Source: Pseudomonas fluorescens (GTDB lineage Bacteria > Pseudomonadota > Gammaproteobacteria > Pseudomonadales > Pseudomonadaceae). From it: a stretch of 64,000 bases of DNA. The notes beneath the pieces were generated by a model, which was not told the origin of the DNA, ran no database searches, and was given only the letters and a program-made list of their open reading frames with translations. The stretch spans positions 5,270,001-5,334,000 of the forward strand of contig NZ_CP038438.1 of NCBI RefSeq assembly GCF_004683905.1, given 5' to 3'. The translations under genes were made by a program, and so were the position numbers. Shown in pieces: positions 1 to 64,000 of this stretch (position 1 is its first letter; the number at the start of each line of letters is the position of its first letter).

Positions 1-1
1 C

Positions 2-943
2 CTGGTGCCGGGGCAAGCGCTGAAAGTCATGACCTGGAACGTGCAGTACCTCGCGGGCAAGCGCTACGTGTTCTGGAACGATCTCGCCCAAGGCTCCGAT
101 GAAGCGCCGTCCCCGGAAGACATGGCCTTCAGTCTCGACGAAGTGGCACGGGTGATCCGCGACGAACAACCCGACGTGGTGCTGCTGCAGGAACTGGATG
201 ACGGCGCCAAGGCCAGTGATTACCAGAATCAGCTCAAGCTGCTGCGGGAACGGGTCACCGACCTTTACCCGTGCAGCGCTCACGCCTTCGACTGGAAGGC
301 CGATTTTGTCCCCGATCCGCACATCTTCGGCAGCGTTGGCCGGCAACTGGCGACCCTGAGCCGTTATCGCATCGAACACGCCGAGCGTCTGCAATTGCCG
401 GTGCCGTCAGCGAATTTCATCTCCCGCCAGTTCGAACCCAAGGACGCCCTGCTCGCCACCAAACTGCCGCTGAGCGACGGCGGGCAACTGACGGTGTTCA
501 ACACCCATCTGGATCGCGCCCGCCAACCGGACGAGACCTTGCAGGCGCAAGTGACAGCGGTGACCAAGGTACTCGACAAGTACGAAAGCCAGGGCCTGCC
601 GTGGCTGATCGGCGGTGATTTCAATCTGTTGCCGCTGGGCCAGTATCAACGCCTGCCCGCCGAGCAGCGCACGCCTTACTCGATCGACAGCGCCCTGCAT
701 CTGTTGTGGGACAAGTACCCGATGATCCCGACCAATAACGAAGCCAGCGGCATCGACCGCGCCCACTGGCTGACCCACTACCCCAACGACCCCGGCCTGA
801 ATGGCCCGGACCGCACGGTCGACTATCTCTTCTACAGCCCGAAGATCAAACGGGTCGAAGCGCGGGTGCGCCAGGACGATACGTTGCGCATTTCCGATCA
901 CTTGCCGGTGATTGCGCGGTTCCTGCTGCCCGCAGCCCCGTAG
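2..943 (+). CDS. Endonuclease/exonuclease/phosphatase family protein (5' end outside or at window edge)
   Basis: The protein carries the motif series of the EEP (DNase I-like) fold: WNVQYL near the N-terminus, LLQELDD with the metal-binding Glu, THLD, GDFNLLP, DYLFYS and a terminal SDHLPV. This family hydrolyses phosphodiester or phosphomonoester bonds in nucleic acids or lipids, and the substrate cannot be read from sequence. The first start-like codon is GTG at 5, but the frame stays open to the window edge, so the true start probably lies upstream and the product is longer than the roughly 312 residues seen. No ribosome binding site can be judged. It is convergent with hrpB, with a REPIN between the two stop codons. 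Confidence 0.85.
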   Translation: MVPGQALKVMTWNVQYLAGKRYVFWNDLAQGSDEAPSPEDMAFSLDEVARVIRDEQPDVVLLQELDDGAKASDYQNQLKLLRERVTDLYPCSAHAFDWKADFVPDPHIFGSVGRQLATLSRYRIEHAERLQLPVPSANFISRQFEPKDALLATKLPLSDGGQLTVFNTHLDRARQPDETLQAQVTAVTKVLDKYESQGLPWLIGGDFNLLPLGQYQRLPAEQRTPYSIDSALHLLWDKYPMIPTNNEASGIDRAHWLTHYPNDPGLNGPDRTVDYLFYSPKIKRVEARVRQDDTLRISDHLPVIARFLLPAAP

Positions 944-964
944 CCAGTTAACACGATATCCCCC

Positions 965-1053
965 TGTGGGAGCGGGCTTGCTCGTGAAAGCGCCGTGTCA
1001 GTTGATGCATCCGTGCCTGGCGCACCGCCTTCGCGAGCAAGCCCGCTCCCACA
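965..1053. repeat. REPIN (family A, GTGGGAGCGGGCTTGCTCGCGAA type)
   Basis: Two inverted copies of the GTGGGAGCGGGCTTGCTC palindrome face each other across about 45 bp, between two convergent stop codons. One copy reads CTCGTGAA instead of CTCGCGAA. This is the usual arrangement of Pseudomonas REP doublets. Confidence 0.9.
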
Positions 1054-1104
1054 ATAGATTGATGTCGTACCGTGATTGGTTGGCAGGCTGCGATGTTTTG
1101 CTCT

Positions 1105-3624
1105 TCAGGTGCCGCGCGGCTTGGCCCGCGCGGTCGCCTCGGCCACCAACGGATCATCCGGCCAATAATGCTTCGGATAGCGCCCCTTGAGATCCTTCTT
1201 CACCTCGGCATAGGTGCTGCGCCAGAAGTTGGCCAGATCCTGCGTCACCTGCACCGGCCGCCGTGCCGGGGACAACAGGTGCAGCTTGACCACTTGCCGG
1301 CCGCCGGCAATTCGTGGCGTCTCGGCGAGGCCGAACAGCTCCTGCAAACGCACCGCGAGAATCGGCGGAAATTCGCTGTAATCCAGACGAATCGATGAAC
1401 CCGACGGCACACTGATGTGATGTGGCGCCAGCTCATCAAGCTTCTGCGGCAGCGGCCACGCCAGCAGATTGCGGACGATGCTCGACAGGTCCAGATTGGC
1501 GAAATGACTCAGTCGCGAGACCTTGCCCAAATAAGGCATTAACCAATGCTCGAGGGTTTTCAGCAACGTTGCGTCGCTGACATCCGGCCACTGGCTTTCG
1601 GCCTGAGCGTTCAGTTCCAGTTGCCGCAGCAACGCAACCCGCGCCTGCCACTGCCGTAGCTCCGGCGTCCACGGCAACAACTCCAGTCCCTTGCGCCGCA
1701 CCAGATTGACCAGCGCCTGACTGCGCGCCGCTTCGTCGAGACCGGTCAACGGTTCGCGGCTGAGGATCAGTTCGCCAACCTTGAGCTGACGCTCGGCGCG
1801 CAGCACGCCTTCGCGCTCATCCCAGTCCAGTTGATCGACAGCGCGCACTTGCTCGGCGAGCACCGAATCGAACAGCGCCGGATCAAAATCCGCCGCCAGG
1901 TAAATCCGTTCCTCACGCTGGCCCTGACGACTGCCGAGATCGGCGATCACAATCCACGGCTCCTTCATCAGGCTGTCGGCTTCGGCGAACAGCGCAGCGC
2001 GACCATTGGCCAGACGATATTCGGCGCCACCGGCACGCCGCTGTTGGGCGACGCGATCCGGGTAGGCCAGCGCCAGCAGCGCACCGAGCCAGCGCGGGTG
2101 ATCGGGATCGCTGACCGGCGCGCTGGCCTTGCCGCGCAGGTAACCGCGATATTGCCGCGCCAGTTGCCGCGCACGCTGCACGCCGCCCTGAGCACCGCGT
2201 GCCGCGCGTTCTTCGCCGGAGAGCAGCACCAAGCGGCTGTGCAGATCGGCCCCGGCGCCGCGCAAAATATCGCGCTCGCCGAGCAGTGCCGCTACGTCAC
2301 AGGCCATGTGCGCCAGCCCCAGGGCCTGACCGCGCAGTAACAGATGGGCGATGCGCGGATGCGCAGGCAACTCGGCCATGGCCTGACCGTGGGACGTCAG
2401 CGCCTCGCCTTCGAGTGCGCCCAGGCGCTGCAACAAATCCTGCGCCTGGGCGTAGGCTGCTGCCGGCGGAATATCGAGCCAGACCAGTTCGCCCGGAGTC
2501 ACGCCCCAGCGTCCAAGTTGCAGCGCCAGACTCGCCAGATCCGCCGACAGTATTTCCGCACTGCCGTAAGCGGCGAGCTGCTCGTGCTGATCCTGCGACC
2601 ACAGGCGATAACACACCCCCGGCTCCAGACGTCCGGCCCGCCCCGCACGCTGGGTGGCGCTGGCCCTGGAAATGCGCTGAGTATCGAGGCGGGTCATGCC
2701 GCTGCCTGGGTCGAAACGCGGCACCCGCGCCAGCCCGGCGTCGATCACCACGCGCACGCCGTTGATGGTCAGGCTGGTCTCGGCGATGTTGGTCGCCAGC
2801 ACCACTTTGCGCTGGCCGGCCGGCGCCGGGTCGATGGCAGCGCGTTGGGCATTCAGGTCCAGTTCACCGTGCAATGGGCAGAGCAATACGTCTTTACGCT
2901 CGCCGATGGCATCGCTCAGTTGCTGATGCACCCGACGGATTTCCGCCTGCCCCGGCAAAAACACCAGCAGGCTGCCAGTTTCATCGTGCAGGGCTTCGAG
3001 GACGGTCTGGGTCACGCGCTGGTCGATGTATTCGCCGGGCTGGAACGGCCGCCCCCAGCGCATCGTCACCGGGTACATGCGCCCTTCGCTGCGCAGGATC
3101 GGCGCGTCATCCAGCAACCCGGCCAGACGCTCGCCTTCCAGCGTGGCGGACATCAGCAAAATCTTCAGCGGCTGTTCAGCTCGGAACAGTTCACGACCGT
3201 TCAAACTCAGGGCCAAGGCCAGATCGGCATCAAGACTGCGTTCGTGAAATTCGTCGAAGATCAGCAGACCGACGCCTTCCAGCGCCGGATCATCCTGCAG
3301 ACGCCGGGTGAGAATCCCCTCGGTGACCACTTCGATACGGGTATTGGGGCCGACCTTGCTGTCGAGACGGATGCGATAACCGACGGTTTCACCGACCTTC
3401 TCACCCAGTTCGCTGGCCAACCGTTCGGCAGCGGCTCGCGCGGCGAGACGCCGCGGTTCGAGCATCAGAATGGTCTGCCCGGCCAGCCACGCTTCATCGA
3501 GCAAGGCTAAAGGCACGCGGGTGGTTTTACCGGCGCCGGGCGGTGCTTCGAGCACGGCTTCGTGGCGTGTCGCCAAGGCTTCACGCAGGGCGGGTAAAAC
3601 TTCATCGATCGGCAAAGAAATCAT
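1105..3624 (-). CDS. hrpB: ATP-dependent RNA helicase HrpB (DEAH/RHA family)
   Basis: The 839-residue product has the full superfamily 2 helicase set: Walker A APPGAGKTT with Lys33, the DEFH box in IFDEFHERS, motif III MSATLEG, and motif VI QRAGRAGR, followed by the HA2 region and the long HrpB-specific C-terminal domain. HrpB is a DEAH-type helicase; its cellular role in Pseudomonas is poorly defined. I chose the ATG at 3624 rather than an upstream in-frame codon at 3648 because it follows GGGGAG at a proper distance and gives the conserved MISLPID start. An inverted-repeat element begins only 12 bp upstream of this start, so any promoter lies in or beyond it. Confidence 0.95.
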   Translation of the reverse strand: MISLPIDEVLPALREALATRHEAVLEAPPGAGKTTRVPLALLDEAWLAGQTILMLEPRRLAARAAAERLASELGEKVGETVGYRIRLDSKVGPNTRIEVVTEGILTRRLQDDPALEGVGLLIFDEFHERSLDADLALALSLNGRELFRAEQPLKILLMSATLEGERLAGLLDDAPILRSEGRMYPVTMRWGRPFQPGEYIDQRVTQTVLEALHDETGSLLVFLPGQAEIRRVHQQLSDAIGERKDVLLCPLHGELDLNAQRAAIDPAPAGQRKVVLATNIAETSLTINGVRVVIDAGLARVPRFDPGSGMTRLDTQRISRASATQRAGRAGRLEPGVCYRLWSQDQHEQLAAYGSAEILSADLASLALQLGRWGVTPGELVWLDIPPAAAYAQAQDLLQRLGALEGEALTSHGQAMAELPAHPRIAHLLLRGQALGLAHMACDVAALLGERDILRGAGADLHSRLVLLSGEERAARGAQGGVQRARQLARQYRGYLRGKASAPVSDPDHPRWLGALLALAYPDRVAQQRRAGGAEYRLANGRAALFAEADSLMKEPWIVIADLGSRQGQREERIYLAADFDPALFDSVLAEQVRAVDQLDWDEREGVLRAERQLKVGELILSREPLTGLDEAARSQALVNLVRRKGLELLPWTPELRQWQARVALLRQLELNAQAESQWPDVSDATLLKTLEHWLMPYLGKVSRLSHFANLDLSSIVRNLLAWPLPQKLDELAPHHISVPSGSSIRLDYSEFPPILAVRLQELFGLAETPRIAGGRQVVKLHLLSPARRPVQVTQDLANFWRSTYAEVKKDLKGRYPKHYWPDDPLVAEATARAKPRGT

Positions 3625-3635
3625 GCTGGCTCCCC

Positions 3636-3891
3636 AGGGCGTGCCCACAGTAAATTGCGAGTCGCGTTAAAGCTGTGAGCGTGCCAGGCAAGGCGCGGGA
3701 CGCAGGTAAGGGTCGTTTCCTTGCCAAGTTCCGCAACGCAGCATGGCGCGTTCACAGCTTTAGCCCGGAGGGCCGAACCCCGCCAGGATTCATCAACCTT
3801 CACGAGGTGTCGATCTGGAGAAAACAACTTCAATCCTCAACATATTTCGGTAGGGGTGAGACGAGGCCGCAATTTACTGTGGGCGCGCCCT
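3636..3891. repeat. Nested inverted-repeat element, MITE-like, 256 bp
   Basis: The outer arms at 3636-3659 and 3868-3891 are 24 bp each and match at 23 of 24 positions as inverted repeats (core CCCACAGTAAATTGCG). A second pair, 3668-3681 and 3749-3762, matches at 13 of 14 (core AAAGCTGTGA). A third short pair, GGCAAGG/CCTTGCC, lies at 3687-3693 and 3719-3725. No transposase is encoded; short open frames inside it are not credible genes. The nested palindromes and defined ends resemble a non-autonomous mobile or dispersed repeat. I cannot assign a named family without a genome search. Confidence 0.6.
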
Positions 3892-3987
3892 GCCGAGGGC
3901 GAGTATAACGGCGAACTGCCGGGCGTTTGTCAGGGTCTTAATTTCAAATGACGACGCTTCGTTTTCAAATGACTCAGGAGATTTTCC

Positions 3988-4407
3988 ATGCGCTTACCTT
4001 CTCGCCTGATCGGCGGTGTACTGGTCGCCACCCTGCTCACGCAACTCACGGCTTGCGGTTCGATTTTCTACCCGGATCGTCGCGGTCAGATCGATGGCAA
4101 GATCGACCCGGCGATTGCCGTGCTCGACGCCGTGGGCCTGCTGTTCTACGTGATTCCAGGGCTGATCGCGTTCGCGGTCGACTTCACCACCGGCGCGATC
4201 TATTTCGAACCGGGCCACACCGCTCAGGTCGATCCGGCCAAGCTCAAACAGGCGGTCGGCCCGGACGGTCAGGTCGATAACCTCAAGTTGCAGGCTATTC
4301 TCGAAACAGAACTGGGCCGCAACCTGCCGCTGGACGATCCGCGCCTGATCCAGCACAAGGGCAGCACGCAACAACTGGCGATGTTTGGCCTGCAACCCGC
4401 CGCATAA
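3988..4407 (+). CDS. Small predicted lipoprotein with hydrophobic central segment
   Basis: The 139-residue protein has a lipoprotein signal peptide ending in LTAC-GS, so the mature chain would begin at a lipidated cysteine near residue 23. A hydrophobic stretch around residues 44-66 (VLDAVGLLFYVIPGLIAF) could re-insert in the membrane. It resembles short YceK/YidQ-like Pseudomonas lipoproteins, but I do not assign a function. The start is supported by AGGAG at 3976-3980. It sits 9 bp upstream of fieF on the same strand, so the two are probably co-transcribed. Two copies of TTTCAAATGAC precede the gene at about 3941 and 3964. Confidence 0.8.
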   Translation: MRLPSRLIGGVLVATLLTQLTACGSIFYPDRRGQIDGKIDPAIAVLDAVGLLFYVIPGLIAFAVDFTTGAIYFEPGHTAQVDPAKLKQAVGPDGQVDNLKLQAILETELGRNLPLDDPRLIQHKGSTQQLAMFGLQPAA

Positions 4408-4416
4408 GGAAATCAC

Positions 4417-5325
4417 ATGACCACCAGCCCCGAACACGCCCGCCTGCTGCGGCTGGCAACCCGCGCTTCGGTGGCGGTGGCCTGCACGCTGATCATCGCC
4501 AAAGCCATCGCCTGGTGGCTGAGCGGCTCGGTGAGCATGCTCGCCGGCCTCACCGACTCGGCGCTGGATGGCGTCACTTCGCTGCTCAATCTGCTGGCGG
4601 TGCATTACGCGCTGCGTCCGGCCGATGACGATCACCGTTACGGCCACGGCAAGGCCGAATCGCTGGCGGGCATGGCGCAAGCGCTGTTCATCGGCGGCAG
4701 TGCGGTGCTGATTGCGTTCCAGGCGTATGAACGCATCAAGCAACCGGAGCCGTTGGGCGCGCCTTGGCTGAGCATCGGCGTGATCGTGTTCTCGCTGCTG
4801 CTGACCGCCGCGTTGCTGACGCTGCAACATCGGGTGATCAAGCAGACCGGCTCCAACGCCGTGCGCGCCGACTCGCTGCATTACCGCTCGGACATGCTGC
4901 TCAACGGCAGCATTCTGATCGCGCTGATTCTCGCCGGCATGGGCTTTCATCAGCTCGATGCATGGTTCGGTCTGGGGATTGCCGGGTACATTTTGTGGAG
5001 TGCGATCCAGATCGCCCGGGAAAGTTTTTCGGTGCTGATGGATGAAGAGTTGCCGGCGGACGTCAGTCAGCACATGCTCGAACTGGCCTGCGGCGTACCC
5101 GGCGTACTGGGCGCGCATGATTTGCGCACGCGGATTTCAGGCAACCACTGGTTTGTGCAGTTGCATCTGGAGTTGCCAGGAGAGCTGACCTTGTCAGTGG
5201 CTCACGGCATCAGCGATCAGGCGGCGGATGCGATTCACGCCGCCTACCCACGAGCCGAAGTGCTGGTGCACGCCGACCCGCAGGAAGTGGTCAAGACCGA
5301 ACGGGCGCAAACCCGGATTCAGTAA
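4417..5325 (+). CDS. fieF: Cation diffusion facilitator, FieF/YiiP type metal exporter
   Basis: The 302-residue inner-membrane protein has the CDF layout: six hydrophobic segments followed by a cytoplasmic metal-binding domain. The transport-site signature is present as LTDSALD in TM2 and HYRSD in TM5, and the loop motif HRYGHGKAE is typical of FieF. Such proteins export Zn(II) or Fe(II) in exchange for protons. The start ATG follows GGAAATC and lies 9 bp after the lipoprotein stop. The 3' end overlaps the convergent DUF6515 gene by 7 bp, leaving no room for a terminator between them. Confidence 0.93.
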   Translation: MTTSPEHARLLRLATRASVAVACTLIIAKAIAWWLSGSVSMLAGLTDSALDGVTSLLNLLAVHYALRPADDDHRYGHGKAESLAGMAQALFIGGSAVLIAFQAYERIKQPEPLGAPWLSIGVIVFSLLLTAALLTLQHRVIKQTGSNAVRADSLHYRSDMLLNGSILIALILAGMGFHQLDAWFGLGIAGYILWSAIQIARESFSVLMDEELPADVSQHMLELACGVPGVLGAHDLRTRISGNHWFVQLHLELPGELTLSVAHGISDQAADAIHAAYPRAEVLVHADPQEVVKTERAQTRIQ

Positions 5326-6359
5326 GACACCTGATAACCGCGACTGCTCAGGCAATTGCCCTGCGCCTGACGGTAAGCCTGCACCACTTCAGGCGCTGGT
5401 TGATAGGTCGCGGTACGCGGGTCGAAACCGCTCTGCTGCACAGCATATTGGTAGCACTGATAACCGTCCTGCTGCACCTGTTCCGGCGATTGACCGTTGG
5501 CCGGATAGGCCTCGACGTCATAGCCCTGGGATTGCGGCTGCGGTTGCGGCGGTTGCTGCGCCGGGGGTTCGACTACGACGTAATCCTGAGTGGCTTCCTG
5601 ATACGCATAGTAGGAACCGGCAGCGAGGAACAGCAGCGCACCGCCGATCCACACTTCACGGGCATAGTCCGGCAGATACTGGGTGCGAATCCCTCGTGGC
5701 GGCTGCACGACGATGTAGCGCGGGCCTTGCGGGCGATACCAGTAGCCACCGGAATAGAAGTAGTCCTGACCACGATACGGCACGCGGTATTCGCGATCCG
5801 GGAAACGGTCGATCACATGCCCCGGGCGGTATTGCGGGCCTGGACCCCAACCGTTGCCATGCCCGTCCGGGCGACCCGGCCAGCGATTGTCATTGGGCCG
5901 GTTGCCGGTTTGCCATTGCTGGTTGTGGTAACCATTCTGCGGCCGCTCGTCGCGGTAGTAACCCTGACGCGGCTCCTGAGTCTGGCGCACGGTGTCGGGC
6001 CGTGGCTGGATCGGCAGGTTGTTCGACGGTGGCGCCTGATGCACCGGAGCAGGCTGATTGGGCGCGCGGTTCTGGTTCTGCCACTGGCCATTGTTGTGCT
6101 GCTGGCCGTTGTGCTCGAACTGACGGCTGTTGTCGCCCCGAATGATTTCATTGTTCTGCGGCCGCGGCTGATTTTGCGGCGGCGGATTGTTCTGCCCGTG
6201 GGGCTGATGATCGCCCCCATGGCCCTGGTTGTTTCCCTGATGCTCAGGGCCGCGTCCCCCATTAGGGCTGCGGCTCTCCGGATCGTCGGCGAGCGCTTGC
6301 GCACTGACGCTCACACACAGCAAACCAACACCGGCCAGACGCCAGATGCGCGACTTCAT
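5319..6359 (-). CDS. DUF6515 family protein, N/Q/P/G-rich secreted or periplasmic protein
   Basis: The 346-residue product starts with a signal peptide (cleavage near AQALA-DD). A long low-complexity region rich in Asn, Gln, Pro and Gly follows, roughly residues 25-165. Then comes an ordered part with PGHVIDRFPDREYRVPYRG and YYSGG-like aromatic motifs, a hydrophobic segment (EVWIGGALLFLAAGSYYAY), another Gln/Pro linker, and a C-terminal cysteine-containing tail. Function is unknown; a cell-envelope role is an inference from composition. I chose the ATG at 6359 because GAGGAAAA lies directly upstream; the upstream GTG at 6371 would place the ribosome site inside the coding region. Confidence 0.8.
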   Translation of the reverse strand: MKSRIWRLAGVGLLCVSVSAQALADDPESRSPNGGRGPEHQGNNQGHGGDHQPHGQNNPPPQNQPRPQNNEIIRGDNSRQFEHNGQQHNNGQWQNQNRAPNQPAPVHQAPPSNNLPIQPRPDTVRQTQEPRQGYYRDERPQNGYHNQQWQTGNRPNDNRWPGRPDGHGNGWGPGPQYRPGHVIDRFPDREYRVPYRGQDYFYSGGYWYRPQGPRYIVVQPPRGIRTQYLPDYAREVWIGGALLFLAAGSYYAYQEATQDYVVVEPPAQQPPQPQPQSQGYDVEAYPANGQSPEQVQQDGYQCYQYAVQQSGFDPRTATYQPAPEVVQAYRQAQGNCLSSRGYQVSY

Positions 6360-6495
6360 GCTTTTCCTCACTGCGGGTATTAAGAGGGCTTGTAGCTAAG
6401 ACCGGGAATACGCACACCGGGTTCTGCGACAGGTTATCAGTCACGAAACTTATTTATTGAGGAAGGCTGTGCATCGAGGCACAAAAATCGCAGGC

Positions 6496-6526
6496 AAGAA
6501 AAAGGGAGACCCGTCGGCCTCCCTTT
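6496..6526 (-). terminator. Rho-independent terminator reading on the minus strand
   Basis: AAAGGGAG (6501-6508) and CTCCCTTT (6519-6526) form an 8-bp stem with a 10-nt loop. On the minus strand the stem is followed by five T residues and then C. No recognised minus-strand gene ends just upstream of it: the next gene in that direction, the Lrp regulator, lies on the plus strand. See the orphan tail at 6570-6680. Confidence 0.6.
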
Positions 6527-6569
6527 AGAGAACTTCGTCCTGGCTCGACGCTTTTGACGTCGGCTCACC

Positions 6570-6680
6570 TCACGCCGTCTTCTGGACAGTGTGCAGCTCG
6601 GGGGCCGGCCCAGCCCCGGTGGGGGTGGCGGCCGCGGCGGGCCTGATTGGGCGGGCCGCAGTGGACTGTGTTACCGAGCA
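6570..6680 (-). pseudogene. Possible residual 3' end of a minus-strand gene, or very short gene
   Basis: A minus-strand frame ending in TGA at 6570-6572 has an Ala/Pro-rich tail (RPAAAATPTGAGPAPE) and a terminal LHTVQKTA, and is followed about 44 bp later by a good minus-strand terminator. The GC content of this block is clearly higher than the promoter-like DNA at 6680-6813. No credible start codon or ribosome site exists within the block, and the full open frame (to 6821) runs through the start of the Lrp gene. I read it as a possible leftover C-terminus. I cannot name the parent gene. Confidence 0.3.
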
Positions 6681-6751
6681 GTGATTCTGGTGATAAGAAT
6701 AGGCCGGGAGGCGCGACAGAGGATTGCTAAGATTGCTCAAATAAACACTGC

Positions 6752-6781
6752 TTGCGCAATTTTTAACCCTGGATAGATAAT
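6752..6781 (+). promoter_or_regulatory. Candidate sigma-70 promoter of the Lrp/AsnC gene with TTGCGCAA palindrome
   Basis: TTGCGC at 6752-6757 and GATAAT at 6776-6781 are separated by 18 bp. The -35 hexamer overlaps the palindrome TTGCGCAA (6752-6759). The surrounding DNA is the most AT-rich stretch nearby, which would suit an Lrp-type autoregulatory site. Not tested. Confidence 0.45.
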
Positions 6782-6813
6782 CCGCCGCAATAGTTACAAC
6801 CAAGGACTGATTC

Positions 6814-7293
6814 ATGAGCAAACTCGACCGTTACGACCTGAGTATTTTGGCGGAATTGCAGCGCGACGCCCGCATCTCCAACCAGGAACTGGCCGAGCGC
6901 ATCGGTCTGTCACCCTCCCCCTGCTCGCGCCGGGTCAAGCAACTGGAGGACGACGGCTACATCTCGCGCCAGGTCGCCCTGCTCGATCGCAAGATGCTCG
7001 GCCTGAGCCTGACCGCCTACGTGCTGATCGGCATGGACCGGCACACACCGGAGCGTTTCGAGAATTTCGAAGCGGCGATCCGCACCCTGCCGCAAGTGCT
7101 GGAATGCAGCCTGGTGACGGGCGTGGATGCCGACTATCAGTTGAAAGTGGTGGTGCCGGACATGGACCACTATCAGAAGCTGTTGCTGGGGCATCTGACC
7201 CGGATTGAAGGGGTGACCAGCGTGCGTTCGAGTTTTGTGCTGAATCAGGTGCTCAACAGCACTGAACTGCCGCTGACCCATCTGCGCAGCTGA
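6814..7293 (+). CDS. Lrp/AsnC family transcriptional regulator
   Basis: This 159-residue protein has the standard two-part build: an N-terminal winged helix-turn-helix (LDRYDLSILAEL, then NQELAERIGLSPSPCSRRV as the recognition region) and a C-terminal RAM domain (residues about 70-150) that binds amino acids and drives oligomerisation. Family members sense amino acids and control their metabolism; the specific ligand is not readable. AAGGA lies upstream of the ATG. No metabolic partner gene remains divergent from it. The only trace on that side is the orphan minus-strand tail and terminator at 6496-6680. Confidence 0.9.
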   Translation: MSKLDRYDLSILAELQRDARISNQELAERIGLSPSPCSRRVKQLEDDGYISRQVALLDRKMLGLSLTAYVLIGMDRHTPERFENFEAAIRTLPQVLECSLVTGVDADYQLKVVVPDMDHYQKLLLGHLTRIEGVTSVRSSFVLNQVLNSTELPLTHLRS

Positions 7294-7300
7294 CATCGCC

Positions 7301-7365
7301 TTCGCGAGCAAGCCCGCTCCCACAGGGAAATGCATTCCAAATGTGGGAGCGGGCTTGCTCGCGAA
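7301..7365. repeat. REPIN (family A), compact
   Basis: TTCGCGAGCAAGCCCGCTCCCACA and its inverted copy are separated by about 18 bp, forming one long hairpin just downstream of the Lrp stop codon. Confidence 0.9.
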
Positions 7366-7482
7366 GAGGCCGGTACAGGCACCCCATAACCGCGGCACAC
7401 CGACACAGGTCAATGCGCCCACAATCCCCCTCGGCGTATAATCGCCCAGCCCTTTCAGCCCTGTGCGCGCCGGAGATGCCCG

Positions 7483-7692
7483 ATGGATCCTGCAGTATTC
7501 GAAGAGTGGATGATGACTGGCCTGGTCAGCATCCTGATCATTTTCATGGGTTTCATCGTCTGGGATCTGGCGAAGAAGTCCAAGGCCGGGCGTTTCGGCT
7601 CGTTCATTCTGTTCTTCGTGCTGGGCCTGGGCGTGGCCGCGTTCATCATCAAGAGTGTGGTGATCGGCCTGATCGAATCCGGCGCTCTATAA
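7483..7692 (+). CDS. DUF2788 small membrane protein
   Basis: The 69-residue protein has two hydrophobic segments (about residues 12-29 and 41-63) around a short basic linker [10 protein letters not shown], the shape of the DUF2788 family found in gamma-proteobacteria. It is an inner-membrane protein of unknown function. The ATG at 7483 follows GGAGATGCCCG. Its stop overlaps the convergent rluE stop by 6 bp. Confidence 0.85.
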
Positions 7693-8322
7693 CCGCGCCG
7701 GCACTTCCTTCCACTGGCCCTGATCGAGCCCTTCGAGCGTCCAATCGCCAATCCTGACCCGCACCAGCCGTAACGTCGGCAGCCCCACCGCTGCGGTCAT
7801 ACGTCGTACCTGACGGTTGCGCCCTTCACGAATCACCAACTCCAGCCAACTGGTCGGCACACTTTTGCGAAAGCGTACCGGCGGATTGCGTGGCCACAGT
7901 TCAGGTTCCTCCAGTTGCCGCGCCTCGGCAGGCAAAGTCTTGCCGTCATTCAGCTCGACACCTTCGCGCAGACGCTGCAACTGCTCGCCTGTCGGCACGC
8001 CTTCGACCTGCACCCAGTAAGTCTTCGCCAGTTTGTGTTTCGGATCAGCGATGCGCGCCTGCAACTGGCCGTCATTAGTCAGCAACAACAAGCCTTCGCT
8101 GTCGCGATCAAGGCGTCCGGCCGGATAGATACCGGGCACGTCAATGTAATCCTTGAGCGTCGCCCGCCCGCCTTCGTCGCTGAACTGCGTCAGCACATCG
8201 AATGGCTTGTTGAACAGGATCAGCTTCGGCTCGACCGGCGGCGCTTTGGCGACACGACGTGGAGCCGAGGAGGATGGCTTCGCACCGGGACGGCGGGAAG
8301 GTGGGCGCGGGGGACGGGACAT
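7687..8322 (-). CDS. rluE: 23S rRNA pseudouridine synthase RluE
   Basis: The 211-residue protein begins with a basic, Pro/Arg-rich tail (about 30 residues) and then has the RsuA/RluE catalytic fold without an S4 domain. The active-site motif is [15 protein letters not shown], where the Asp after the first Leu is the catalytic nucleophile. The C-terminal motif [17 protein letters not shown] is typical of the family. RluE modifies a uridine in the peptidyl-transferase region of 23S rRNA (position 2457 in E. coli). I use the ATG at 8322; an in-frame TTG sits 6 bp upstream. No strong ribosome site is visible. Confidence 0.9.
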
Positions 8323-8394
8323 GGGCAAAACAACATCTGGCGATCTGGGCTGACAATGCTAGTGCCCCGACCGCCAAATGACCACGACTAACCG

Positions 8395-9858
8395 TTAACG
8401 GAACGGCGGCTCGTCGAAGCTGCGCAGTTTGCGCGAGTGCAGCGAGTTGAGTTCGGTGCGCAGCAGATCCACCGCCGCGATGCCGATCTTCAAGTGTTGG
8501 CTGACCGCGCGCTCGTAGAACGCGTTGGCCGAACCCGGCAGCTTGATTTCACTGTGCAGCGGTTTGTCCGAAACGCACAGCAACGTGCCGTACGGCACCC
8601 GCAAGCGATAACCCTGGGCGGCGATGGTGCCGCTTTCCATGTCCACCGCCACGGCGCGGGACAGGTTGATCAGCGGACGTTCCTGCGCCCAGCGCAGTTC
8701 CCAGTTGCGGTCGTCGTAGGTCAGCACGGTGCCGGTGCGCAGGCGTTTTTTCAGCTCCTCGCCCTTCTCGCCGGTGATATTGGCCGCGGCTTGCTGCAGC
8801 GCCAGTTGCACTTCGGCCAGTGCCGGGATCGGAATGTTCGGCGGCACCACGCGGTCGAGAATCCCGTCGCGACGCATGTAGGCGTGAGCCAGCACGTAGT
8901 CGCCGATGGTCTGCGACTGCCGCAGCCCGCCGCAGTGACCGATCATCAGCCAGCAATGCGGGCGCAGCACCGCCAGGTGGTCGGTGATGTTCTTGGCGTT
9001 GGACGGGCCGACGCCGATGTTGACCAGGGTCACGCCATGGCCGTCGTTGGCGATCAGGTGATAGGCCGGCATCTGGTAGCGGTGCCAGACCACGCCGGCG
9101 GCAATCGCCGACGCTTCGCCGTGATCCATGCCCTTCTCGATGATCACGTTGCCCGGCAGGACCATGCGCACGAAACGCGGGTCGTTGCGCAGTTGTTCCA
9201 GGCCATGAACGATGAACTGGTCGACGTAGCGGTGATAGTTGGTCAGCAGAATCCACGGCTGCACATGGCGCCAGTCGCTGCCGGTGTAGTGCACCAGGCG
9301 ACGCAGGGAAAAGTCGACGCGCGCGGCATCGAACAGCGCCAGTGGCAGCGGATCGGTGTTTTCCCAGTCGTAGAGACCGTCGGCAATGCCATCGGTGGCG
9401 GCGGACAGATCGGTACTCGGGAACACCCGCGCCAGCACCGCAGCGGTGACGCCGGAGCCGGCCAGTTCATCGCCCTGCTCGACTACGTACGGGTACGGAA
9501 TATTCTGTTGGCTGACACCGACTTCCACGGTCACGGTGAAGTCGTGCATCAACGGCACCAGTTGTTCCAGCAGGTATTTGCGGAACGCCTTGGGATGGGT
9601 GACGGTGACGCTGTAGGTGCCCGGCAGTTGCACCTTGGCGTAGGCGCGGGTGGTCTGTGGGACTTCGCCCTGACACAGGTAGGTCAGACGCAGCTCGGGA
9701 TAACGAAACAGGGCACGCTGTTCGGCGTCAGGCTCGACGCGATCCTTGAGGTAACGCTTGAGCGCCGAGTTCAGCGCAGTGGTGGCCCGCTCATGCAGCT
9801 CGGCCAGACGATCCACGGCTTGTTCGGCGGTTTGAACGACAATAAACGCTTCGGTCAC
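8395..9858 (-). CDS. amn: AMP nucleosidase
   Basis: Amn hydrolyses AMP to adenine and ribose 5-phosphate and helps set adenylate pools. The 487-residue protein has the family's N-terminal domain (to about residue 175) and a C-terminal nucleoside phosphorylase-like domain with WHRYQMPAYHL, GVGPSNAKNITDHLA, the GHCGG loop, and VAVDMESGTIAAQGYR holding the conserved DxE-type ribose contact. I chose a GTG start at 9858 because AGGAAG lies at ideal spacing before it; the upstream ATG at 9894 has no ribosome site and the residues between look non-conserved. Confidence 0.93.
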   Translation of the reverse strand: MTEAFIVVQTAEQAVDRLAELHERATTALNSALKRYLKDRVEPDAEQRALFRYPELRLTYLCQGEVPQTTRAYAKVQLPGTYSVTVTHPKAFRKYLLEQLVPLMHDFTVTVEVGVSQQNIPYPYVVEQGDELAGSGVTAAVLARVFPSTDLSAATDGIADGLYDWENTDPLPLALFDAARVDFSLRRLVHYTGSDWRHVQPWILLTNYHRYVDQFIVHGLEQLRNDPRFVRMVLPGNVIIEKGMDHGEASAIAAGVVWHRYQMPAYHLIANDGHGVTLVNIGVGPSNAKNITDHLAVLRPHCWLMIGHCGGLRQSQTIGDYVLAHAYMRRDGILDRVVPPNIPIPALAEVQLALQQAAANITGEKGEELKKRLRTGTVLTYDDRNWELRWAQERPLINLSRAVAVDMESGTIAAQGYRLRVPYGTLLCVSDKPLHSEIKLPGSANAFYERAVSQHLKIGIAAVDLLRTELNSLHSRKLRSFDEPPFR

Positions 9859-9969
9859 GATCAGCTTCCTGTGTTCTGACTTGCAGAGCTTCATCTTGCC
9901 TGCAACATCGCGTCACGGGAACAGTGGCGTTGTGGCTGTACCCAAATCTTCCTGTCAATGGAGATCCCC

Positions 9970-10059
9970 TGTGGGAGCGGGCTTGCTCGCGAATGCGCTG
10001 TGTCAGTCGACCTATCCATTGACTGACACACCGCATTCGCGAGCAAGCCCGCTCCCACA
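9970..10059. repeat. REPIN (family A)
   Basis: Inverted copies of GTGGGAGCGGGCTTGCTCGCGAATGCG face each other. The inner sequence GTGTCAGTCGAC/TTGACTGACAC extends the hairpin. It lies between the amn start and the aidB stop. Confidence 0.9.
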
Positions 10060-10076
10060 AGGGGATTTGTGTTGGG

Positions 10077-11726
10077 TCAGAAACCCTGGGGGGTTGCGCG
10101 AGCGACGATGGCTTCGACGTCCAGCCCACGCGGCAATGCACCGTAGACCCGGCCGCCACCACTCAGGCGGCTGGCAATGAACGCGTCGCTGACCGCCGAA
10201 TTACCGGCTTCCAGCAATAGCTTGGCCTGCAAACCGAGCGCGATGTCTTCGGTGAGTTGCCGCGCCCGATACTGAATATCGCTGGTGTCCTTGAACTGCG
10301 CCTGCAACTGCTGGATATGCGCAGCCAGACGTTTGTCGCCATGGCCATCGCCCAATTCGCTGAACAACACATCGAGCACACCCGGTTCTTTCGACAGCGC
10401 ACGCAATACGTCCAGGCACTGCACATTGCCCGAGCCTTCCCACGTCGAGTTGACCGGCGCTTCGCGATACAGGCGCGGCAGAATGCTCTCCTCGACATAC
10501 CCGGCACCGCCCATGCACTCGGCGGCTTCGTTGATCATTCCGGGGGCACGTTTGCAGATCCAGTATTTGCCCACCGCCGTCACCAGCCGGGCGAATTGCG
10601 CTTCATGGCGATCATCCAGATGATCCAGCGCCTTGCCCATGCGCAGGCTCAGCGCCAGTGCGGCCTCGCTTTCCAGCGCCAGATCGGCCAGCACGTTCTG
10701 CATCAACGGCTGTTCGCTGAGCAGTTTGCCGCCGACCTTGCGGTGCGCGCAGTGGTGGCTGGCCTGGGTCAGCGCCTGACGCATCAGCGAGCTGGAGCCG
10801 ACCATGCAATCGAAACGGGTCATCGCCACCATCTCGATGATGGTCGGCACGCCGCGCCCCTCTTCGCCGACCATCCACGCCAAAGCGCCACGGAATTCCA
10901 CTTCACTGGAGGCATTGGACTGGTTGCCGAGTTTGTTTTTCAGGCGCTGGATGTAGAACTGATTGCGCGTGTCGTCGGGGCGATGGCGCGGCAGCAGGAA
11001 GCAGGTCAGGCCCTTGTCGGTCTGCGCCAGCGTCAGGAACGCATCGCACATCGGCGCCGAGCAGAACCACTTGTGCCCGACCAGTTCATAGGCCTGCCCC
11101 GGGCCACTGGCACCCACCGGATAGGCCTTGGTGGTGTTGGCCCGCACATCGGTGCCGCCCTGTTTCTCGGTCATCGCCATGCCGATGGTCACGCCGGCCT
11201 TGTGCGCCATGCCGACGTTGCGCGGGTCATATTCGGTGGCGAGGATTTTCGGCAACCACTGTTCGGCCAGATCCGGCTGCAAGCGCATGGCCGGGACGCT
11301 GGCGAAGGTCATGGTCAACGGGCAACCGCTGCCTGCCTCGGCCTGGCTGTGCAGATAGCTCATCGAGGCGCGGGCGACATGTGCGCCGTCCTGCGGATGA
11401 GTCCAGGGTGATGAAGTCAGGCCATGTTCGATCGCGGTGCGCATCAGCTCGTGATAGGCCGGATGGAATTCCACCAGATCGATGCGATGACCGTAGCGGT
11501 CATGACTGACGAACACCGGTTTGTTCTGATTGGCAAGGAACCCGGCCGCCATCAGCGGCCCACCGGCCAGCGCACCGTAGGCATCGATCCGCGACTCGGC
11601 CCACCCAGCACCAAAGCGGCGCGACCACTCCTGCAATGGCAGGTCGATGCGGTAAAGGTTGGCGCCATCCAGCGACGGTGGCTGGTTGGTGACTTCGTGG
11701 GTTTCGGCGAACTGATGCAGGTTCAT
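10077..11726 (-). CDS. aidB: Acyl-CoA dehydrogenase, AidB type
   Basis: The 549-residue flavoprotein has the AidB layout: a long N-terminal region, the acyl-CoA dehydrogenase middle domain with MAMTEKQGGTDV, and the C-terminal helical domains with the AAECMGGAGYVEE segment and a basic C-terminal part. AidB is part of the adaptive response to alkylating agents in E. coli and binds DNA through its C-terminal domain; it shows isovaleryl-CoA dehydrogenase activity. AGGAG lies 7 bp upstream of the ATG at 11726. No Ada box or adjacent ada gene is visible, so control by the adaptive response is unproven here. Confidence 0.88.
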   Translation of the reverse strand: MNLHQFAETHEVTNQPPSLDGANLYRIDLPLQEWSRRFGAGWAESRIDAYGALAGGPLMAAGFLANQNKPVFVSHDRYGHRIDLVEFHPAYHELMRTAIEHGLTSSPWTHPQDGAHVARASMSYLHSQAEAGSGCPLTMTFASVPAMRLQPDLAEQWLPKILATEYDPRNVGMAHKAGVTIGMAMTEKQGGTDVRANTTKAYPVGASGPGQAYELVGHKWFCSAPMCDAFLTLAQTDKGLTCFLLPRHRPDDTRNQFYIQRLKNKLGNQSNASSEVEFRGALAWMVGEEGRGVPTIIEMVAMTRFDCMVGSSSLMRQALTQASHHCAHRKVGGKLLSEQPLMQNVLADLALESEAALALSLRMGKALDHLDDRHEAQFARLVTAVGKYWICKRAPGMINEAAECMGGAGYVEESILPRLYREAPVNSTWEGSGNVQCLDVLRALSKEPGVLDVLFSELGDGHGDKRLAAHIQQLQAQFKDTSDIQYRARQLTEDIALGLQAKLLLEAGNSAVSDAFIASRLSGGGRVYGALPRGLDVEAIVARATPQGF

Positions 11727-11823
11727 GACGGGGCTCCTTTGGTCAGCCAAGGGATTCAGTTAAGCACCGGCCCGTGGCTGATCAAAGTGTCATATGCGCC
11801 GAACTGTCGGCGCTTTCACCCTA

Positions 11824-14178
11824 TTACGCGCTGAGCACCCGACGCTCCAGCGCCGTTTGCAGGTCTTCGAATTTCACCGGTTTGTTCAGGTAATCGATGC
11901 GCGTGCCCGGTGCGCAATGCTCGCGATCCGTGCCCATGGCCAGCATGAACACCGGCAGATTGGCGCAGCCGGGCAACGCATGAATCTGGCAGCACAACGA
12001 CGCGCCTTCATGATTGGGCAACTGGCAATCAATCAGCACCGCGTCGAAGGTTTCCCGTTGCAGACAGTCCAGCGCCGCCGCGCCGTTGTCCGCCGTGCGT
12101 ACGCGGAACCCCAATTTGAGCAGCATGCCGCGCATCACCAGTTGGTTGACGCTGTTGTCATCCACCAGCAACACCGTGCAATCCTGCGGCGCACGGCTGC
12201 GCTCGTGCAGCGCGTCCGCGGTTGGTGCCGCTTCGACTTCCGGCAGCTCGAACTCGACATCCAGTTGAAAACGGCTGCCGCTGCCAGGCTGGGAGCGGTG
12301 AGTCAGCTTGCCGCCGAGCAGTTCCACCAGTTGCCGACAGATCGCCAGCCCCACGCCCAGCCCGCCGTATTCGCGGGTCATCGAGCCATCAAGCTGGAAG
12401 AAGCGCTGATACATCGTCGCCTCGCCCAGATCGGTGAAACCGATGCCGGTGTCGATCACCGCAAACGACAACGCCAAGCGATTGCCCGCCGACGGTTTGC
12501 CGGTCACTCGCAGCGCCAGACCACCGACCCGGGTGAACTTGATCGCGTTGTCCAGCAGGCACTCCAGGCATTGCGCCAGTTTTGCGCTGTCGCCGTGCAA
12601 GCGATCCGGCAGGGTCGGCAGCACCTCGACTTTGAAGTCCAGCGACTTGCTCGCCGCGTTGCCGTCGAACTGCACGCGCAAGGCCTCGACCACCGCGCGC
12701 AGGCTGAAGCTGCCCGGCGTCGCCTTGAGCTTGCCGGCCTGCAGTTCGGTGAGGGTGAGGATGCCGTTGACCATGCGCATCATGTCCCGGGCGGAGCCGG
12801 CGGCGGTTTGCTGGTATTGCTCCAGTTCAGGCTCCAGCTCGACGGTCTGCATCAGTTCCAGCGAACCGATCACACCGTTCATCGGCGTGCGCAATTCGTG
12901 GGTCAGGGTCGCGAGGAATTCATCCTTGAGCTTGTTGCTGTGGGCCAGTTGCTGGTTGAGCACTTCGAGCTTCTGCCCGGCGTCGAACAGGGTCTGCGCC
13001 TGTTGCTCGCGCATCGCGTTGATGCGGTCGGCCAGCGCCAGCGACAGTAGCGCAACTTCGATCGCCGAACCGATCTGACTGGCGTACATGGTCAGGAACA
13101 CGTTCGGCAGCAGGCCCAGCACCATCAGCGTATTGACGATGCCGCCGAGCAGGAATGCCGACCAGGCAATGATGAAATAACGCGCCACCCGCAAGCCGCC
13201 CCACCAGGCGAGAATCCCGGCGGCGAAGATCACCACGGTGAACACCAGCGCCAACAGGGTCGCCAGGCGCAGCGACAATGCGTAACTGGTCATCAGCGAC
13301 AACCCGACCACCAGCGCGCCGAACGCGATCAGGCCGATCAGCAGATAGTCGAGCCAGCGGCTGTGGGTTCTGGTCTGCAGGAAACTGCGGGCGAACTGGC
13401 TGCCGAACAACCCGGCGCAACCGATGAAAAACGGTGTGGCGGCGTTGGCCCACCACGGATTGTCCGGCCAGAAATACTCGACCGCCGCGCCGTTTACCGA
13501 CAGTTGATAAAGGCCGAACGAGGCGATGTAGAAGATGTAATAGAGGTAGCTGGTGTCGCGCACGCTCAGGTAGATGAACAGGTTGTAGACCAGCATCCCC
13601 AGAAGCACGCCATAGATGATCCCCAGCACATACAGGCGCACCGGCTGGTCTTCGAGATACGCGGTGCTCGACCATAACGTCACTGGTGCCTGGATCGAGC
13701 CTTCACTGGCCAGGCGCAGGTACACGGTGCGTTGTTGATCCGGCTTGAACTCAAGGTCGAACAGGTAGTTGTTCTGCCGGATCTCGCGACTGGCGAACGG
13801 CAAGGCGTCGCCGGTCTGCCGGATCAGGCGGTAGTCGCCATTGGCATCGGCCATATAAAGGTCGAGATGATCGAGCGGCGGATACGCCAGCTCCAGCAGC
13901 CAGGTGCGTTGGGCGGCCGGATTGTTCGGACGGTAATGCAGATCGATCTTCAGCCAGAACGCCGAGCGCGAGTAACCGGCGTTGAGCGTGGCTTTGTCGT
14001 GGGGTTTGAAATTGCCCGCCGCCGCTTGAGCACGGACGTCGGCGATGTTCGCCTGACCGCTCGGGTCTTCGAACACTTGCAAGGAGCGACCCAGGGGAAG
14101 GCTCTGGGTATTTTCGTCGAACTCGACGGCGCTTGCGAGGAGGGGCAAGCAGAACAGCAACATCAGCAAATAGCGCAT
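11824..14178 (-). CDS. ladS: Hybrid sensor histidine kinase LadS
   Basis: The 784-residue protein reads, in order: signal peptide (1-17), 7TMR-DISMED2 periplasmic sensor (about 30-165), 7TMR-DISM seven-helix membrane domain (about 180-385), coiled-coil linker, HisKA with His427 in THELRTPMNG, HATPase with N544 and DTGIG (576-580), and a receiver with Asp717 and Lys766. There is no HPt domain. This architecture, its length, and its position next to thiD-thiE-hemL match LadS of P. aeruginosa, which acts through GacS to raise RsmY/RsmZ and favour biofilm growth. Whether the same wiring holds here is inference. Confidence 0.85.
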   Translation of the reverse strand: MRYLLMLLFCLPLLASAVEFDENTQSLPLGRSLQVFEDPSGQANIADVRAQAAAGNFKPHDKATLNAGYSRSAFWLKIDLHYRPNNPAAQRTWLLELAYPPLDHLDLYMADANGDYRLIRQTGDALPFASREIRQNNYLFDLEFKPDQQRTVYLRLASEGSIQAPVTLWSSTAYLEDQPVRLYVLGIIYGVLLGMLVYNLFIYLSVRDTSYLYYIFYIASFGLYQLSVNGAAVEYFWPDNPWWANAATPFFIGCAGLFGSQFARSFLQTRTHSRWLDYLLIGLIAFGALVVGLSLMTSYALSLRLATLLALVFTVVIFAAGILAWWGGLRVARYFIIAWSAFLLGGIVNTLMVLGLLPNVFLTMYASQIGSAIEVALLSLALADRINAMREQQAQTLFDAGQKLEVLNQQLAHSNKLKDEFLATLTHELRTPMNGVIGSLELMQTVELEPELEQYQQTAAGSARDMMRMVNGILTLTELQAGKLKATPGSFSLRAVVEALRVQFDGNAASKSLDFKVEVLPTLPDRLHGDSAKLAQCLECLLDNAIKFTRVGGLALRVTGKPSAGNRLALSFAVIDTGIGFTDLGEATMYQRFFQLDGSMTREYGGLGVGLAICRQLVELLGGKLTHRSQPGSGSRFQLDVEFELPEVEAAPTADALHERSRAPQDCTVLLVDDNSVNQLVMRGMLLKLGFRVRTADNGAAALDCLQRETFDAVLIDCQLPNHEGASLCCQIHALPGCANLPVFMLAMGTDREHCAPGTRIDYLNKPVKFEDLQTALERRVLSA

Positions 14179-14373
14179 TGAAGCCCCAGCGTGGCTCGTC
14201 CGGTTGTGTCAGGAAGCCCCCCATTCCCTTTGAGTAGACGTAAAACCGGTATTACCTGTTATTGGTTTGGATCCAGACTAGCATAGCCGTTGATGGCCAT
14301 TGAGCACCATCGAAATTTTTCCTACAAAGGCTCTAGAACGGGCGTTTCAGAGCAAAGCAGCGGGCTAGAGCTG

Positions 14374-14391
14374 TTGAGTTGGTCAACTCAA
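14374..14391. promoter_or_regulatory. Perfect 18-bp palindrome in the ladS-thiD divergent region
   Basis: TTGAGTTG-GT-CAACTCAA is a perfect dyad with 8-bp arms and a 2-bp centre. It lies outside the neighbouring REPIN, in the region between two divergent genes, so it may be an operator. No T-run follows, which argues against a terminator. Confidence 0.4.
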
Positions 14392-14408
14392 TCATTGCGA
14401 TCCGCTTT

Positions 14409-14530
14409 TGTGGCGAGGGAGCTTGCTCCCGCTCGGCTGCGCAGCAGTCGTAAAACCTGTAAATGCGCGGTGCCTGAATAAATGCAGGGGGCTGCTTCGC
14501 AACCCAGCGGGAGCAAGCTCCCTCGCCACA
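14409..14530. repeat. REPIN (family B, GTGGCGAGGGAGCTTGCTCCC type)
   Basis: Inverted copies of TGTGGCGAGGGAGCTTGCTC flank about 80 bp containing inverted GGCTGCGCAGCAG/GCTTCGCAACC inner arms. It lies in the divergent region between ladS and thiD. The remainder of 14179-14619 shows only the 18-bp palindrome and a weak TATGCT -10-like box on the ladS side. Confidence 0.85.
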
Positions 14531-14619
14531 ATGGTGGCTGCAGTGTTGTCCGACAATCTGCTCGCAAACACCGTCAGGACTGAACCCCAAAATCAGGTTT
14601 GGTGGTAAGCTCGCGCACC

Positions 14620-15417
14620 ATGAATATCTACAGCTCCCGCCCCGTTGTCCTCTGTCTCTCCGGCCACGACCCCAGTGGTGGCGCCGGCTTGCAGGCAGAT
14701 ATCGAAGCCCTGCTCGCGCAGGGTTGCCATGCGGCTCCGGCCGTCACCGCCCTGACCGTGCAAGACACCGTCAACGTCACTGACTTCCGCGTCCTCGACC
14801 GTGAGTGGGTACTGGCCCAGGCCAATGCCGTGCTCAACGACTCCGAAGTCGCTGCGGTCAAACTGGGCATGCTCGGCTCGCTGGAAATGGTCGACACCGT
14901 GGTCGAACTGCTCTCTGCGCACCCGCACTTGCCAGTGGTCTGCGACCCGGTGCTGCGTGCCGGCGGCGGCGGACGCCTGGGCAAGGACGAAGTCGGTTAT
15001 GCGATGCGCGAGCGTCTGCTGCCGCTGTCGATAATTGCCACCCCCAACCTTCCCGAAGCGCGGATTCTCGCCGAACTGCCCGAAGGCACTGCGGACGAGT
15101 GCGCGGAAAAGCTCTTGCCGTTCGTCAAACACCTGCTGATCACCGGCGGCCATGGCGACGAAACTGAAATCCACAATCGCCTGTACAGCCGTGACGGCCT
15201 GCGTGAAACCTTCTATTGCCAGCGTTTGCCGGGCAGTTATCACGGTTCCGGCTGCACATTGGCCAGCGCCCTCGCCGGTCGGCTGGCCCAGGGTGAAAAC
15301 CTCGCCAGCGCCGTGCGTACTGCACTGGATTACACCTGGCGCACCCTGCGCGATGCCGAACAACTGGGCAAAGGCCAGTTCGTGCCGCGTCGCCTGCCGC
15401 TGGATTTTTGCTCGTAA
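14620..15417 (+). CDS. thiD: Hydroxymethylpyrimidine/phosphomethylpyrimidine kinase
   Basis: ThiD phosphorylates HMP and HMP-P to HMP-PP, the pyrimidine half of thiamine. The 265-residue protein shows the ribokinase-like fold: SGHDPSGGAGLQADI at the N-terminus, TALTVQDT, VCDPVLRAGGG, ITGGHG, and the anion-hole motif YHGSGCTLASALA near the C-terminus. The ATG at 14620 gives the conserved start, and an upstream in-frame codon at 14599 is not supported. It leads a thiD-thiE pair 18 bp apart. No TPP riboswitch (no CUGAGA-type box) is visible upstream. Confidence 0.95.
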   Translation: MNIYSSRPVVLCLSGHDPSGGAGLQADIEALLAQGCHAAPAVTALTVQDTVNVTDFRVLDREWVLAQANAVLNDSEVAAVKLGMLGSLEMVDTVVELLSAHPHLPVVCDPVLRAGGGGRLGKDEVGYAMRERLLPLSIIATPNLPEARILAELPEGTADECAEKLLPFVKHLLITGGHGDETEIHNRLYSRDGLRETFYCQRLPGSYHGSGCTLASALAGRLAQGENLASAVRTALDYTWRTLRDAEQLGKGQFVPRRLPLDFCS

Positions 15418-15435
15418 CGTCGTGAGGTCTGCCTG

Positions 15436-16059
15436 ATGAAACTCCGTGGCCTGTACGCCATCACCGATAGCCAATTGCTGGCGGGCAAGTTTCTGTCGTA
15501 TGTGGAGGCGGCGCTGGAAGGCGGCGTCACCCTGCTGCAATACCGCGACAAAAGCAGCGACGAGGCCCGCCGTCTGCGCGAGGCCGAAGCGCTACGCGAT
15601 CTGTGCGAACGCTACAAGACGCAGTTGATCATCAACGATGACGCCGAATTGGCCGCACGCCTCAACGTCGGCGTGCACCTGGGGCAGACCGACGGCCCGC
15701 TGTCGCCGACCCGCGCCCTGCTCGGCTCCAAAGCCATCATCGGTTCGACCTGCCACGCGCAACTCGAACTGGCCGAGCAAGCCGCCAAAGAAGGCGCGAG
15801 CTATGTCGCCTTCGGTCGCTTCTTCAATTCCAACACCAAACCCGGCGCGCCAAGCTGCAGCCTCGATCTGCTCGACGAGGCCAAACGCAAGCTGCATCTG
15901 CCGGTCTGCGCGATTGGCGGCATCACCCTCGACAACGCCGCGCCACTGGTGGCCCACGGGGTCGACCTGCTGGCGGTGGTCCACGGCTTGTTCGGTGCAG
16001 AGAGCACCGCCGAAGTGACCCGCCGCGCCCGCGCCTTCAACGAACTTCTGAAAATCTGA
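15436..16059 (+). CDS. thiE: Thiamine-phosphate synthase
   Basis: ThiE joins HMP-PP and thiazole phosphate to make thiamine phosphate. The 207-residue TIM-barrel protein carries [52 protein letters not shown] and [12 protein letters not shown], all standard ThiE motifs that bind the pyrophosphate and thiazole phosphate. It follows thiD closely and precedes hemL by 15 bp, so the three are likely one transcript. Confidence 0.95.
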
Positions 16060-16074
16060 TTTGAGAGTCCGAAC

Positions 16075-17358
16075 ATGTCTCGTTCCGAAACCCTGTTTGC
16101 CAATGCCCAGAAACACATTCCCGGTGGTGTGAACTCGCCGGTTCGCGCCTTCAAGAGCGTGGGCGGCACACCGCTGTTCTTCAAGCATGCCGAAGGCGCC
16201 TACGTCACCGACGAAGACGACAAGCGTTATGTGGATTACGTCGGTTCGTGGGGGCCGATGATCCTCGGCCACAGCCACCCGGACGTGCTCGATGCGGTGC
16301 GCAATCAACTGCAGCACGGCCTGTCCTACGGCGCGCCGACCGCGATGGAAACCGAGATGGCCGACCTGGTCTGCTCGCTGGTGCCGTCGATGGACATGGT
16401 GCGCATGGTCAGCTCCGGCACCGAAGCGACCATGAGTGCGATTCGTCTGGCCCGTGGTTACACCGGTCGTGACAGCATCATCAAGTTCGAAGGTTGCTAC
16501 CACGGTCACTCCGACAGCCTGCTGGTCAAGGCCGGCTCCGGCGCTTTGACTCAAGGCGTGCCAAGCTCCGCCGGTGTACCGGCAGCGTTCGCCAAACACA
16601 CCCTGACCCTGCCGTTCAACGACATCGACGCTGTGGAGAAGATGCTCGCCGAAGTTGGTCAGGACGTCGCCTGCATCATCGTCGAGCCAGTCGCTGGCAA
16701 CATGAACTGCGTGCCGCCGGCACCGGGTTTTCTCGAAGGCCTGCGTTCGCTGTGCGACAAGCATGGCGTGGTGCTGATTTTCGACGAAGTGATGACCGGT
16801 TTCCGCGTTGCCCTCGGCGGCGCCCAGGCGCACTACGGCGTGACCCCGGATCTGACCACCTTCGGCAAGATCATCGGCGGCGGCATGCCGGTCGGCTGCT
16901 TCGGCGGCAAGCGTGAAATCATGGAGCGCATCGCGCCGCTGGGCCCGGTGTATCAGGCCGGCACCCTGTCGGGTAACCCACTGGCGATGGCCGCCGGTCT
17001 GACCACGCTGCGTCTGATCAGCCGTCCGGGTTTCCACGCCGAGCTGACCGACTACACCACGCGCCTGCTCGACGGTCTGCAACAACGCGCCGATGCCGCG
17101 GGCATTCCGTTCGTGACCACGCAAGCGGGTGGCATGTTCGGCCTGTATTTCAGCGGCGCCGACGACATCGTCACCTTTGAAGACGTGATGGCCAGCGACG
17201 CAGCACTGTTCGGTCGCTTCTTCCACCTGATGCTGGAAGGTGGCGTGTACCTGGCACCGAGTGCATTCGAAGCCGGTTTCACCTCGATCGCCCACGGCGA
17301 AACCGAGCTGAAAATCACTCTGGACGCTGCCGAACGTGCCTTCGCTGCACTGAAGTAA
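16075..17358 (+). CDS. hemL: Glutamate-1-semialdehyde 2,1-aminomutase
   Basis: HemL converts glutamate-1-semialdehyde to 5-aminolevulinate in the C5 pathway of haem synthesis, using PLP. The 427-residue protein has the class III aminotransferase fold with the Schiff-base lysine at position 265 in [14 protein letters not shown], the PLP-phosphate contact [10 protein letters not shown] (about 113-122), and FDEVMTGFR. The length equals that of the E. coli enzyme. A hairpin directly after the stop probably ends the thiD-thiE-hemL transcript. Confidence 0.97.
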
Positions 17359-17368
17359 TCGCCGTACC

Positions 17369-17399
17369 GCTGACGTTGGCCATGGCCAGCGTCAGCTTT
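17369..17399 (+). terminator. hemL: Probable terminator after hemL
   Basis: GCTGACGTTGGCC (17369-17381) and GGCCAGCGTCAGC (17384-17396) pair over 13 positions with one G-U wobble, followed by TTTC. The centre is the palindrome GGCCATGGCC. The U-run is short, so strength is uncertain. Confidence 0.5.
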
Positions 17400-17495
17400 C
17401 ACCTACACCCAAGCTCTTTTTCCCACGCCTCTGCTAAAAATCCGCCAGAAAGTGGCCGATATATTCCCCGCGCAGCAGAAAAACGAGTAAAGACT

Positions 17496-17525
17496 TTGTA
17501 AGGTTGGCCCTGCTTATTTCATAAT
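17496..17525 (+). promoter_or_regulatory. Candidate sigma-70 promoter of the Sel1-repeat gene
   Basis: TTGTAA (17496-17501) and CATAAT (17520-17525) are 18 bp apart, about 60 bp before the chosen ATG. Confidence 0.4.
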
Positions 17526-17583
17526 GCGCGCTTATTGGATCCCTCGATGGGTCCGCGTGCCCTTCAGAGGTAAGTCGATTCCC

Positions 17584-18138
17584 ATGAACCGCACCGGCCG
17601 CACCCTTGCCTTGGGCTGCCTGTTGCTCCTTCAGCCCTTGCTCGCGCATGCACAAGCAGGCGGCAACTCGTTGTTGATCCCGGCGATGGGTCGTTGCACC
17701 CTCAATACTCAGCCGCAAGACGTCACGCAGGCACTGGCTGCCTGCCAGAAAGCGGCGGATGAAGGGGATGCGCAAGCGCAATACGAGTTGGGTGAGTTCT
17801 ACTACGACGGCAAGAATGCGCCGCGCGACCTCAATCAAGCCCTGAGCTATTTCGAAAAGGCCTCGTTGCAAGGCCATGCTCAGGCACAGTTCAAGCTCGG
17901 CACCATGTTCTTCCACGGCGAAGGCGTGCAGGCCAACAACATTCAGGCGTACATCGTGCTGAAGATGGCCGCGGTCAACGGCGCCGAAGATGCGCTGGAC
18001 ACCGCCGACGAAGTCTCGGAAAAAATGTCCCGCGAAGACCTCGAAACCGCGACCCAGGTGCTCGGGCAAATTTTCCGTAAATACCTGATGGAACTGCAGA
18101 GCGCCGACGGGCGTACGCCGTTCTCGCCATTGCCATAA
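17584..18138 (+). CDS. Secreted Sel1-repeat (TPR-like) protein
   Basis: The 184-residue protein has a signal peptide (cleavage near AHAQA-GG) and about two to three Sel1-like repeats between residues 45 and 135 (AAACQKAADEGDAQAQYELGEFYYDG; ASLQGHAQAQFKLGTMFFHGEG; VLKMAAVNGAEDALD). Such solenoids mediate protein-protein contacts in the periplasm. The partner is unknown. I chose the ATG at 17584, which follows AGAGGTAA; an upstream in-frame ATG at 17524 overlaps the -10 box. It is convergent with the DUF1820 gene across a REPIN. Confidence 0.85.
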   Translation: MNRTGRTLALGCLLLLQPLLAHAQAGGNSLLIPAMGRCTLNTQPQDVTQALAACQKAADEGDAQAQYELGEFYYDGKNAPRDLNQALSYFEKASLQGHAQAQFKLGTMFFHGEGVQANNIQAYIVLKMAAVNGAEDALDTADEVSEKMSREDLETATQVLGQIFRKYLMELQSADGRTPFSPLP

Positions 18139-18145
18139 GCGCTTT

Positions 18146-18280
18146 TGTGGCGAGGGGATTTATCCCCGATGGGTTGCGTAGCAGCCCCAAAACCCTGCAA
18201 TCAAGTTCCTTCTGACATACCTTGCTGAATGGACTTGCGCCTGCTTCGCAGTCGATCGGGGATAAATCCCCTCGCTACAA
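18146..18280. repeat. REPIN (family C, GGCGAGGGGATTTATCCCCGATGG type)
   Basis: Inverted copies of GGCGAGGGGATTTATCCCCGAT flank about 90 bp. One arm reads CTCGCTACA instead of CTCGCCACA. It lies between convergent stop codons. Confidence 0.85.
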
Positions 18281-18304
18281 ATCATTTCAAATCCAGATCC
18301 GGGC

Positions 18305-18634
18305 TTACTTCTCAGGCATCGGCATCGGAAACGGCATCACATTGCCGACCGCGCCACGGGCTTCGCTGATTTTCGGGGTGCCCAGACGCTCCACCTCGTC
18401 GATGCGCACGATCGAATGCATCGGCACAAAGCTGCGCACCACGCCTTCGAACTGCGCCTTGAGCTTCTCTTCGCTCGGATCGACGACCACTTGCGTGCGC
18501 TCGCCAAAGACGAACTCTTCCACTTCCAGAAAACCCCACAGATCACTTTGATAGATCTGCTTGGCGTACATTTCGAACACCTGGCCCTGGTTGAGGAAAA
18601 TCACCTTATAGATTGGAGCTTCGCGTTTGGTCAT
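18305..18634 (-). CDS. DUF1820 family protein
   Basis: This is a compact 109-residue soluble protein with conserved IYKVIFLNQGQVFEMYAKQI, GFLEVEEFVFGERT and the C-terminal SFVPMHSIVRIDEVERLG. This is the DUF1820 family of gamma-proteobacteria, whose function is unknown; the beta-rich pattern suggests an SH3-like barrel. The ATG at 18634 gives the conserved start MTKREAPIYK; an in-frame ATG at 18649 adds five non-conserved residues, and neither has a strong ribosome site. It is divergent from miaB. Confidence 0.85.
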   Translation of the reverse strand: MTKREAPIYKVIFLNQGQVFEMYAKQIYQSDLWGFLEVEEFVFGERTQVVVDPSEEKLKAQFEGVVRSFVPMHSIVRIDEVERLGTPKISEARGAVGNVMPFPMPMPEK

Positions 18635-18725
18635 GGCGGGGGATAACATCGGGGATAAAAATGAGGGCGCAAACTATAGCATAGCCACCGGACGCACAGC
18701 GGTAGGAACCTGAGGGCTTGTTCCC

Positions 18726-18731
18726 TATAAT
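18726..18731 (+). promoter_or_regulatory. miaB: Candidate -10 box of miaB (TATAAT)
   Basis: A perfect TATAAT lies 35 bp before the miaB ATG. No good -35 hexamer is visible at 16-18 bp, so only the -10 is proposed. Confidence 0.4.
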
Positions 18732-18766
18732 GCGCGGTTCTTTGAATCACGTGACGACCAAAATCC

Positions 18767-20095
18767 ATGGCCAAGAAGCTTTACATCGAAACCCACGGTT
18801 GCCAGATGAACGAGTACGACAGCTCGCGCATGGTCGATCTGCTGGGCGAACATCAGGCCCTGGAAGTCACCGCCCGTGCCGAAGACGCCGACGTGATTCT
18901 GCTCAACACCTGTTCGATCCGCGAGCGTGCCCAGGATCGGGTGTACTCGCAGCTCGGCCGCTGGCGCGAACTGAAACTGGCCAACCCGGACATGGTGATC
19001 GCCGTCGGTGGTTGCGTGGCCAGCCAGGAAGGTGCGGCGATCCGTGATCGCGCGCCGTATGTCGACGTGGTCTTCGGCCCGCAGACCCTTCACCGTCTGC
19101 CGGAAATGATCGACGCCGCACGCAGCAGCAAGTTGCCGCAGGTCGACGTCTCGTTCCCGGAAATCGAAAAATTCGACCACCTGCCCGAGCCGCGCATCGA
19201 CGGCCCGAGCGCCTACGTGTCGGTGATGGAAGGTTGCAGCAAGTACTGCACGTTCTGCGTGGTGCCCTACACCCGTGGCGAAGAAGTCAGCCGGCCGTTC
19301 GATGACGTGATTGCCGAGATCATTCACCTCGCCGAGAACGGCGTGCGTGAAGTGACCTTGCTCGGGCAGAACGTCAACGGTTATCGCGGTACGACTCATG
19401 ACGGTCGCCTGGCCGATTTGGCCGAGCTGATCCGCGTGGTCGCCGCTGTCGACGGCATCGACCGCATCCGTTACACCACTTCGCACCCGCTGGAGTTCTC
19501 CGACAGCCTGATCCAGGCCCACGCCGAAGTGCCGGAGCTGGTCAAACACCTGCACTTGCCGGTGCAGTCGGGTTCCGACCGGATCCTCGCGGCGATGAAG
19601 CGCAACCACACCGCGCTGGAGTACAAATCCAAGCTGCGTAAACTGCGCGCTGCCGTGCCGGGGATCTGCATCAGTTCGGACTTCATCGTCGGCTTCCCCG
19701 GCGAAACCGAGAAAGACTTCGAACAGACCATGAAGCTGATTGCCGACGTCGGTTTCGACTTCTCCTACTCGTTCGTCTATAGCCAGCGCCCGGGCACCCC
19801 GGCGGCTGATCTGGCCGATGACACCCCGGAGGAGCTGAAGAAAGAACGCTTGAACGCCTTGCAGCATCGTTTGAATCAGCAAGGGTTCGAGATCAGCCGA
19901 CAAATGGTCGGTTCGATCCAGCGCATTCTGGTCACCGACTACTCGAAGAAAGACCCGGGCGAGCTGCAAGGGCGTACCGAGAATAATCGTATCGTCAACT
20001 TCCGCTGCGATAATCCGACCCTGATCGGCCAGTTCGCCGACGTGCACATCGACGCGGCGCAACCGCACTCGCTGCGCGGCTCGCTGATCCAATAA
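18767..20095 (+). CDS. miaB: tRNA-2-methylthio-N6-dimethylallyladenosine synthase MiaB
   Basis: MiaB adds the methylthio group to i6A37 of tRNAs reading UNN codons. The 442-residue radical-SAM enzyme has the UPF0004 domain with three cysteines (THGCQMN with C12, [16 protein letters not shown]) that hold an auxiliary [4Fe-4S] cluster. The radical-SAM motif CSKYCTFC follows, with a C-terminal TRAM domain (about residues 375-440). In Pseudomonas it commonly precedes ybeZ-ybeY-corC-lnt, as here, although a REPIN now separates it from ybeZ. Confidence 0.97.
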
Positions 20096-20123
20096 CACCG
20101 CGCGTCTTCTGTAGTAGGGCTGT

Positions 20124-20255
20124 TGTGGTGAGGGGATTTATCCCCGATGGTTGGCGCAGCCGACCCAAAGCTGAAGTTGTGGTGAATCTGCCATACCGAA
20201 AGCTCTGGTTTTGGGGCCGCTCCGCGGCCCATCGGGGATGAATCCCCTCGCCACA
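20124..20255. repeat. REPIN (family C)
   Basis: Inverted copies of GTGGTGAGGGGATTTATCCCCGATGG flank about 75 bp with GGTTGGCGCAGCCGACC and CGCTCCGCGG inner hairpins. It separates miaB from ybeZ. Confidence 0.85.
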
Positions 20256-20379
20256 GATAACTCCACCCGCCACAGAAAGGCTTTCCAGACTCGCATCGAT
20301 ATTTAAGAGCTTTCGCACCCACGCCACTGGCGTTATCCTTGATTTCATCTTAATTGCCCCAGGGCGGCTAAATACGACC

Positions 20380-21378
20380 TTGAACGCACCCATAGAACCA
20401 CATCGTTTTATCCTCGAGCCCTTTGAGGCTCGCCGCTTCGCCAATCTGTGCGGGCAATTCGACGAGCATCTGCGCTTGATCGAACAGCGCCTGGCCATCG
20501 AGATCCGCAACCGCGGAAACCAGTTCGAGCTGATCGGCGACCCCAAGCACACCACGTCTGCGGAAAACCTGCTGCGCCGCCTGTACCGCGAAACCAAGGG
20601 TACCGAGCTGTCGCCGGACATGGTGCACCTGTTCCTCCAGGAATCGGCCGTCGTCGAACTGGACAACCACGCCCCCGCCGAAGCCTCCGTCGCCCTGCGC
20701 ACCAAGAAAGGCATGATTCGCCCACGCGGCTTGAATCAGCTGCGCTACGTGAAGGAAATCCTCGGCAACGACATCAACTTCGGCATCGGTCCGGCCGGTA
20801 CCGGCAAGACCTATCTGGCTGTGGCTTGCGCCGTCGATGCCCTGGAGCGCGAGCAGATCCGCCGCATCCTGCTGGTACGTCCGGCGGTTGAAGCCGGTGA
20901 AAAACTCGGCTTCCTGCCCGGCGACCTGAGCCAGAAGATCGACCCGTACCTGCGCCCGCTGTACGACGCCCTCTACGAAATGCTCGGCTTCGAATACGTG
21001 GCCAAGCTGATCGAGCGCCAGGTGATCGAAGTCGCGCCGCTGGCCTACATGCGCGGTCGGACGCTGAACAACAGCTTCATCATTCTCGACGAAAGCCAGA
21101 ACACCACCGTCGAGCAGATGAAAATGTTCCTGACCCGGATCGGCTTCGGCTCCACCGCGGTCATCACCGGCGACATCACCCAAGTCGACCTGCCGCGCGG
21201 CACCAAGTCCGGGCTGCATCATGTGATCGAAGTGCTCAAGGACGTTCCTGGCATCAGCTTCACCCACTTCCAGCCCAAAGACGTCGTGCGCCATCCGTTG
21301 GTGCAGCGGATCGTCGAGGCCTACGAGCGCTTCGAGACCCGTGCCGAAGCCGCCAGGGAAACCTCGCGCGATGCTTGA
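20380..21378 (+). CDS. ybeZ: PhoH-like ATPase YbeZ
   Basis: The 332-residue protein has an N-terminal KH-like region and a P-loop ATPase domain with Walker A GPAGTGKT (137-144) and Walker [12 protein letters not shown]. YbeZ interacts with the endoribonuclease YbeY in rRNA processing in E. coli and Pseudomonas. The start is TTG at 20380, which gives the conserved [10 protein letters not shown]; no in-frame ATG is placed to give a full-length protein. The stop overlaps the ybeY start by 8 bp, consistent with translational coupling. Confidence 0.93.
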
Positions 21379-21865
21379 GCTGGATCTGCAAATCGCTACC
21401 GAAGCGAACGCCCCGAGTGAGGCCGACTTCCGCCAATGGTGCGAACTGGCCCTGCGCCAGCGCAGCGCCGACTCGGAAATGACCATTCGTCTGGTTGACG
21501 AGGAAGAAGGTCGTGAGCTGAATCACACCTGGCGCCATAAGGATTACGCGACCAACGTCCTGTCGTTCCCGGCCGAAGTCCCGGACGAGTTTCTCGACAT
21601 CCCGCTGCTCGGCGATCTGGTGATCTGCGTGGCCGTGGTCGAGCGCGAAGCTGCCGAACAAGGCAAGGAACTCCAGGCCCATTGGGCACATCTAGTCATT
21701 CACGGCTGCTTGCATCTGCTCGGTTACGACCATATAGATGACGACGAAGCCGAAGAAATGGAAGCACTGGAACGCGAGTTGCTTGCCGAACTGGGCTATC
21801 CCGATCCGTACGCGGACGACGAAGCCGAAACATCCCCTATCGTTACAACAAAGGATTCAGAGTAA
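21371..21865 (+). CDS. ybeY: Endoribonuclease YbeY
   Basis: YbeY matures the 3' end of 16S rRNA and takes part in ribosome quality control. The 164-residue protein carries the zinc motif [11 protein letters not shown] (His111, His115, His121) and TNVLSFPAE upstream of it. An acidic extension of about 30 residues follows the catalytic core. The ATG at 21371 overlaps the end of ybeZ; the open frame can be extended upstream to 21341 but only within ybeZ. Confidence 0.95.
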
Positions 21866-21870
21866 TCGCT

Positions 21871-22710
21871 ATGAGCGAAGATCGATCGAGCAACGGGCAG
21901 AAGTCATGGCTGGGTAAACTGACCCAGGCTTTTGCCCACGAGCCGAAGAACCGTCAGGAGCTGCTTGAGCTGCTGCGTGATGCACATCAGAACAAACTGC
22001 TGGACAGCGAAGCGCTGGCCATCGTCGAAGGCGCCATTCAAGTGGCTGACCTGCAAGTACGCGACATCATGGTGCCGCGCTCGCAGATGATCAGCATCAA
22101 GGCGAACCAGACACCCCGTGAATTCCTCCCGGCCGTGGTCGACTCGGCCCACTCGCGCTATCCGGTCATCGGCGAAAGCCACGACGACGTGATGGGCGTG
22201 CTGCTGGCCAAGGATCTGCTGCCGCTGATCCTCAAGGAGAACGGCGACAGCTTCAACATCAAGGACCTGCTGCGCCCGGCCACCTTCGTGCCGGAGTCCA
22301 AGCGTCTGAACGTGTTGCTGCGTGAATTCCGCGCCAACCACAACCACATGGCCATCGTCATCGACGAGTACGGCGGCGTGGCCGGTCTGGTGACGATTGA
22401 AGACGTGCTGGAACAGATCGTCGGCGACATCGAAGACGAGCACGACGTCGAAGAAGACAGCTACATCAAGCCGCTGCCCAGCGGTGACTTCCTGATCAAG
22501 GCCCTGACACCGATCGAGAACTTCAACGAGTTCTTCGACAGCGAATTCTCCGACGACGAGTTCGACACCGTCGGCGGTCTGGTGATGAGCGCGTTCGGGC
22601 ACTTGCCAAAACGCAACGAAATCACTGAAATCGGCGCCTATCGTTTCCGCATCCTGAACGCCGACAGCCGTCGGATTCATTTGCTGCGACTGACCCCTAT
22701 CGCCCGGTAA
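21871..22710 (+). CDS. corC: CorC/YbeX transporter-associated CBS protein
   Basis: The 279-residue cytoplasmic protein has two CBS domains (about residues 65-190; DIMVPRSQM and VVIDEYGGVAGLVTIEDVLEQIVGDIEDE) and a C-terminal CorC_HlyC domain. It is linked to Mg/Co efflux and, with ybeY and ybeZ, to ribosome function. It starts 5 bp after ybeY and is followed 17 bp later by lnt, the usual gamma-proteobacterial order. Confidence 0.93.
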   Translation: MSEDRSSNGQKSWLGKLTQAFAHEPKNRQELLELLRDAHQNKLLDSEALAIVEGAIQVADLQVRDIMVPRSQMISIKANQTPREFLPAVVDSAHSRYPVIGESHDDVMGVLLAKDLLPLILKENGDSFNIKDLLRPATFVPESKRLNVLLREFRANHNHMAIVIDEYGGVAGLVTIEDVLEQIVGDIEDEHDVEEDSYIKPLPSGDFLIKALTPIENFNEFFDSEFSDDEFDTVGGLVMSAFGHLPKRNEITEIGAYRFRILNADSRRIHLLRLTPIAR

Positions 22711-22727
22711 GAAATCTAAGGACTGAA

Positions 22728-24251
22728 ATGCGCTGGACAACCCGCCCCGGCTGGCCCGGTAACCTGCTGGCCGTGGCGGCCGGTGCAATCACCACCTTCG
22801 CCCTCGCCCCGTTCAACATCTGGCCGCTGGCTTTGCTCGCGGTTGGGCTGTTCTACGCCGGCCTGCGCGAGCTGAAACCGCGTCAGGCGCTGGGCCGTGG
22901 CTGGTGTTTCGGTTTCGGCCTGTTCGGCGCCGGCACCAGTTGGATCTACTACAGCATCCACCACTTCGGTGGTGCCTCGGTGCTGCTGGCCGGGTTCCTG
23001 ATGCTGCTGTTCACCGCAGCGATCGCCTTTTTCTTCGCCCTGCCCGCGTGGGTCTGGGCGCGCTGGTTGCGCCGCAACGAGGCACCGTTGGCCGATGCGC
23101 TGGCGTTTGCCGCGCTGTGGGTCGGCCAGGAAGCGTTTCGTGGCTGGTTCCTCACTGGTTTTCCGTGGCTCTACTCCGGCTACAGCCAGCTCGACGGCCC
23201 ATTGGCCGGGCTCGCGCCGGTGGGCGGCATGTGGTTGGTGTCGTTCGTTCTGGCGCTGACTGCGGCGCTGATCTACAACGCACCGCGCCTGCTGCAAACC
23301 GGTCGTAAAGGCTTTATCGCGGCCGGTTTGCTGTTGCTGGTCGGGCCATGGGTGGCGGGTATTGCGCTCAAGGGCCACGCCTGGACCAGTCCGTCCGGCC
23401 CGGCACTGAGCGTCGCAGCGATTCAGGGCAACGTCGAACAAAGCATGAAATGGGATCCGGCGCAGCTCAACGCGCAACTGGCGCTGTATCGCGACCTGAG
23501 TTTTCGCTCGAAGCCGGTGGACCTGCTGATCTGGCCGGAAACCGCGGTACCGGTGCTCAAGGAGTCCGCCGAGGGCTACTTGAACATGATGGGCAACTTC
23601 GCCGCCGAGCGTAAATCGGCGCTGATCACCGGCGTGCCGATCCGCGAGACGGTCCGCCACGAAAAACGCTTCTTCAACGGCATTACCGTGGTCGGCGAAG
23701 GCGATGGTACCTACCTCAAGCAGAAATTGGTGCCGTTCGGCGAATACGTGCCGTTGCAGGATCTGCTGCGCGGGTTGATCGCGTTCTTTGACTTGCCGAT
23801 GTCCGACTTCGCTCGCGGTCCGGCGGATCAGCCGTTGCTGCAGGCCAAGGGTTATCAGATCGCGCCATTCATCTGCTACGAAGTGGTGTATCCGGAATTC
23901 GCCGCTGGGCTGTCGGCACGCAGCGATCTGCTGCTGACGATCAGCAACGACACCTGGTTCGGCACCTCGATCGGCCCGCTGCAGCACCTGCAAATGGCGC
24001 AAATGCGCGCACTTGAGGCAGGCCGCTGGATGATCCGCGCTACAAACAACGGCGTGACCGGACTGATCAACCCGTTCGGGCAGATCACCGAGCAGATCCC
24101 GCAGTTCGAACAGGGCATTCTGTATGGCGAAGTGGTGCCGATGCACAACCTGACGCCGTACCTGCAATGGCGTTCATGGCCGCTGATCATCGTCTGTGTG
24201 CTGCTGTTTGGCTGGGCGCTGATGGCGAGCCGGATGTCGAAAACCCTTTAA
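22728..24251 (+). CDS. lnt: Apolipoprotein N-acyltransferase
   Basis: Lnt adds the third acyl chain to lipoproteins in the inner membrane. The 507-residue protein has about six N-terminal membrane segments and a periplasmic nitrilase domain with the Glu-Lys-Cys triad visible as LLIWPETAVP, LKQKLVPFGEYVP and FICYEVVYPE, plus a final membrane helix (PLIIVCVLLFGWALMA). It closes the ybeZ-ybeY-corC-lnt unit and is convergent with the YdcF gene across a REPIN. Confidence 0.97.
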   Translation: MRWTTRPGWPGNLLAVAAGAITTFALAPFNIWPLALLAVGLFYAGLRELKPRQALGRGWCFGFGLFGAGTSWIYYSIHHFGGASVLLAGFLMLLFTAAIAFFFALPAWVWARWLRRNEAPLADALAFAALWVGQEAFRGWFLTGFPWLYSGYSQLDGPLAGLAPVGGMWLVSFVLALTAALIYNAPRLLQTGRKGFIAAGLLLLVGPWVAGIALKGHAWTSPSGPALSVAAIQGNVEQSMKWDPAQLNAQLALYRDLSFRSKPVDLLIWPETAVPVLKESAEGYLNMMGNFAAERKSALITGVPIRETVRHEKRFFNGITVVGEGDGTYLKQKLVPFGEYVPLQDLLRGLIAFFDLPMSDFARGPADQPLLQAKGYQIAPFICYEVVYPEFAAGLSARSDLLLTISNDTWFGTSIGPLQHLQMAQMRALEAGRWMIRATNNGVTGLINPFGQITEQIPQFEQGILYGEVVPMHNLTPYLQWRSWPLIIVCVLLFGWALMASRMSKTL

Positions 24252-24256
24252 AAAGC

Positions 24257-24322
24257 TTCGCGAGCAAGCCCGCTCCCACATTTGGAATGCAATTCAAATG
24301 TGGGAGCGGGCTTGCTCGCGAA
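24257..24322. repeat. REPIN (family A), compact
   Basis: TTCGCGAGCAAGCCCGCTCCCACATTTG and its inverted copy are separated by about 10 bp, forming a nearly continuous hairpin between convergent lnt and the YdcF gene. The spacer resembles that of the 7301-7365 element. Confidence 0.9.
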
Positions 24323-24342
24323 TGGACATCAGCAGCACCCAA

Positions 24343-25122
24343 TCAATCAGGGTTGGCATCACCCCGGTAAAACAACGAATACCCCACCTGCCCCACCGCC
24401 TCATTCAGCAACTGCCCGCTCTGCCAGATCGACTTGAACTCCGGCAGCCAGCCACCAAACGGGCGCGCATTATCGGTCCCGAGAAACCCGACGGGCGCCG
24501 GCACCACTTCGAATCCTGCCTGCTGGAAACACCACACGGCGCGCGGCATGTGCCAGGCCTGCGTGACCACCACGACGCGCTTGATGCCTTGTGGCAACAA
24601 GATGTCGGCGCTGAATTTGGCGTTTTCCCAGGTGGTACGGCTCTCGCCTTCCTGCCAGCGCGTGGTCACGCCGAAATCATCGCGCAACGAATCGGCCATC
24701 AGCTTCGCCTCGGTCGGCGGCGTGCCGTAATGCAGGCCACCGCTGGTCAGAATCGGCAGCCCGGAGGCCTTGGCCAGTCGCGCGGCATAGCGCTGACGCT
24801 CCAGCCCCACGCCGGTTGGCTGGTCCTCGCCCCAGGCCAGATCGCCGCGCTCGCGCCCGGAACCCAGCACCACGATGGCATCAGCGCGCTGCGCCAATAT
24901 CGACCACGACTCACGGGGCAGCGGCGGCTCACGCTCCAGCGCTTTGGCGCCCCATTGCACCACCACCGGCAGGCTCATCAGCCAGAAACCACCCAGGCCA
25001 AGGGCAAAACACAGGCCAGCCAGCCGTGGCCGGGAGCGACGCAGCCACCAGGCGAGCAGCAACAGCAGCAAAAGAATGCCGGGCGGCAAGAGCAGTTGTT
25101 TGATGAAATAACGAAAAGGCAT
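24343..25122 (-). CDS. YdcF/ElyC family envelope protein
   Basis: The 259-residue protein has two N-terminal membrane helices (about residues 8-28 and 36-56) and a DUF218 (YdcF-like) domain with DAIVVLGSGRE, GLPILTSGG, ESRTTWENAKFS and VVTQAWHMPRA. In E. coli ElyC/YdcF relatives affect peptidoglycan and lipid-carrier metabolism at low temperature; the reaction is not established. Its place among envelope genes fits such a role. No upstream partner shares its strand closely; the hypothetical gene at 25228 is about 100 bp away. Confidence 0.85.
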   Translation of the reverse strand: MPFRYFIKQLLLPPGILLLLLLLAWWLRRSRPRLAGLCFALGLGGFWLMSLPVVVQWGAKALEREPPLPRESWSILAQRADAIVVLGSGRERGDLAWGEDQPTGVGLERQRYAARLAKASGLPILTSGGLHYGTPPTEAKLMADSLRDDFGVTTRWQEGESRTTWENAKFSADILLPQGIKRVVVVTQAWHMPRAVWCFQQAGFEVVPAPVGFLGTDNARPFGGWLPEFKSIWQSGQLLNEAVGQVGYSLFYRGDANPD

Positions 25123-25227
25123 CAGGGCATCTCCAGAGATGCCCGAAGCCTAAGAGTGTTAATGAAACGTTACAACCGATAGGTAGGATCCTGTTGGAAA
25201 AGATCCGTTACTTGACCTGCCATGCGA

Positions 25228-25551
25228 TTACTTGGCCTGCACAGAACGAACCTTTACGGTGTCTCTGCCGGGCGCCTTGTCCTTGAGCCAGATGACCTTG
25301 GCTGAATGTGCTGCATCGAGCTGTTTCACTGCCTGCGACAGGTATCCATGCGATTCACGCTCACTGCGATCCAGATAGGCCTTGACCAGTTTGAACTCGG
25401 CGGGGCTCAAGCCACGCAATTCCAGTTCCACGGGGCGCTCATCGCGCAGCCGGCCAGCGGTTTTTGCAGCGTCGAGCGCCATGCCCAGACGATCCATCAA
25501 CCGTTCATACAACTCGGGTTTCGTCACGTTTTTTTGCCGTTGCTCCACCAT
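25228..25551 (-). CDS. Conserved hypothetical protein, charged and helical
   Basis: I do not recognise a named family. The 107-residue product is highly charged and appears almost entirely helical (KPELYERLMDRLGMALDAAK; SPAEFKLVKAYLDRSERES), with a short basic C-terminal beta-like tail (KVIWLKDKAPGRD). No signal peptide, membrane segment or cysteine is present, so it should be cytoplasmic. A weak GAGG-like ribosome site precedes the ATG. It is divergent from leuS. Confidence 0.7.
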   Translation of the reverse strand: MVEQRQKNVTKPELYERLMDRLGMALDAAKTAGRLRDERPVELELRGLSPAEFKLVKAYLDRSERESHGYLSQAVKQLDAAHSAKVIWLKDKAPGRDTVKVRSVQAK

Positions 25552-25597
25552 CCCTCACCTCATTGAAGATAAGACTCACTCCCCAATAAGAGCTTAG

Positions 25598-28414
<2,817 letters not shown>

Positions 28415-28424
28415 ATTGGATTGG

Positions 28425-28444
28425 GCGTCAGGTTCGCCTGACGC
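28425..28444 (+). terminator. Hairpin with TTCG tetraloop after leuS
   Basis: GCGTCAGG-TTCG-CCTGACGC is a perfect 8-bp stem with a UUCG tetraloop, 11 bp after the leuS stop. There is no U-run directly after it, so it may be an RNA-stability or attenuating hairpin inside the leuS-lptE transcript rather than a full terminator. Confidence 0.4.
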
Positions 28445-28502
28445 ACTGTAAAACCTTTCGGGCCGCAGGGTCGGCCCACATGGTTTCAAGGGGAGCAACA
28501 CA

Positions 28503-29108
28503 ATGATCAAACGCAATCTGCTGGTGATGGGCCTCGCCGTTCTGCTGAGCGCCTGCGGTTTCCAGCTGCGTGGCACCGGCACCAACGAACTGTCGATCAA
28601 GGAGCTCGATCTGAGCGCCCGTAACGCGTATGGCGAGACCGTCACCCAGCTGCGTCAGGTGCTCGAGTCCAGCGGCGTCAAGGTCTACAGCGGTGCACCG
28701 TACAAGCTGTATCTGGCTGACGAACAGGAAAACCAGCGTATCCTCAGCTACGCCGGTGCCGGTCGTACGGGTGAGTACCAAGTGACCACCGTGCTGAACT
28801 ACGACATCGTAGGCGAACACAATCTGAACCTGCTGAGCGACAAGCTTGAAGTGCAGAAAGTGTTCATCCACGACGGCAACAACCTCGTCGGCTCCGATCA
28901 GGAAGCCAACGACGCCCGTCGCGAAACCCGTCGCGAACTGGTTCAGCGCATGATGCTGCGCCTGCAACAGCTGACGCCGGGCCAACTGCAGCAATTACAG
29001 CAAGCGGCCAACGACCGTGCCCGGGCTGAAGCCGACGCGCTGAAGGCGGCACAGAAAGCTGAAGCGGAAACCCCGCGTCAGTCGCCGCTCGAACTGCCGC
29101 AGCAGTAA
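28503..29108 (+). CDS. lptE: LPS assembly lipoprotein LptE
   Basis: LptE plugs the LptD barrel and delivers lipopolysaccharide to the outer leaflet. The 201-residue precursor has a short signal peptide with lipobox LLSAC (lipidated Cys near residue 18), the GFQLRG start of the mature domain that is typical of LptE, and a C-terminal extension rich in Gln, Ala and Glu (residues about 155-201) that may be unstructured. GGGGAG precedes the ATG. It is followed by holA, as in many gamma-proteobacteria. Confidence 0.93.
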   Translation: MIKRNLLVMGLAVLLSACGFQLRGTGTNELSIKELDLSARNAYGETVTQLRQVLESSGVKVYSGAPYKLYLADEQENQRILSYAGAGRTGEYQVTTVLNYDIVGEHNLNLLSDKLEVQKVFIHDGNNLVGSDQEANDARRETRRELVQRMMLRLQQLTPGQLQQLQQAANDRARAEADALKAAQKAEAETPRQSPLELPQQ

Positions 29109-29113
29109 GACGT

Positions 29114-29135
29114 ACGGGGCGCTCAGGCGCCCCGT
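29114..29135. other. Hairpin between lptE and holA
   Basis: ACGGGGCGC-TCAG-GCGCCCCGT is a perfect 9-bp stem in the 39-bp gap between the two genes. It lacks a U-run, so partial termination or mRNA processing is possible. Confidence 0.35.
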
Positions 29136-29147
29136 TCGCCCTCTCTT

Positions 29148-30185
29148 ATGAAGCTCGCTCCCGCTCAACTCGGCAAACACCTGCAAGGCGCGCTCGCGCC
29201 CGTCTATATCATCAGCGGCGATGACCCGCTGTTGTGCCAGGAAGCCGCCGACGCCATTCGCAGTGCTGCCCGCCAGCAAGGTTTCGACGAACGCCAGGTG
29301 TTCGCCGCCGACGCCAATTTCGATTGGGGGACCTTGTTGCAGGCCGGCGCCAGCATGTCGCTGTTCGCCGAAAAACGCCTACTGGAACTGCGCCTGCCTT
29401 CGGGCAAGCCCGGTGATAAGGGCGCTGCCGCGCTGATCGAATACTGCTCGCGCCCCGCTGAAGACACGGTGCTGCTGATCAGCTTGCCCAAGCTCGATGG
29501 CAGTGCGCAGAAAACCAAGTGGGGCAAGGCCCTGGTCGAAGGCCAGCAGACCCAGTTCATCCAGATCTGGCCGGTGGATGCCAACCAGTTGCCGAGCTGG
29601 ATTCGCCAGCGTCTGTCGCAAGCCGGTTTGTCGGCCAGCCAGGACGCGGTCGAACTGATCGCCGCACGCGTCGAGGGCAACCTGCTCGCCGCCGCGCAGG
29701 AAATCGAAAAGCTCAAGTTGATGGCCGAAGGTGGGCAGATCACCGTCGAAACCGTGCAGGCCGCGGTGGCCGACAGTGCGCGCTTCGACGTGTTTGGCCT
29801 GACCGACGCCGTACTCAACGGCGAACCGGCCCACGCCTTGCGCATGCTTGAAGGCCTGCGCGGTGAAGGCGTCGAGCCACCGGTGATTCTCTGGGCACTG
29901 GCGCGGGAGTTGCGCCTGCTGGCCAATATTTCGCTGCAGTACAGCCAGGGCACGCCGCTGGACAAGTGCTTCAGCCAGGCGAAACCGCCAGTCTGGGACA
30001 AGCGCAAACCGCTGATGAGCAAAGCCCTGCAACGCTACTCGGCGCAACGCTGGGCGCAGTTGTTGCTCGAAGCCCAGCGCATCGATGCGCAGATCAAGGG
30101 TCAGGCCGCCGGTTCGCCGTGGATGAGCCTGAGCCGGTTGGCGCTGTTGATGTCCGGCCAGCGTCTGACTCTTCCCGCCGAATAA
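29148..30185 (+). CDS. holA: DNA polymerase III subunit delta
   Basis: HolA is the clamp-loader subunit that opens the beta clamp. The 345-residue protein has the delta N-terminal domain (VYIISGDDPLLCQEAADAIR; the beta-binding region near SMSLFAEKRLLELRLPSG), the AAA+-like middle without functional Walker motifs, and the C-terminal helical collar domain. The length matches E. coli delta (343). No strong ribosome site is visible before the ATG, so coupling to lptE translation is possible. Confidence 0.95.
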   Translation: MKLAPAQLGKHLQGALAPVYIISGDDPLLCQEAADAIRSAARQQGFDERQVFAADANFDWGTLLQAGASMSLFAEKRLLELRLPSGKPGDKGAAALIEYCSRPAEDTVLLISLPKLDGSAQKTKWGKALVEGQQTQFIQIWPVDANQLPSWIRQRLSQAGLSASQDAVELIAARVEGNLLAAAQEIEKLKLMAEGGQITVETVQAAVADSARFDVFGLTDAVLNGEPAHALRMLEGLRGEGVEPPVILWALARELRLLANISLQYSQGTPLDKCFSQAKPPVWDKRKPLMSKALQRYSAQRWAQLLLEAQRIDAQIKGQAAGSPWMSLSRLALLMSGQRLTLPAE

Positions 30186-30208
30186 GACGTTCAACCGCAT
30201 AACGCCCT

Positions 30209-30290
30209 TTCGCGAGCAAGCCCGCTCCCACAGTCGATCGCATTCACATGATAGAACTCGGTCGACTGTGGGAGCGGGCTTGCTCGCGAA
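30209..30290. repeat. REPIN (family A)
   Basis: Inverted copies of TTCGCGAGCAAGCCCGCTCCCACAGTCGA flank about 25 bp, between holA and arfA. Confidence 0.9.
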
Positions 30291-30384
30291 GGCGTCAGAA
30301 TATTCCTACGCAATAGAGGCTGGACAGACGCGCGGCTTCGGCAGATTATTCGCCCCGCAGCACCCACCTACCGAGAGAACCCTC

Positions 30385-30549
30385 ATGAGCAAAAAGCCAT
30401 CGAAACATGGCCCGAACAAGGCCAAATCCATCATCGCCCAACCCCTGTTCCGCAGTCGCCAGGAACGACCAACCAAGGGTAAAGGCAGCTACCGCCGCGA
30501 AGCCTTCCAGTCTAATAGCTGGGAGGCTTCTTACTTTCTGGCTGCCTGA
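30385..30549 (+). CDS. arfA: Alternative ribosome-rescue factor A
   Basis: The 54-residue basic protein has the ArfA signature: a Lys-rich start, AQPLFRSRQE, the conserved KGKGSYRRE block and a SWEAS motif. ArfA recruits RF2 to ribosomes stalled on nonstop mRNA when trans-translation fails. A strong hairpin lies inside the last third of the coding region (30499-30530). In E. coli such a hairpin causes truncation of the mRNA, so ArfA is made from a nonstop message and is normally tagged and destroyed by tmRNA. The same design is implied here. CGAGAGA precedes the ATG. Confidence 0.85.
   Translation: MSKKPSKHGPNKAKSIIAQPLFRSRQERPTKGKGSYRREAFQSNSWEASYFLAA
30499..30530 (+). promoter_or_regulatory. 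arfA: Intragenic arfA hairpin (self-limiting nonstop mRNA signal)
   Basis: GAAGCCTTCCAG (30499-30510) pairs with CTGGGAGGCTTC (30519-30530) over all 12 positions with one G-U wobble, around the 8-nt loop TCTAATAG. It lies upstream of the last six codons. A T-rich stretch (TTACTTT) follows, so it could act as a terminator, an RNase III site, or both. Confidence 0.65.
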
Positions 30550-30610
30550 AGCACAGCACCCCCTGGTCATGTTAAGGTCTGCACCTGATTCGTATCCCCT
30601 GGAACTGTGC

Positions 30611-31933
30611 ATGCCCTTCAGTCTTTCCCGTCGTTGGCCCGTTCGCCAACTGATCGCTGCCTCCAGCTTCATTCTGCTTGTCGCCTGCGCGGAAAAACCT
30701 ACCGCCGCCGATGCGCAACCCCTTCAAGCCGCCCCTGTCGCAACAGCCCCGGCAATCATCCCGCCGGTAGTGCCGTCCGCTGACCCGCTTGATCTTCAGC
30801 CAACCCAGACCTTTGCCGAATGGCAGGCGGGTTTCCGCAAGGATGCCTTGGCAGCCGGGATCCGCGCCGATCTGTTCGACCGCGCGTTTGCCAATGTCAG
30901 CTTCGATGCCAGTGTGATCAAAGCCGACCGCAGCCAGCCGGAGTTCTCTCGTCCGGTATGGGAATACCTCGACGGCGCCCTGTCGCCGCTGCGGGTGAGC
31001 AAGGGGCAGGCGCTGATCAGTCAGTACGCCGACATCCTGCAAAGCATCGAACAGCGTTATGGCGTGGATCGCCAGGCACTGGTGTCGGTATGGGGCATGG
31101 AAAGCAACTTCGGTCAGTTCCAGGGCAGCAAATCGGTGATCAACTCGCTGGCGACCCTGGCCTACGAAGGCCGTCGCCCGGGCTTCGCCCATGCGCAACT
31201 GATCGCTGCGCTGCAGATCCTGCAACAGGGCGACATCACGCCAGAAAAGATGCTTGGCTCGTGGGCGGGTGCGATGGGCCAGACCCAGTTCATTCCGACC
31301 ACCTACAACACCCACGCCGTGGATTTCGACGGTGACGGCCGCCGCGACATCTGGGGCAGCCCGGCCGATGCCCTGGCCTCCACAGCGCATTACCTGCAAA
31401 GCTCCGGCTGGCAGCGTGGTCAGCCATGGGGCTTCGAGGTGCAACTGCCGAGTGGATTCAACTACACCCTGGCCGATGGCGCGATGCGCAAGACCGTTGC
31501 CGAATGGCGGCAACTGGGCGTGATCCTGCCTAATGGCGGTCAGGCCCCGGCCGGCTCGGAACAGCTGTCTGCCGCCCTGCTGCTGCCGGCCGGCTACCGT
31601 GGCCCGGCGTTCCTGATCCTCGATAACTTCCGGGCGATCCTCAAGTACAACAACTCATCGTCCTATGCACTGGCGGTCAGTCTGTTGTCCGAGCGCTTCA
31701 ATGGCGCAGGCCTGATCAACGGCACCTGGCCGAAAGATGATCTGCCATTGAGCCGTACCGAGCGTATCGAATTGCAGAACCTGCTGAGCGCGCGCAATTA
31801 CGATGCGGGCACGGCGGACGGGATTATCGGCGCCAATACCCGCAAGGCGATCCGCAGTGCCCAGCAGTCGTTTGGCTGGCCGGCGGACGGGTATCCGACG
31901 CATAAGCTGCTTGAGAGCCTGCGCAGCCAATAG
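30611..31933 (+). CDS. Lytic murein transglycosylase, MltB/SltB family (SltB3-like) with peptidoglycan-binding domain
   Basis: The 440-residue lipoprotein cleaves peptidoglycan glycan strands to 1,6-anhydro products. The signal peptide ends in the lipobox LLVAC (Cys26). The SLT_2 catalytic domain spans about residues 65-360 with catalytic Glu164 in WGMESNFG and AGAMGQTQFIP, and a PG_binding_1 domain (about 375-438, NYDAGTADGIIGANTRKAI) closes the protein. The ATG at 30611 gives the signal peptide; the frame extends upstream to 30407 over arfA without conserved sequence. The architecture corresponds to P. aeruginosa SltB3. Confidence 0.88.
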   Translation: MPFSLSRRWPVRQLIAASSFILLVACAEKPTAADAQPLQAAPVATAPAIIPPVVPSADPLDLQPTQTFAEWQAGFRKDALAAGIRADLFDRAFANVSFDASVIKADRSQPEFSRPVWEYLDGALSPLRVSKGQALISQYADILQSIEQRYGVDRQALVSVWGMESNFGQFQGSKSVINSLATLAYEGRRPGFAHAQLIAALQILQQGDITPEKMLGSWAGAMGQTQFIPTTYNTHAVDFDGDGRRDIWGSPADALASTAHYLQSSGWQRGQPWGFEVQLPSGFNYTLADGAMRKTVAEWRQLGVILPNGGQAPAGSEQLSAALLLPAGYRGPAFLILDNFRAILKYNNSSSYALAVSLLSERFNGAGLINGTWPKDDLPLSRTERIELQNLLSARNYDAGTADGIIGANTRKAIRSAQQSFGWPADGYPTHKLLESLRSQ

Positions 31934-31960
31934 AACGATAATCGTATGGCTGATGCCGCC

Positions 31961-32035
31961 TTCGCGAGCAAGCTCGCTCCCACATTTGATTTGTGTCTTA
32001 CACAGAACCAGTGTGGGAGCGGGCTTGCTCGCGAA
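31961..32035. repeat. REPIN (family A)
   Basis: Inverted copies of TTCGCGAGCAAGC(C/T)CGCTCCCACA flank about 27 bp between convergent stop codons. Confidence 0.9.
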
Positions 32036-32059
32036 GACTGACTCACTGGCAACCAAACC

Positions 32060-33010
32060 CTAGCGTTTGATCACTACATCCTGTTCCAACATCAATTCCT
32101 TCTTCCCGGCATCCAAGCGAACCAGCGCCCCCATCGGCAGCGTCAGGTTCGGATCACAATGCCCGCTGCGCCACCCCGACAGCACCGGAATCCGTAACGG
32201 CTCGAAGGTCTGCTTGAGCAAGCGATTCAACGCCTCGACATCCACCCCGGCGACATCCCCCACCAGCACACCGCGCAATCTGGCCAGCTTGCCAGCCAGG
32301 CGCATCTGCGTGAGCAAACGGTCAATCCGATATAGCGGCTCGTTGACGTCTTCGATCAGCAGAATCACGCCCTCGACGTCAATCTCATAAGGTGTGCCCA
32401 GCGTCGAGGCAATCATCGCCAGATTGCCGCCAAGCAAACGCCCGTGAGCGATGCCAGGTTCGACCGTGGTCAATGGATAAGCCACCGGATGGCTCAACAC
32501 ACTCCCCGCCTTCAACTGACCGCGCAACATGGCGAAGAATGAGGTGACGGTAGGTGGCTCCTTGTCGCCCAGCAGGTCGGCATTGAGCAGCGGGCCATGG
32601 AAGGTCACGAACCCTGCGTAGCGACTGATCGCCAGATGCAGTGCGGTGATGTCGCTGTAGCCGACAAACGGCTTGGCGTGACGACTCAGCAAGTCGTAAT
32701 CGATCCGGTCCAGCAGGCGCGGCGTGCCGTAACCACCGCGCAGGCAAATGATCGCGTCGACTTCAGGGTCGACGAAAGCGGCGTGCAGGTCGTTGAGGCG
32801 CACGTCATCGCTGCCGGCCAGATAGCCGTCCTTCTCGTAGACACCGGGGAACACCTTCAGTGCATAGCCGCGGGCACGCATCCACTGCACAGCCTTGTCA
32901 GTGTCCAGTGCACCGGGGCCGGCGGGGGCAATCACACCGATCAGTCCTTCGGACGGCAGCGCCGGCACAGGCTTATGCGGAAAAAGGGTGTGAGTCGGTC
33001 GAACGGTCAT
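32060..33010 (-). CDS. ldcA: LD-carboxypeptidase (murein tetrapeptide carboxypeptidase, S66)
   Basis: LdcA removes the terminal D-Ala from murein tetrapeptides in the cytoplasm during peptidoglycan recycling. The 316-residue protein has the S66 features: IAPAGP at the start, CLRGGYGTPRLLDRID, the nucleophile Ser119 in VGYSDITAL, the Glu in LLIEDVNEPLYRIDR, and the His in SGHCDPNLTLPMG. The ATG at 33010 follows AGGGAG; longer frames reach 33220 across the lipA terminator and are not credible. No signal peptide is present, as expected. Confidence 0.92.
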   Translation of the reverse strand: MTVRPTHTLFPHKPVPALPSEGLIGVIAPAGPGALDTDKAVQWMRARGYALKVFPGVYEKDGYLAGSDDVRLNDLHAAFVDPEVDAIICLRGGYGTPRLLDRIDYDLLSRHAKPFVGYSDITALHLAISRYAGFVTFHGPLLNADLLGDKEPPTVTSFFAMLRGQLKAGSVLSHPVAYPLTTVEPGIAHGRLLGGNLAMIASTLGTPYEIDVEGVILLIEDVNEPLYRIDRLLTQMRLAGKLARLRGVLVGDVAGVDVEALNRLLKQTFEPLRIPVLSGWRSGHCDPNLTLPMGALVRLDAGKKELMLEQDVVIKR

Positions 33011-33090
33011 CCATGGGTCTCCCTGTGAATTCATGAACACACAGTAGTCAGGTACAGAGACAAACAAAAGAGTGCGCGGCAGGCCCAAAC

Positions 33091-33118
33091 AAAAATACCC
33101 GCCGAAGCGGGTATTTTT
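33091..33118 (-). terminator. lipA: Strong terminator after lipA (symmetric)
   Basis: AAAAATACCCGC-CGAA-GCGGGTATTTTT is a perfect 12-bp stem with a tetraloop and a T-run on either strand. It lies 20 bp after the lipA stop and ends the long minus-strand block before ldcA. Confidence 0.85.
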
Positions 33119-33137
33119 CGAGGCTATCAGCGCCGGA

Positions 33138-34160
33138 TCAGGAACCGAGCAGTTCAGCCTTGACCAGTTTCGCCTGCTCGTCGGCGTGATACGAGGAACG
33201 TACCAGCGGGCCGGAAGCAACGTTCTTGAAGCCCATCTTGTAACCTTCCTCGGCGAACCAGGCGAAGGTGTCCGGGTGCACGAAACGCTGCACCGGCAAG
33301 TGGCTGCGCGACGGTTGCAGGTACTGGCCGAGGGTCAGCATGTCAATGTCGTGTTCGCGCATGCGCTTCATGACTTCGATGACTTCTTCGTCGGTCTCGC
33401 CCAGACCCAGCATCAGGCCGGATTTGGTCGGGATGTGCGGCATCATCTGCTTGAAGCGTTGCAGCAGGGTCAGCGACCACTGGTAATCCGAACCCGGACG
33501 CGCAGCCTTGTACAGGCGCGGCACGGTTTCCAGGTTGTGGTTGAACACATCCGGCGGCTCGGCAGCGGTGATTTCCAAGGCGATGTCCATGCGGCCACGG
33601 TAGTCCGGGACCAGGGTTTCCAGCTGCACGTTCGGCGACAGCTTGCGGATCTCGCGGATGCAATCAGCAAAGTGCTGGGCACCGCCGTCACGCAGGTCGT
33701 CGCGGTCAACCGAGGTGATCACCACGTACTTGAGCTTGAGGTCGGCAATGGCGATCGCCAGGCTCTCCGGCTCGTTGACGTCCAGTGGTTTCGGACGACC
33801 GTGGCCAACGTCGCAGAACGGGCAACGACGGGTGCAGATGTCGCCCATGATCATGAAGGTCGCGGTGCCGCCGGAGAAGCACTCGCCCAGGTTCGGGCAG
33901 GAGGCTTCTTCGCAGACGCTGTGCAGCTTGTGCTTGCGCAGCAGACTCTTGATCCGGTCGACTTCCGGCGAAACCGGGATGCGCACGCGAATCCAGTCGG
34001 GTTTCTTCGGCAGTTCGGTGGTCGGAATGATCTTTACCGGGATGCGTGCAACCTTCTCGGCGCCGCGCAGCTTGACGCCGGCTTCAACCTTGGGACGCGG
34101 GGCCGGGCGCTCGGTCACGTCGAGCGTCGGGATCATGGTTTGCACTGCATCAGTAGTCAT
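33138..34160 (-). CDS. lipA: Lipoyl synthase
   Basis: LipA inserts two sulfurs into octanoyl groups on lipoyl domains. The 340-residue radical-SAM enzyme carries the auxiliary-cluster motif [12 protein letters not shown] and the radical-SAM motif CTRRCPFC, and the conserved C-terminal RSSYHADEQ serine ligand region. An N-terminal extension of about 60 residues is typical of Pseudomonas. It starts 1 bp after the lipB stop, so lipB and lipA are coupled. Confidence 0.97.
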
Positions 34161-34161
34161 A

Positions 34162-34809
34162 TCAGTCGATTCCGCCCGTCAGGGTCGTCTGCTCAGCATA
34201 GTCGAGGTGTTTGACGAGCTGCGCGCGCAGCCGGGCACTTACCTCGGCAAATTCAATCGATCCTGCGTGGTCGCTCAGCTGGGTCATTGCCAGCCCGGCA
34301 TAGCCGCAGGGATTAATCCGTCGAAACGGCTCCAGGTTCATATCCACGTTCAGGGCCAGGCCATGAAAGGAGCAACCGTGGCGAATCCGCAAACCCAGAG
34401 AAGCGATTTTCGCTCCGTCGACGTAGACGCCGGGAGCATCTGGCTTGGCTACAGCGGTCACGCCGTAGCTGTCCAGCAATTCGATCAGGCAGTGTTCCAT
34501 GCGCGTGACCAGATCACGTACGCCAAAGCCCAGCTTGCGCACGTCCAGCAACAGGTAGGCGACCAACTGGCCCGGGCCATGATAAGTCACCTGCCCGCCG
34601 CGATCGACCTGTACCACCGGGATATCGCCCGGCAGCAACAGGTGTTCGGCCTTGCCGGCCTGGCCCTGGGTGAACACCGGAGGGTGCTCGACCAGCCAGA
34701 TTTCGTCGGCGGCATCGCTGCCGCGTTCGTTGGTGAAGCGTTGCATGGCGTGCCAGACCGGCTCGTAAGCCATCTGGCCGAGCTCGCGAAAGCCCAACGT
34801 GCCCGGCAT
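34162..34809 (-). CDS. lipB: Octanoyl-ACP:protein transferase
   Basis: LipB moves octanoyl from ACP to lipoyl domains, the step before LipA. The 215-residue protein has the BPL_LplA_LipB fold with [34 protein letters not shown], the catalytic Lys in [14 protein letters not shown] and the downstream Cys in NPCGYAGL. The ATG at 34809 overlaps the stop of the YbeD gene as TGATG, so translation is coupled. Confidence 0.96.
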
Positions 34810-35084
34810 CACAGCACCATGTGCACGAAGCCGGTAGCCCGCAGTTCGCTGTTGATGTTGTACAGCTGGTCCTGGTCGGTGGCGACGATGTGCAACTGAA
34901 TCGTGGTGTATTTGCCGTTTGTGCTCTGGCGCTCATCCACACGGTCATGGTTGATCGTCGCGTGTTTCTTGACGATCTCGATGATCTTGTCCTTGTTGCC
35001 CACACCGGTGTCGCTGATCACCTTAACCGGGTAATCAACGTTGGGGAATTCGATCTTTGGCGCCTTTACTTCGGTATCGGTCAT
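34809..35084 (-). CDS. ybeD: DUF493 (YbeD) family protein
   Basis: The 91-residue protein has the DUF493/YbeD ferredoxin-like fold, with [16 protein letters not shown] and [32 protein letters not shown]. YbeD resembles the regulatory ACT domain and is conserved between dacA and lipB across gamma-proteobacteria, as here. Its molecular role is not established. Confidence 0.92.
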
Positions 35085-35121
35085 GGCGTAACGGCCTCGT
35101 AAGCGTAAGCCGTGGCGACGG

Positions 35122-35156
35122 GCATGCCCCCGCGCCGGATCAGCGCGGGGGCATGC
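35122..35156. other. Perfect 14-bp hairpin between dacC and ybeD
   Basis: GCATGCCCCCGCGC and GCGCGGGGGCATGC pair perfectly around a 7-nt loop in the 87-bp gap. No T-run follows on either strand. It could stabilise the upstream mRNA 3' end or attenuate read-through into ybeD-lipB-lipA. Confidence 0.5.
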
Positions 35157-35171
35157 AGGTGCACACTAAAT

Positions 35172-36329
35172 TCAGTTGAACAAGCCGTAGAAGAATAGAC
35201 GGATGCTATCCCACATGCGGCGGAAGATACCACCCTCCTCGACAGCGTCCAGAGCGATCAGGTCAGCGCTGTGCACTACCTTGTCGTCCAGTTTCACTTC
35301 GACTTTACCGATCACGTCGCCCTTGGCGATTGGCGCGGTCAGTTGCGGGTTCATGGTCATGCTGGCAGCGAGCTTTTTCAGCTGGCCTTTTGGCAGGGTC
35401 ATGGTCAGGTCTTCAGCCAGGCCGGCCTTGACTTGACTGGTGGTGCCTTTCCACACCGGGGCCTGAGCCAGTTCGGTGCCCTTCTGGTAGAAGGTCTGGG
35501 TTTCGAAGAAACGGAAACCGTAGGTCAGCAGCTTCTGGGTTTCAGCGGCACGCGCCACTTCGCTGTTGGTGCCGAACACCACGGCGATCAGACGCTGGCC
35601 ATCACGTACAGCCGAGGACACCATGCAGTAGCCGGCTTCGTCGGTGTGACCGGTTTTCAGACCGTCAACGGTCTTGTCGCGCCACAGCAGCAGGTTGCGG
35701 TTAGGCTGCTTGATGCCGTTCCAGAAGAACTCTTTCTGCGAGTAGATCGCGTAGTGAGCCGGGTCTTCATGGATGATCGCACGGGCCAGGATCGCCATGT
35801 CGTGAGCCGACGAGTAGTGCTCAGGGTTCGGCAGACCGGTCGGGTTCATGAAGTGCGAGTTGGTCATGCCCAGATCGGCGACCGTCTTGTTCATCAGGTC
35901 GGCGAACGCGTCTTCGCTGCCGGCGATGTGCTCGGACAGCGCCACGCTGGCGTCGTTGCCGGACTGGATGATGATGCCGTGCAGCAGGTCGCTGACGGTC
36001 ACTTGCGAGCCGACTTTGATGAACATCCGCGAGCCGCCGGTACGCCAGGCGTTTTCGCTGACGGTCACCGGGTCGTTCTCACCGATCTGGCCACGACGGA
36101 TTTCCAGCGTAGCGATGTACGCGGTCATCAGTTTGGTCAGGCTGGCTGGCGGCAGACGCTGGTCACCGTTGTTCTCCACCAGCACGTTGCCGCTGCTGGC
36201 GTCCATGAGCACGTAGGCTTTTGCAGCCAGTTGAGGTGGCGACGGCATCATCTCGGCCGCGAAAGCGGCTGGCGAGAGGAGCAGCGGGACTAGCAGACAC
36301 AGGCGTTTGGCAAAGGTGGTGATGTTCAT
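35172..36329 (-). CDS. dacC: D-alanyl-D-alanine carboxypeptidase (PBP5/6 family)
   Basis: The 385-residue enzyme trims the terminal D-Ala of peptidoglycan pentapeptides. It has a signal peptide (cleavage AAFA-AE), the acyl-serine motif SLTK (Ser63, Lys66), SGN at 123-125 and KTG at 225-227, then the beta-rich PBP5_C domain, and an amphipathic C-terminal helix (RRMWDSIRLFFYGLFN) that anchors it to the inner membrane. The symbol dacC follows the P. aeruginosa usage; dacA would describe the same family. Confidence 0.95.
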   Translation of the reverse strand: MNITTFAKRLCLLVPLLLSPAAFAAEMMPSPPQLAAKAYVLMDASSGNVLVENNGDQRLPPASLTKLMTAYIATLEIRRGQIGENDPVTVSENAWRTGGSRMFIKVGSQVTVSDLLHGIIIQSGNDASVALSEHIAGSEDAFADLMNKTVADLGMTNSHFMNPTGLPNPEHYSSAHDMAILARAIIHEDPAHYAIYSQKEFFWNGIKQPNRNLLLWRDKTVDGLKTGHTDEAGYCMVSSAVRDGQRLIAVVFGTNSEVARAAETQKLLTYGFRFFETQTFYQKGTELAQAPVWKGTTSQVKAGLAEDLTMTLPKGQLKKLAASMTMNPQLTAPIAKGDVIGKVEVKLDDKVVHSADLIALDAVEEGGIFRRMWDSIRLFFYGLFN

Positions 36330-36466
36330 CCGTCTCTCGAAATCGCTAATGGAAACTTGCCCGAAGGCAAAACTATTCAGACAGCCTTCTAACGGGCCAT
36401 CGCGTGTTCAGTTGCTCACTCCAGTCACCCTTGCCGGGCTTTTGTTCTTCGACGAGCCAACAACCT

Positions 36467-36495
36467 GGTTCACCCCCCAAAACCGCAAGTGAACC
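36467..36495. other. Weak hairpin in the rlpA-dacC gap
   Basis: GGTTCAC (36467-36473) and GTGAACC (36489-36495) are perfect 7-bp arms around a 15-nt loop in the 187-bp gap that must hold any dacC promoter. No U-run follows. I saw no convincing -35/-10 pair on the minus strand. Confidence 0.25.
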
Positions 36496-36516
36496 GTCAA
36501 TCAAGTGCTACGTTTC

Positions 36517-37527
36517 TTACTCGGTGACCACGCTCGGCGAGCCGAGATTGGCCAGGCGCACGCTGTTCTGCACCTGCGCGATCTCACCCGGCGACCCGAT
36601 CGGCCCCAGGCGTACCCGGTGCAGGGTCTGCTGATTGCGCACGATCGAGCTGATGAACACCGGAGCGCTCACCATCCCGCTGAGCTTCGACCTCAGGAGT
36701 TCTGCAGCGTCCGGGTTGGCGAACGCGCCCACCTGCAGATACTGGCCAGACGCTGGTGCAGAAGCGTTTTTTTTTGCGCTGATCTGTACAGGGACAGTAT
36801 CAGAGGCATGTTGCTGCGGCGGCGGGGTCCACTGCTCGATGGTACCGGCCGACGCCGTGATCACCGGGGCGCTATTCTGCGCGACTTGCGGCTCGTTGAG
36901 CATCAGCGGCGCCGGACGGCCCTTGGCGGCCCACCATTGCTGCGGATCGATGCCCTCGACCTTGACCCGCGCGGTGCCGATTTCGGCATAACCGAGCTTC
37001 TTCGCGGCCGCGTAGGACAAGTCGATGATCCGGTCCGAATAGAACGGCCCGCGATCGTTGACCCGCAGGATCACGCTCTTGTTGTTGTCCAGGTTGGTCA
37101 CCCGAACGTAACTTGGCAGTGGCAGAGTCTTGTGAGCGGCACTCATGCCGTACAGGTCATACACTTCGCCGTTGGCGGTGTTCTGCCCGTGGAACTTGGT
37201 GCCGTACCAGGACGCCGTGCCCGAGGCGACGTAGGTCTTGGATTCCTGCAACGGGAAATAGGTCTTGCCCAGCACGGTGTACGGGTTGGCCTTGTACGGG
37301 CCGGTGTGCAGGGTCGGCGTGGCGTCCGGGATCCGCGAAACATCGACATCCCACCACGGCGCGCCGTCTTTGTGCGCGCGGTTGATGTCCAGCCCCGGCT
37401 GCGCGCGTACGGCGGTGGACGAAGTCTTCTGGGTCGGCGCGCGGCTGGTCGAACAGCTGGCGACCAGCACCGCCAACGCAGCGAAAGCCACCAGCTTCAG
37501 GGGTTTATTGATAGGCAATGCCCGCAT
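36517..37527 (-). CDS. rlpA: Septal lytic transglycosylase RlpA
   Basis: RlpA digests peptidoglycan strands lacking stem peptides at the septum. The 336-residue lipoprotein has lipobox LVASC (Cys25), a double-psi beta-barrel domain (about 105-200) with ASWYG, GEVYDLYGMSAAHKTLP and NDRGPF, a linker, and a C-terminal SPOR domain (about 255-335, LQVGAFANPDAAELLRSKL) that binds denuded glycan. The linker contains an A9 run in the coding strand (the T9 run at about 36767-36775). Its ATG overlaps the mltB stop as TAATG. Confidence 0.95.
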   Translation of the reverse strand: MRALPINKPLKLVAFAALAVLVASCSTSRAPTQKTSSTAVRAQPGLDINRAHKDGAPWWDVDVSRIPDATPTLHTGPYKANPYTVLGKTYFPLQESKTYVASGTASWYGTKFHGQNTANGEVYDLYGMSAAHKTLPLPSYVRVTNLDNNKSVILRVNDRGPFYSDRIIDLSYAAAKKLGYAEIGTARVKVEGIDPQQWWAAKGRPAPLMLNEPQVAQNSAPVITASAGTIEQWTPPPQQHASDTVPVQISAKKNASAPASGQYLQVGAFANPDAAELLRSKLSGMVSAPVFISSIVRNQQTLHRVRLGPIGSPGEIAQVQNSVRLANLGSPSVVTE

Positions 37528-38537
37528 TACTTGACGCCCCGTGCTTTTACCAGCTCTTCAGACAGTTGATGTACGGCCATGGCGTACATCACGCTGCGGT
37601 TATAACGCGTGATCGCGTAGAAATTCTTCAGGCCCATCCAGTATTCAGGGCCGTTGTCGCCTTCGAGGCGAAATGCAGTAACCGGCATATCATCGCGCAG
37701 CGCATCATGACTTGACCAGCCCAACGCCCGCAACTCTCCGACCGTTTTCGTCGGCTCGATGCCGGTGGTCAGGCCTTCATCGACCTGCTCGCCGCGCACA
37801 TCGGCGCGACTGACCACTGGTTCCCCGGCGACCCAGCCATGCCGTTTGAAGTAACTGGCCACGCTGCCGATCGCATCGTCCGGATTGGTCCAGATATTGA
37901 TGTGACCGTCACCGTCGAAATCCACCGCATAGGCGCGAAAGCTGCTCGGCATGAATTGCGGCAGGCCCATCGCCCCGGCGTACGAGCCTTTGAGGGTCAA
38001 TGGATCGACCTGTTCTTCACGGGCCAGCAGCAGGAACTCACGCAATTCCTTGCGGAAAAATTCGGCACGGGGAGGATAGTCGAAACCGAGCGTGGACAAC
38101 GCATCAATCACCCGGTAATTGCCGGTATTACGTCCGAAAAAGGTCTCGACGCCAATGATCGACACGATGACTTGTGCCGGTACACCGTACTCCTGCTCGG
38201 CACGGGCCAGCACGGCCTCGTGCTGGCGCCAGAAGTCCACACCACGGGCGATGCGCGCGTCGGTGATGAACATCGGGCGATATTCTTTCCACTGCTTGAC
38301 CCGCTCGGCGGGTTTGGAGATGGCGTCGAGAATCGCCTGCTTGCGCTGCGCCTCGCGGAACACCGCCATCAGTTGCTCGCCGGCAAAACCGTAGTCGCGG
38401 GTCATTTCACCGACGAATTCGGCCACCTGCGGTGAGCCTTCGTAATCGCCGGCCAGCGCTTCCTGCGCGCTGCCAAGGATGCCGACCAGGCCGACCCACG
38501 GCGCGTAACGAGTCGCCCAGCTGCGCATGACTTGCAT
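37527..38537 (-). CDS. mltB: Lytic murein transglycosylase B (SltB1 type)
   Basis: The 336-residue enzyme has a hydrophobic signal region (about 8-30) without a lipobox cysteine, so it is probably soluble periplasmic, like P. aeruginosa SltB1. The catalytic domain shows Glu131 in IGVETFFGRNTG and AGAMGLPQFMPSSFRAYAVDFDGDG. I chose the ATG at 38537, which follows AAGAG; another ATG lies at 38528, and the frame extends to a GTG at 38573 inside rodA. It lies 17 bp after rodA, within the elongasome gene set. Confidence 0.93.
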   Translation of the reverse strand: MQVMRSWATRYAPWVGLVGILGSAQEALAGDYEGSPQVAEFVGEMTRDYGFAGEQLMAVFREAQRKQAILDAISKPAERVKQWKEYRPMFITDARIARGVDFWRQHEAVLARAEQEYGVPAQVIVSIIGVETFFGRNTGNYRVIDALSTLGFDYPPRAEFFRKELREFLLLAREEQVDPLTLKGSYAGAMGLPQFMPSSFRAYAVDFDGDGHINIWTNPDDAIGSVASYFKRHGWVAGEPVVSRADVRGEQVDEGLTTGIEPTKTVGELRALGWSSHDALRDDMPVTAFRLEGDNGPEYWMGLKNFYAITRYNRSVMYAMAVHQLSEELVKARGVK

Positions 38538-38554
38538 TGAACTCTTCACCTTAT

Positions 38555-39697
38555 TCAAACCTGTGCGATCCACTTGCGATGCGTATGAATCGACATCAAA
38601 ACCCCAAACGCTGACAGCAGTGTCACCAGCGAAGTTCCTCCGTAGCTAATGAAGGGCAACGGCACCCCCACCACCGGCAACAGGCCACTGACCATACCGA
38701 TGTTGACGAAAACATAAACAAAAAACGTCATGGTCAGCGCGCCGGCGAGCAATTTGCCAAACAGCGTCTGCGCCTGGGCGGTAATCACCAGGCCGCGACC
38801 GATTAGCAGCAGATAGATCAGCAGCAGCGCGCAGATGCCCACCAGACCGAACTCCTCGCCCAGTACGGCGATGATGAAGTCGGTGTGGCTTTCCGGCAAA
38901 AAGTCCAGGTGCGACTGGGTGCCCAGCAGCCAACCCTTGCCGAACACACCGCCGGAACCGATCGCGGCTTTCGACTGGATGATGTTCCAGCCGGTGCCGA
39001 GCGGATCGCTTTCCGGGTCGAGGAAGGTCAGGATCCGCTGCTTCTGGTAGTCGTGCATGATGAAGAACCACATGGCGATCGCCACCGGTACGGCGGCGGC
39101 CAGCACGCTGAGGATCCAGCGCCAGCGCAGCCCGCCCATGAACAGCACGAACGCGCCGCCGGCCAGAATCAGCAGTGACGTACCAAGGTCAGGCTGGCGC
39201 ACGATCAGAATGAACGGCACGCCGATCAGCATCAGGCTGATGCCGACATGCTTGAGTTGCGGCGGTAGCGTGCGTTTGGACAGATACCAGGCAATCGTCG
39301 CCGGCATCAGAATCTTCATGAACTCCGAGGGCTGGAAGCGGATCACCCCGGGGATGTTGATCCAGCGCGTCGCGCCCATGGCGTTGTGGCCCATGATGTC
39401 CACCACCAACAGCAGCACCACGCCGATCACGTAACCGAGCGGTACCCAACGCGCCATGAACCGTGGTTCGAACTGGGCGATGACAATCATCGACACCAGG
39501 CCGATGCCGAACGAAGTGGCTTGTTTGCCCAGCAGATCCCAGCTTTTGCCACTGGCCGAATACAGCACGAACAGACTGCCCGCAGCGAGGATCAGCAGCA
39601 GGATCAACAGCGGGCCATCGATATGCAGGCGTTGCAGCAGCGTCGCCCGGCGACGCATCACATCCTCGCTAGAGAGCATGCGATCAAAATTATTCAT
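38555..39697 (-). CDS. rodA: Rod shape-determining SEDS glycosyltransferase RodA
   Basis: RodA polymerises lipid II in the elongasome together with PBP2. The 380-residue inner-membrane protein has about ten membrane segments and the SEDS hallmark regions, including HNAMGATRWINIPG, the catalytic Asp context LPESHTDFIIAVLGEEFG, and GVPLPFISYGGTSL near the C-terminus. The ATG at 39697 follows CGGAGG and overlaps the mrdA stop by 8 bp, so the two partners are translationally coupled. Confidence 0.97.
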   Translation of the reverse strand: MNNFDRMLSSEDVMRRRATLLQRLHIDGPLLILLLILAAGSLFVLYSASGKSWDLLGKQATSFGIGLVSMIVIAQFEPRFMARWVPLGYVIGVVLLLVVDIMGHNAMGATRWINIPGVIRFQPSEFMKILMPATIAWYLSKRTLPPQLKHVGISLMLIGVPFILIVRQPDLGTSLLILAGGAFVLFMGGLRWRWILSVLAAAVPVAIAMWFFIMHDYQKQRILTFLDPESDPLGTGWNIIQSKAAIGSGGVFGKGWLLGTQSHLDFLPESHTDFIIAVLGEEFGLVGICALLLIYLLLIGRGLVITAQAQTLFGKLLAGALTMTFFVYVFVNIGMVSGLLPVVGVPLPFISYGGTSLVTLLSAFGVLMSIHTHRKWIAQV

Positions 39698-41585
39698 CAC
39701 GGGCCGTAGCCTCCGCACTGATAGGACCGGCGTATTCGGCCTTCAATCGACCCTCCTGATCCAGAAGCCAGGCATCCATGACCTGACGCACCACTGGCGC
39801 GGCGACACCGGAGCCGGACTCACCGTTCTCGACCATCACCGAAACCACTATTTTCGGGTTGTCGGCCGGGGCGAAACCAACGAACAAGGCGTGGTCGCGG
39901 TGGCGTTCCTGAACCTTGGAGCGGTCGTATTTTTCACCTTGTTTGATCGCGACGACCTGAGCGGTACCGGACTTGCCGGCGATGCGGTATTGCGCACCGA
40001 TTGCTGCCTTGCGCGCAGTACCCCGGGCGCCGTGCATCACCTGCTGCATGCCGTGGTTGACCTTGGTCCAGTCCGACGGATCGCGCAGGACGATGTCCGG
40101 CATCGGGTTCTCGTCTACCGGTTTGGCGCCCTCAATGGTCTTGGCCAGGTGCGGCCGGTTCCAGATGCCTTTGTTGGCGACCAGCGCCGTGGCCTGTGCC
40201 AGTTGCAACGGTGTGGACTGCATATAACCCTGGCCAATCCCCAGAATCAGGGTTTCACCCGGGAACCACGCCTGCTTGCGCGTCGCACGCTTCCACTCGC
40301 GGGACGGCATCAGGCCGGGGGATTCTTCGAACATGTCCAGCGAGACCTTCTGGCCGATGCCGAACTTGTTCATGTAGGCCGACAACCGATCGATGCCCAG
40401 CTTGTGCGCCAGGTCATAGAAGTAGGTGTCGTTGGAACGCATGATCGCCGTGTCGAGATCGACGAAGCCGTCACCGGTGCGGTTCCAGTTGCGGTACTTG
40501 TGATCGTAGTTGGGCAGCATGTAGTAACCGGGGTCGAACACCCGGCTCGACGCTGTCACTACGCCAGAATCGAGACCGGCAATCGCCACCGCCGGCTTGA
40601 TCGTCGAACCCGGCGGGTACAGGCCGCGCAGCACGCGGTTGAACAGCGGCCGGTCGATGGAATCGCGCAGTTCGGCATAGGCCTTGAAGCTGATGCCGGT
40701 GACGAACAGGTTCGGGTCGAAACTCGGCTGGCTGACCATCGCCAGCACTTCGCCAGTCTTCGGATCGAGCGCCACCACCGCGCCGCGACGCCCGCCCAGC
40801 GCGGCTTCGGCCGCTTCCTGCAGTTTGATGTCCAGGCTCAGGACGATGTCCTTGCCGGGAATCGGATCGGTACGCTTGAGCACGCGCAATACGCGGCCCC
40901 GAGCGTTGGTTTCGACTTCCTCGTAACCCACCTGGCCGTGCAGTTCCGGCTCGTAGAAACGCTCGATGCCGGTCTTGCCGATGTGGTGGGTGCCGCTGTA
41001 GTTGACCGGGTCGAGGGTCTTCAGCTCTTTCTCGTTGATGCGCCCCATGTAACCCACCGAGTGCGCAAAATGCGCGCCCTGCGGGTAGTGGCGCACCAGC
41101 TGCGCGACCACTTCCACCCCTGGCAGGCGGAACTGGTTCACCGCGATCCGGGCGATCTGCTCTTCGGTCAACTCGAACAGGATCGGCACCGGCTCGAATG
41201 GCCGACGCCCCTGACGCATGCGTTTCTCGAAGATCACCCGGTCCTCGGGCGTCAGCTGCAGCACTTCGACGATCACGTCGAGCACTTGCTGCCAGTCGCC
41301 GGAACGTTCGCGGGTCATGCTCAGGCTGAAGCTCGGGCGGTTGTCCGCCACCACCACGCCGTTGCGGTCGAAGATCAAGCCGCGGGTCGGCGGAATCGGC
41401 TGCACATGGACGCGGTTGTTTTCCGAGAGCGTCGAGTGGTACTCGTACTGGATCACCTGCAAGTAGTACAGCCGCGCAATCAGCACGCAGATCAACAGCA
41501 TGACCGCAATGGCCCCGAACACGACGCGGCTACGCACCAGGCGGGCGTCCTTTTCGTGGTCCTTGATGCGGATCGGCTGAGACAT
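39690..41585 (-). CDS. mrdA: Penicillin-binding protein 2 (elongasome transpeptidase)
   Basis: PBP2 crosslinks lateral-wall peptidoglycan. The 631-residue protein has a single N-terminal membrane anchor (about 20-42), a pedestal/dimer domain (PTRGLIFDRNG, about 66-240), and a transpeptidase domain with acyl Ser327 in PPGSTIKPA, the SND triad and KSGTAQV. The ATG at 41585 gives the conserved MSQPIRIKDHEKDA start; the frame extends to 41636 inside rlmH. Also called pbpA. Confidence 0.97.
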   Translation of the reverse strand: MSQPIRIKDHEKDARLVRSRVVFGAIAVMLLICVLIARLYYLQVIQYEYHSTLSENNRVHVQPIPPTRGLIFDRNGVVVADNRPSFSLSMTRERSGDWQQVLDVIVEVLQLTPEDRVIFEKRMRQGRRPFEPVPILFELTEEQIARIAVNQFRLPGVEVVAQLVRHYPQGAHFAHSVGYMGRINEKELKTLDPVNYSGTHHIGKTGIERFYEPELHGQVGYEEVETNARGRVLRVLKRTDPIPGKDIVLSLDIKLQEAAEAALGGRRGAVVALDPKTGEVLAMVSQPSFDPNLFVTGISFKAYAELRDSIDRPLFNRVLRGLYPPGSTIKPAVAIAGLDSGVVTASSRVFDPGYYMLPNYDHKYRNWNRTGDGFVDLDTAIMRSNDTYFYDLAHKLGIDRLSAYMNKFGIGQKVSLDMFEESPGLMPSREWKRATRKQAWFPGETLILGIGQGYMQSTPLQLAQATALVANKGIWNRPHLAKTIEGAKPVDENPMPDIVLRDPSDWTKVNHGMQQVMHGARGTARKAAIGAQYRIAGKSGTAQVVAIKQGEKYDRSKVQERHRDHALFVGFAPADNPKIVVSVMVENGESGSGVAAPVVRQVMDAWLLDQEGRLKAEYAGPISAEATARDE

Positions 41586-41595
41586 GAGAGCAGGA

Positions 41596-42063
41596 CTACT
41601 TGTGGTAAGGGTGACCGGACAGCACGGTCCAGGCACGGTACAGCTGTTCGCCGATCAGGATCCGCACCAGCGGGTGCGGCAAGGTCAGCGGCGACAACGA
41701 CCAGCGCTGATCGGCGCGGGCGCAGACTTCCGGCGCCAGCCCTTCGGGGCCACCGACCATGAAATTGACCGTGCGCGAATCCAGCCGCCAACGGTCGAGT
41801 TCGACCGCCAGTTGCTCGGTGCTCCAGGGCTTGCCGTGGACTTCCAGCGTGACGATCCGCTCGTTCGGCCCGACCTTGGCCAGCATGGCTTCGCCTTCCT
41901 GGCGGATGAAACGGGCCACGTCGGCGTTCTTGCCACGGGTATTGAGCGGAATTTCCACCAGTTCCAGCGCCAGTTCGGACGGAAGACGCTTGGCATATTC
42001 ATGCCAGCCTTCTTCCACCCACTTGGGCATGCGTGAACCGACGGCGATCAGTCGCAGTCGCAC
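41596..42063 (-). CDS. rlmH: 23S rRNA (pseudouridine1915-N3)-methyltransferase
   Basis: RlmH methylates pseudouridine 1915 of 23S rRNA in assembled ribosomes. The 155-residue SPOUT enzyme has [16 protein letters not shown] at its start and the SAM-binding knot motifs FMVGGPEGL and [22 protein letters not shown] at its end. The length equals the E. coli protein (155). It lies between rsfS and mrdA, with 10 bp gaps. Confidence 0.97.
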
Positions 42064-42072
42064 AGCAATCCC

Positions 42073-42567
42073 TTACAGCTGGTCTTTGTTGAGCTTGGTG
42101 AAATGCTCGTGGGTGTTTTCCGGGCTGTGGTGCTTGGCGTCTGCCGCACGGCTTTGCTCGGCACCGGCCCACAGGCGTTCCAGGTCGTAGAACTGACGCG
42201 CCGAGGCAGTCATCATGTGCACGATCACCAGGTCGAGGTCGAGCAGCACCCAGTCGCTGTCGCCCTTGCCTTCTTCGCCCAGCGGCTTGGCGCCCTGCTT
42301 TTTGACTTCTTCACGGACCTTGTCCAGCATCGCGTTGATCTGGCGATTGGACGTACCGGTGGCGATGATCATGTAGTCGGTGATGCTCTGCTTGTCGCGC
42401 ACATCGATGATCTGGATGTCTTGTGCCTTGACGTCTTCCAGGGCTGCCACGGCAACCTTGACCAGCTCGTCGCCCTTGAGCGGCTCGTTGGTGTTGGCGA
42501 CTTCCGGCAGCGGTGCGCTCTTGAACGTGCCTTTGCGCTTAACTTTGCTTACGTCTTTGTCAGTCAT
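42073..42567 (-). CDS. rsfS: Ribosomal silencing factor RsfS
   Basis: RsfS binds L14 and blocks subunit joining in stationary phase. The core Iojap domain (about residues 33-140) shows IQIIDVRDKQSITDYMIIATGTSNRQ and EGKGDSDWVLLDLDLVIVHMM. The 164-residue product has a basic N-terminal extension (about 30 residues) and an acidic/polar C-terminal tail beyond the usual core of about 105. Confidence 0.95.
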   Translation of the reverse strand: MTDKDVSKVKRKGTFKSAPLPEVANTNEPLKGDELVKVAVAALEDVKAQDIQIIDVRDKQSITDYMIIATGTSNRQINAMLDKVREEVKKQGAKPLGEEGKGDSDWVLLDLDLVIVHMMTASARQFYDLERLWAGAEQSRAADAKHHSPENTHEHFTKLNKDQL

Positions 42568-42639
42568 ATAAAACTCGTTTTGCTCGTATATTCGGCGGCT
42601 TGGCGATACGTGGATTCGTATCAGTGAAGCACGCCTTGT

Positions 42640-43329
42640 TCAGTTCGACGCACGGTAAAGACCGTGCGCATCGATGTAGGCCAGGACCGCGTCGGGCACC
42701 AGGAAACGTACCGACTTACCGCTGGCCAGCAGTTGACGGATCTGGGTGGCGGAAACCGCGAGCGGTGTCTGCCAGACGAATGCAATCTGTCCGCTCGGCC
42801 CTTTCAGGGCCAGCGGGTCGCTCACCGAACGCGCTGCCAGCAGGTTGCGCAAGGCATCCGGCGGTTCGCTGTCGGCGTCCGGGCGCTGTAGCACCAGGAT
42901 GTGGCAATGCTGGAGCAACTCTTCCCAGCGATGCCAAGTGGGCAGGCCGCAAAATGCGTCCCAGCCCAAAAGCAGAAAAACCTGGGTCTCGGCGGCCATT
43001 TCGGCACGCATCAACTCCAGGGTATCAATGGTGTAAGACGGCTTGTCCCGCTGCAATTCGCGGGCGTCCACCACCAGCGGCGGCACTCCGGCCACCGCGC
43101 ACTCAACCATTGCCAACCGATCCTGCGCCGACACCTGCGGCGTATCGCGGTGCGGCGGCCGGGCGCTGGGCATCATGCGCAGCTCGTCGAGCAGCAGCGC
43201 TTCGGCGACTTCCAGCGCACCGCGCAAATGGCCGATGTGCACCGGGTCGAACGTGCCGCCCAGTACGCCGATGCGCCGGGGTCGGAGTTCGCCGTCAGGC
43301 AGCGGCGCTGTCAGGTCGAGGTCGGTCAA
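42640..43329 (-). CDS. nadD: Nicotinate-nucleotide adenylyltransferase
   Basis: NadD makes NaAD from NaMN and ATP. The protein has the [11 protein letters not shown] nucleotidyltransferase motif and [27 protein letters not shown] near the C-terminus. The start is uncertain: TTG at 43329 (229 residues, MTDLDL start) overlaps the proA stop by little, while ATG at 43362 would add 11 residues inside proA. No strong ribosome site distinguishes them. Conserved sequence begins only at [10 protein letters not shown], so a shorter product cannot be excluded. Confidence 0.93.
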
Positions 43330-43330
43330 G

Positions 43331-44602
43331 TCAGACCGTCGCCTGGCCGCGCAACTGGCCATCACCGACCACGATGTACTTCTCGCAGGTCAGTCCTTCG
43401 AGGCCCACCGGGCCGCGGGCGTGCAGCTTATCAGTAGAAATGCCGATCTCGGCACCCAATCCGTATTCGAATCCATCGGCGAAGCAGGTCGGGGTGTTGA
43501 TCATCACCGACGCCGAGTCGACTTCCGCGACGAAACGCCGGGTGTCGGCGAGGTTTTCACTGACGATCGAGTCGGTGTGATGCGAGCCGTAATGGTTGAT
43601 GTGTTCGATGGCCTGATCCAGTCCGTCGACCACACGGATCGACAGGATCGGCGCCAGATACTCGGTGCTCCAGTCGTCTTCGCTGGCCGCCACCGCGTCG
43701 ATGATCGCCCGGGTGCGTTCGCAGCCACGCAGCTCGACGCCTTTCTCGCGGAACTGGGCAGCCATCGACGGCAGGAAATCCTTCGCAACACTTTGATCAA
43801 CCAGCAAGGTCTCCATCGCGCCGCAGATGCCATAACGGTAAGTCTTGGCATTGAAGGCGATGCGCTGGGCTTTGGCCAGATCGGCGTGCTCGCTGACAAA
43901 TACGTGGCAGATGCCGTCCAGGTGTTTGATCACCGGCACCCGGGCATCACGGCTGATACGTTCGATCAGGCCACGGCCACCGCGCGGCACGATCACGTCG
44001 ACATACTCGGGCATGCTGATCATCGCGCCGACGGCGGCACGGTCGGTGGTTTCGACCACTTGCACCACGGCTGCCGGCAATTCGGCCTCGGCCAGACCGC
44101 GCTGAATGCACGCGGCAATCGCCCGATTGGAATGAATCGCCTCGGAGCCACCGCGCAGGATGGTCGCGTTACCGGACTTCAGGCACAGGCTGGCGGCGTC
44201 GATGGTCACATTGGGCCGGGATTCGTAGATGATCCCGATCACACCCAGCGGTACGCGCATCTTGCCGACCTGAATCCCGGACGGGCGGAAGCTCATGTCA
44301 CGGATCGCACCGACCGGATCGGGCAATGCTGCCACCTGACGCAGGCCGACGATCATGCCGTCGATGCGCGCCGGGGTCAGTTCCAGACGCTCCAGCAGTG
44401 CCGGCTCCAGACCGTTGGCGCGACCGGCGGCCAGATCCTGTTCATTGGCTGCGGCCAGCTCGGCGCGAGCAGCGTCCAGCGCATTGGCAGCAGCCTGCAA
44501 GGCGCGGTTTTTCTGCGCGGTGCTGGCACGGCCGATGACCCGGGAAGCTTCGCGGGCGGCGCGACCCAATCGGGTCATGTAGTCAAGAACGGACTCAGTC
44601 AT
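43331..44602 (-). CDS. proA: Gamma-glutamyl phosphate reductase
   Basis: ProA reduces gamma-glutamyl phosphate to glutamate semialdehyde in proline synthesis. The 423-residue aldehyde dehydrogenase-fold protein shows [32 protein letters not shown], the catalytic Cys in [14 protein letters not shown], and [29 protein letters not shown] chose the ATG at 44602 (MTESVLDYM); the frame runs on to 44701 without conserved sequence. It heads the long minus-strand block down to lipA. Confidence 0.97.
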
Positions 44603-44779
44603 GGTCTGCTGGGGTCTTGGCAAAGAGGAAAGCGGCAGATTATAGCTGTCGCGTCCCGGGACTAACAGCGGTGACAGGCGGATGGTCGAAATGGACTGCA
44701 ATTTGCCGACGTTCAGCCGTAATTAAGCCGCGGATTGTTATCATCACGACCTCCTTCGCCTGGATAAACACCGTTTGCC

Positions 44780-45478
44780 ATGTCCAACCTGACCGATCGC
44801 GCCATCGCCGAGCGCCTGCCACTGGGCCTCCCGGACGCTTTTTTCGACCGTGACGCGCAAGTGCTGGCCCGCGATCTGCTCGGCAAAGTCATCCGCCACC
44901 GGGTCGGCGATCTGTGGCTCAGCGCCCGGATCATCGAAACCGAAGCCTATTACTGCGCGGAAAAAGGCAGTCATGCATCGCTCGGCTACACGGAAAAACG
45001 TAAGGCTTTGTTTCTGGATGGCGGGCACATCTATATGTATTACGCCCGCGGTGGCGATTCGCTGAACTTCAGCGCTCAGGGGCCCGGCAATGCGGTGCTG
45101 ATCAAGTCCGCTTACCCGTGGGTCGATGAGGTCAGCGGGCCGGCGAGTCTGGCGCAGATGCTGCTGAACAATCCCGATGCCCAAGGCCGGCCGCGTCCTT
45201 CGCAAAAGCTTTGCGCCGGGCAGACGCTGCTGTGCAAGGCGCTCGGGCTGAAGGTGCCGATGTGGGACGCCAAGCGTTTCGATCACGAGCTGATGCTGGT
45301 GGAAGACACAGGGCCGGCGCCGACCCAGATTATCCAGACCACCCGCCTGGGCATCCCCCATGGCCGCGACGAACACCTGATGTACCGCTTCGTCGACGCC
45401 GCGTATGCCCAGTGGTGCACGCGGAACCCGCTGCGCCGGGGCCAGGTCGAAGGTCGCGATTATTTTTTGCTGTCCTGA
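44780..45478 (+). CDS. DNA-3-methyladenine glycosylase (AAG/MPG family)
   Basis: The 232-residue protein belongs to the AAG (MPG) family that excises alkylated and deaminated purines. Family motifs seen are LARDLLGKVI, ARIIETEAYY with the catalytic Glu, GGHIYMYYARGG, GPGNAVLI and SQKLCAGQTLLCKALG. It is unlike the HhH-type AlkA. It is divergent from proA across a 177-bp gap that I could not resolve into clear promoters. Together with aidB it is the second alkylation-related gene in the window, but they are not linked. Confidence 0.92.
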   Translation: MSNLTDRAIAERLPLGLPDAFFDRDAQVLARDLLGKVIRHRVGDLWLSARIIETEAYYCAEKGSHASLGYTEKRKALFLDGGHIYMYYARGGDSLNFSAQGPGNAVLIKSAYPWVDEVSGPASLAQMLLNNPDAQGRPRPSQKLCAGQTLLCKALGLKVPMWDAKRFDHELMLVEDTGPAPTQIIQTTRLGIPHGRDEHLMYRFVDAAYAQWCTRNPLRRGQVEGRDYFLLS

Positions 45479-45509
45479 AGTGACACAGGTTTTGAACCTA
45501 ATGCGCCCT

Positions 45510-45595
45510 TGTGGGAGCGGCTTGCTCGCGAAGAGGGCGTGTCAGATACGAGCTCGTTGATGACACACCGCATTCGCGAGCAAGCCCGCTCCCAC
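45510..45595. repeat. REPIN (family A)
   Basis: Inverted copies of TGTGGGAGCGG-CTTGCTCGCGAA flank a spacer with GTGTCAG.../...TGACAC inner arms. One arm has lost a G (GCGGCTTG for GCGGGCTTG). Confidence 0.85.
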
Positions 45596-45667
45596 AGGGG
45601 TACTGAGTGATTGCTGAAATTTTGTGCAGCCTTCGGGACTTATTGAAGATTTGATGGAGTTGTGTGT

Positions 45668-46984
45668 ATGGGCCCATGGCTCGATAGCGTGACCGGGTGG
45701 CTCGCCGCCAATCCGCAGTGGCTGGCCGCTGCGGTATTTATCGTCGCTTGCGTAGAGTGCCTGGCAATTGCCGGGCTGATCGTGCCCGGCACGGTGTTGC
45801 TGTTTGCCGTGGCCGTACTCGCCGGTAGCGGCGCACTGTCGTTGAGTGAAACCCTGCTGCTGGGCTTTCTCGGCGGGATACTCGGCGATGTGATCTCGTA
45901 CTTCCTCGGCCGCCATTTCCATCAGAACATCCGCCGCCTGCCGGGACTGCGCCACCATCCGGAATGGATGGCCGGGGCCGAAACCTACTTCCAGCGTTAC
46001 GGCATCGCCAGCCTGCTGGTAGGGCGCTTCATCGGCCCGTTGCGGCCGATGTTGCCGATGGTTGCCGGGATGTGCGACATGCCCTTCCCGCGTTTCGCCG
46101 CCGTCAGCCTGCTGGCCGCCGCCGGCTGGAGCGTCGCCTACCTGCTGCCGGGTTGGGCCACCGGCGCGGCGATCCGTCTGCCGCTGCCGGAAGGTTTCTG
46201 GCTGCAGGCCGGCATCGTTGCCGCCAGTATTGCGGTGATGGTCGGCATGAGCGTCAACAGCAGCTTGCGCCAGCATCGCCGGGCGACGATCTGGATCAGC
46301 AGCATGAGCCTGTTGATTCTGATCGGCCTGTTTATTGGCTATCCGTATCTGCACGCCCTCGACCAGGGCGTGATGAGCCTGGTGCAGGAACATCGGCAGC
46401 CGATGCTCGATGAAATCGCAGTGACCTTCACCCTGATCGGTGAATTCCGCAATATGTTGATGTTCAGCGCCCTGCTCACCGGTCTGTTGCTGCTGTGCCG
46501 GCAATGGCGCCAGGCAATCTTTGCCGGTGGCGTGCTGCTGTGCACCGCGCTCCTCAATACCGTCACCAAACAGTTTTTCGCCCGGGTCCGCCCGGAAGTG
46601 CTGACCGATCCGCTGACCAGCTACAGCATGCCCAGCGGTCATGCCTCCGGTTCGTTCGCGCTGTTTCTGGTGCTGGCGGTTCTCGCCGGTCGCGGCCAAC
46701 CGCCGCGCATGCGCCTGACCTGGCTGCTGCTCGGCTGTATTCCGGCGCTGTCGATTGCTTTGTCACGGGTTTATCTGGGGGCGCACTGGCCGACGGATAT
46801 TCTGGCCGGCGCAATGCTGGCGGCATGCGTATGTGCGGCGGGCTTGTGGCTGAGTCAGCGCAAGGCGCCGCTCAATGCCATGCCGTTCAAGGTCTGGTGG
46901 CTGATTCTGCCGGCACTGCTGGTGCTGTTCAGCCTGTTCGTTCTGCGGCATCTGCCGGACACGATGTTGCGTTACGCCTACTGA
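45668..46984 (+). CDS. DedA-PAP2 fusion: lipid-carrier flippase-like plus lipid phosphatase
   Basis: The 438-residue inner-membrane protein joins two families. Residues about 1-190 form a DedA/SNARE-associated domain (VECLAIAGLIVPGTVLLF, GDVISYFLGRHF, RFIGPLRPMLPMVAGM). Residues about 205-430 form a PAP2 lipid phosphatase with all three motifs: KQFFARVRP, MPSGHASG and SRVYLGAHWPTDILAG. DedA proteins have been shown to move undecaprenyl phosphate across the membrane, and PAP2 enzymes dephosphorylate undecaprenyl pyrophosphate, so a coupled carrier-recycling role is a reasonable inference. GGAG lies 8 bp before the ATG at 45668. Confidence 0.9.
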   Translation: MGPWLDSVTGWLAANPQWLAAAVFIVACVECLAIAGLIVPGTVLLFAVAVLAGSGALSLSETLLLGFLGGILGDVISYFLGRHFHQNIRRLPGLRHHPEWMAGAETYFQRYGIASLLVGRFIGPLRPMLPMVAGMCDMPFPRFAAVSLLAAAGWSVAYLLPGWATGAAIRLPLPEGFWLQAGIVAASIAVMVGMSVNSSLRQHRRATIWISSMSLLILIGLFIGYPYLHALDQGVMSLVQEHRQPMLDEIAVTFTLIGEFRNMLMFSALLTGLLLLCRQWRQAIFAGGVLLCTALLNTVTKQFFARVRPEVLTDPLTSYSMPSGHASGSFALFLVLAVLAGRGQPPRMRLTWLLLGCIPALSIALSRVYLGAHWPTDILAGAMLAACVCAAGLWLSQRKAPLNAMPFKVWWLILPALLVLFSLFVLRHLPDTMLRYAY

Positions 46985-46987
46985 TAC

Positions 46988-47578
46988 TCAGGCGAACAGC
47001 TCGCCCTGCAGCTCATCGAGCAGCGCCTGGATCGCATCCAGTCGCTGCTGCGGATCGTCGAGTTGCAGCAGATCGATCTTGTCTTCTTCGGCGAACGGCA
47101 GCAGATACGCCAGTTGATTGGCCAGCGACTGCTGCCCCAACGCTTCGGTGCCCATGTTCAACGCCTCGACCATCGGGTGCTCGGCCAAGGCCTTGAGCAG
47201 CGCCACCAGATCGGCGTCTTCGTCCTGCAGCGGTTGCTCCGGCTCATCGTCCAGCCACTCGACGTCGGCGAGGATCAACTGATCGCGCTGCACTTCCGTG
47301 CGCAACACCTGAAAACGCCGCCCACCCTGCACCCGGATCCCGAGCAGACCGTTGTCCTGTTGCTGGAAATCGGTGATCCGCGCTTCGCAGCCGACCAGGG
47401 CAAAGCCCTCTGGCGCAACGCCGACTTCATGGCCATCGAGGATGCACACCACGCCGAAACCGCCGGCCTGTTTCATGCAGCGGCCGATCATGTCCAGGTA
47501 GCGCGCCTCGAAGATCTGCAAGTCGAGGTTGCAGCCGGGGAACAGCACTGTGTTGAGCGGAAAAAGCGGCAGACTCAT
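46988..47578 (-). CDS. Lon N-terminal (substrate-binding) domain protein
   Basis: The 196-residue protein is a stand-alone Lon_substr_bdg (PUA-like) domain: SLPLFPLNTVLFPGCNLDLQIFEARYLDMI at the start, GFGVVCILDG, then a helical C-terminal half (VALLKALAEHPMV, LANQLAYLLPF, RLDAIQALLDEL). It lacks AAA+ and protease domains. Its role is unknown; such proteins may act as adaptors. I chose the ATG at 47578, spaced 7 bp from AAGGA; an ATG at 47584 is too close to that site. It is convergent with the DedA-PAP2 gene. Confidence 0.9.
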   Translation of the reverse strand: MSLPLFPLNTVLFPGCNLDLQIFEARYLDMIGRCMKQAGGFGVVCILDGHEVGVAPEGFALVGCEARITDFQQQDNGLLGIRVQGGRRFQVLRTEVQRDQLILADVEWLDDEPEQPLQDEDADLVALLKALAEHPMVEALNMGTEALGQQSLANQLAYLLPFAEEDKIDLLQLDDPQQRLDAIQALLDELQGELFA

Positions 47579-47588
47579 AGACATTTCC

Positions 47589-48305
47589 TTACACCACCAT
47601 CGACACCGCCAACGGCAGGAACACCGCCGTGGCCACGCCCATCAGACTCATCGCCAGCGCCGCGAAGGCGCCGCACTCATCGCTTTCCTGCAACGCCACC
47701 GAAGTGCCGACCGCGTGTGCGGTCATGCCCAGCGCCATGCCACGCGCCTCAGGGCTGTGCACGCCGAGCCGGGTCAGCAACGCCGGACCGAAGATCGCGC
47801 CGATCACCCCAGTGATCAGCACGAACACCGCCGCCAGCGCCGCCACGCCACCGATCTGCTCGGCCACCAGCATGGCAATTGGCGAGGTCACCGACTTCGG
47901 CGCCATGGTCATCAGAATCATGTGCTCGGCACCGAACCACCAGCCGAGCAACACGCCCATGCCCGTGGCGACGACGCCGCCTATCACCAGCGTAGTAAAA
48001 ATCGGCCAGAACAATTGGCGGATGCGTTTGAGGTTGAGATACAGCGGCACCGCCAGCGCCACCGTCGCCGGGCCCAGCAGAATGCTGAGGATTTCGGTGC
48101 TCTTGCGGTACTCGGCGTAGGTCAGGCCGCAGCCGACCAGCACGCCGATCACCACCAGCATCGAGACCAGCACCGGTTGCAGAAAGATCCAGCGGGTTTT
48201 CTCGAACGCCGCCAGTACCAGTTGATAGGCACCGAGGGTGATGCCGATGCCGAACAGCGGATGATGGATCACCGAAGCCCAGGCGCCTTGCCAATCGAAG
48301 AGCAT
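47589..48305 (-). CDS. lrgB: LrgB family membrane protein
   Basis: The 238-residue protein has about seven membrane segments and the LrgB/CidB family pattern (LLGPATVALAVPLYLNLKRI; VTSPIAMLVAEQIGG; GMALGMTAHAVGTSVALQ). LrgAB/CidAB were first described as holin/antiholin-like modulators of murein hydrolase activity and lysis, and LrgAB of some bacteria is a pyruvate or glycolate transport system. The ATG overlaps the lrgA stop as TGATG. Confidence 0.88.
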   Translation of the reverse strand: MLFDWQGAWASVIHHPLFGIGITLGAYQLVLAAFEKTRWIFLQPVLVSMLVVIGVLVGCGLTYAEYRKSTEILSILLGPATVALAVPLYLNLKRIRQLFWPIFTTLVIGGVVATGMGVLLGWWFGAEHMILMTMAPKSVTSPIAMLVAEQIGGVAALAAVFVLITGVIGAIFGPALLTRLGVHSPEARGMALGMTAHAVGTSVALQESDECGAFAALAMSLMGVATAVFLPLAVSMVV

Positions 48306-48667
48306 CACGACTCCTCCGAGTGCGGCGCATGGCGCTTGACCAGGCGTTGCATCAGCACCCCGGCGAAGGCCATCGACAGGATCAACGACAACACCAGCGC
48401 GCCGACAATGGCCCAGAAGTCAGCGGCAATGTCGCTCGCATAAACCATCACGCCCACCGCCGGCGGCACCAGCAGCAGCGGCAGATAACGCAACAGACTG
48501 CCGGCCGCGAGGTTCAGCGGCTCGCCGACTTCACCGCGAATGATCAGGAACACCAGCAACAGCAGCAGACCGATGATCGGCCCCGGCAGCACCGGCAACA
48601 GCAAATGGTTGAGTGCCGTGCCGAGCAATTGGAACAGCACCAGCATGGTCAGGCCACGTAACAACAT
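48305..48667 (-). CDS. lrgA: LrgA/CidA family holin-like protein
   Basis: The 120-residue protein has about four membrane segments and the LrgA/CidA motifs LLPVLPGPIIGLLLLLVFL and LPLLLVPPAVGVMVY. I chose the ATG at 48667, preceded by GGGGGAG; the frame continues upstream to 48727 without conserved sequence. It forms a two-gene unit with lrgB. The 180-bp gap to the MaoC gene shows no clear operator for a LysR-type regulator, and no regulator gene is adjacent. Confidence 0.87.
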   Translation of the reverse strand: MLLRGLTMLVLFQLLGTALNHLLLPVLPGPIIGLLLLLVFLIIRGEVGEPLNLAAGSLLRYLPLLLVPPAVGVMVYASDIAADFWAIVGALVLSLILSMAFAGVLMQRLVKRHAPHSEES

Positions 48668-48847
48668 CAGACATCTCCCCCCGCAAGTCCTCGGCATTAT
48701 AAGCACGGCAGCGCTATGGATCGGCATTCGCCAAAAGCATGGTCGGTTGACCGGAGCAAATCGCCATGTTGATCTACAGTGGTTCGCAGGGCGGTCAAAT
48801 CCCCCACCTGAAAAACTATAAAACCGATGAACCCAAGGAGAGTCTCA

Positions 48848-49303
48848 ATGCCCTATGTTCCCGTTGCAGAGCTCAAAGATTATGTCGGCAAGGAACTCGG
48901 ACGTTCCGAATGGCTCACCATCGATCAGGAGCGCATCAACCTGTTCGCCGAAGCCACCGGGGATTATCAGTTCATCCATGTCGATCCGGTCAAAGCCGCG
49001 CAAACGCCTTTTGGCAGCACCATTGCCCACGGTTTCCTGTCGTTGTCGCTGATCCCGAAACTGATGGAAGACATCCTCGTGCTGCCGCAAGGCCTGAAGA
49101 TGGTGGTCAATTACGGTCTGGACAGCGTGCGTTTCATCCAGCCGGTGAAGGTCAATTCAAAAGTGCGCCTGAAAGTCGATCTGGCCGAAGTGACCGAGAA
49201 AAAACCCGGTCAATGGCTGCTCAAGGCCACCGCGACGCTTGAGATAGAAGGCTCGGACAAACCGGCCTATATCGCCGAACCGTTGTCGCTCTGCTTCGTT
49301 TAA
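48848..49303 (+). CDS. MaoC-like (R)-specific acyl dehydratase
   Basis: The 151-residue hot-dog-fold protein has the hydratase 2 signature: FAEATGDYQFIHVDPVKAA with the catalytic Asp-His pair, then TIAHGFLSLSLIPKL. Such enzymes hydrate trans-2-enoyl-CoA to (R)-3-hydroxyacyl-CoA and can feed polyhydroxyalkanoate or other lipid pathways. The substrate is not readable. AAGGAGAG precedes the ATG at 48848; an in-frame ATG at 48827 has no ribosome site. A perfect hairpin follows the stop. Confidence 0.9.
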   Translation: MPYVPVAELKDYVGKELGRSEWLTIDQERINLFAEATGDYQFIHVDPVKAAQTPFGSTIAHGFLSLSLIPKLMEDILVLPQGLKMVVNYGLDSVRFIQPVKVNSKVRLKVDLAEVTEKKPGQWLLKATATLEIEGSDKPAYIAEPLSLCFV

Positions 49304-49310
49304 GTCACGG

Positions 49311-49340
49311 GATGCGAAACAGCGCACGCTGTTTCGCATC
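49311..49340 (+). terminator. Probable terminator after the MaoC gene
   Basis: GATGCGAAACAGCG and CGCTGTTTCGCATC are perfect 14-bp arms around a 2-nt centre, 8 bp after the stop. GTTTTCC follows 4 bp later, a modest U-run. Confidence 0.55.
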
Positions 49341-49413
49341 AGCGCTGTTTTCCCGGCTGTATAAGGTCACATAGCTGCGGCATACTCGGTCGCCTAATTG
49401 CCCGGATCCCGCT

Positions 49414-51141
49414 ATGCGCCCACTCGCTTCTCTTGCACCCCTTGCCCTGACCCTGATGCTCACCGCGTGCGGCGACGGCGAATCGCTGTTGCCCCCGGAT
49501 GCACGGCTGCCGGACGGCGGACGCTATCGCGGTGAACTGGTGAACGGCTTGCTGCAAGGCCAGGGCCGGGTCGACTACCCCAACGGCAGTTGGTACGCCG
49601 GGCAGTTCGACAAGGGCCAATGGCATGGCCAGGGCGAGTGGCACGGCAGCAACGGCGAGGTCTATCGCGGTCAGTTTCAGCAGGGTCTGTTCGATGGCCA
49701 GGGCAGCCTGACCACCAACGCCAGCAGTTACACCGGCGGTTTCAAGCAGGGCCGCCGCGATGGCGAAGGCACCCTCAAAGAAAACGCCATGACCTACCGT
49801 GGCGAGTTCAAGGCTGACCAGTATTCCGGGCTGGGCCGTCTGGAAATGGACGACGGCAGCTCCTATCAAGGCCAGTTCGCCCACGGCAAACCCAACGGCG
49901 AAGGCCAGCGCGGCGACTCTAGCGGCAATACCTTCAGCGGCCATTTCGTCAACGGCCAGCTCGAAGGCAATGGCACATTCAACAGTGCCGATGGCGACAT
50001 CTATGTCGGCGGCTTCAAGAACAGCCAGCTGCACGGCAAGGGCCGCTACGAGAACGCCGACGGCGACGTGTGGCTCGGCCAGTTCAAGGAAGGCGCGCTG
50101 ACCGGCAAGGGCGAACTGATCGGCGCCGACGGCAGCCATTACATCGGCTTCTTCAACGACTGGCGCTTCAGCGGTCAGGGCCGCTTGAACCTGTCTGACG
50201 GCAGCTTCTACATCGGCGGGTTCGACGGCGACAGCTACGCCGGACGCGGCACTCTGGTGCTGACTGACGGCACCGTGCTCAGCGGTACCTGGATCAACGG
50301 CCAGCGCGTACGTGACGCCGACGGCAAGCTGTTGCCCGACACCCTCGAACTCGGCCTTCTGGCCCAGGGCCGCCTACTCGATAACGCGCTGGCCGCCGTG
50401 CCCGCCTCGACGCCGGCAGTCGAGCTGTACACCCTGACCCTCGGTGGCGACGGCAAGCAAAGCGTGTTCCTGCGCGAGTCCGACTACGTCGCCAACATGC
50501 TCACCACACGTTTCGGTGCCTACGGCCAGATTCGTCTGGTCAACCACCGCGACCACCTCGTCGACCGGCCGATGGCCACTCGCGAGAACCTGCGCCGCGC
50601 CGCGCAGACTTTGGCTGAACGCAGCGGCCCGGAAGACCTGGTGTTCATCTACCTGACCAGCCACGGCACCGCCGAACACGAGCTGGTGCTCGATCAGCCG
50701 CGCATGGAGCTGGCCGATCTGCCCGCCGACGAACTCGCCGCCGTGCTCGCGCCACTGAAAAATCGCGACAAGGTGATCGTGATTTCATCGTGCTATTCCG
50801 GCGGTTTCATCCCCGCGCTGAAAGATGAGCGCACACTGATCATGACCGCCTCGCGTGCCGATCGCGTGTCGTTCGGTTGCTCGGAAGAAGCCAACTTCAC
50901 CTACTTCGGCGACGCCCTGTTCGCTCAGGCCCTGAACCAGACCGACGATCTAGAGCAGGCTTTCAAACTGGCCAAGGCCACCGTCGCCGAGCGCGAACTG
51001 GCGGATAACTTCGAAGCCTCGGAGCCACAGATCTGGGCACCGAAAACCGTGCTGGCACACTGGCAACTGCTGCGTAAACAGCAGGCCAGAAAAGCGTTGC
51101 AGAGTGCTGCATTGAACGACGGAGCAACAAACAGCAACTAA
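49414..51141 (+). CDS. MORN-repeat lipoprotein fused to a C13 (legumain/caspase-like) peptidase domain
   Basis: The 575-residue protein has a lipoprotein signal (lipobox LTAC, Cys19), then eleven MORN repeats of about 23 residues and a partial twelfth between residues 36 and 298 (pattern Y-x-G-x-F-x-x-G-x-x-x-G-x-G). A C-terminal alpha/beta domain follows (about 335-555). This domain has the His-Cys dyad of clan CD peptidases: His417 in YLTSHGTA and Cys460 in VISSCYSGGF, each after a hydrophobic strand as in legumain and caspases. Substrate and partners are unknown. It would act anchored to a membrane. No strong ribosome site precedes the ATG. Confidence 0.87.
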   Translation: MRPLASLAPLALTLMLTACGDGESLLPPDARLPDGGRYRGELVNGLLQGQGRVDYPNGSWYAGQFDKGQWHGQGEWHGSNGEVYRGQFQQGLFDGQGSLTTNASSYTGGFKQGRRDGEGTLKENAMTYRGEFKADQYSGLGRLEMDDGSSYQGQFAHGKPNGEGQRGDSSGNTFSGHFVNGQLEGNGTFNSADGDIYVGGFKNSQLHGKGRYENADGDVWLGQFKEGALTGKGELIGADGSHYIGFFNDWRFSGQGRLNLSDGSFYIGGFDGDSYAGRGTLVLTDGTVLSGTWINGQRVRDADGKLLPDTLELGLLAQGRLLDNALAAVPASTPAVELYTLTLGGDGKQSVFLRESDYVANMLTTRFGAYGQIRLVNHRDHLVDRPMATRENLRRAAQTLAERSGPEDLVFIYLTSHGTAEHELVLDQPRMELADLPADELAAVLAPLKNRDKVIVISSCYSGGFIPALKDERTLIMTASRADRVSFGCSEEANFTYFGDALFAQALNQTDDLEQAFKLAKATVAERELADNFEASEPQIWAPKTVLAHWQLLRKQQARKALQSAALNDGATNSN

Positions 51142-51168
51142 GCTGAACAGTATCAAGGGAGAAACACT

Positions 51169-51810
51169 ATGTACTTGACGCCTCAGCACGTATTGCTTGC
51201 CGGAGCCACCGGACTGACCGGTGAACATCTGCTCGACCGTTTGCTCAACGAGCCGACGATCACCCGCGTGCTCGCCCCGTCCCGTCGTCCATTGGCGGAG
51301 CATCCGCACCTGGAAAACCCGGTGGGCGACCCACAAGCGTTTCTGCCGCAACTCAGTGGTCGCGTCGATATCGCCTATTGCTGCCTCGGCACCACCATCA
51401 AACAGGCGGGTTCCGAAGCCGCGTTCCGCGCGGTGGATCTGGACATGGTGGTGGCCTTCGCCAAACGTGCGCGGGAGATGGGCGCGCGGCACCTGATCGT
51501 GATCAGCGCGCTGGGCGCCGATCCGAAATCGTCGATTTTCTACAACCGGGTCAAAGGCGAGATGGAGCAGGCGTTGCGCGCGCAGGACTGGCCGCAACTG
51601 ACCATCTGCCGGCCATCGCTGTTGCTGGGTGATCGTACCGAACCGCGCTTGGGCGAACAGCTGGCGGCGCCGTTTTCCAAACTGATTCCCGGCAAGTACC
51701 GCGGCATCGAAGCCTGCCAACTGGCCCGGGCGATGTGGCGCCTGGCGCTGGAAGAACAGGATGGGGTGCGGATCGTCGAGTCGGATGAGTTGCGCAAGCT
51801 CGGCAAGTAA
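51169..51810 (+). CDS. NAD(P)-binding oxidoreductase-like protein (atypical SDR)
   Basis: The 213-residue Rossmann protein begins with [20 protein letters not shown], a glycine-rich dinucleotide loop, followed by [31 protein letters not shown], the [10 protein letters not shown] segment with the Tyr-Lys-like pair, and [13 protein letters not shown]. It resembles atypical short-chain dehydrogenases related to HTATIP2/TIP30. Substrate unknown. AGGGAG lies upstream of the ATG. It is 27 bp after the MORN-C13 gene and probably shares its transcript. Confidence 0.88.
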
Positions 51811-51821
51811 ACACCGTACTT

Positions 51822-51937
51822 TGTGGCGAGGGGATTTAGCGAAACGTCGCACCGCCCCGATCGGCTGCGCAGCAGTCGTCGTTTTTCAGATTTTGGGGGC
51901 GCTGCGCACCCCATCGGGGATAAATCCCCTCGCCACA
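51822..51937. repeat. REPIN (family C with a 16-nt variant arm)
   Basis: The left arm reads GGCGAGGGGATTTA, then GCGAAACGTCGCACCG, then CCCCGATCGG, where family C has only T between GATTTA and CCCCGAT. The right arm is the ordinary ATCGGGGATAAATCCCCTCGCC. The same variant arm occurs at 56430-56480. Confidence 0.75.
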
Positions 51938-51942
51938 CTCCC

Positions 51943-52227
51943 CTACAATCCGCCAGTCGCCTGAAACCCCACGCCAATCACCGTGAGCAACGACAACGGC
52001 AACAACAGCGTATCGAGCAACGCACTCGCCGGCAGGTCCACTCCCGGATAACTCGGCGCTTCAGCCCCGAAGCGATCCATCGCGCAGCACCCGCCATTCA
52101 TCGCGTACAAATCCAGGCGTGTCCCGGAATACACCACCGGCGCCCCCGGCTTGGCGGCATCCAGCGTGCGCGCGGTGGCGCAGCCGGCCAGTTGCAGCGC
52201 CAGCGCAATCATCAACAGCTTATTCAT
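51943..52227 (-). CDS. YceK/YidQ family lipoprotein
   Basis: The 94-residue precursor has lipobox LAGC (Cys16) and the YceK/YidQ (DUF1375) pattern [33 protein letters not shown]. Function unknown. Its ATG overlaps the ubiX stop by 8 bp, so it is the third gene of mpl-ubiX-yceK. Confidence 0.85.
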
Positions 52228-52863
52228 CGCTGCTCAGATGATGCTCGCCCCAACGCGGCAGCATGTCCTGTGGAATGCCCAGCAGATTGAGAATCCGCGC
52301 CACGACGAAATCGATCAGGTCGTCGATGGTCTGCGGCTGGTGATAGAAACCCGGCGAGGCCGGCAGGATGGTCACGCCCATGTTCGACAACTTGAGCATG
52401 TGCTCCAGATGAATGCTCGAATACGGTGCCTCGCGCGGCACCAGAATCAACTGGCGCCGCTCCTTCAAGGTGACGTCCGCCGCGCGCTCGATCAAGTTGT
52501 TGCACGCGCCCGTGGCAATCGCCGACAAGGTACCCGTGGAACACGGCACCACGACCATCGCCGCCGGTGCGCCGGAGCCCGAAGCTACCGGCGACATCCA
52601 GTCTTCCTTGCCGTACACGCGGATCTGCCCGGCGGCCGCCCCGGTGTATTCGGTGAGGAACGCCTGCATCATCTGCGGCTTGGGCGGCAGCGTGACATCG
52701 GTCTCGGTGGCCATCACCAGTTGCGCAGCCTTGGAGATCAGGAAGTGCACTTCGCGATCTTCCCGTACCAGGCAGTCGAGAAGGCGCAATCCATACTGCG
52801 CGCCGGACGCGCCGGTCATCGCCAGCGTGATGCGTTCCGGGCCGCCGCTCTGGGCAAAAGTGT

Positions 52864-52867
<4 letters not shown>
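52220..52867 (-). CDS. ubiX: Flavin prenyltransferase UbiX
   Basis: UbiX makes prenylated FMN, the cofactor of UbiD decarboxylases in ubiquinone synthesis. The 215-residue protein shows [57 protein letters not shown] and [20 protein letters not shown]. The ATG at 52867 overlaps the mpl stop as ATGA; longer frames run through mpl. No ubiD is in the window. Confidence 0.95.
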
Positions 52868-54213
<1,346 letters not shown>

Positions 54214-54292
54214 AGTCGACCTCGTAAAACATGGCCGCAGGTTAGCGTAGGGTGGGAAAAATCGCACCTGGTGTTTCGCCTGCGCCGACGCC

Positions 54293-54356
54293 TTCGCGAG
54301 CAAGCCCGCTCCCACAAGGTTGGCGCTGATCCTGTGGGAGCGGGCTTGCTCGCGAA
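54293..54356. repeat. REPIN (family A), compact
   Basis: TTCGCGAGCAAGCCCGCTCCCACA and its inverted copy are separated by about 16 bp, between the mpl start and the end of the regulator gene. Confidence 0.9.
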
Positions 54357-54370
54357 TGGCGCGACGCGGT

Positions 54371-56278
54371 TTAACGGGAGATCGCGTGCTTACGAAGCTT
54401 TCTATAGAGGGTATTACGGCTGACCCCGAGCTGCTGCGCGGTCTGGGTCATGTGCCAGCGCGTTTGCTCCAGCACATCGAGCAACGCCAGACGTTCGGCA
54501 TCTTCCAGCGGATGCTCGGATTCAACCGACTTCAGTTCCAGCGTTGGCCGCCCCTGCCGAATCATCGCCGGCAGATCCTCCAACCCGATTCGCCCTTCAT
54601 CACACAATGCCGCCAATGTGCGCAGAACATTGCGCAACTGCCGAACGTTGCCCGGCCAGGTGAAGGCCAGCAACGCCTGGCGCGCCGGGTCGTCGATCAC
54701 GATTGTTTCGCCGCCGGCCTCCTCGGCCAGCAGGAAATCCAGCAACTGCGATTTATCACTGCGTTCCCGCAACGCCGGTAGCGCAACTTCGAGGCCATTG
54801 AGCCGGTAATACAGATCTTCGCGGAAGCTGCCGCCTTCGACCCGTTCCAGCAGATTGCGGTGAGTGGCGCTGATGATCCGCACGTTGACCGCCTCAGGCT
54901 CGCCGCCGATCGGCACCACCTGCCGGTCTTCCAGCACTCGCAACAACCGGGTTTGCAGCGCCAGCGGCATGTCACCGATTTCATCGAGAAACAACGTGCC
55001 GCCATCGGCCTGCTGCAGCTTGCCGCGCATGCCGTCCTTGCGCGCGCCGGTGAAACTGCCGCCGCGATAACCGAACAGCTCGCTCTCGATCAGGCTTTCC
55101 GGGATCGCCGCGCAGTTGAGGGCGACGAAGGCTTTATTGGCGCGCTGGCTGGCGTGATGCACAGCCTTGGCAAAGGCTTCCTTGCCCGAGCCGGTTTCGC
55201 CATTGATCAGCAGCGGCACGTCGCGTTCGAATACCCGCAGCGCCTTGCGGAAATCCGCTTGCAGCGCCGCGTCGCCGAGGCAAATGCCCGCCAGCGCTTG
55301 CGGCTTGGCCACGACCGGAGCCGGCAGGATCGGCGCCGGCTTGCGCGATTCGCCGCGCAACAAGGCAAACAGATGCCGCCCGTCGCGGGTGCGCAGCGGC
55401 CAACTGGCGCTGGCATTGGCGCTGGCCCGACCGAGCAACTCGTCCAGCGAACAATCGAAAAATGCTTCCACCGGTTTGCCGAGCAAACCACCGCGAATAT
55501 GCCCGAGCAGGTTCAGCGCGCTCTGGTTGACCGCGCTGATCCGCCCTTCCCCGTCAAACGCCAGCAGCCCTTCGCTGAACAAGCCGACGGATTCGGCCTG
55601 AAGATGGAAACGCAGCAGCCACTGGTTATCGAAGCAACGCAGGAAATAGCAGCTCTCGATCATCTTCGCCGACAGATTGACCAGCGCCATGGTGTGGAAC
55701 TGGCTCTGCCGCGAAACGTCGTGGCGCGCCGAGGACACGTCGAGCACCGCCAGCAGTTCGCCGTGCGGGTCGAACACCGGGCTCGCCGAGCAGGTCAGGC
55801 CGGTGTGGCGGCCGCGAAAGTGTTCGTCCTGATGGATGGTCAGTGCCTGGCGCTCGACCAGACAGGTGCCAATGCCGTTGGTGCCTTCGCAGGCTTCGCT
55901 CCAGTCGGCGCCGAGCCAGAGGCCGGCACGTTCGAATATTTTGCGCTCGGCCGGTGCGGTGACGCAGTTGAGGATCACCCCGCGCGCGTCGGTCAACAGC
56001 ACCGCATGACCGGCGCCCGACAGTTGTTGATGCAGGCTGCTCATTTCATTGCCGGCGATCTGCAACACCTGTTGCAGACGTTCGCGGCTTTCAAGCACGC
56101 GCCCGTGTTCGAGCACGGTGGGCGCCATGGTCAGGGCCGGATCGAGGTGATAGTCCTCAAGACAGCGCAGCCACGAGCGGGCAATCGACGGATCGGCCCC
56201 GGGCCCGTGCAGGTGCGGCTTGCCCTGACTGACGGTGAGCACCTGCTGGGCATGGCGACTCAAATGGTTATCGTGCAT
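54371..56278 (-). CDS. eatR: Sigma-54 dependent activator of ethanolamine catabolism (EatR/AcoR-like)
   Basis: The 635-residue activator has an AcoR-type N-terminal sensory region with a GAF domain (about 60-215), a PAS-like segment (about 225-290), the AAA+ domain with Walker A NGETGSGKE and GGTLFLDEIGDMPL, and a C-terminal Fis helix-turn-helix (about 590-630, MTQTAQQLGVSRNTLYRKL). The sigma-54 contact loop is GSFTGA, not GAFTGA. Its place opposite exaC suggests it senses ethanolamine or acetaldehyde. GGGGAG precedes the ATG, with an AATAATAA motif between them. The symbol is inferred from synteny with P. aeruginosa. Confidence 0.85.
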   Translation of the reverse strand: MHDNHLSRHAQQVLTVSQGKPHLHGPGADPSIARSWLRCLEDYHLDPALTMAPTVLEHGRVLESRERLQQVLQIAGNEMSSLHQQLSGAGHAVLLTDARGVILNCVTAPAERKIFERAGLWLGADWSEACEGTNGIGTCLVERQALTIHQDEHFRGRHTGLTCSASPVFDPHGELLAVLDVSSARHDVSRQSQFHTMALVNLSAKMIESCYFLRCFDNQWLLRFHLQAESVGLFSEGLLAFDGEGRISAVNQSALNLLGHIRGGLLGKPVEAFFDCSLDELLGRASANASASWPLRTRDGRHLFALLRGESRKPAPILPAPVVAKPQALAGICLGDAALQADFRKALRVFERDVPLLINGETGSGKEAFAKAVHHASQRANKAFVALNCAAIPESLIESELFGYRGGSFTGARKDGMRGKLQQADGGTLFLDEIGDMPLALQTRLLRVLEDRQVVPIGGEPEAVNVRIISATHRNLLERVEGGSFREDLYYRLNGLEVALPALRERSDKSQLLDFLLAEEAGGETIVIDDPARQALLAFTWPGNVRQLRNVLRTLAALCDEGRIGLEDLPAMIRQGRPTLELKSVESEHPLEDAERLALLDVLEQTRWHMTQTAQQLGVSRNTLYRKLRKHAISR

Positions 56279-56281
56279 TTC

Positions 56282-56289
56282 TTATTATT
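56282..56289 (-). promoter_or_regulatory. CA motif (AANAANAA) at the regulator start: candidate Hfq/Crc site
   Basis: On the minus strand AATAATAA lies between the GGGGAG ribosome site and the ATG of the sigma-54 activator. This matches the AANAANAA pattern bound by Hfq with Crc in Pseudomonas catabolite repression, at the position where it blocks initiation. Confidence 0.55.
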
Positions 56290-56332
56290 CTCCCCGAGAT
56301 CAGTGCCGCCTCTTTATTGGCTGGCACATACC

Positions 56333-56480
56333 TTGTGGTGAGGGGATTTATCCCCGATGGGTTGCGAAGCAGCCCCAATCAAACCAACGTGGCTTCTTAG
56401 ATTCACCGCGTACACCGGATTTACGACTGCTGCGCAGCCGATCGGGGCGGTGCGACGTTTCGCTAAATCCCCTCGCCACA
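56333..56480. repeat. REPIN (family C with a 16-nt variant arm)
   Basis: The left arm is ordinary (GAGGGGATTTATCCCCGATGG). The right arm is the variant with CGGTGCGACGTTTCGC inserted between ATCGGGG and TAAATCCCCTCGCC. It occupies about half of the 479-bp divergent region between the activator and exaC. Confidence 0.75.
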
Positions 56481-56563
56481 AGGGGTGCATCTGGGCGATT
56501 GGCAGTCAGCATCCTCCAGCCATCGGCGCATTGCAATGCTGGCAAGACCAGCCGGTCACTGGC

Positions 56564-56614
56564 TGTGCCAAAAGCGGTACAAACTGTCACCCCCTCTGTA
56601 CCGAAACCATCACA
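56564..56614. promoter_or_regulatory. Two candidate activator sites upstream of the exaC sigma-54 promoter
   Basis: TGTGCC-N6-GGTACA (56564-56581) is a near-perfect dyad, and TGTACC-N6-ATCACA (56597-56614) is a related, weaker copy. They are 33 bp apart start to start, about three helical turns, and centred roughly 98 and 131 bp before the predicted transcription start. This spacing and distance are typical of sites for sigma-54 activators. Confidence 0.5.
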
Positions 56615-56677
56615 GGCGCCGCCCGCCCGTCCGACAAAAAATACGCAAAGCCTTGATTTGCCTGCCCTGCACGGCAG

Positions 56678-56693
56678 TGGCCCGACCTTTGCT
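56678..56693 (+). promoter_or_regulatory. exaC: Sigma-54 promoter of exaC
   Basis: TGGCCCGACCTTTGCT has the -24 GG (56679-56680) and -12 GC (56691-56692) exactly 10 bp apart, as sigma-54 requires. Transcription should begin near 56704, giving a leader of about 54 nt before the exaC ATG. Confidence 0.7.
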
Positions 56694-56757
56694 CTACGCT
56701 TATAGCAAGCGCACTTGCGCGTTTCTCTAATAAGTACAAAGCCAAGGAGAACAAATC

Positions 56758-58278
56758 ATGCGTTACGCTCACCCCGGTACTGAAGGCGCCAAAGTCTCGT
56801 TCAAGAGCAAGTACGGTAACTACATCGGCGGCGAGTTCGTCGCGCCTGTCAAAGGTCAGTACTTCACCAACACCTCGCCAGTGAATGGCCAACCGATTGC
56901 CGAATTTCCTCGCTCCACTGCCGAAGACATCGACAAGGCACTGGACGCCGCCCACGCCGCTGCCGATGCGTGGGGCGCGACCTCCGTGCAGGCGCGCTCG
57001 CTGATCCTGCTGAAAATCGCCGACCGCATCGAACAGAACCTCGAACTGCTGGCGATCACCGAAACCTGGGACAACGGCAAAGCCATCCGCGAAACCCTCA
57101 ACGCCGACATCCCGCTGGCAGCCGACCATTTCCGCTACTTCGCCGGTTGCCTGCGCGCGCAGGAAGGCAGCGCTGCCGAAATCGACGGCAACACCGTGGC
57201 CTATCACATCCATGAACCGCTGGGCGTGGTCGGGCAGATCATCCCGTGGAATTTCCCGCTGCTGATGGCCGCGTGGAAACTCGCTCCGGCACTGGCCGCC
57301 GGTAACTGCGTGGTGCTCAAGCCTGCCGAGCAGACTCCGCTGGGCATCTGCGTGCTGATGGAGCTGATCGGTGATCTGCTGCCACCGGGCGTGCTCAACG
57401 TGGTGCAAGGTTTCGGCAAAGAAGCCGGCGAAGCCCTGGCCACCAGCAAACGCATCGCCAAGATCGCCTTCACCGGCTCGACCCCGGTCGGCTCGCACAT
57501 CATGAAATGCGCCGCCGAGAACATCATTCCATCGACCGTGGAACTGGGCGGCAAGTCGCCGAACATCTTCTTCGAAGACATCATGCAGGCCGAACCGACC
57601 TTCATCGAAAAAGCTGCCGAAGGCCTGGTGCTGGCGTTCTTCAACCAGGGCGAAGTCTGCACCTGCCCGTCCCGCGCGCTGGTGCAGGAGTCGATCTACG
57701 ACGAATTCATGCAAGTGGTGATGAAGAAAGTCCTGCAAATCAAACGTGGCGATCCGCTGGACACCGACACCATGGTTGGCGCGCAGGCGTCCGAGCAGCA
57801 ATTCGACAAGATTCTTTCGTACCTGGAAATCGCCAAGGGTGAAGGCGCTGAGCTGCTGACCGGCGGCAAGGTGGAAAAACTCGAGGGCAATCTGGCGACC
57901 GGCTATTACATCCAGCCAACCCTGCTCAAGGGCACCAACAAAATGCGCGTGTTCCAGGAAGAAATCTTCGGCCCGGTGGTGAGCATCACCACCTTCAAGG
58001 ACGAAGCCGAAGCCCTGGCGATCGCCAACGACACCGAGTTCGGCCTCGGTGCCGGCCTGTGGACCCGCGACATCAACCGCGCCTACCGCATGGGCCGCGC
58101 GATCAAGGCCGGTCGTGTGTGGACCAACTGCTACCACCTGTACCCGGCGCACGCCGCGTTCGGCGGGTACAAGAAGTCCGGCGTCGGCCGTGAAACCCAC
58201 AAGATGATGCTCGATCACTATCAGCAGACCAAAAACCTGCTGGTGAGCTACGACATCAATCCGTTGGGCTTCTTCTAA
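56758..58278 (+). CDS. exaC: NAD-dependent acetaldehyde dehydrogenase ExaC
   Basis: ExaC oxidises acetaldehyde to acetate and serves both ethanol and ethanolamine breakdown in P. aeruginosa. The 506-residue ALDH shows [21 protein letters not shown], the catalytic pair Glu262 in VELGGKSPN and Cys301 in [11 protein letters not shown], and the C-terminal [17 protein letters not shown] typical of the ExaC/AldB group. AAGGAG lies before the ATG. The gene has its own sigma-54 promoter and is followed by a hairpin, so it is probably monocistronic. Confidence 0.93.
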
Positions 58279-58285
58279 AACCCGG

Positions 58286-58311
58286 GGCGATACAGATATT
58301 TCTGTGTCGCC
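58286..58311 (+). terminator. exaC: Hairpin after exaC
   Basis: GGCGATACAGA (58286-58296) pairs with TCTGTGTCGCC (58301-58311) over 11 positions with one wobble, around TATT, 7 bp after the exaC stop. TGTTC follows, a poor U-run, so termination may be partial. Confidence 0.45.
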
Positions 58312-58323
58312 TGTTCAACCGCC

Positions 58324-58417
58324 TTCGCGAGCAAGCTCGCTCCCACAGGGATCTGAATTCGATCTCAATAATGGGTTCACCACATAAACCTGTGGGAGCT
58401 GGCTTGCCAGCGATGGC
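58324..58417. repeat. Hybrid REP doublet (family A arm plus CTGGCTTGCCAGCGATGG arm)
   Basis: A minus-oriented family A half (TTCGCGAGCAAGCTCGCTCCCACA, 58324-58347) faces a plus-oriented GTGGGAGCTGGCTTGCCAGCGATGG copy (58391-58417), which belongs to a different REP group. The two arms share only the TGTGGGAGC end. Confidence 0.7.
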
Positions 58418-58451
58418 GTCCTAAATGACACGACACAAGGCCTGGCCGCTC

Positions 58452-58467
58452 TGGCACGGCCCTTGCG
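58452..58467 (+). promoter_or_regulatory. eat: Sigma-54 promoter of eat
   Basis: TGGCACGGCCCTTGCG is almost the sigma-54 consensus (TGGCACG-N4-TTGC). GG at 58453-58454 and GC at 58465-58466 are 10 bp apart. Transcription should begin near 58478, about 104 nt before the eat ATG. Confidence 0.8.
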
Positions 58468-58557
58468 TACCCGTCATTCAGGTTTTGCACAAAAACTGCC
58501 GCTGCGTGAACAGCATCCATCCACCTCAACCACTGCACCCGAAAGTCCAACAGATCG

Positions 58558-58568
58558 AACAATAAAAA
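58558..58568 (+). promoter_or_regulatory. eat: CA motifs (AANAANAA) in the eat leader: candidate Hfq/Crc site
   Basis: AACAATAA (58558-58565) and the overlapping AATAAAAA lie just before the AGAGAGG ribosome site of eat. Hfq/Crc binding there would block permease synthesis while preferred carbon sources are present. Confidence 0.55.
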
Positions 58569-58581
58569 ACAGAGAGGACTT

Positions 58582-59952
58582 ATGACTTCCACCACACAGC
58601 TCAAACCCACACTCGGCACCCTGCATTTGTGGGGTATTGCCGTCGGCCTGGTGATTTCCGGCGAATACTTCGGCTGGAGTTACGGCTGGGGCACCGCGGG
58701 CACCCTCGGATTTCTGGTCACGGCGCTAATGGTCGCGACCATGTACACCTGCTTCATCTTCAGCTTCACCGAACTGACCACCGCGATTCCCCACGCGGGC
58801 GGACCGTTTGCCTACAGCCGCCGGGCGTTCGGCGAAAAAGGCGGGTTGATTGCCGGCATCGCCACGCTGATCGAATTCGTTTTTGCCCCACCGGCGATCG
58901 CCATGGCCATCGGCGCCTACCTCAACGTGCAGTACCCGGAGCTTGATCCGAAGGTCGCGGCGGTCGGCGCGTATTTCGTGTTCATGACCCTGAACATCCT
59001 AGGCGTCAGCATTGCCGCGACTTTTGAGCTGGTGGTCACTGTGCTGGCGGTCGCCGAACTGCTGGTATTCATGGGCGTGGTCGCGCCGGGCTTCAGCTTC
59101 AGCAACTTCGTGCTCAACGGCTGGTCGGGTGCCAACGAGTTCACCCTGGGCTCGATCCCCGGAATCTTTGCCGCGATCCCGTTCGCGATCTGGTTCTTCC
59201 TCGCCATCGAAGGCGCGGCCATGGCCGCCGAAGAAGCCAAGGACCCGAAACGCACGATTCCCAAGGCTTATGTCAGCGGCATTCTGACCCTGGTGTTCCT
59301 CGCCATCGGCGTGATGGTGATGGCCGGCGGCGTCGGCGACTGGCGTCAACTGTCGAACATCAATGACCCGCTGCCGCAGGCGATGAAAGCGGTGGTCGGC
59401 AACAACTCATCGTGGATGCACATGCTGGTGTGGATCGGCCTGTTCGGCCTGGTGGCGAGTTTCCACGGGATTATCCTCGGTTACTCGCGGCAGTTCTTCG
59501 CCCTCGCCCGCGCCGGTTATCTGCCGAAGAGCCTGGCCAAGCTGTCGCGCTTCCAGACCCCGCACCGGGCGATTCTCGCCGGTGGTGTGATCGGCATCGC
59601 GGCGATCTACAGCGACGGTCTGGTCAATCTGCAAGGCATGACCCTGACCGCAGCGATGATCACCATGTCGGTGTTCGGCGCGATCGTGATGTACATCATC
59701 AGCATGCTCAGCCTGTTCAAACTGCGCAAAACCGAACCGAACCTGGAACGCACCTTCCGCGCCCCGGGCTACCCGGTGGTGCCAGCAATTGCGCTGTTTC
59801 TGGCGGTGGTGTGCCTGGTGGCGATGGCGTGGTTCAACACGCTGATCGGCTGTGTGTTCCTTGGCTTCATGGCCGCTGGTTATCTGTACTTTCAGCTCAC
59901 CGCCAAGCAACGCGCCGAAGCCCCGGCAGACGCTATGCTCGAAGGTATCTAG
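58582..59952 (+). CDS. eat: Ethanolamine permease
   Basis: The 456-residue APC-family transporter has twelve predicted membrane segments. It shows the ethanolamine permease pattern near the N-terminus (LWGIAVGLVISGEYFGWSYGWG), PHAGGPFAYSRRAFGEKGG, and AIWFFLAIEGAAMAAEEAKDPKRTIP, the last being typical of Eat. It is directly upstream of eutBC and behind its own sigma-54 promoter, so it likely imports ethanolamine for EutBC. AGAGAGG precedes the ATG. A REPIN separates it from eutB. Confidence 0.93.
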   Translation: MTSTTQLKPTLGTLHLWGIAVGLVISGEYFGWSYGWGTAGTLGFLVTALMVATMYTCFIFSFTELTTAIPHAGGPFAYSRRAFGEKGGLIAGIATLIEFVFAPPAIAMAIGAYLNVQYPELDPKVAAVGAYFVFMTLNILGVSIAATFELVVTVLAVAELLVFMGVVAPGFSFSNFVLNGWSGANEFTLGSIPGIFAAIPFAIWFFLAIEGAAMAAEEAKDPKRTIPKAYVSGILTLVFLAIGVMVMAGGVGDWRQLSNINDPLPQAMKAVVGNNSSWMHMLVWIGLFGLVASFHGIILGYSRQFFALARAGYLPKSLAKLSRFQTPHRAILAGGVIGIAAIYSDGLVNLQGMTLTAAMITMSVFGAIVMYIISMLSLFKLRKTEPNLERTFRAPGYPVVPAIALFLAVVCLVAMAWFNTLIGCVFLGFMAAGYLYFQLTAKQRAEAPADAMLEGI

Positions 59953-60013
59953 TTGCACCGGCACCGGGCCTGTCGCCCGGTGCCCGCTATATAGAAGTGC
60001 ATGAAAATCCCCC

Positions 60014-60103
60014 TGTGGGAGCGGGCTTGCTCGCGAAGGCGTCGTGTCATCCAACAACGATGTCGTCTGACACGACGCTTTCGCGAGCAAGCCCGCTCCC
60101 ACA
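60014..60103. repeat. REPIN (family A) between eat and eutB
   Basis: Inverted copies of TGTGGGAGCGGGCTTGCTCGCGAA flank a spacer with inner arms GTCGTGTCA and TGACACGAC. It lies inside a probable eat-eutB-eutC transcript. Confidence 0.9.
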
Positions 60104-60144
60104 GGGAGACCGAGTTACCCACAGAATCAGGAGGACACCGCCCC

Positions 60145-61539
60145 ATGGCCGCATTTGCCCATTCCGTCGGCGCCCAGACCTACCGCTTCGACAGCCTCAA
60201 GGACGTCATGGCCAAGGCCAGCCCGGCGCGCTCCGGTGACTTTCTGGCCGGCGTTGCCGCGCTCAATGACGGCGAACGCGTGGCTGCACAAATGGCGCTG
60301 GCCGACATCCCGCTCACGCATTTTCTGCAGGAAGCGCTGATTCCCTACGAAGCCGATGAAGTCACCCGACTGATCATCGACACCCACGACAAACAAGCCT
60401 TCGCCGTGGTCAGCCACCTCACCGTCGGTGGTTTCCGCGACTGGCTGCTCAGCGACGCGGCAGACGAAACCAGCCTGCGCGCCCTCGCCCCCGGTCTGAC
60501 CCCGGAAATGGTCGCCGCCGTGTCGAAAATCATGCGCGTGCAGGATCTGGTGCTGGTGGCGCAGAAGATCCGCGTGGTCACAAAATTTCGCGGCACCCTC
60601 GGCCTGCGCGGGCGCTTGTCGACCCGGCTGCAACCGAACCATCCGACCGACGAGCCCTCCGGCATCGCCGCGAGCATTCTCGACGGTCTGCTGTACGGCA
60701 ATGGCGACGCGATGATCGGGATCAACCCGGCCACCGACAGCATCGCCTCGATCTGCGCGATGCTGGAAATGCTTGACGCGATCATCCAGCGCTACGACAT
60801 CCCGACCCAGGCTTGCGTGCTGACCCACGTCACCACCTCGATCGAGGCGATCAACCGGGGTGTGCCGCTGGACCTGGTGTTCCAGTCGATCGCCGGCACC
60901 GAAGCGGCCAACGCCAGTTTCGGCATCAACCTCAATGTATTGCAGGAAGGCTATGACGCGGGGCTGAGCCTGAAGCGCGGCACCCTCGGGCAGAACCTGA
61001 TGTATTTCGAAACCGGTCAGGGCAGCGCGCTGTCGGCCAACGCCCACCACGGTGTCGACCAGCAGACCTGCGAAACCCGGGCCTACGCCGTGGCGCGGCA
61101 TTTCAAGCCGTTTCTGGTGAATACCGTGGTCGGCTTCATCGGCCCGGAATACCTCTATAATGGCAAACAGATCATCCGCGCCGGCCTCGAAGACCACTTC
61201 TGCGGCAAGTTACTCGGCGTGCCGATGGGCTGCGACATCTGCTACACCAACCATGCCGAAGCCGATCAGGACGACATGGACACCCTGCTGACCCTGCTCG
61301 GTGTGGCCGGAATCAACTTCATCATGGGCATCCCCGGCTCCGACGACATCATGCTCAACTACCAGACCACCTCGTTTCACGACGCGCTCTACGCGCGCCA
61401 GACCCTGGGCCTGAAACCGGCGCCGGAGTTCGAGCAATGGCTGGCGAACATGGGCATTTTCACCCAGGCGGACGGCAAGGTTCGCTTTGGCAACAACCTG
61501 CCGCCGGCCTTCCGCCAGGCGCTGGCGCAACTGGGATGA
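60145..61539 (+). CDS. eutB: Ethanolamine ammonia-lyase large subunit
   Basis: EutB is the catalytic barrel of the adenosylcobalamin-dependent lyase that splits ethanolamine into acetaldehyde and ammonia. The 464-residue protein shows [72 protein letters not shown] and [21 protein letters not shown]. Its length is close to the E. coli subunit (453). AGGAGG lies 10 bp before the ATG at 60145; the frame upstream to 60001 translates the REPIN. Its stop overlaps the eutC start as ATGA. Confidence 0.96.
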
Positions 61540-62369
61540 GTGTTATGGAAAAACCGCCTGTCGACCCGCAAAACCCGTGGCTGGAACTGCGCCGCCTGAC
61601 CCCGGCGCGCATCGCTCTGGGCCGTACCGGCACCAGCCTGCCAACCAGCGCCCAGCTGGATTTCCAGTTCGCCCACGCCCAGGCGCGGGATGCGGTGCAT
61701 CTGCCGTTCGATCATGCCGGGCTCAGCGCGCAACTGAGCGAGCGCGGGCGTGACAGTTTGTTGCTGCACAGCGCGGCGACCGATCGCAACAGCTACCTGC
61801 AACGCCCGGATCTGGGGCGCAAGCTCAGCGACACCTCGGCGCAGAGCCTGCGGGATTACGCGCAGGCCAACCCCGGCGGGGTCGATCTGGCGATTGTGGT
61901 GGCGGACGGCCTGTCGGCACTGGCGGTGCATCGGCATACCCTGCCGTTTCTGACCCGCCTGGAGGAGCAGATGAGCGCCGACGGCTGGTCGCTTGCCCCC
62001 GTGGTGTTGGTGGAGCAGGGTCGAGTGGCCATCGGTGACGAGATCGGTCAGTTGCTGGGTGCAAAAATGGTCGTGATGCTGATCGGAGAGCGCCCGGGCC
62101 TCAGCTCGCCCGACAGCCTGGGGTTATATTTCACCTACAATCCAAAGATCGGGCTGACCGACGCCTACCGCAATTGCATCTCCAACGTGCGGCTTGAGGG
62201 CTTGAGCTACGGCATGGCGGCGCATCGCTTGCTGTATCTGATGCGCGAAGCCTGCCGGCGGCAGCTGTCGGGGGTCAATCTGAAGGACGAAGCACAGGTG
62301 CAGACGCTGGAGTCGGACGCCGGTGCGGACATGAAGGGAAACTTCCTACTCGATCCGCCCACAACCTGA
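61536..62369 (+). CDS. eutC: Ethanolamine ammonia-lyase small subunit
   Basis: EutC completes the adenosylcobalamin binding site with EutB. The 277-residue protein shows [72 protein letters not shown] and [18 protein letters not shown]. Two starts are possible: ATG at 61536, coupled to the eutB stop, or ATG at 61545; conserved sequence starts after both. No microcompartment shell genes (eutKLMNS) accompany the pair, so the lyase is cytosolic. Confidence 0.95.
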
Positions 62370-62483
62370 ACCGTTTCCGCATTGCGTTTCTGCGCTGCTT
62401 TCAGGCAGGATCGATGCACGGCCGCAGGGTTTCCCATCGCCGTCAGAGCAGTTGAAGACAGCCACTTGAAGACGAGACCTATC

Positions 62484-62945
62484 ATGCGGATTATTCAAGC
62501 GACCCTCGAACACCTGGATTTGCTGACCCCGTTGTTCGTCAAATATCGCGAGTTCTACGGTTCCCTGCCCTACCCGGATTCCTCCCGCGCGTTTCTCGAA
62601 AAACGTCTGCGTCGCAAGGAGTCGGTGATTTATCTGGCCCTGGCCGATGATGACGACAAGAAGCTCATGGGTTTCTGCCAGCTGTATCCAAGCTTTTCCT
62701 CGCTGTCGCTCAAGCGCGTGTGGATCCTCAACGACATCTATGTCGCCGAAGACGCCCGCCGCCAACTGGTGGCCGACAACCTGATCCGCACCGCGAAGAA
62801 AATGGCCAAGGAAACCCAGGCTGTGCGCATGCGCGTTTCCACCAGCAGCAACAACGAGGTGGCGCAGAAAACCTACGAATCCATTGGCTTCAAGGAAGAC
62901 ACCGAGTTCAAGAACTACGTGCTGCCGATCAGCGACGAGCTCTAG
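62484..62945 (+). CDS. GNAT family N-acetyltransferase
   Basis: The 153-residue protein has the GNAT fold: MRIIQATLEHLDLLTPLFVKYREFY, LMGFCQLYPSFSSLSLKRVWILNDIYV, the acetyl-CoA loop around VAEDARRQLVADNLIRTAKKMAKE (the usual R/QxxGxG/A is degenerate here), and STSSNNEVAQKTYESIGFKED. Substrate unknown. I chose the ATG at 62484; the open frame to 62382 has no conserved sequence. It follows eutC by 114 bp and need not belong to that transcript. Confidence 0.88.
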   Translation: MRIIQATLEHLDLLTPLFVKYREFYGSLPYPDSSRAFLEKRLRRKESVIYLALADDDDKKLMGFCQLYPSFSSLSLKRVWILNDIYVAEDARRQLVADNLIRTAKKMAKETQAVRMRVSTSSNNEVAQKTYESIGFKEDTEFKNYVLPISDEL

Positions 62946-62963
62946 CACTCATCAAGGGCCTGT

Positions 62964-63087
62964 TGTGGCGAGGGAGCTTGCTCCCGCCGGGCTGCGAAGC
63001 GGCCCCACCTCAGTCATCTCAACAGGTCAGGCAAATCAAGGCTTGGGAGTGCTTCGCCCTCCAGCGGGAGCAAGCTCCCTCGCCACA
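62964..63087. repeat. REPIN (family B)
   Basis: Inverted copies of TGTGGCGAGGGAGCTTGCTCCCGC flank about 75 bp with GGCTGCGAAGCGGCC-type inner arms. It fills much of the 346-bp gap between the GNAT and DedA genes. Confidence 0.85.
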
Positions 63088-63182
63088 CCAACCTTGCCGC
63101 CACCATCAATGCCTGCCTGACATTTGTTCACACCCCGACATCCCTCGCTACAAAACCAACGCGCTTTTCACCTCTCAGACCG

Positions 63183-63237
63183 TATAATCCCGAGCTTTCC
63201 GGCTTGTAAGAAAAACTACACCTCGCTGTAGGCTTAC
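63183..63237 (+). promoter_or_regulatory. Candidate -10 box and 5' leader hairpin of the dedA gene
   Basis: TATAAT at 63183-63188 has no good -35 partner. Downstream, GTAAG (63206-63210), CTACA (63216-63220), TGTAG (63227-63231) and CTTAC (63233-63237) form nested arms that could fold in the roughly 100-nt leader. Weak evidence. Confidence 0.35.
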
Positions 63238-63291
63238 ACCCGAATCATCCGCACAGGCCTGCCGAGTCGGGCCGTCACCACAGGTGCCCCC

Positions 63292-63942
63292 ATGGATTTC
63301 AACCCGCTCGACCTTATCCTGCATCTCGATGTGTACCTCGATTTGCTGGTCACCAACTACGGGCCGTGGATCTACGCGATTCTGTTCGCTGTCATCTTCT
63401 GTGAAACCGGTCTGGTGGTGATGCCGTTCCTGCCGGGTGATTCGCTGTTGTTCATCGCCGGTGCCGTGGCGGCGGGCGGTGGCATGGATCCGGTGCTGTT
63501 GGGCGGGCTGCTGATGCTCGCGGCGATCCTCGGCGACAGCACCAACTATGTGATTGGCCGAACGGCGGGCGAAAAACTCTTCAGCAACCCGAACTCGAAA
63601 ATCTTCCGTCGCGACTACCTGCAAAAAACCCACGATTTCTACGACAAGCACGGCGGCAAAACCGTGACCCTGGCGCGCTTCCTGCCAATCATCCGTACAT
63701 TTGCCCCGTTCGTCGCCGGCGTCGGGAAGATGCCCTACCCGCGTTTCTTCGCGTTCAGCGTGTTCGGCACCATCCTCTGGGTCGGCGGCCTGGTGACCCT
63801 GGGTTACTTCTTCGGCAACGTGCCGTTCATCAAGAAGAACCTGTCGTTGCTGGTGGTCGGCATCATCCTGCTGTCGCTGGTGCCGATGATCATCGGTGTG
63901 GTGCGCAGCCGTTTCGGCGGCGCGAAAGCCGAAACCCACTGA
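63292..63942 (+). CDS. DedA family membrane protein
   Basis: The 216-residue inner-membrane protein has the DedA/SNARE-associated (VTT-like) domain: FCETGLVVMPFLPGDSLLF with the re-entrant-loop Glu, GDSTNYVIGRTAG, GGKTVTLARFLPIIRTFAPFVAGVGKM with the conserved Arg residues, and a final helix. Family members move polyprenyl phosphates or phospholipids across the inner membrane and depend on the proton gradient. It is a stand-alone DedA, in contrast to the fusion at 45668. It is followed 4 bp later by a probable mtfA start. Confidence 0.92.
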   Translation: MDFNPLDLILHLDVYLDLLVTNYGPWIYAILFAVIFCETGLVVMPFLPGDSLLFIAGAVAAGGGMDPVLLGGLLMLAAILGDSTNYVIGRTAGEKLFSNPNSKIFRRDYLQKTHDFYDKHGGKTVTLARFLPIIRTFAPFVAGVGKMPYPRFFAFSVFGTILWVGGLVTLGYFFGNVPFIKKNLSLLVVGIILLSLVPMIIGVVRSRFGGAKAETH

Positions 63943-63946
63943 TCCG

Positions 63947-64000
63947 ATGTGGTCACTGAGCGCCTGGCGTCGCCGGCGCATTCTGGCCAGGCACCCGATT
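63947..64000 (+). CDS. mtfA: Start of a probable MtfA-type peptidase gene (cut by window end)
   Basis: ATG at 63947 opens a frame with 18 codons to the window edge, MWSLSAWRRRRILARHPI. This resembles the N-terminus of Pseudomonas MtfA-like (M90 zinc peptidase) proteins, and such a gene follows a dedA homologue in related genomes as far as I recall. The call rests on 18 residues and on synteny, so it is tentative. Confidence 0.5.
   Translation, partial: MWSLSAWRRRRILARHPI

Follow-up and report, generated by a model that had tools for sequence, protein, structure and literature searches.

What does a predicted lipoprotein that joins a stack of MORN repeats to a legumain-like peptidase domain do in Pseudomonas fluorescens, and what is the stack for? 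The question is raised by one gene in the window, the 64,000-nucleotide stretch of P. fluorescens DNA (contig NZ_CP038438.1) that was analyzed here. The preliminary description of this DNA proposed that the MORN stack could sense the state of the membrane or envelope and control the protease, and it named death programs among the roles of such proteins. The gene was followed up by profile searches, structure prediction, comparison with relatives and a survey of the literature.

Gene features

The gene spans positions 49414..51141 of the window on the + strand and encodes 575 amino acids without an internal stop codon. Residues 1-19 (49414..49470, + strand) form a predicted signal peptide that ends in the lipobox LTA-Cys19, Cys19 being the cysteine predicted from sequence to be lipidated. 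The motif agrees with the earlier assignment as a lipoprotein, and the protein is expected to be exported. The MORN solenoid, residues 37-300 (49522..50313, + strand), comprises 12 beta-hairpins, with repeats starting at residues 38, 61, 84, 106, 128, 151, 174, 197, 220, 243, 266 and 289. The 11 repeats counted earlier were recovered as full repeats (nine of 23 residues and two of 22), and a partial twelfth was added to them. The Pfam profile PF02493 (MORN) matched at E 4.4e-29, with 9 stretches passing individually. A search for tandem repeats in the DNA returned one short array and nothing more.

The C13 (legumain-like) peptidase region, as modeled alone, covers residues 302-575 (50317..51138, + strand). 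Pfam PF01650 (Peptidase_C13) matched at E 9.1e-40; the whole-protein score was 137.2 bits, the cut-off being 22.8. The clan CD dyad lies where it had been placed: the codon of the catalytic His417, in a TSHG motif, is at 50662..50664 and that of the catalytic Cys460, in a SCYSGG motif, at 50791..50793 (both + strand), and both residues are kept in 55/55 rows of the C13 alignment. The C14 profile (PF00656, metacaspase/orthocaspase) gave no match to the protein at E up to 1, and NCBIfam offered nothing beyond a match to another caspase subfamily that fell below its threshold (34.3 bits against 140). By profile, dyad motifs and predicted clan CD fold the protein is a member of family C13, with a putative peptidase activity. 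A reading as a pseudo-enzyme is rejected at the level of the alignment because the dyad is invariant.

The 6.14 Mb single-contig genome holds one C13 gene, the one described here, and a separate C14 gene at 596 kb. A MORN profile search of the genome matched this gene alone, through just 2 of its repeats; the search is thus insensitive, and the statement that this is the only MORN gene holds at that threshold only.

Predicted structure

The C13 region (302-575) was modeled alone from 55 aligned rows, and the full-length protein was modeled with AlphaFold2. The model of the C13 region has a mean pLDDT of 97.0 and a pTM of 0.93. In a Foldseek search of the PDB, ranks 1-17 were all legumain (best E 1.9e-10; TM-scores by query length 0.54-0.59, identity 16-18%), followed by caspase-7 at rank 18, with plant legumains and further caspases lower. 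VIA-align, in which rows within 1 Z were treated as ties, scored plant metacaspase-4 and legumains at Z of about 20, with rmsd 2.5-2.9 over about 205 residues, and the GPI transamidase subunit PIGK/Gpi8 at Z 18.2-19.0 (rmsd 4.7-5.1). The absence of a family from these match lists was not taken as evidence. The predicted fold of the C13 region thus matches legumain and caspase folds, as the preliminary description had anticipated.

The full-length model has a pLDDT of 92.9 and a moderate pTM of 0.64, so the angle between arm and protease is unsure. Its best Foldseek match was Trypanosoma MORN1 (6t4r, E 2.4e-21), with legumain appearing from rank 35. The 12 beta-hairpins of residues 37-300 are seen in this model, the last of them short. 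The catalytic domain is followed by a terminal helix only (residues 544-574), and the model has no legumain-type prodomain.

Substrate pocket

The S1 pocket of legumain is formed by Arg44, His45, Ser216 and Asp231 (PMC4357240). In an HMM alignment, legumain Ser216 corresponds to S486, which is Ser in 55/55 rows, and Cys219 to C489; the codons of the invariant run S486-F487-G488-C489, aligned with legumain Ser216 to Cys219, are at 50869..50880 (+ strand). The position of legumain Asp231 is D500 in the window protein, but across the 55 rows it is R in 29, D in 10, E in 7, K in 4, Q in 4 and G in 1. The Glu two residues before the catalytic Cys of legumain, presumably Glu187, is replaced by Ser in 54/55 rows. 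Helix alpha-1, aligned by eye and without superposition, puts R354-E355 on legumain Arg44-His45; E355 is present in 55/55 rows and R354 is R in 34/55. The window protein therefore keeps three of the four listed S1 residues, but family-wide only the Ser is invariant, so that specificity for Asn is not to be assumed. The invariant Glu355 on alpha-1 of the C13 family brings to mind the acid on alpha-1 of TbMCA2 and MALT1, which belong to Arg/Lys-specific families (PMC4357240).

Conservation and distribution

A match to the gene was found in 298/298 same-genus genomes, its own included, with a weakest best E of 4.7e-125. Median dN/dS, from a simple counting method applied to 25 close orthologues of 93-97% identity (25 pairs), was 0.053 overall; taken separately, the MORN part gave 0.064 and the C13 part 0.039. 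The gene is a core gene of the genus under strong purifying selection. A recent horizontal gain is rejected, since the gene is present in all 298 genomes and the SDR-like gene downstream is kept in 4/4 same-family stretches and in P. aeruginosa. Among mobile elements, 7/72,556 plasmid records and 2/50,697 phage records gave a match; three of the 7 plasmid records are 3.7-4.1 Mb long, and the two plasmid records that were examined have ordinary housekeeping neighbors.

Beyond the genus the distribution is uneven. In samples that also contain same-genus genomes, the C13 profile matched 52/293 genomes of the order (241/293 being without a match), 30/274 of the class (24 above the cut-off) and 46/299 of the phylum (43 above the cut-off). 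The C13 gene is thus dispensable in many lineages, and one genome of the same family (G317) has no match. The family labeled f35 has a match in 97/119 genomes. The query from its genus g115 has an identical counterpart in an Acinetobacter record and clusters with A. baylyi, and on these grounds f35 is taken to be Moraxellaceae and g115 Acinetobacter.

The 55-row C13 alignment consists of the window protein and 54 of 63 C13 references, nine redundant same-genus rows being omitted, as were weak class and phylum matches. Identical in all 55 rows, besides the two dyad residues, are F352, E355, A388, D408, G418, G463, the S486-F487-G488-C489 run, F498, G499 and E528. When loss of the dyad among relatives was looked for, the dyad proved to be kept in every aligned row and in every close relative fetched. 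Its pattern was present in 30/30 close and 29/29 divergent same-genus loci (the N-terminal fragment L086 being left out of the latter) and, with the best matches taken first, in 29/29 loci of the order (52 genomes matched), 29/29 of f35 (97 matched) and 80/80 named relatives (the best 80 of 81). It was present in 18/21 loci of the class, where 29 loci were drawn from 30 matched genomes and 8 were not recovered at E 1e-6, and in 17/18 new loci of the phylum (46 genomes matched); the failures were all distant proteins.

Membrane anchors

For the lipobox, 71 loci of the same genus or family were considered, 3 had no usable reading frame and 68 were counted; the lipobox was found in 65/68, the other 3 being fragments. 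Among the 65, position +2 after the lipobox Cys is G in 58 and D in 7, and position +3 is D in 52, E in 9 and another residue in 4. In 56/65 the lipid-bearing Cys and the catalytic His are 398 or 399 residues apart; the remaining distances are 353 (2 proteins), 376 (2), 377 (1), 390 (1), 400 (2) and 422 (1). Six of these nine off-length proteins differ by about one or two MORN repeats, so most of the larger departures are close to whole repeats. The length of the solenoid appears from these sequences to be nearly, though not absolutely, fixed.

Other relatives carry other anchors; for these, the counts of membrane segments and MORN repeats come from simple hydropathy and pattern criteria. Of 19 MORN loci fetched from outside the Pseudomonadaceae, a single hydrophobic segment precedes the repeats in 17, and in 2 there is none at the threshold used; a lipobox-like motif was flagged in 2 of the 19 (L131 and L132). 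In 29/29 fetched f35 loci and in 79/80 named loci of Acinetobacter and Moraxella (the best 80 of 81), three or more hydrophobic segments were counted and MORN repeats were absent, the exception being a short reading frame of Moraxella catarrhalis. The Acinetobacter baumannii protein has five hydrophobic segments when the threshold is set at 1.1 instead of 1.6, which takes in the first segment. Its predicted inside loops carry 4, 2 and 3 Lys plus Arg residues and the outside ones 0, 0 and 1, a positive-inside pattern that would place the protease in the periplasm, outside the inner membrane.

A C13 tree was built from 65 chosen loci, ten near-duplicates having been dropped. On it the multi-helix form requires 2 changes (19.1 on average with shuffled labels), of which the short Moraxella frame probably accounts for one; the MORN form requires 4 (21.6 on average with shuffled labels). 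Anchors are therefore strongly clustered and exchanges few; the root is a midpoint root and several forks are open, so the tree gives no direction of exchange. As judged from these sequences, the C13 domain is the constant part of the family and the anchors vary: lipobox and MORN repeats in Pseudomonadaceae, usually one hydrophobic segment and MORN repeats in other gammaproteobacteria, and a helix bundle without MORN repeats in Acinetobacter.

Gene neighborhood

A 13-bp RNA hairpin (49311..49340, + strand; z -3.8) lies between the upstream MaoC-type gene and the peptidase gene and is a possible terminator; a generic terminator scan yielded 3 sites where 3.8 were expected. A gene for an NAD(P)-binding, SDR-like protein begins 27 nt past the peptidase stop codon (51169..51810, + strand) and is possibly co-transcribed. 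It follows the peptidase gene in all four same-family stretches compared (L258, L259, L265, L266) and in a record of P. aeruginosa. Upstream, the MaoC-type gene and LrgA/LrgB recur in three of these four stretches (not L265) and in P. aeruginosa, and a YceK-type lipoprotein, ubiX and mpl are downstream in two of the four and in P. aeruginosa. LrgA and LrgB, of a holin-like family, lie two and three genes upstream of the peptidase gene in the window, on the opposite strand and with a gene between. In P. aeruginosa, PA4016 most likely forms a single-gene unit (PMC3406104).

The neighbors found in the window are absent from 21 out-of-family stretches, apart from an aldehyde dehydrogenase match of 29% identity. 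No neighbor family occurred in more than 3 of 20 loci; those in 3 were all from f35/Moraxellaceae, and the rest were pairs. Genomic context thus gives no support to a role in a death program or in defense.

Comparison with known proteins

With legumain the window protein shares the Pfam family, the clan CD fold, the His-Gly and Cys-x-Ser-Gly motifs, Ser216 and Cys219 (as S486 and C489) and the Asp at the Asp231 position (D500). It differs in lacking, in the model, the C-terminal activation peptide and LSAM domain, and in having MORN repeats and a lipobox. The orthologue WIK44125.1 (P. aeruginosa 'peptidase C13'; 63% identity over 566 columns, neighbors in identical order) has the same lipobox, MORN repeats, C13 domain and dyad, but Arg in place of Asp at the residue 500 position. 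We take it to be PA4016 from the gene order in this analysis. QCP22175.1 (A. baumannii 'peptidase C13 family protein') has 39% identity over 238 aa, the same dyad and a predicted periplasmic location, whereas its anchor consists of about five hydrophobic segments and it has no MORN repeats; it matches the C14 profile at 8e-6, which the window protein does not.

MORN-metacaspase fusions from aquatic metagenomes (PMC4933709) likewise have MORN repeats N-terminal to a caspase-fold domain, but that domain is C14, the repeats number 1-4, and six proteins are tabulated; the available text of that paper mentions neither a C13 domain nor a lipobox. MORN1 of Trypanosoma, Toxoplasma and Plasmodium has a MORN solenoid too, but is eukaryotic and carries its repeats without a protease domain. 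The annotation as peptidase C13 already exists in databases; the architecture is unusual and apparently unstudied. No description of the lipobox-MORN-C13 architecture, its function or its substrate was found among the literature matches listed, a search that mostly left subscription papers outside, and no report of peptidase activity of this protein or of AbrP was found in the literature examined.

Reported phenotypes of relatives

The Acinetobacter form of the C13 protein is probably AbrP, an identification made by name and by the single C13 match per g115 (Acinetobacter) genome, not by locus tag. A. baumannii AbrP, a C13 family peptidase by description, is reported in five papers citing the original study to raise membrane permeability when deleted (PMC11615727, PMC5346588, PMC10203620, PMC8768575 and PMC10218405, the last of which prints the name as arp), and abrP is elsewhere described as a gene lowering permeability (PMC8003822). 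On susceptibility the citing papers contradict each other: the deletion mutant is given as less susceptible in PMC11615727 and PMC5346588, and the reverse is given in PMC10203620 and PMC10218405. The A. baumannii protein has no MORN repeats and is 39% identical, so the AbrP phenotype may not carry over. For the Pseudomonas form, an insertion in PA4016 in a delta-exoU strain attenuated killing of Caenorhabditis elegans, but according to the available part of the report a second allele in the wild-type background gave no attenuation and the authors dropped the gene (PMC3406104). PA4016 also appears, with values of 0.19 and <0.05, in a table of envelope proteomes from P. aeruginosa PAO1 strains with plasmid-borne pump genes (PMC7835679). 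A C13 gene of A. baumannii has been listed as one of the predictors of early polymyxin exposure (PMC4872528). From the AbrP, PA4016 and polymyxin reports we infer, with moderate confidence, an envelope protease with a maintenance role. The earlier statement that the lipoprotein form is not functionally described stands for the MORN form in the literature searched; it does not extend to the MORN-less relative, very probably AbrP, which has the permeability phenotype.

MORN repeats are characterized as protein-protein interaction modules that dimerize or oligomerize in solved cases, and the available text on TbMORN1 reports no binding to membranes or vesicles, although the protein bound single phospholipids (PMC7725318). 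On this analysis MORN repeats seem better seen as protein-binding, oligomerizing modules than as membrane sensors, and membrane sensing is rejected as their default reading on account of the TbMORN1 result. Together with the MORN-less relatives that have the same catalytic domain, that result also weakens the proposed sensing of the membrane by the present stack.

Interpretation

The favored reading, to which we give a probability of roughly 0.55, is an envelope-tethered periplasmic C13 endopeptidase that contributes to barrier upkeep and whose MORN stack forms a rigid arm for protein binding. Lipidated Cys19 would tether the C13 cysteine endopeptidase to the envelope on its periplasmic side. 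The stack, a stiff row of 12 hairpins whose length is estimated from ordinary beta-strand spacing at roughly 11-12 nm, would act as an arm that sets how far the protease stands from its membrane; a partner or substrate protein would probably dock on this arm. Barrier upkeep would then include limited cleavage of an envelope protein by the protease; the envelope role is suggested by homology to AbrP. A further-reaching version, which we regard as speculative and doubtful, sees one periplasmic C13 enzyme of Pseudomonadota that serves envelope maintenance on exchangeable anchors, the Pseudomonas MORN rod with its nearly fixed length acting as a ruler from one membrane to peptidoglycan or the other membrane. 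Its proposed cut after a basic residue rather than Asn comes from the invariant Glu355, which would line S1.

Two other readings keep the protein in the envelope. The MORN lipoprotein might first of all be a scaffold that organizes an envelope complex, with the C13 domain only trimming a partner or itself; the oligomerization of MORN repeats in solved cases (PMC7725318) and the near-fixed length of the solenoid are consistent with this, but the catalytic domain is more constrained than the MORN part and is kept where MORN repeats are absent, which makes the scaffold rather unlikely. A clan CD enzyme usually accepts a single kind of residue at P1. That P1 selectivity is agreed for legumain, caspases, metacaspases and paracaspases (PMC4357240) and fits limited cleavage better than general degradation of misfolded periplasmic proteins. 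Such a quality-control role, to which the lack of a recurring partner gene and the polymyxin exposure data (PMC4872528) could be referred, is further opposed by the many genomes of the order that do without the gene, and we consider it unlikely.

Quite improbable is a caspase-like executioner or defense protease, activated by stress or phage and killing the cell, with the MORN stack as sensor. It would draw on the caspase-type fold, a weak PADLOC caspase match (E 3.9e-5) and the proximity of LrgA/LrgB, which recurs in other members of the family. Against it stand the presence of the gene throughout the genus, its strong constraint and predicted export, the few plasmid and phage matches with housekeeping neighbors in two of the plasmid records, and the absence of the neighbors outside the family; LrgAB is on the opposite strand behind another gene and is not beside the peptidase gene in genome G091 (L265). 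The death program mentioned in the preliminary description accordingly loses ground, given the 298/298 presence and the want of recurring neighbors. Least probable of all is a transpeptidase or ligase like GPI transamidase or the asparaginyl ligases, which would couple an envelope amine to a peptide or protein. Asparaginyl ligases and GPI transamidase occur in the structural list (8imx_K, Z 19.0, 217 residues, rmsd 4.7), and only the terminal helix follows the catalytic domain, but legumains and metacaspase-4 score equally well or better at lower rmsd. We know of no amine substrate or sorting signal for such a reaction.

A protease of the caspase and legumain clan is thus a core gene of a genus that spans common laboratory, soil and clinical species. 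The finding speaks against the default reading of MORN repeats as membrane sensors, and the occurrence of a MORN arm and of a membrane bundle on one enzyme amounts to a natural experiment on the purpose of the anchor. If the envelope role of the tethered endopeptidase is true, clan CD proteolysis in these bacteria would be tied to upkeep of the barrier, not to cell death.

Genomic neighborhood

The LrgB and LrgA family genes (holin/antiholin-like) are located at 47589-48700 of the window on the reverse strand, upstream of the C13 peptidase gene and on the opposite strand to it. Their position relative to the C13 gene is kept in three of four same-family stretches and in one P. aeruginosa record; the link observed is positional. 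Palindromic REP-like repeats are dispersed in intergenic regions of the window (45569-45599, 51821-51937, 54282-54367 and 56334-56481) and include a 59-nt perfect inverted copy pair at 51821-51879 and 56423-56481. One match to Peptidase_C14 (caspase domain) was found elsewhere in the genome (L269, G000:C1:596295-596903, reverse strand, E 9.6e-20).

Two records labelled as plasmids, CP109682.1 of P. aeruginosa (L270) and CP040048.1 of A. baumannii (L271), carry the C13 gene amid apparently ordinary chromosomal genes. The gene order of the P. aeruginosa block in CP109682.1 is that of the window. Both records may represent split chromosomes or assembly choices.

Variant copies and distant relatives

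In four genomes (G014, G060, G109 and G133) the match to the studied gene is split into two pieces of a single open frame, a pattern resembling the in-frame loss of MORN repeats. The match in genome G080 also consists of two pieces, each in a separate reading frame, and that in genome G144 (locus L087) has extra residues in the C13 part of the alignment and a TAG inside the matched span. The irregularities in G080 and G144 may be true changes or sequencing errors.

Some C13-like matches from the class and phylum samples, such as loci L138-L140, lie in open frames that span about 500-3300 aa; in some genomes, several weak matches per genome lie in very large frames, with up to eight in genome G1092. 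Shorter C13-like proteins of about 250-460 aa were found in the same samples at loci L151-L155 and L158-L166. They have neither MORN repeats nor several hydrophobic segments, and those included in the tree are placed mostly on branches of their own; they possibly constitute a different C13 subgroup.
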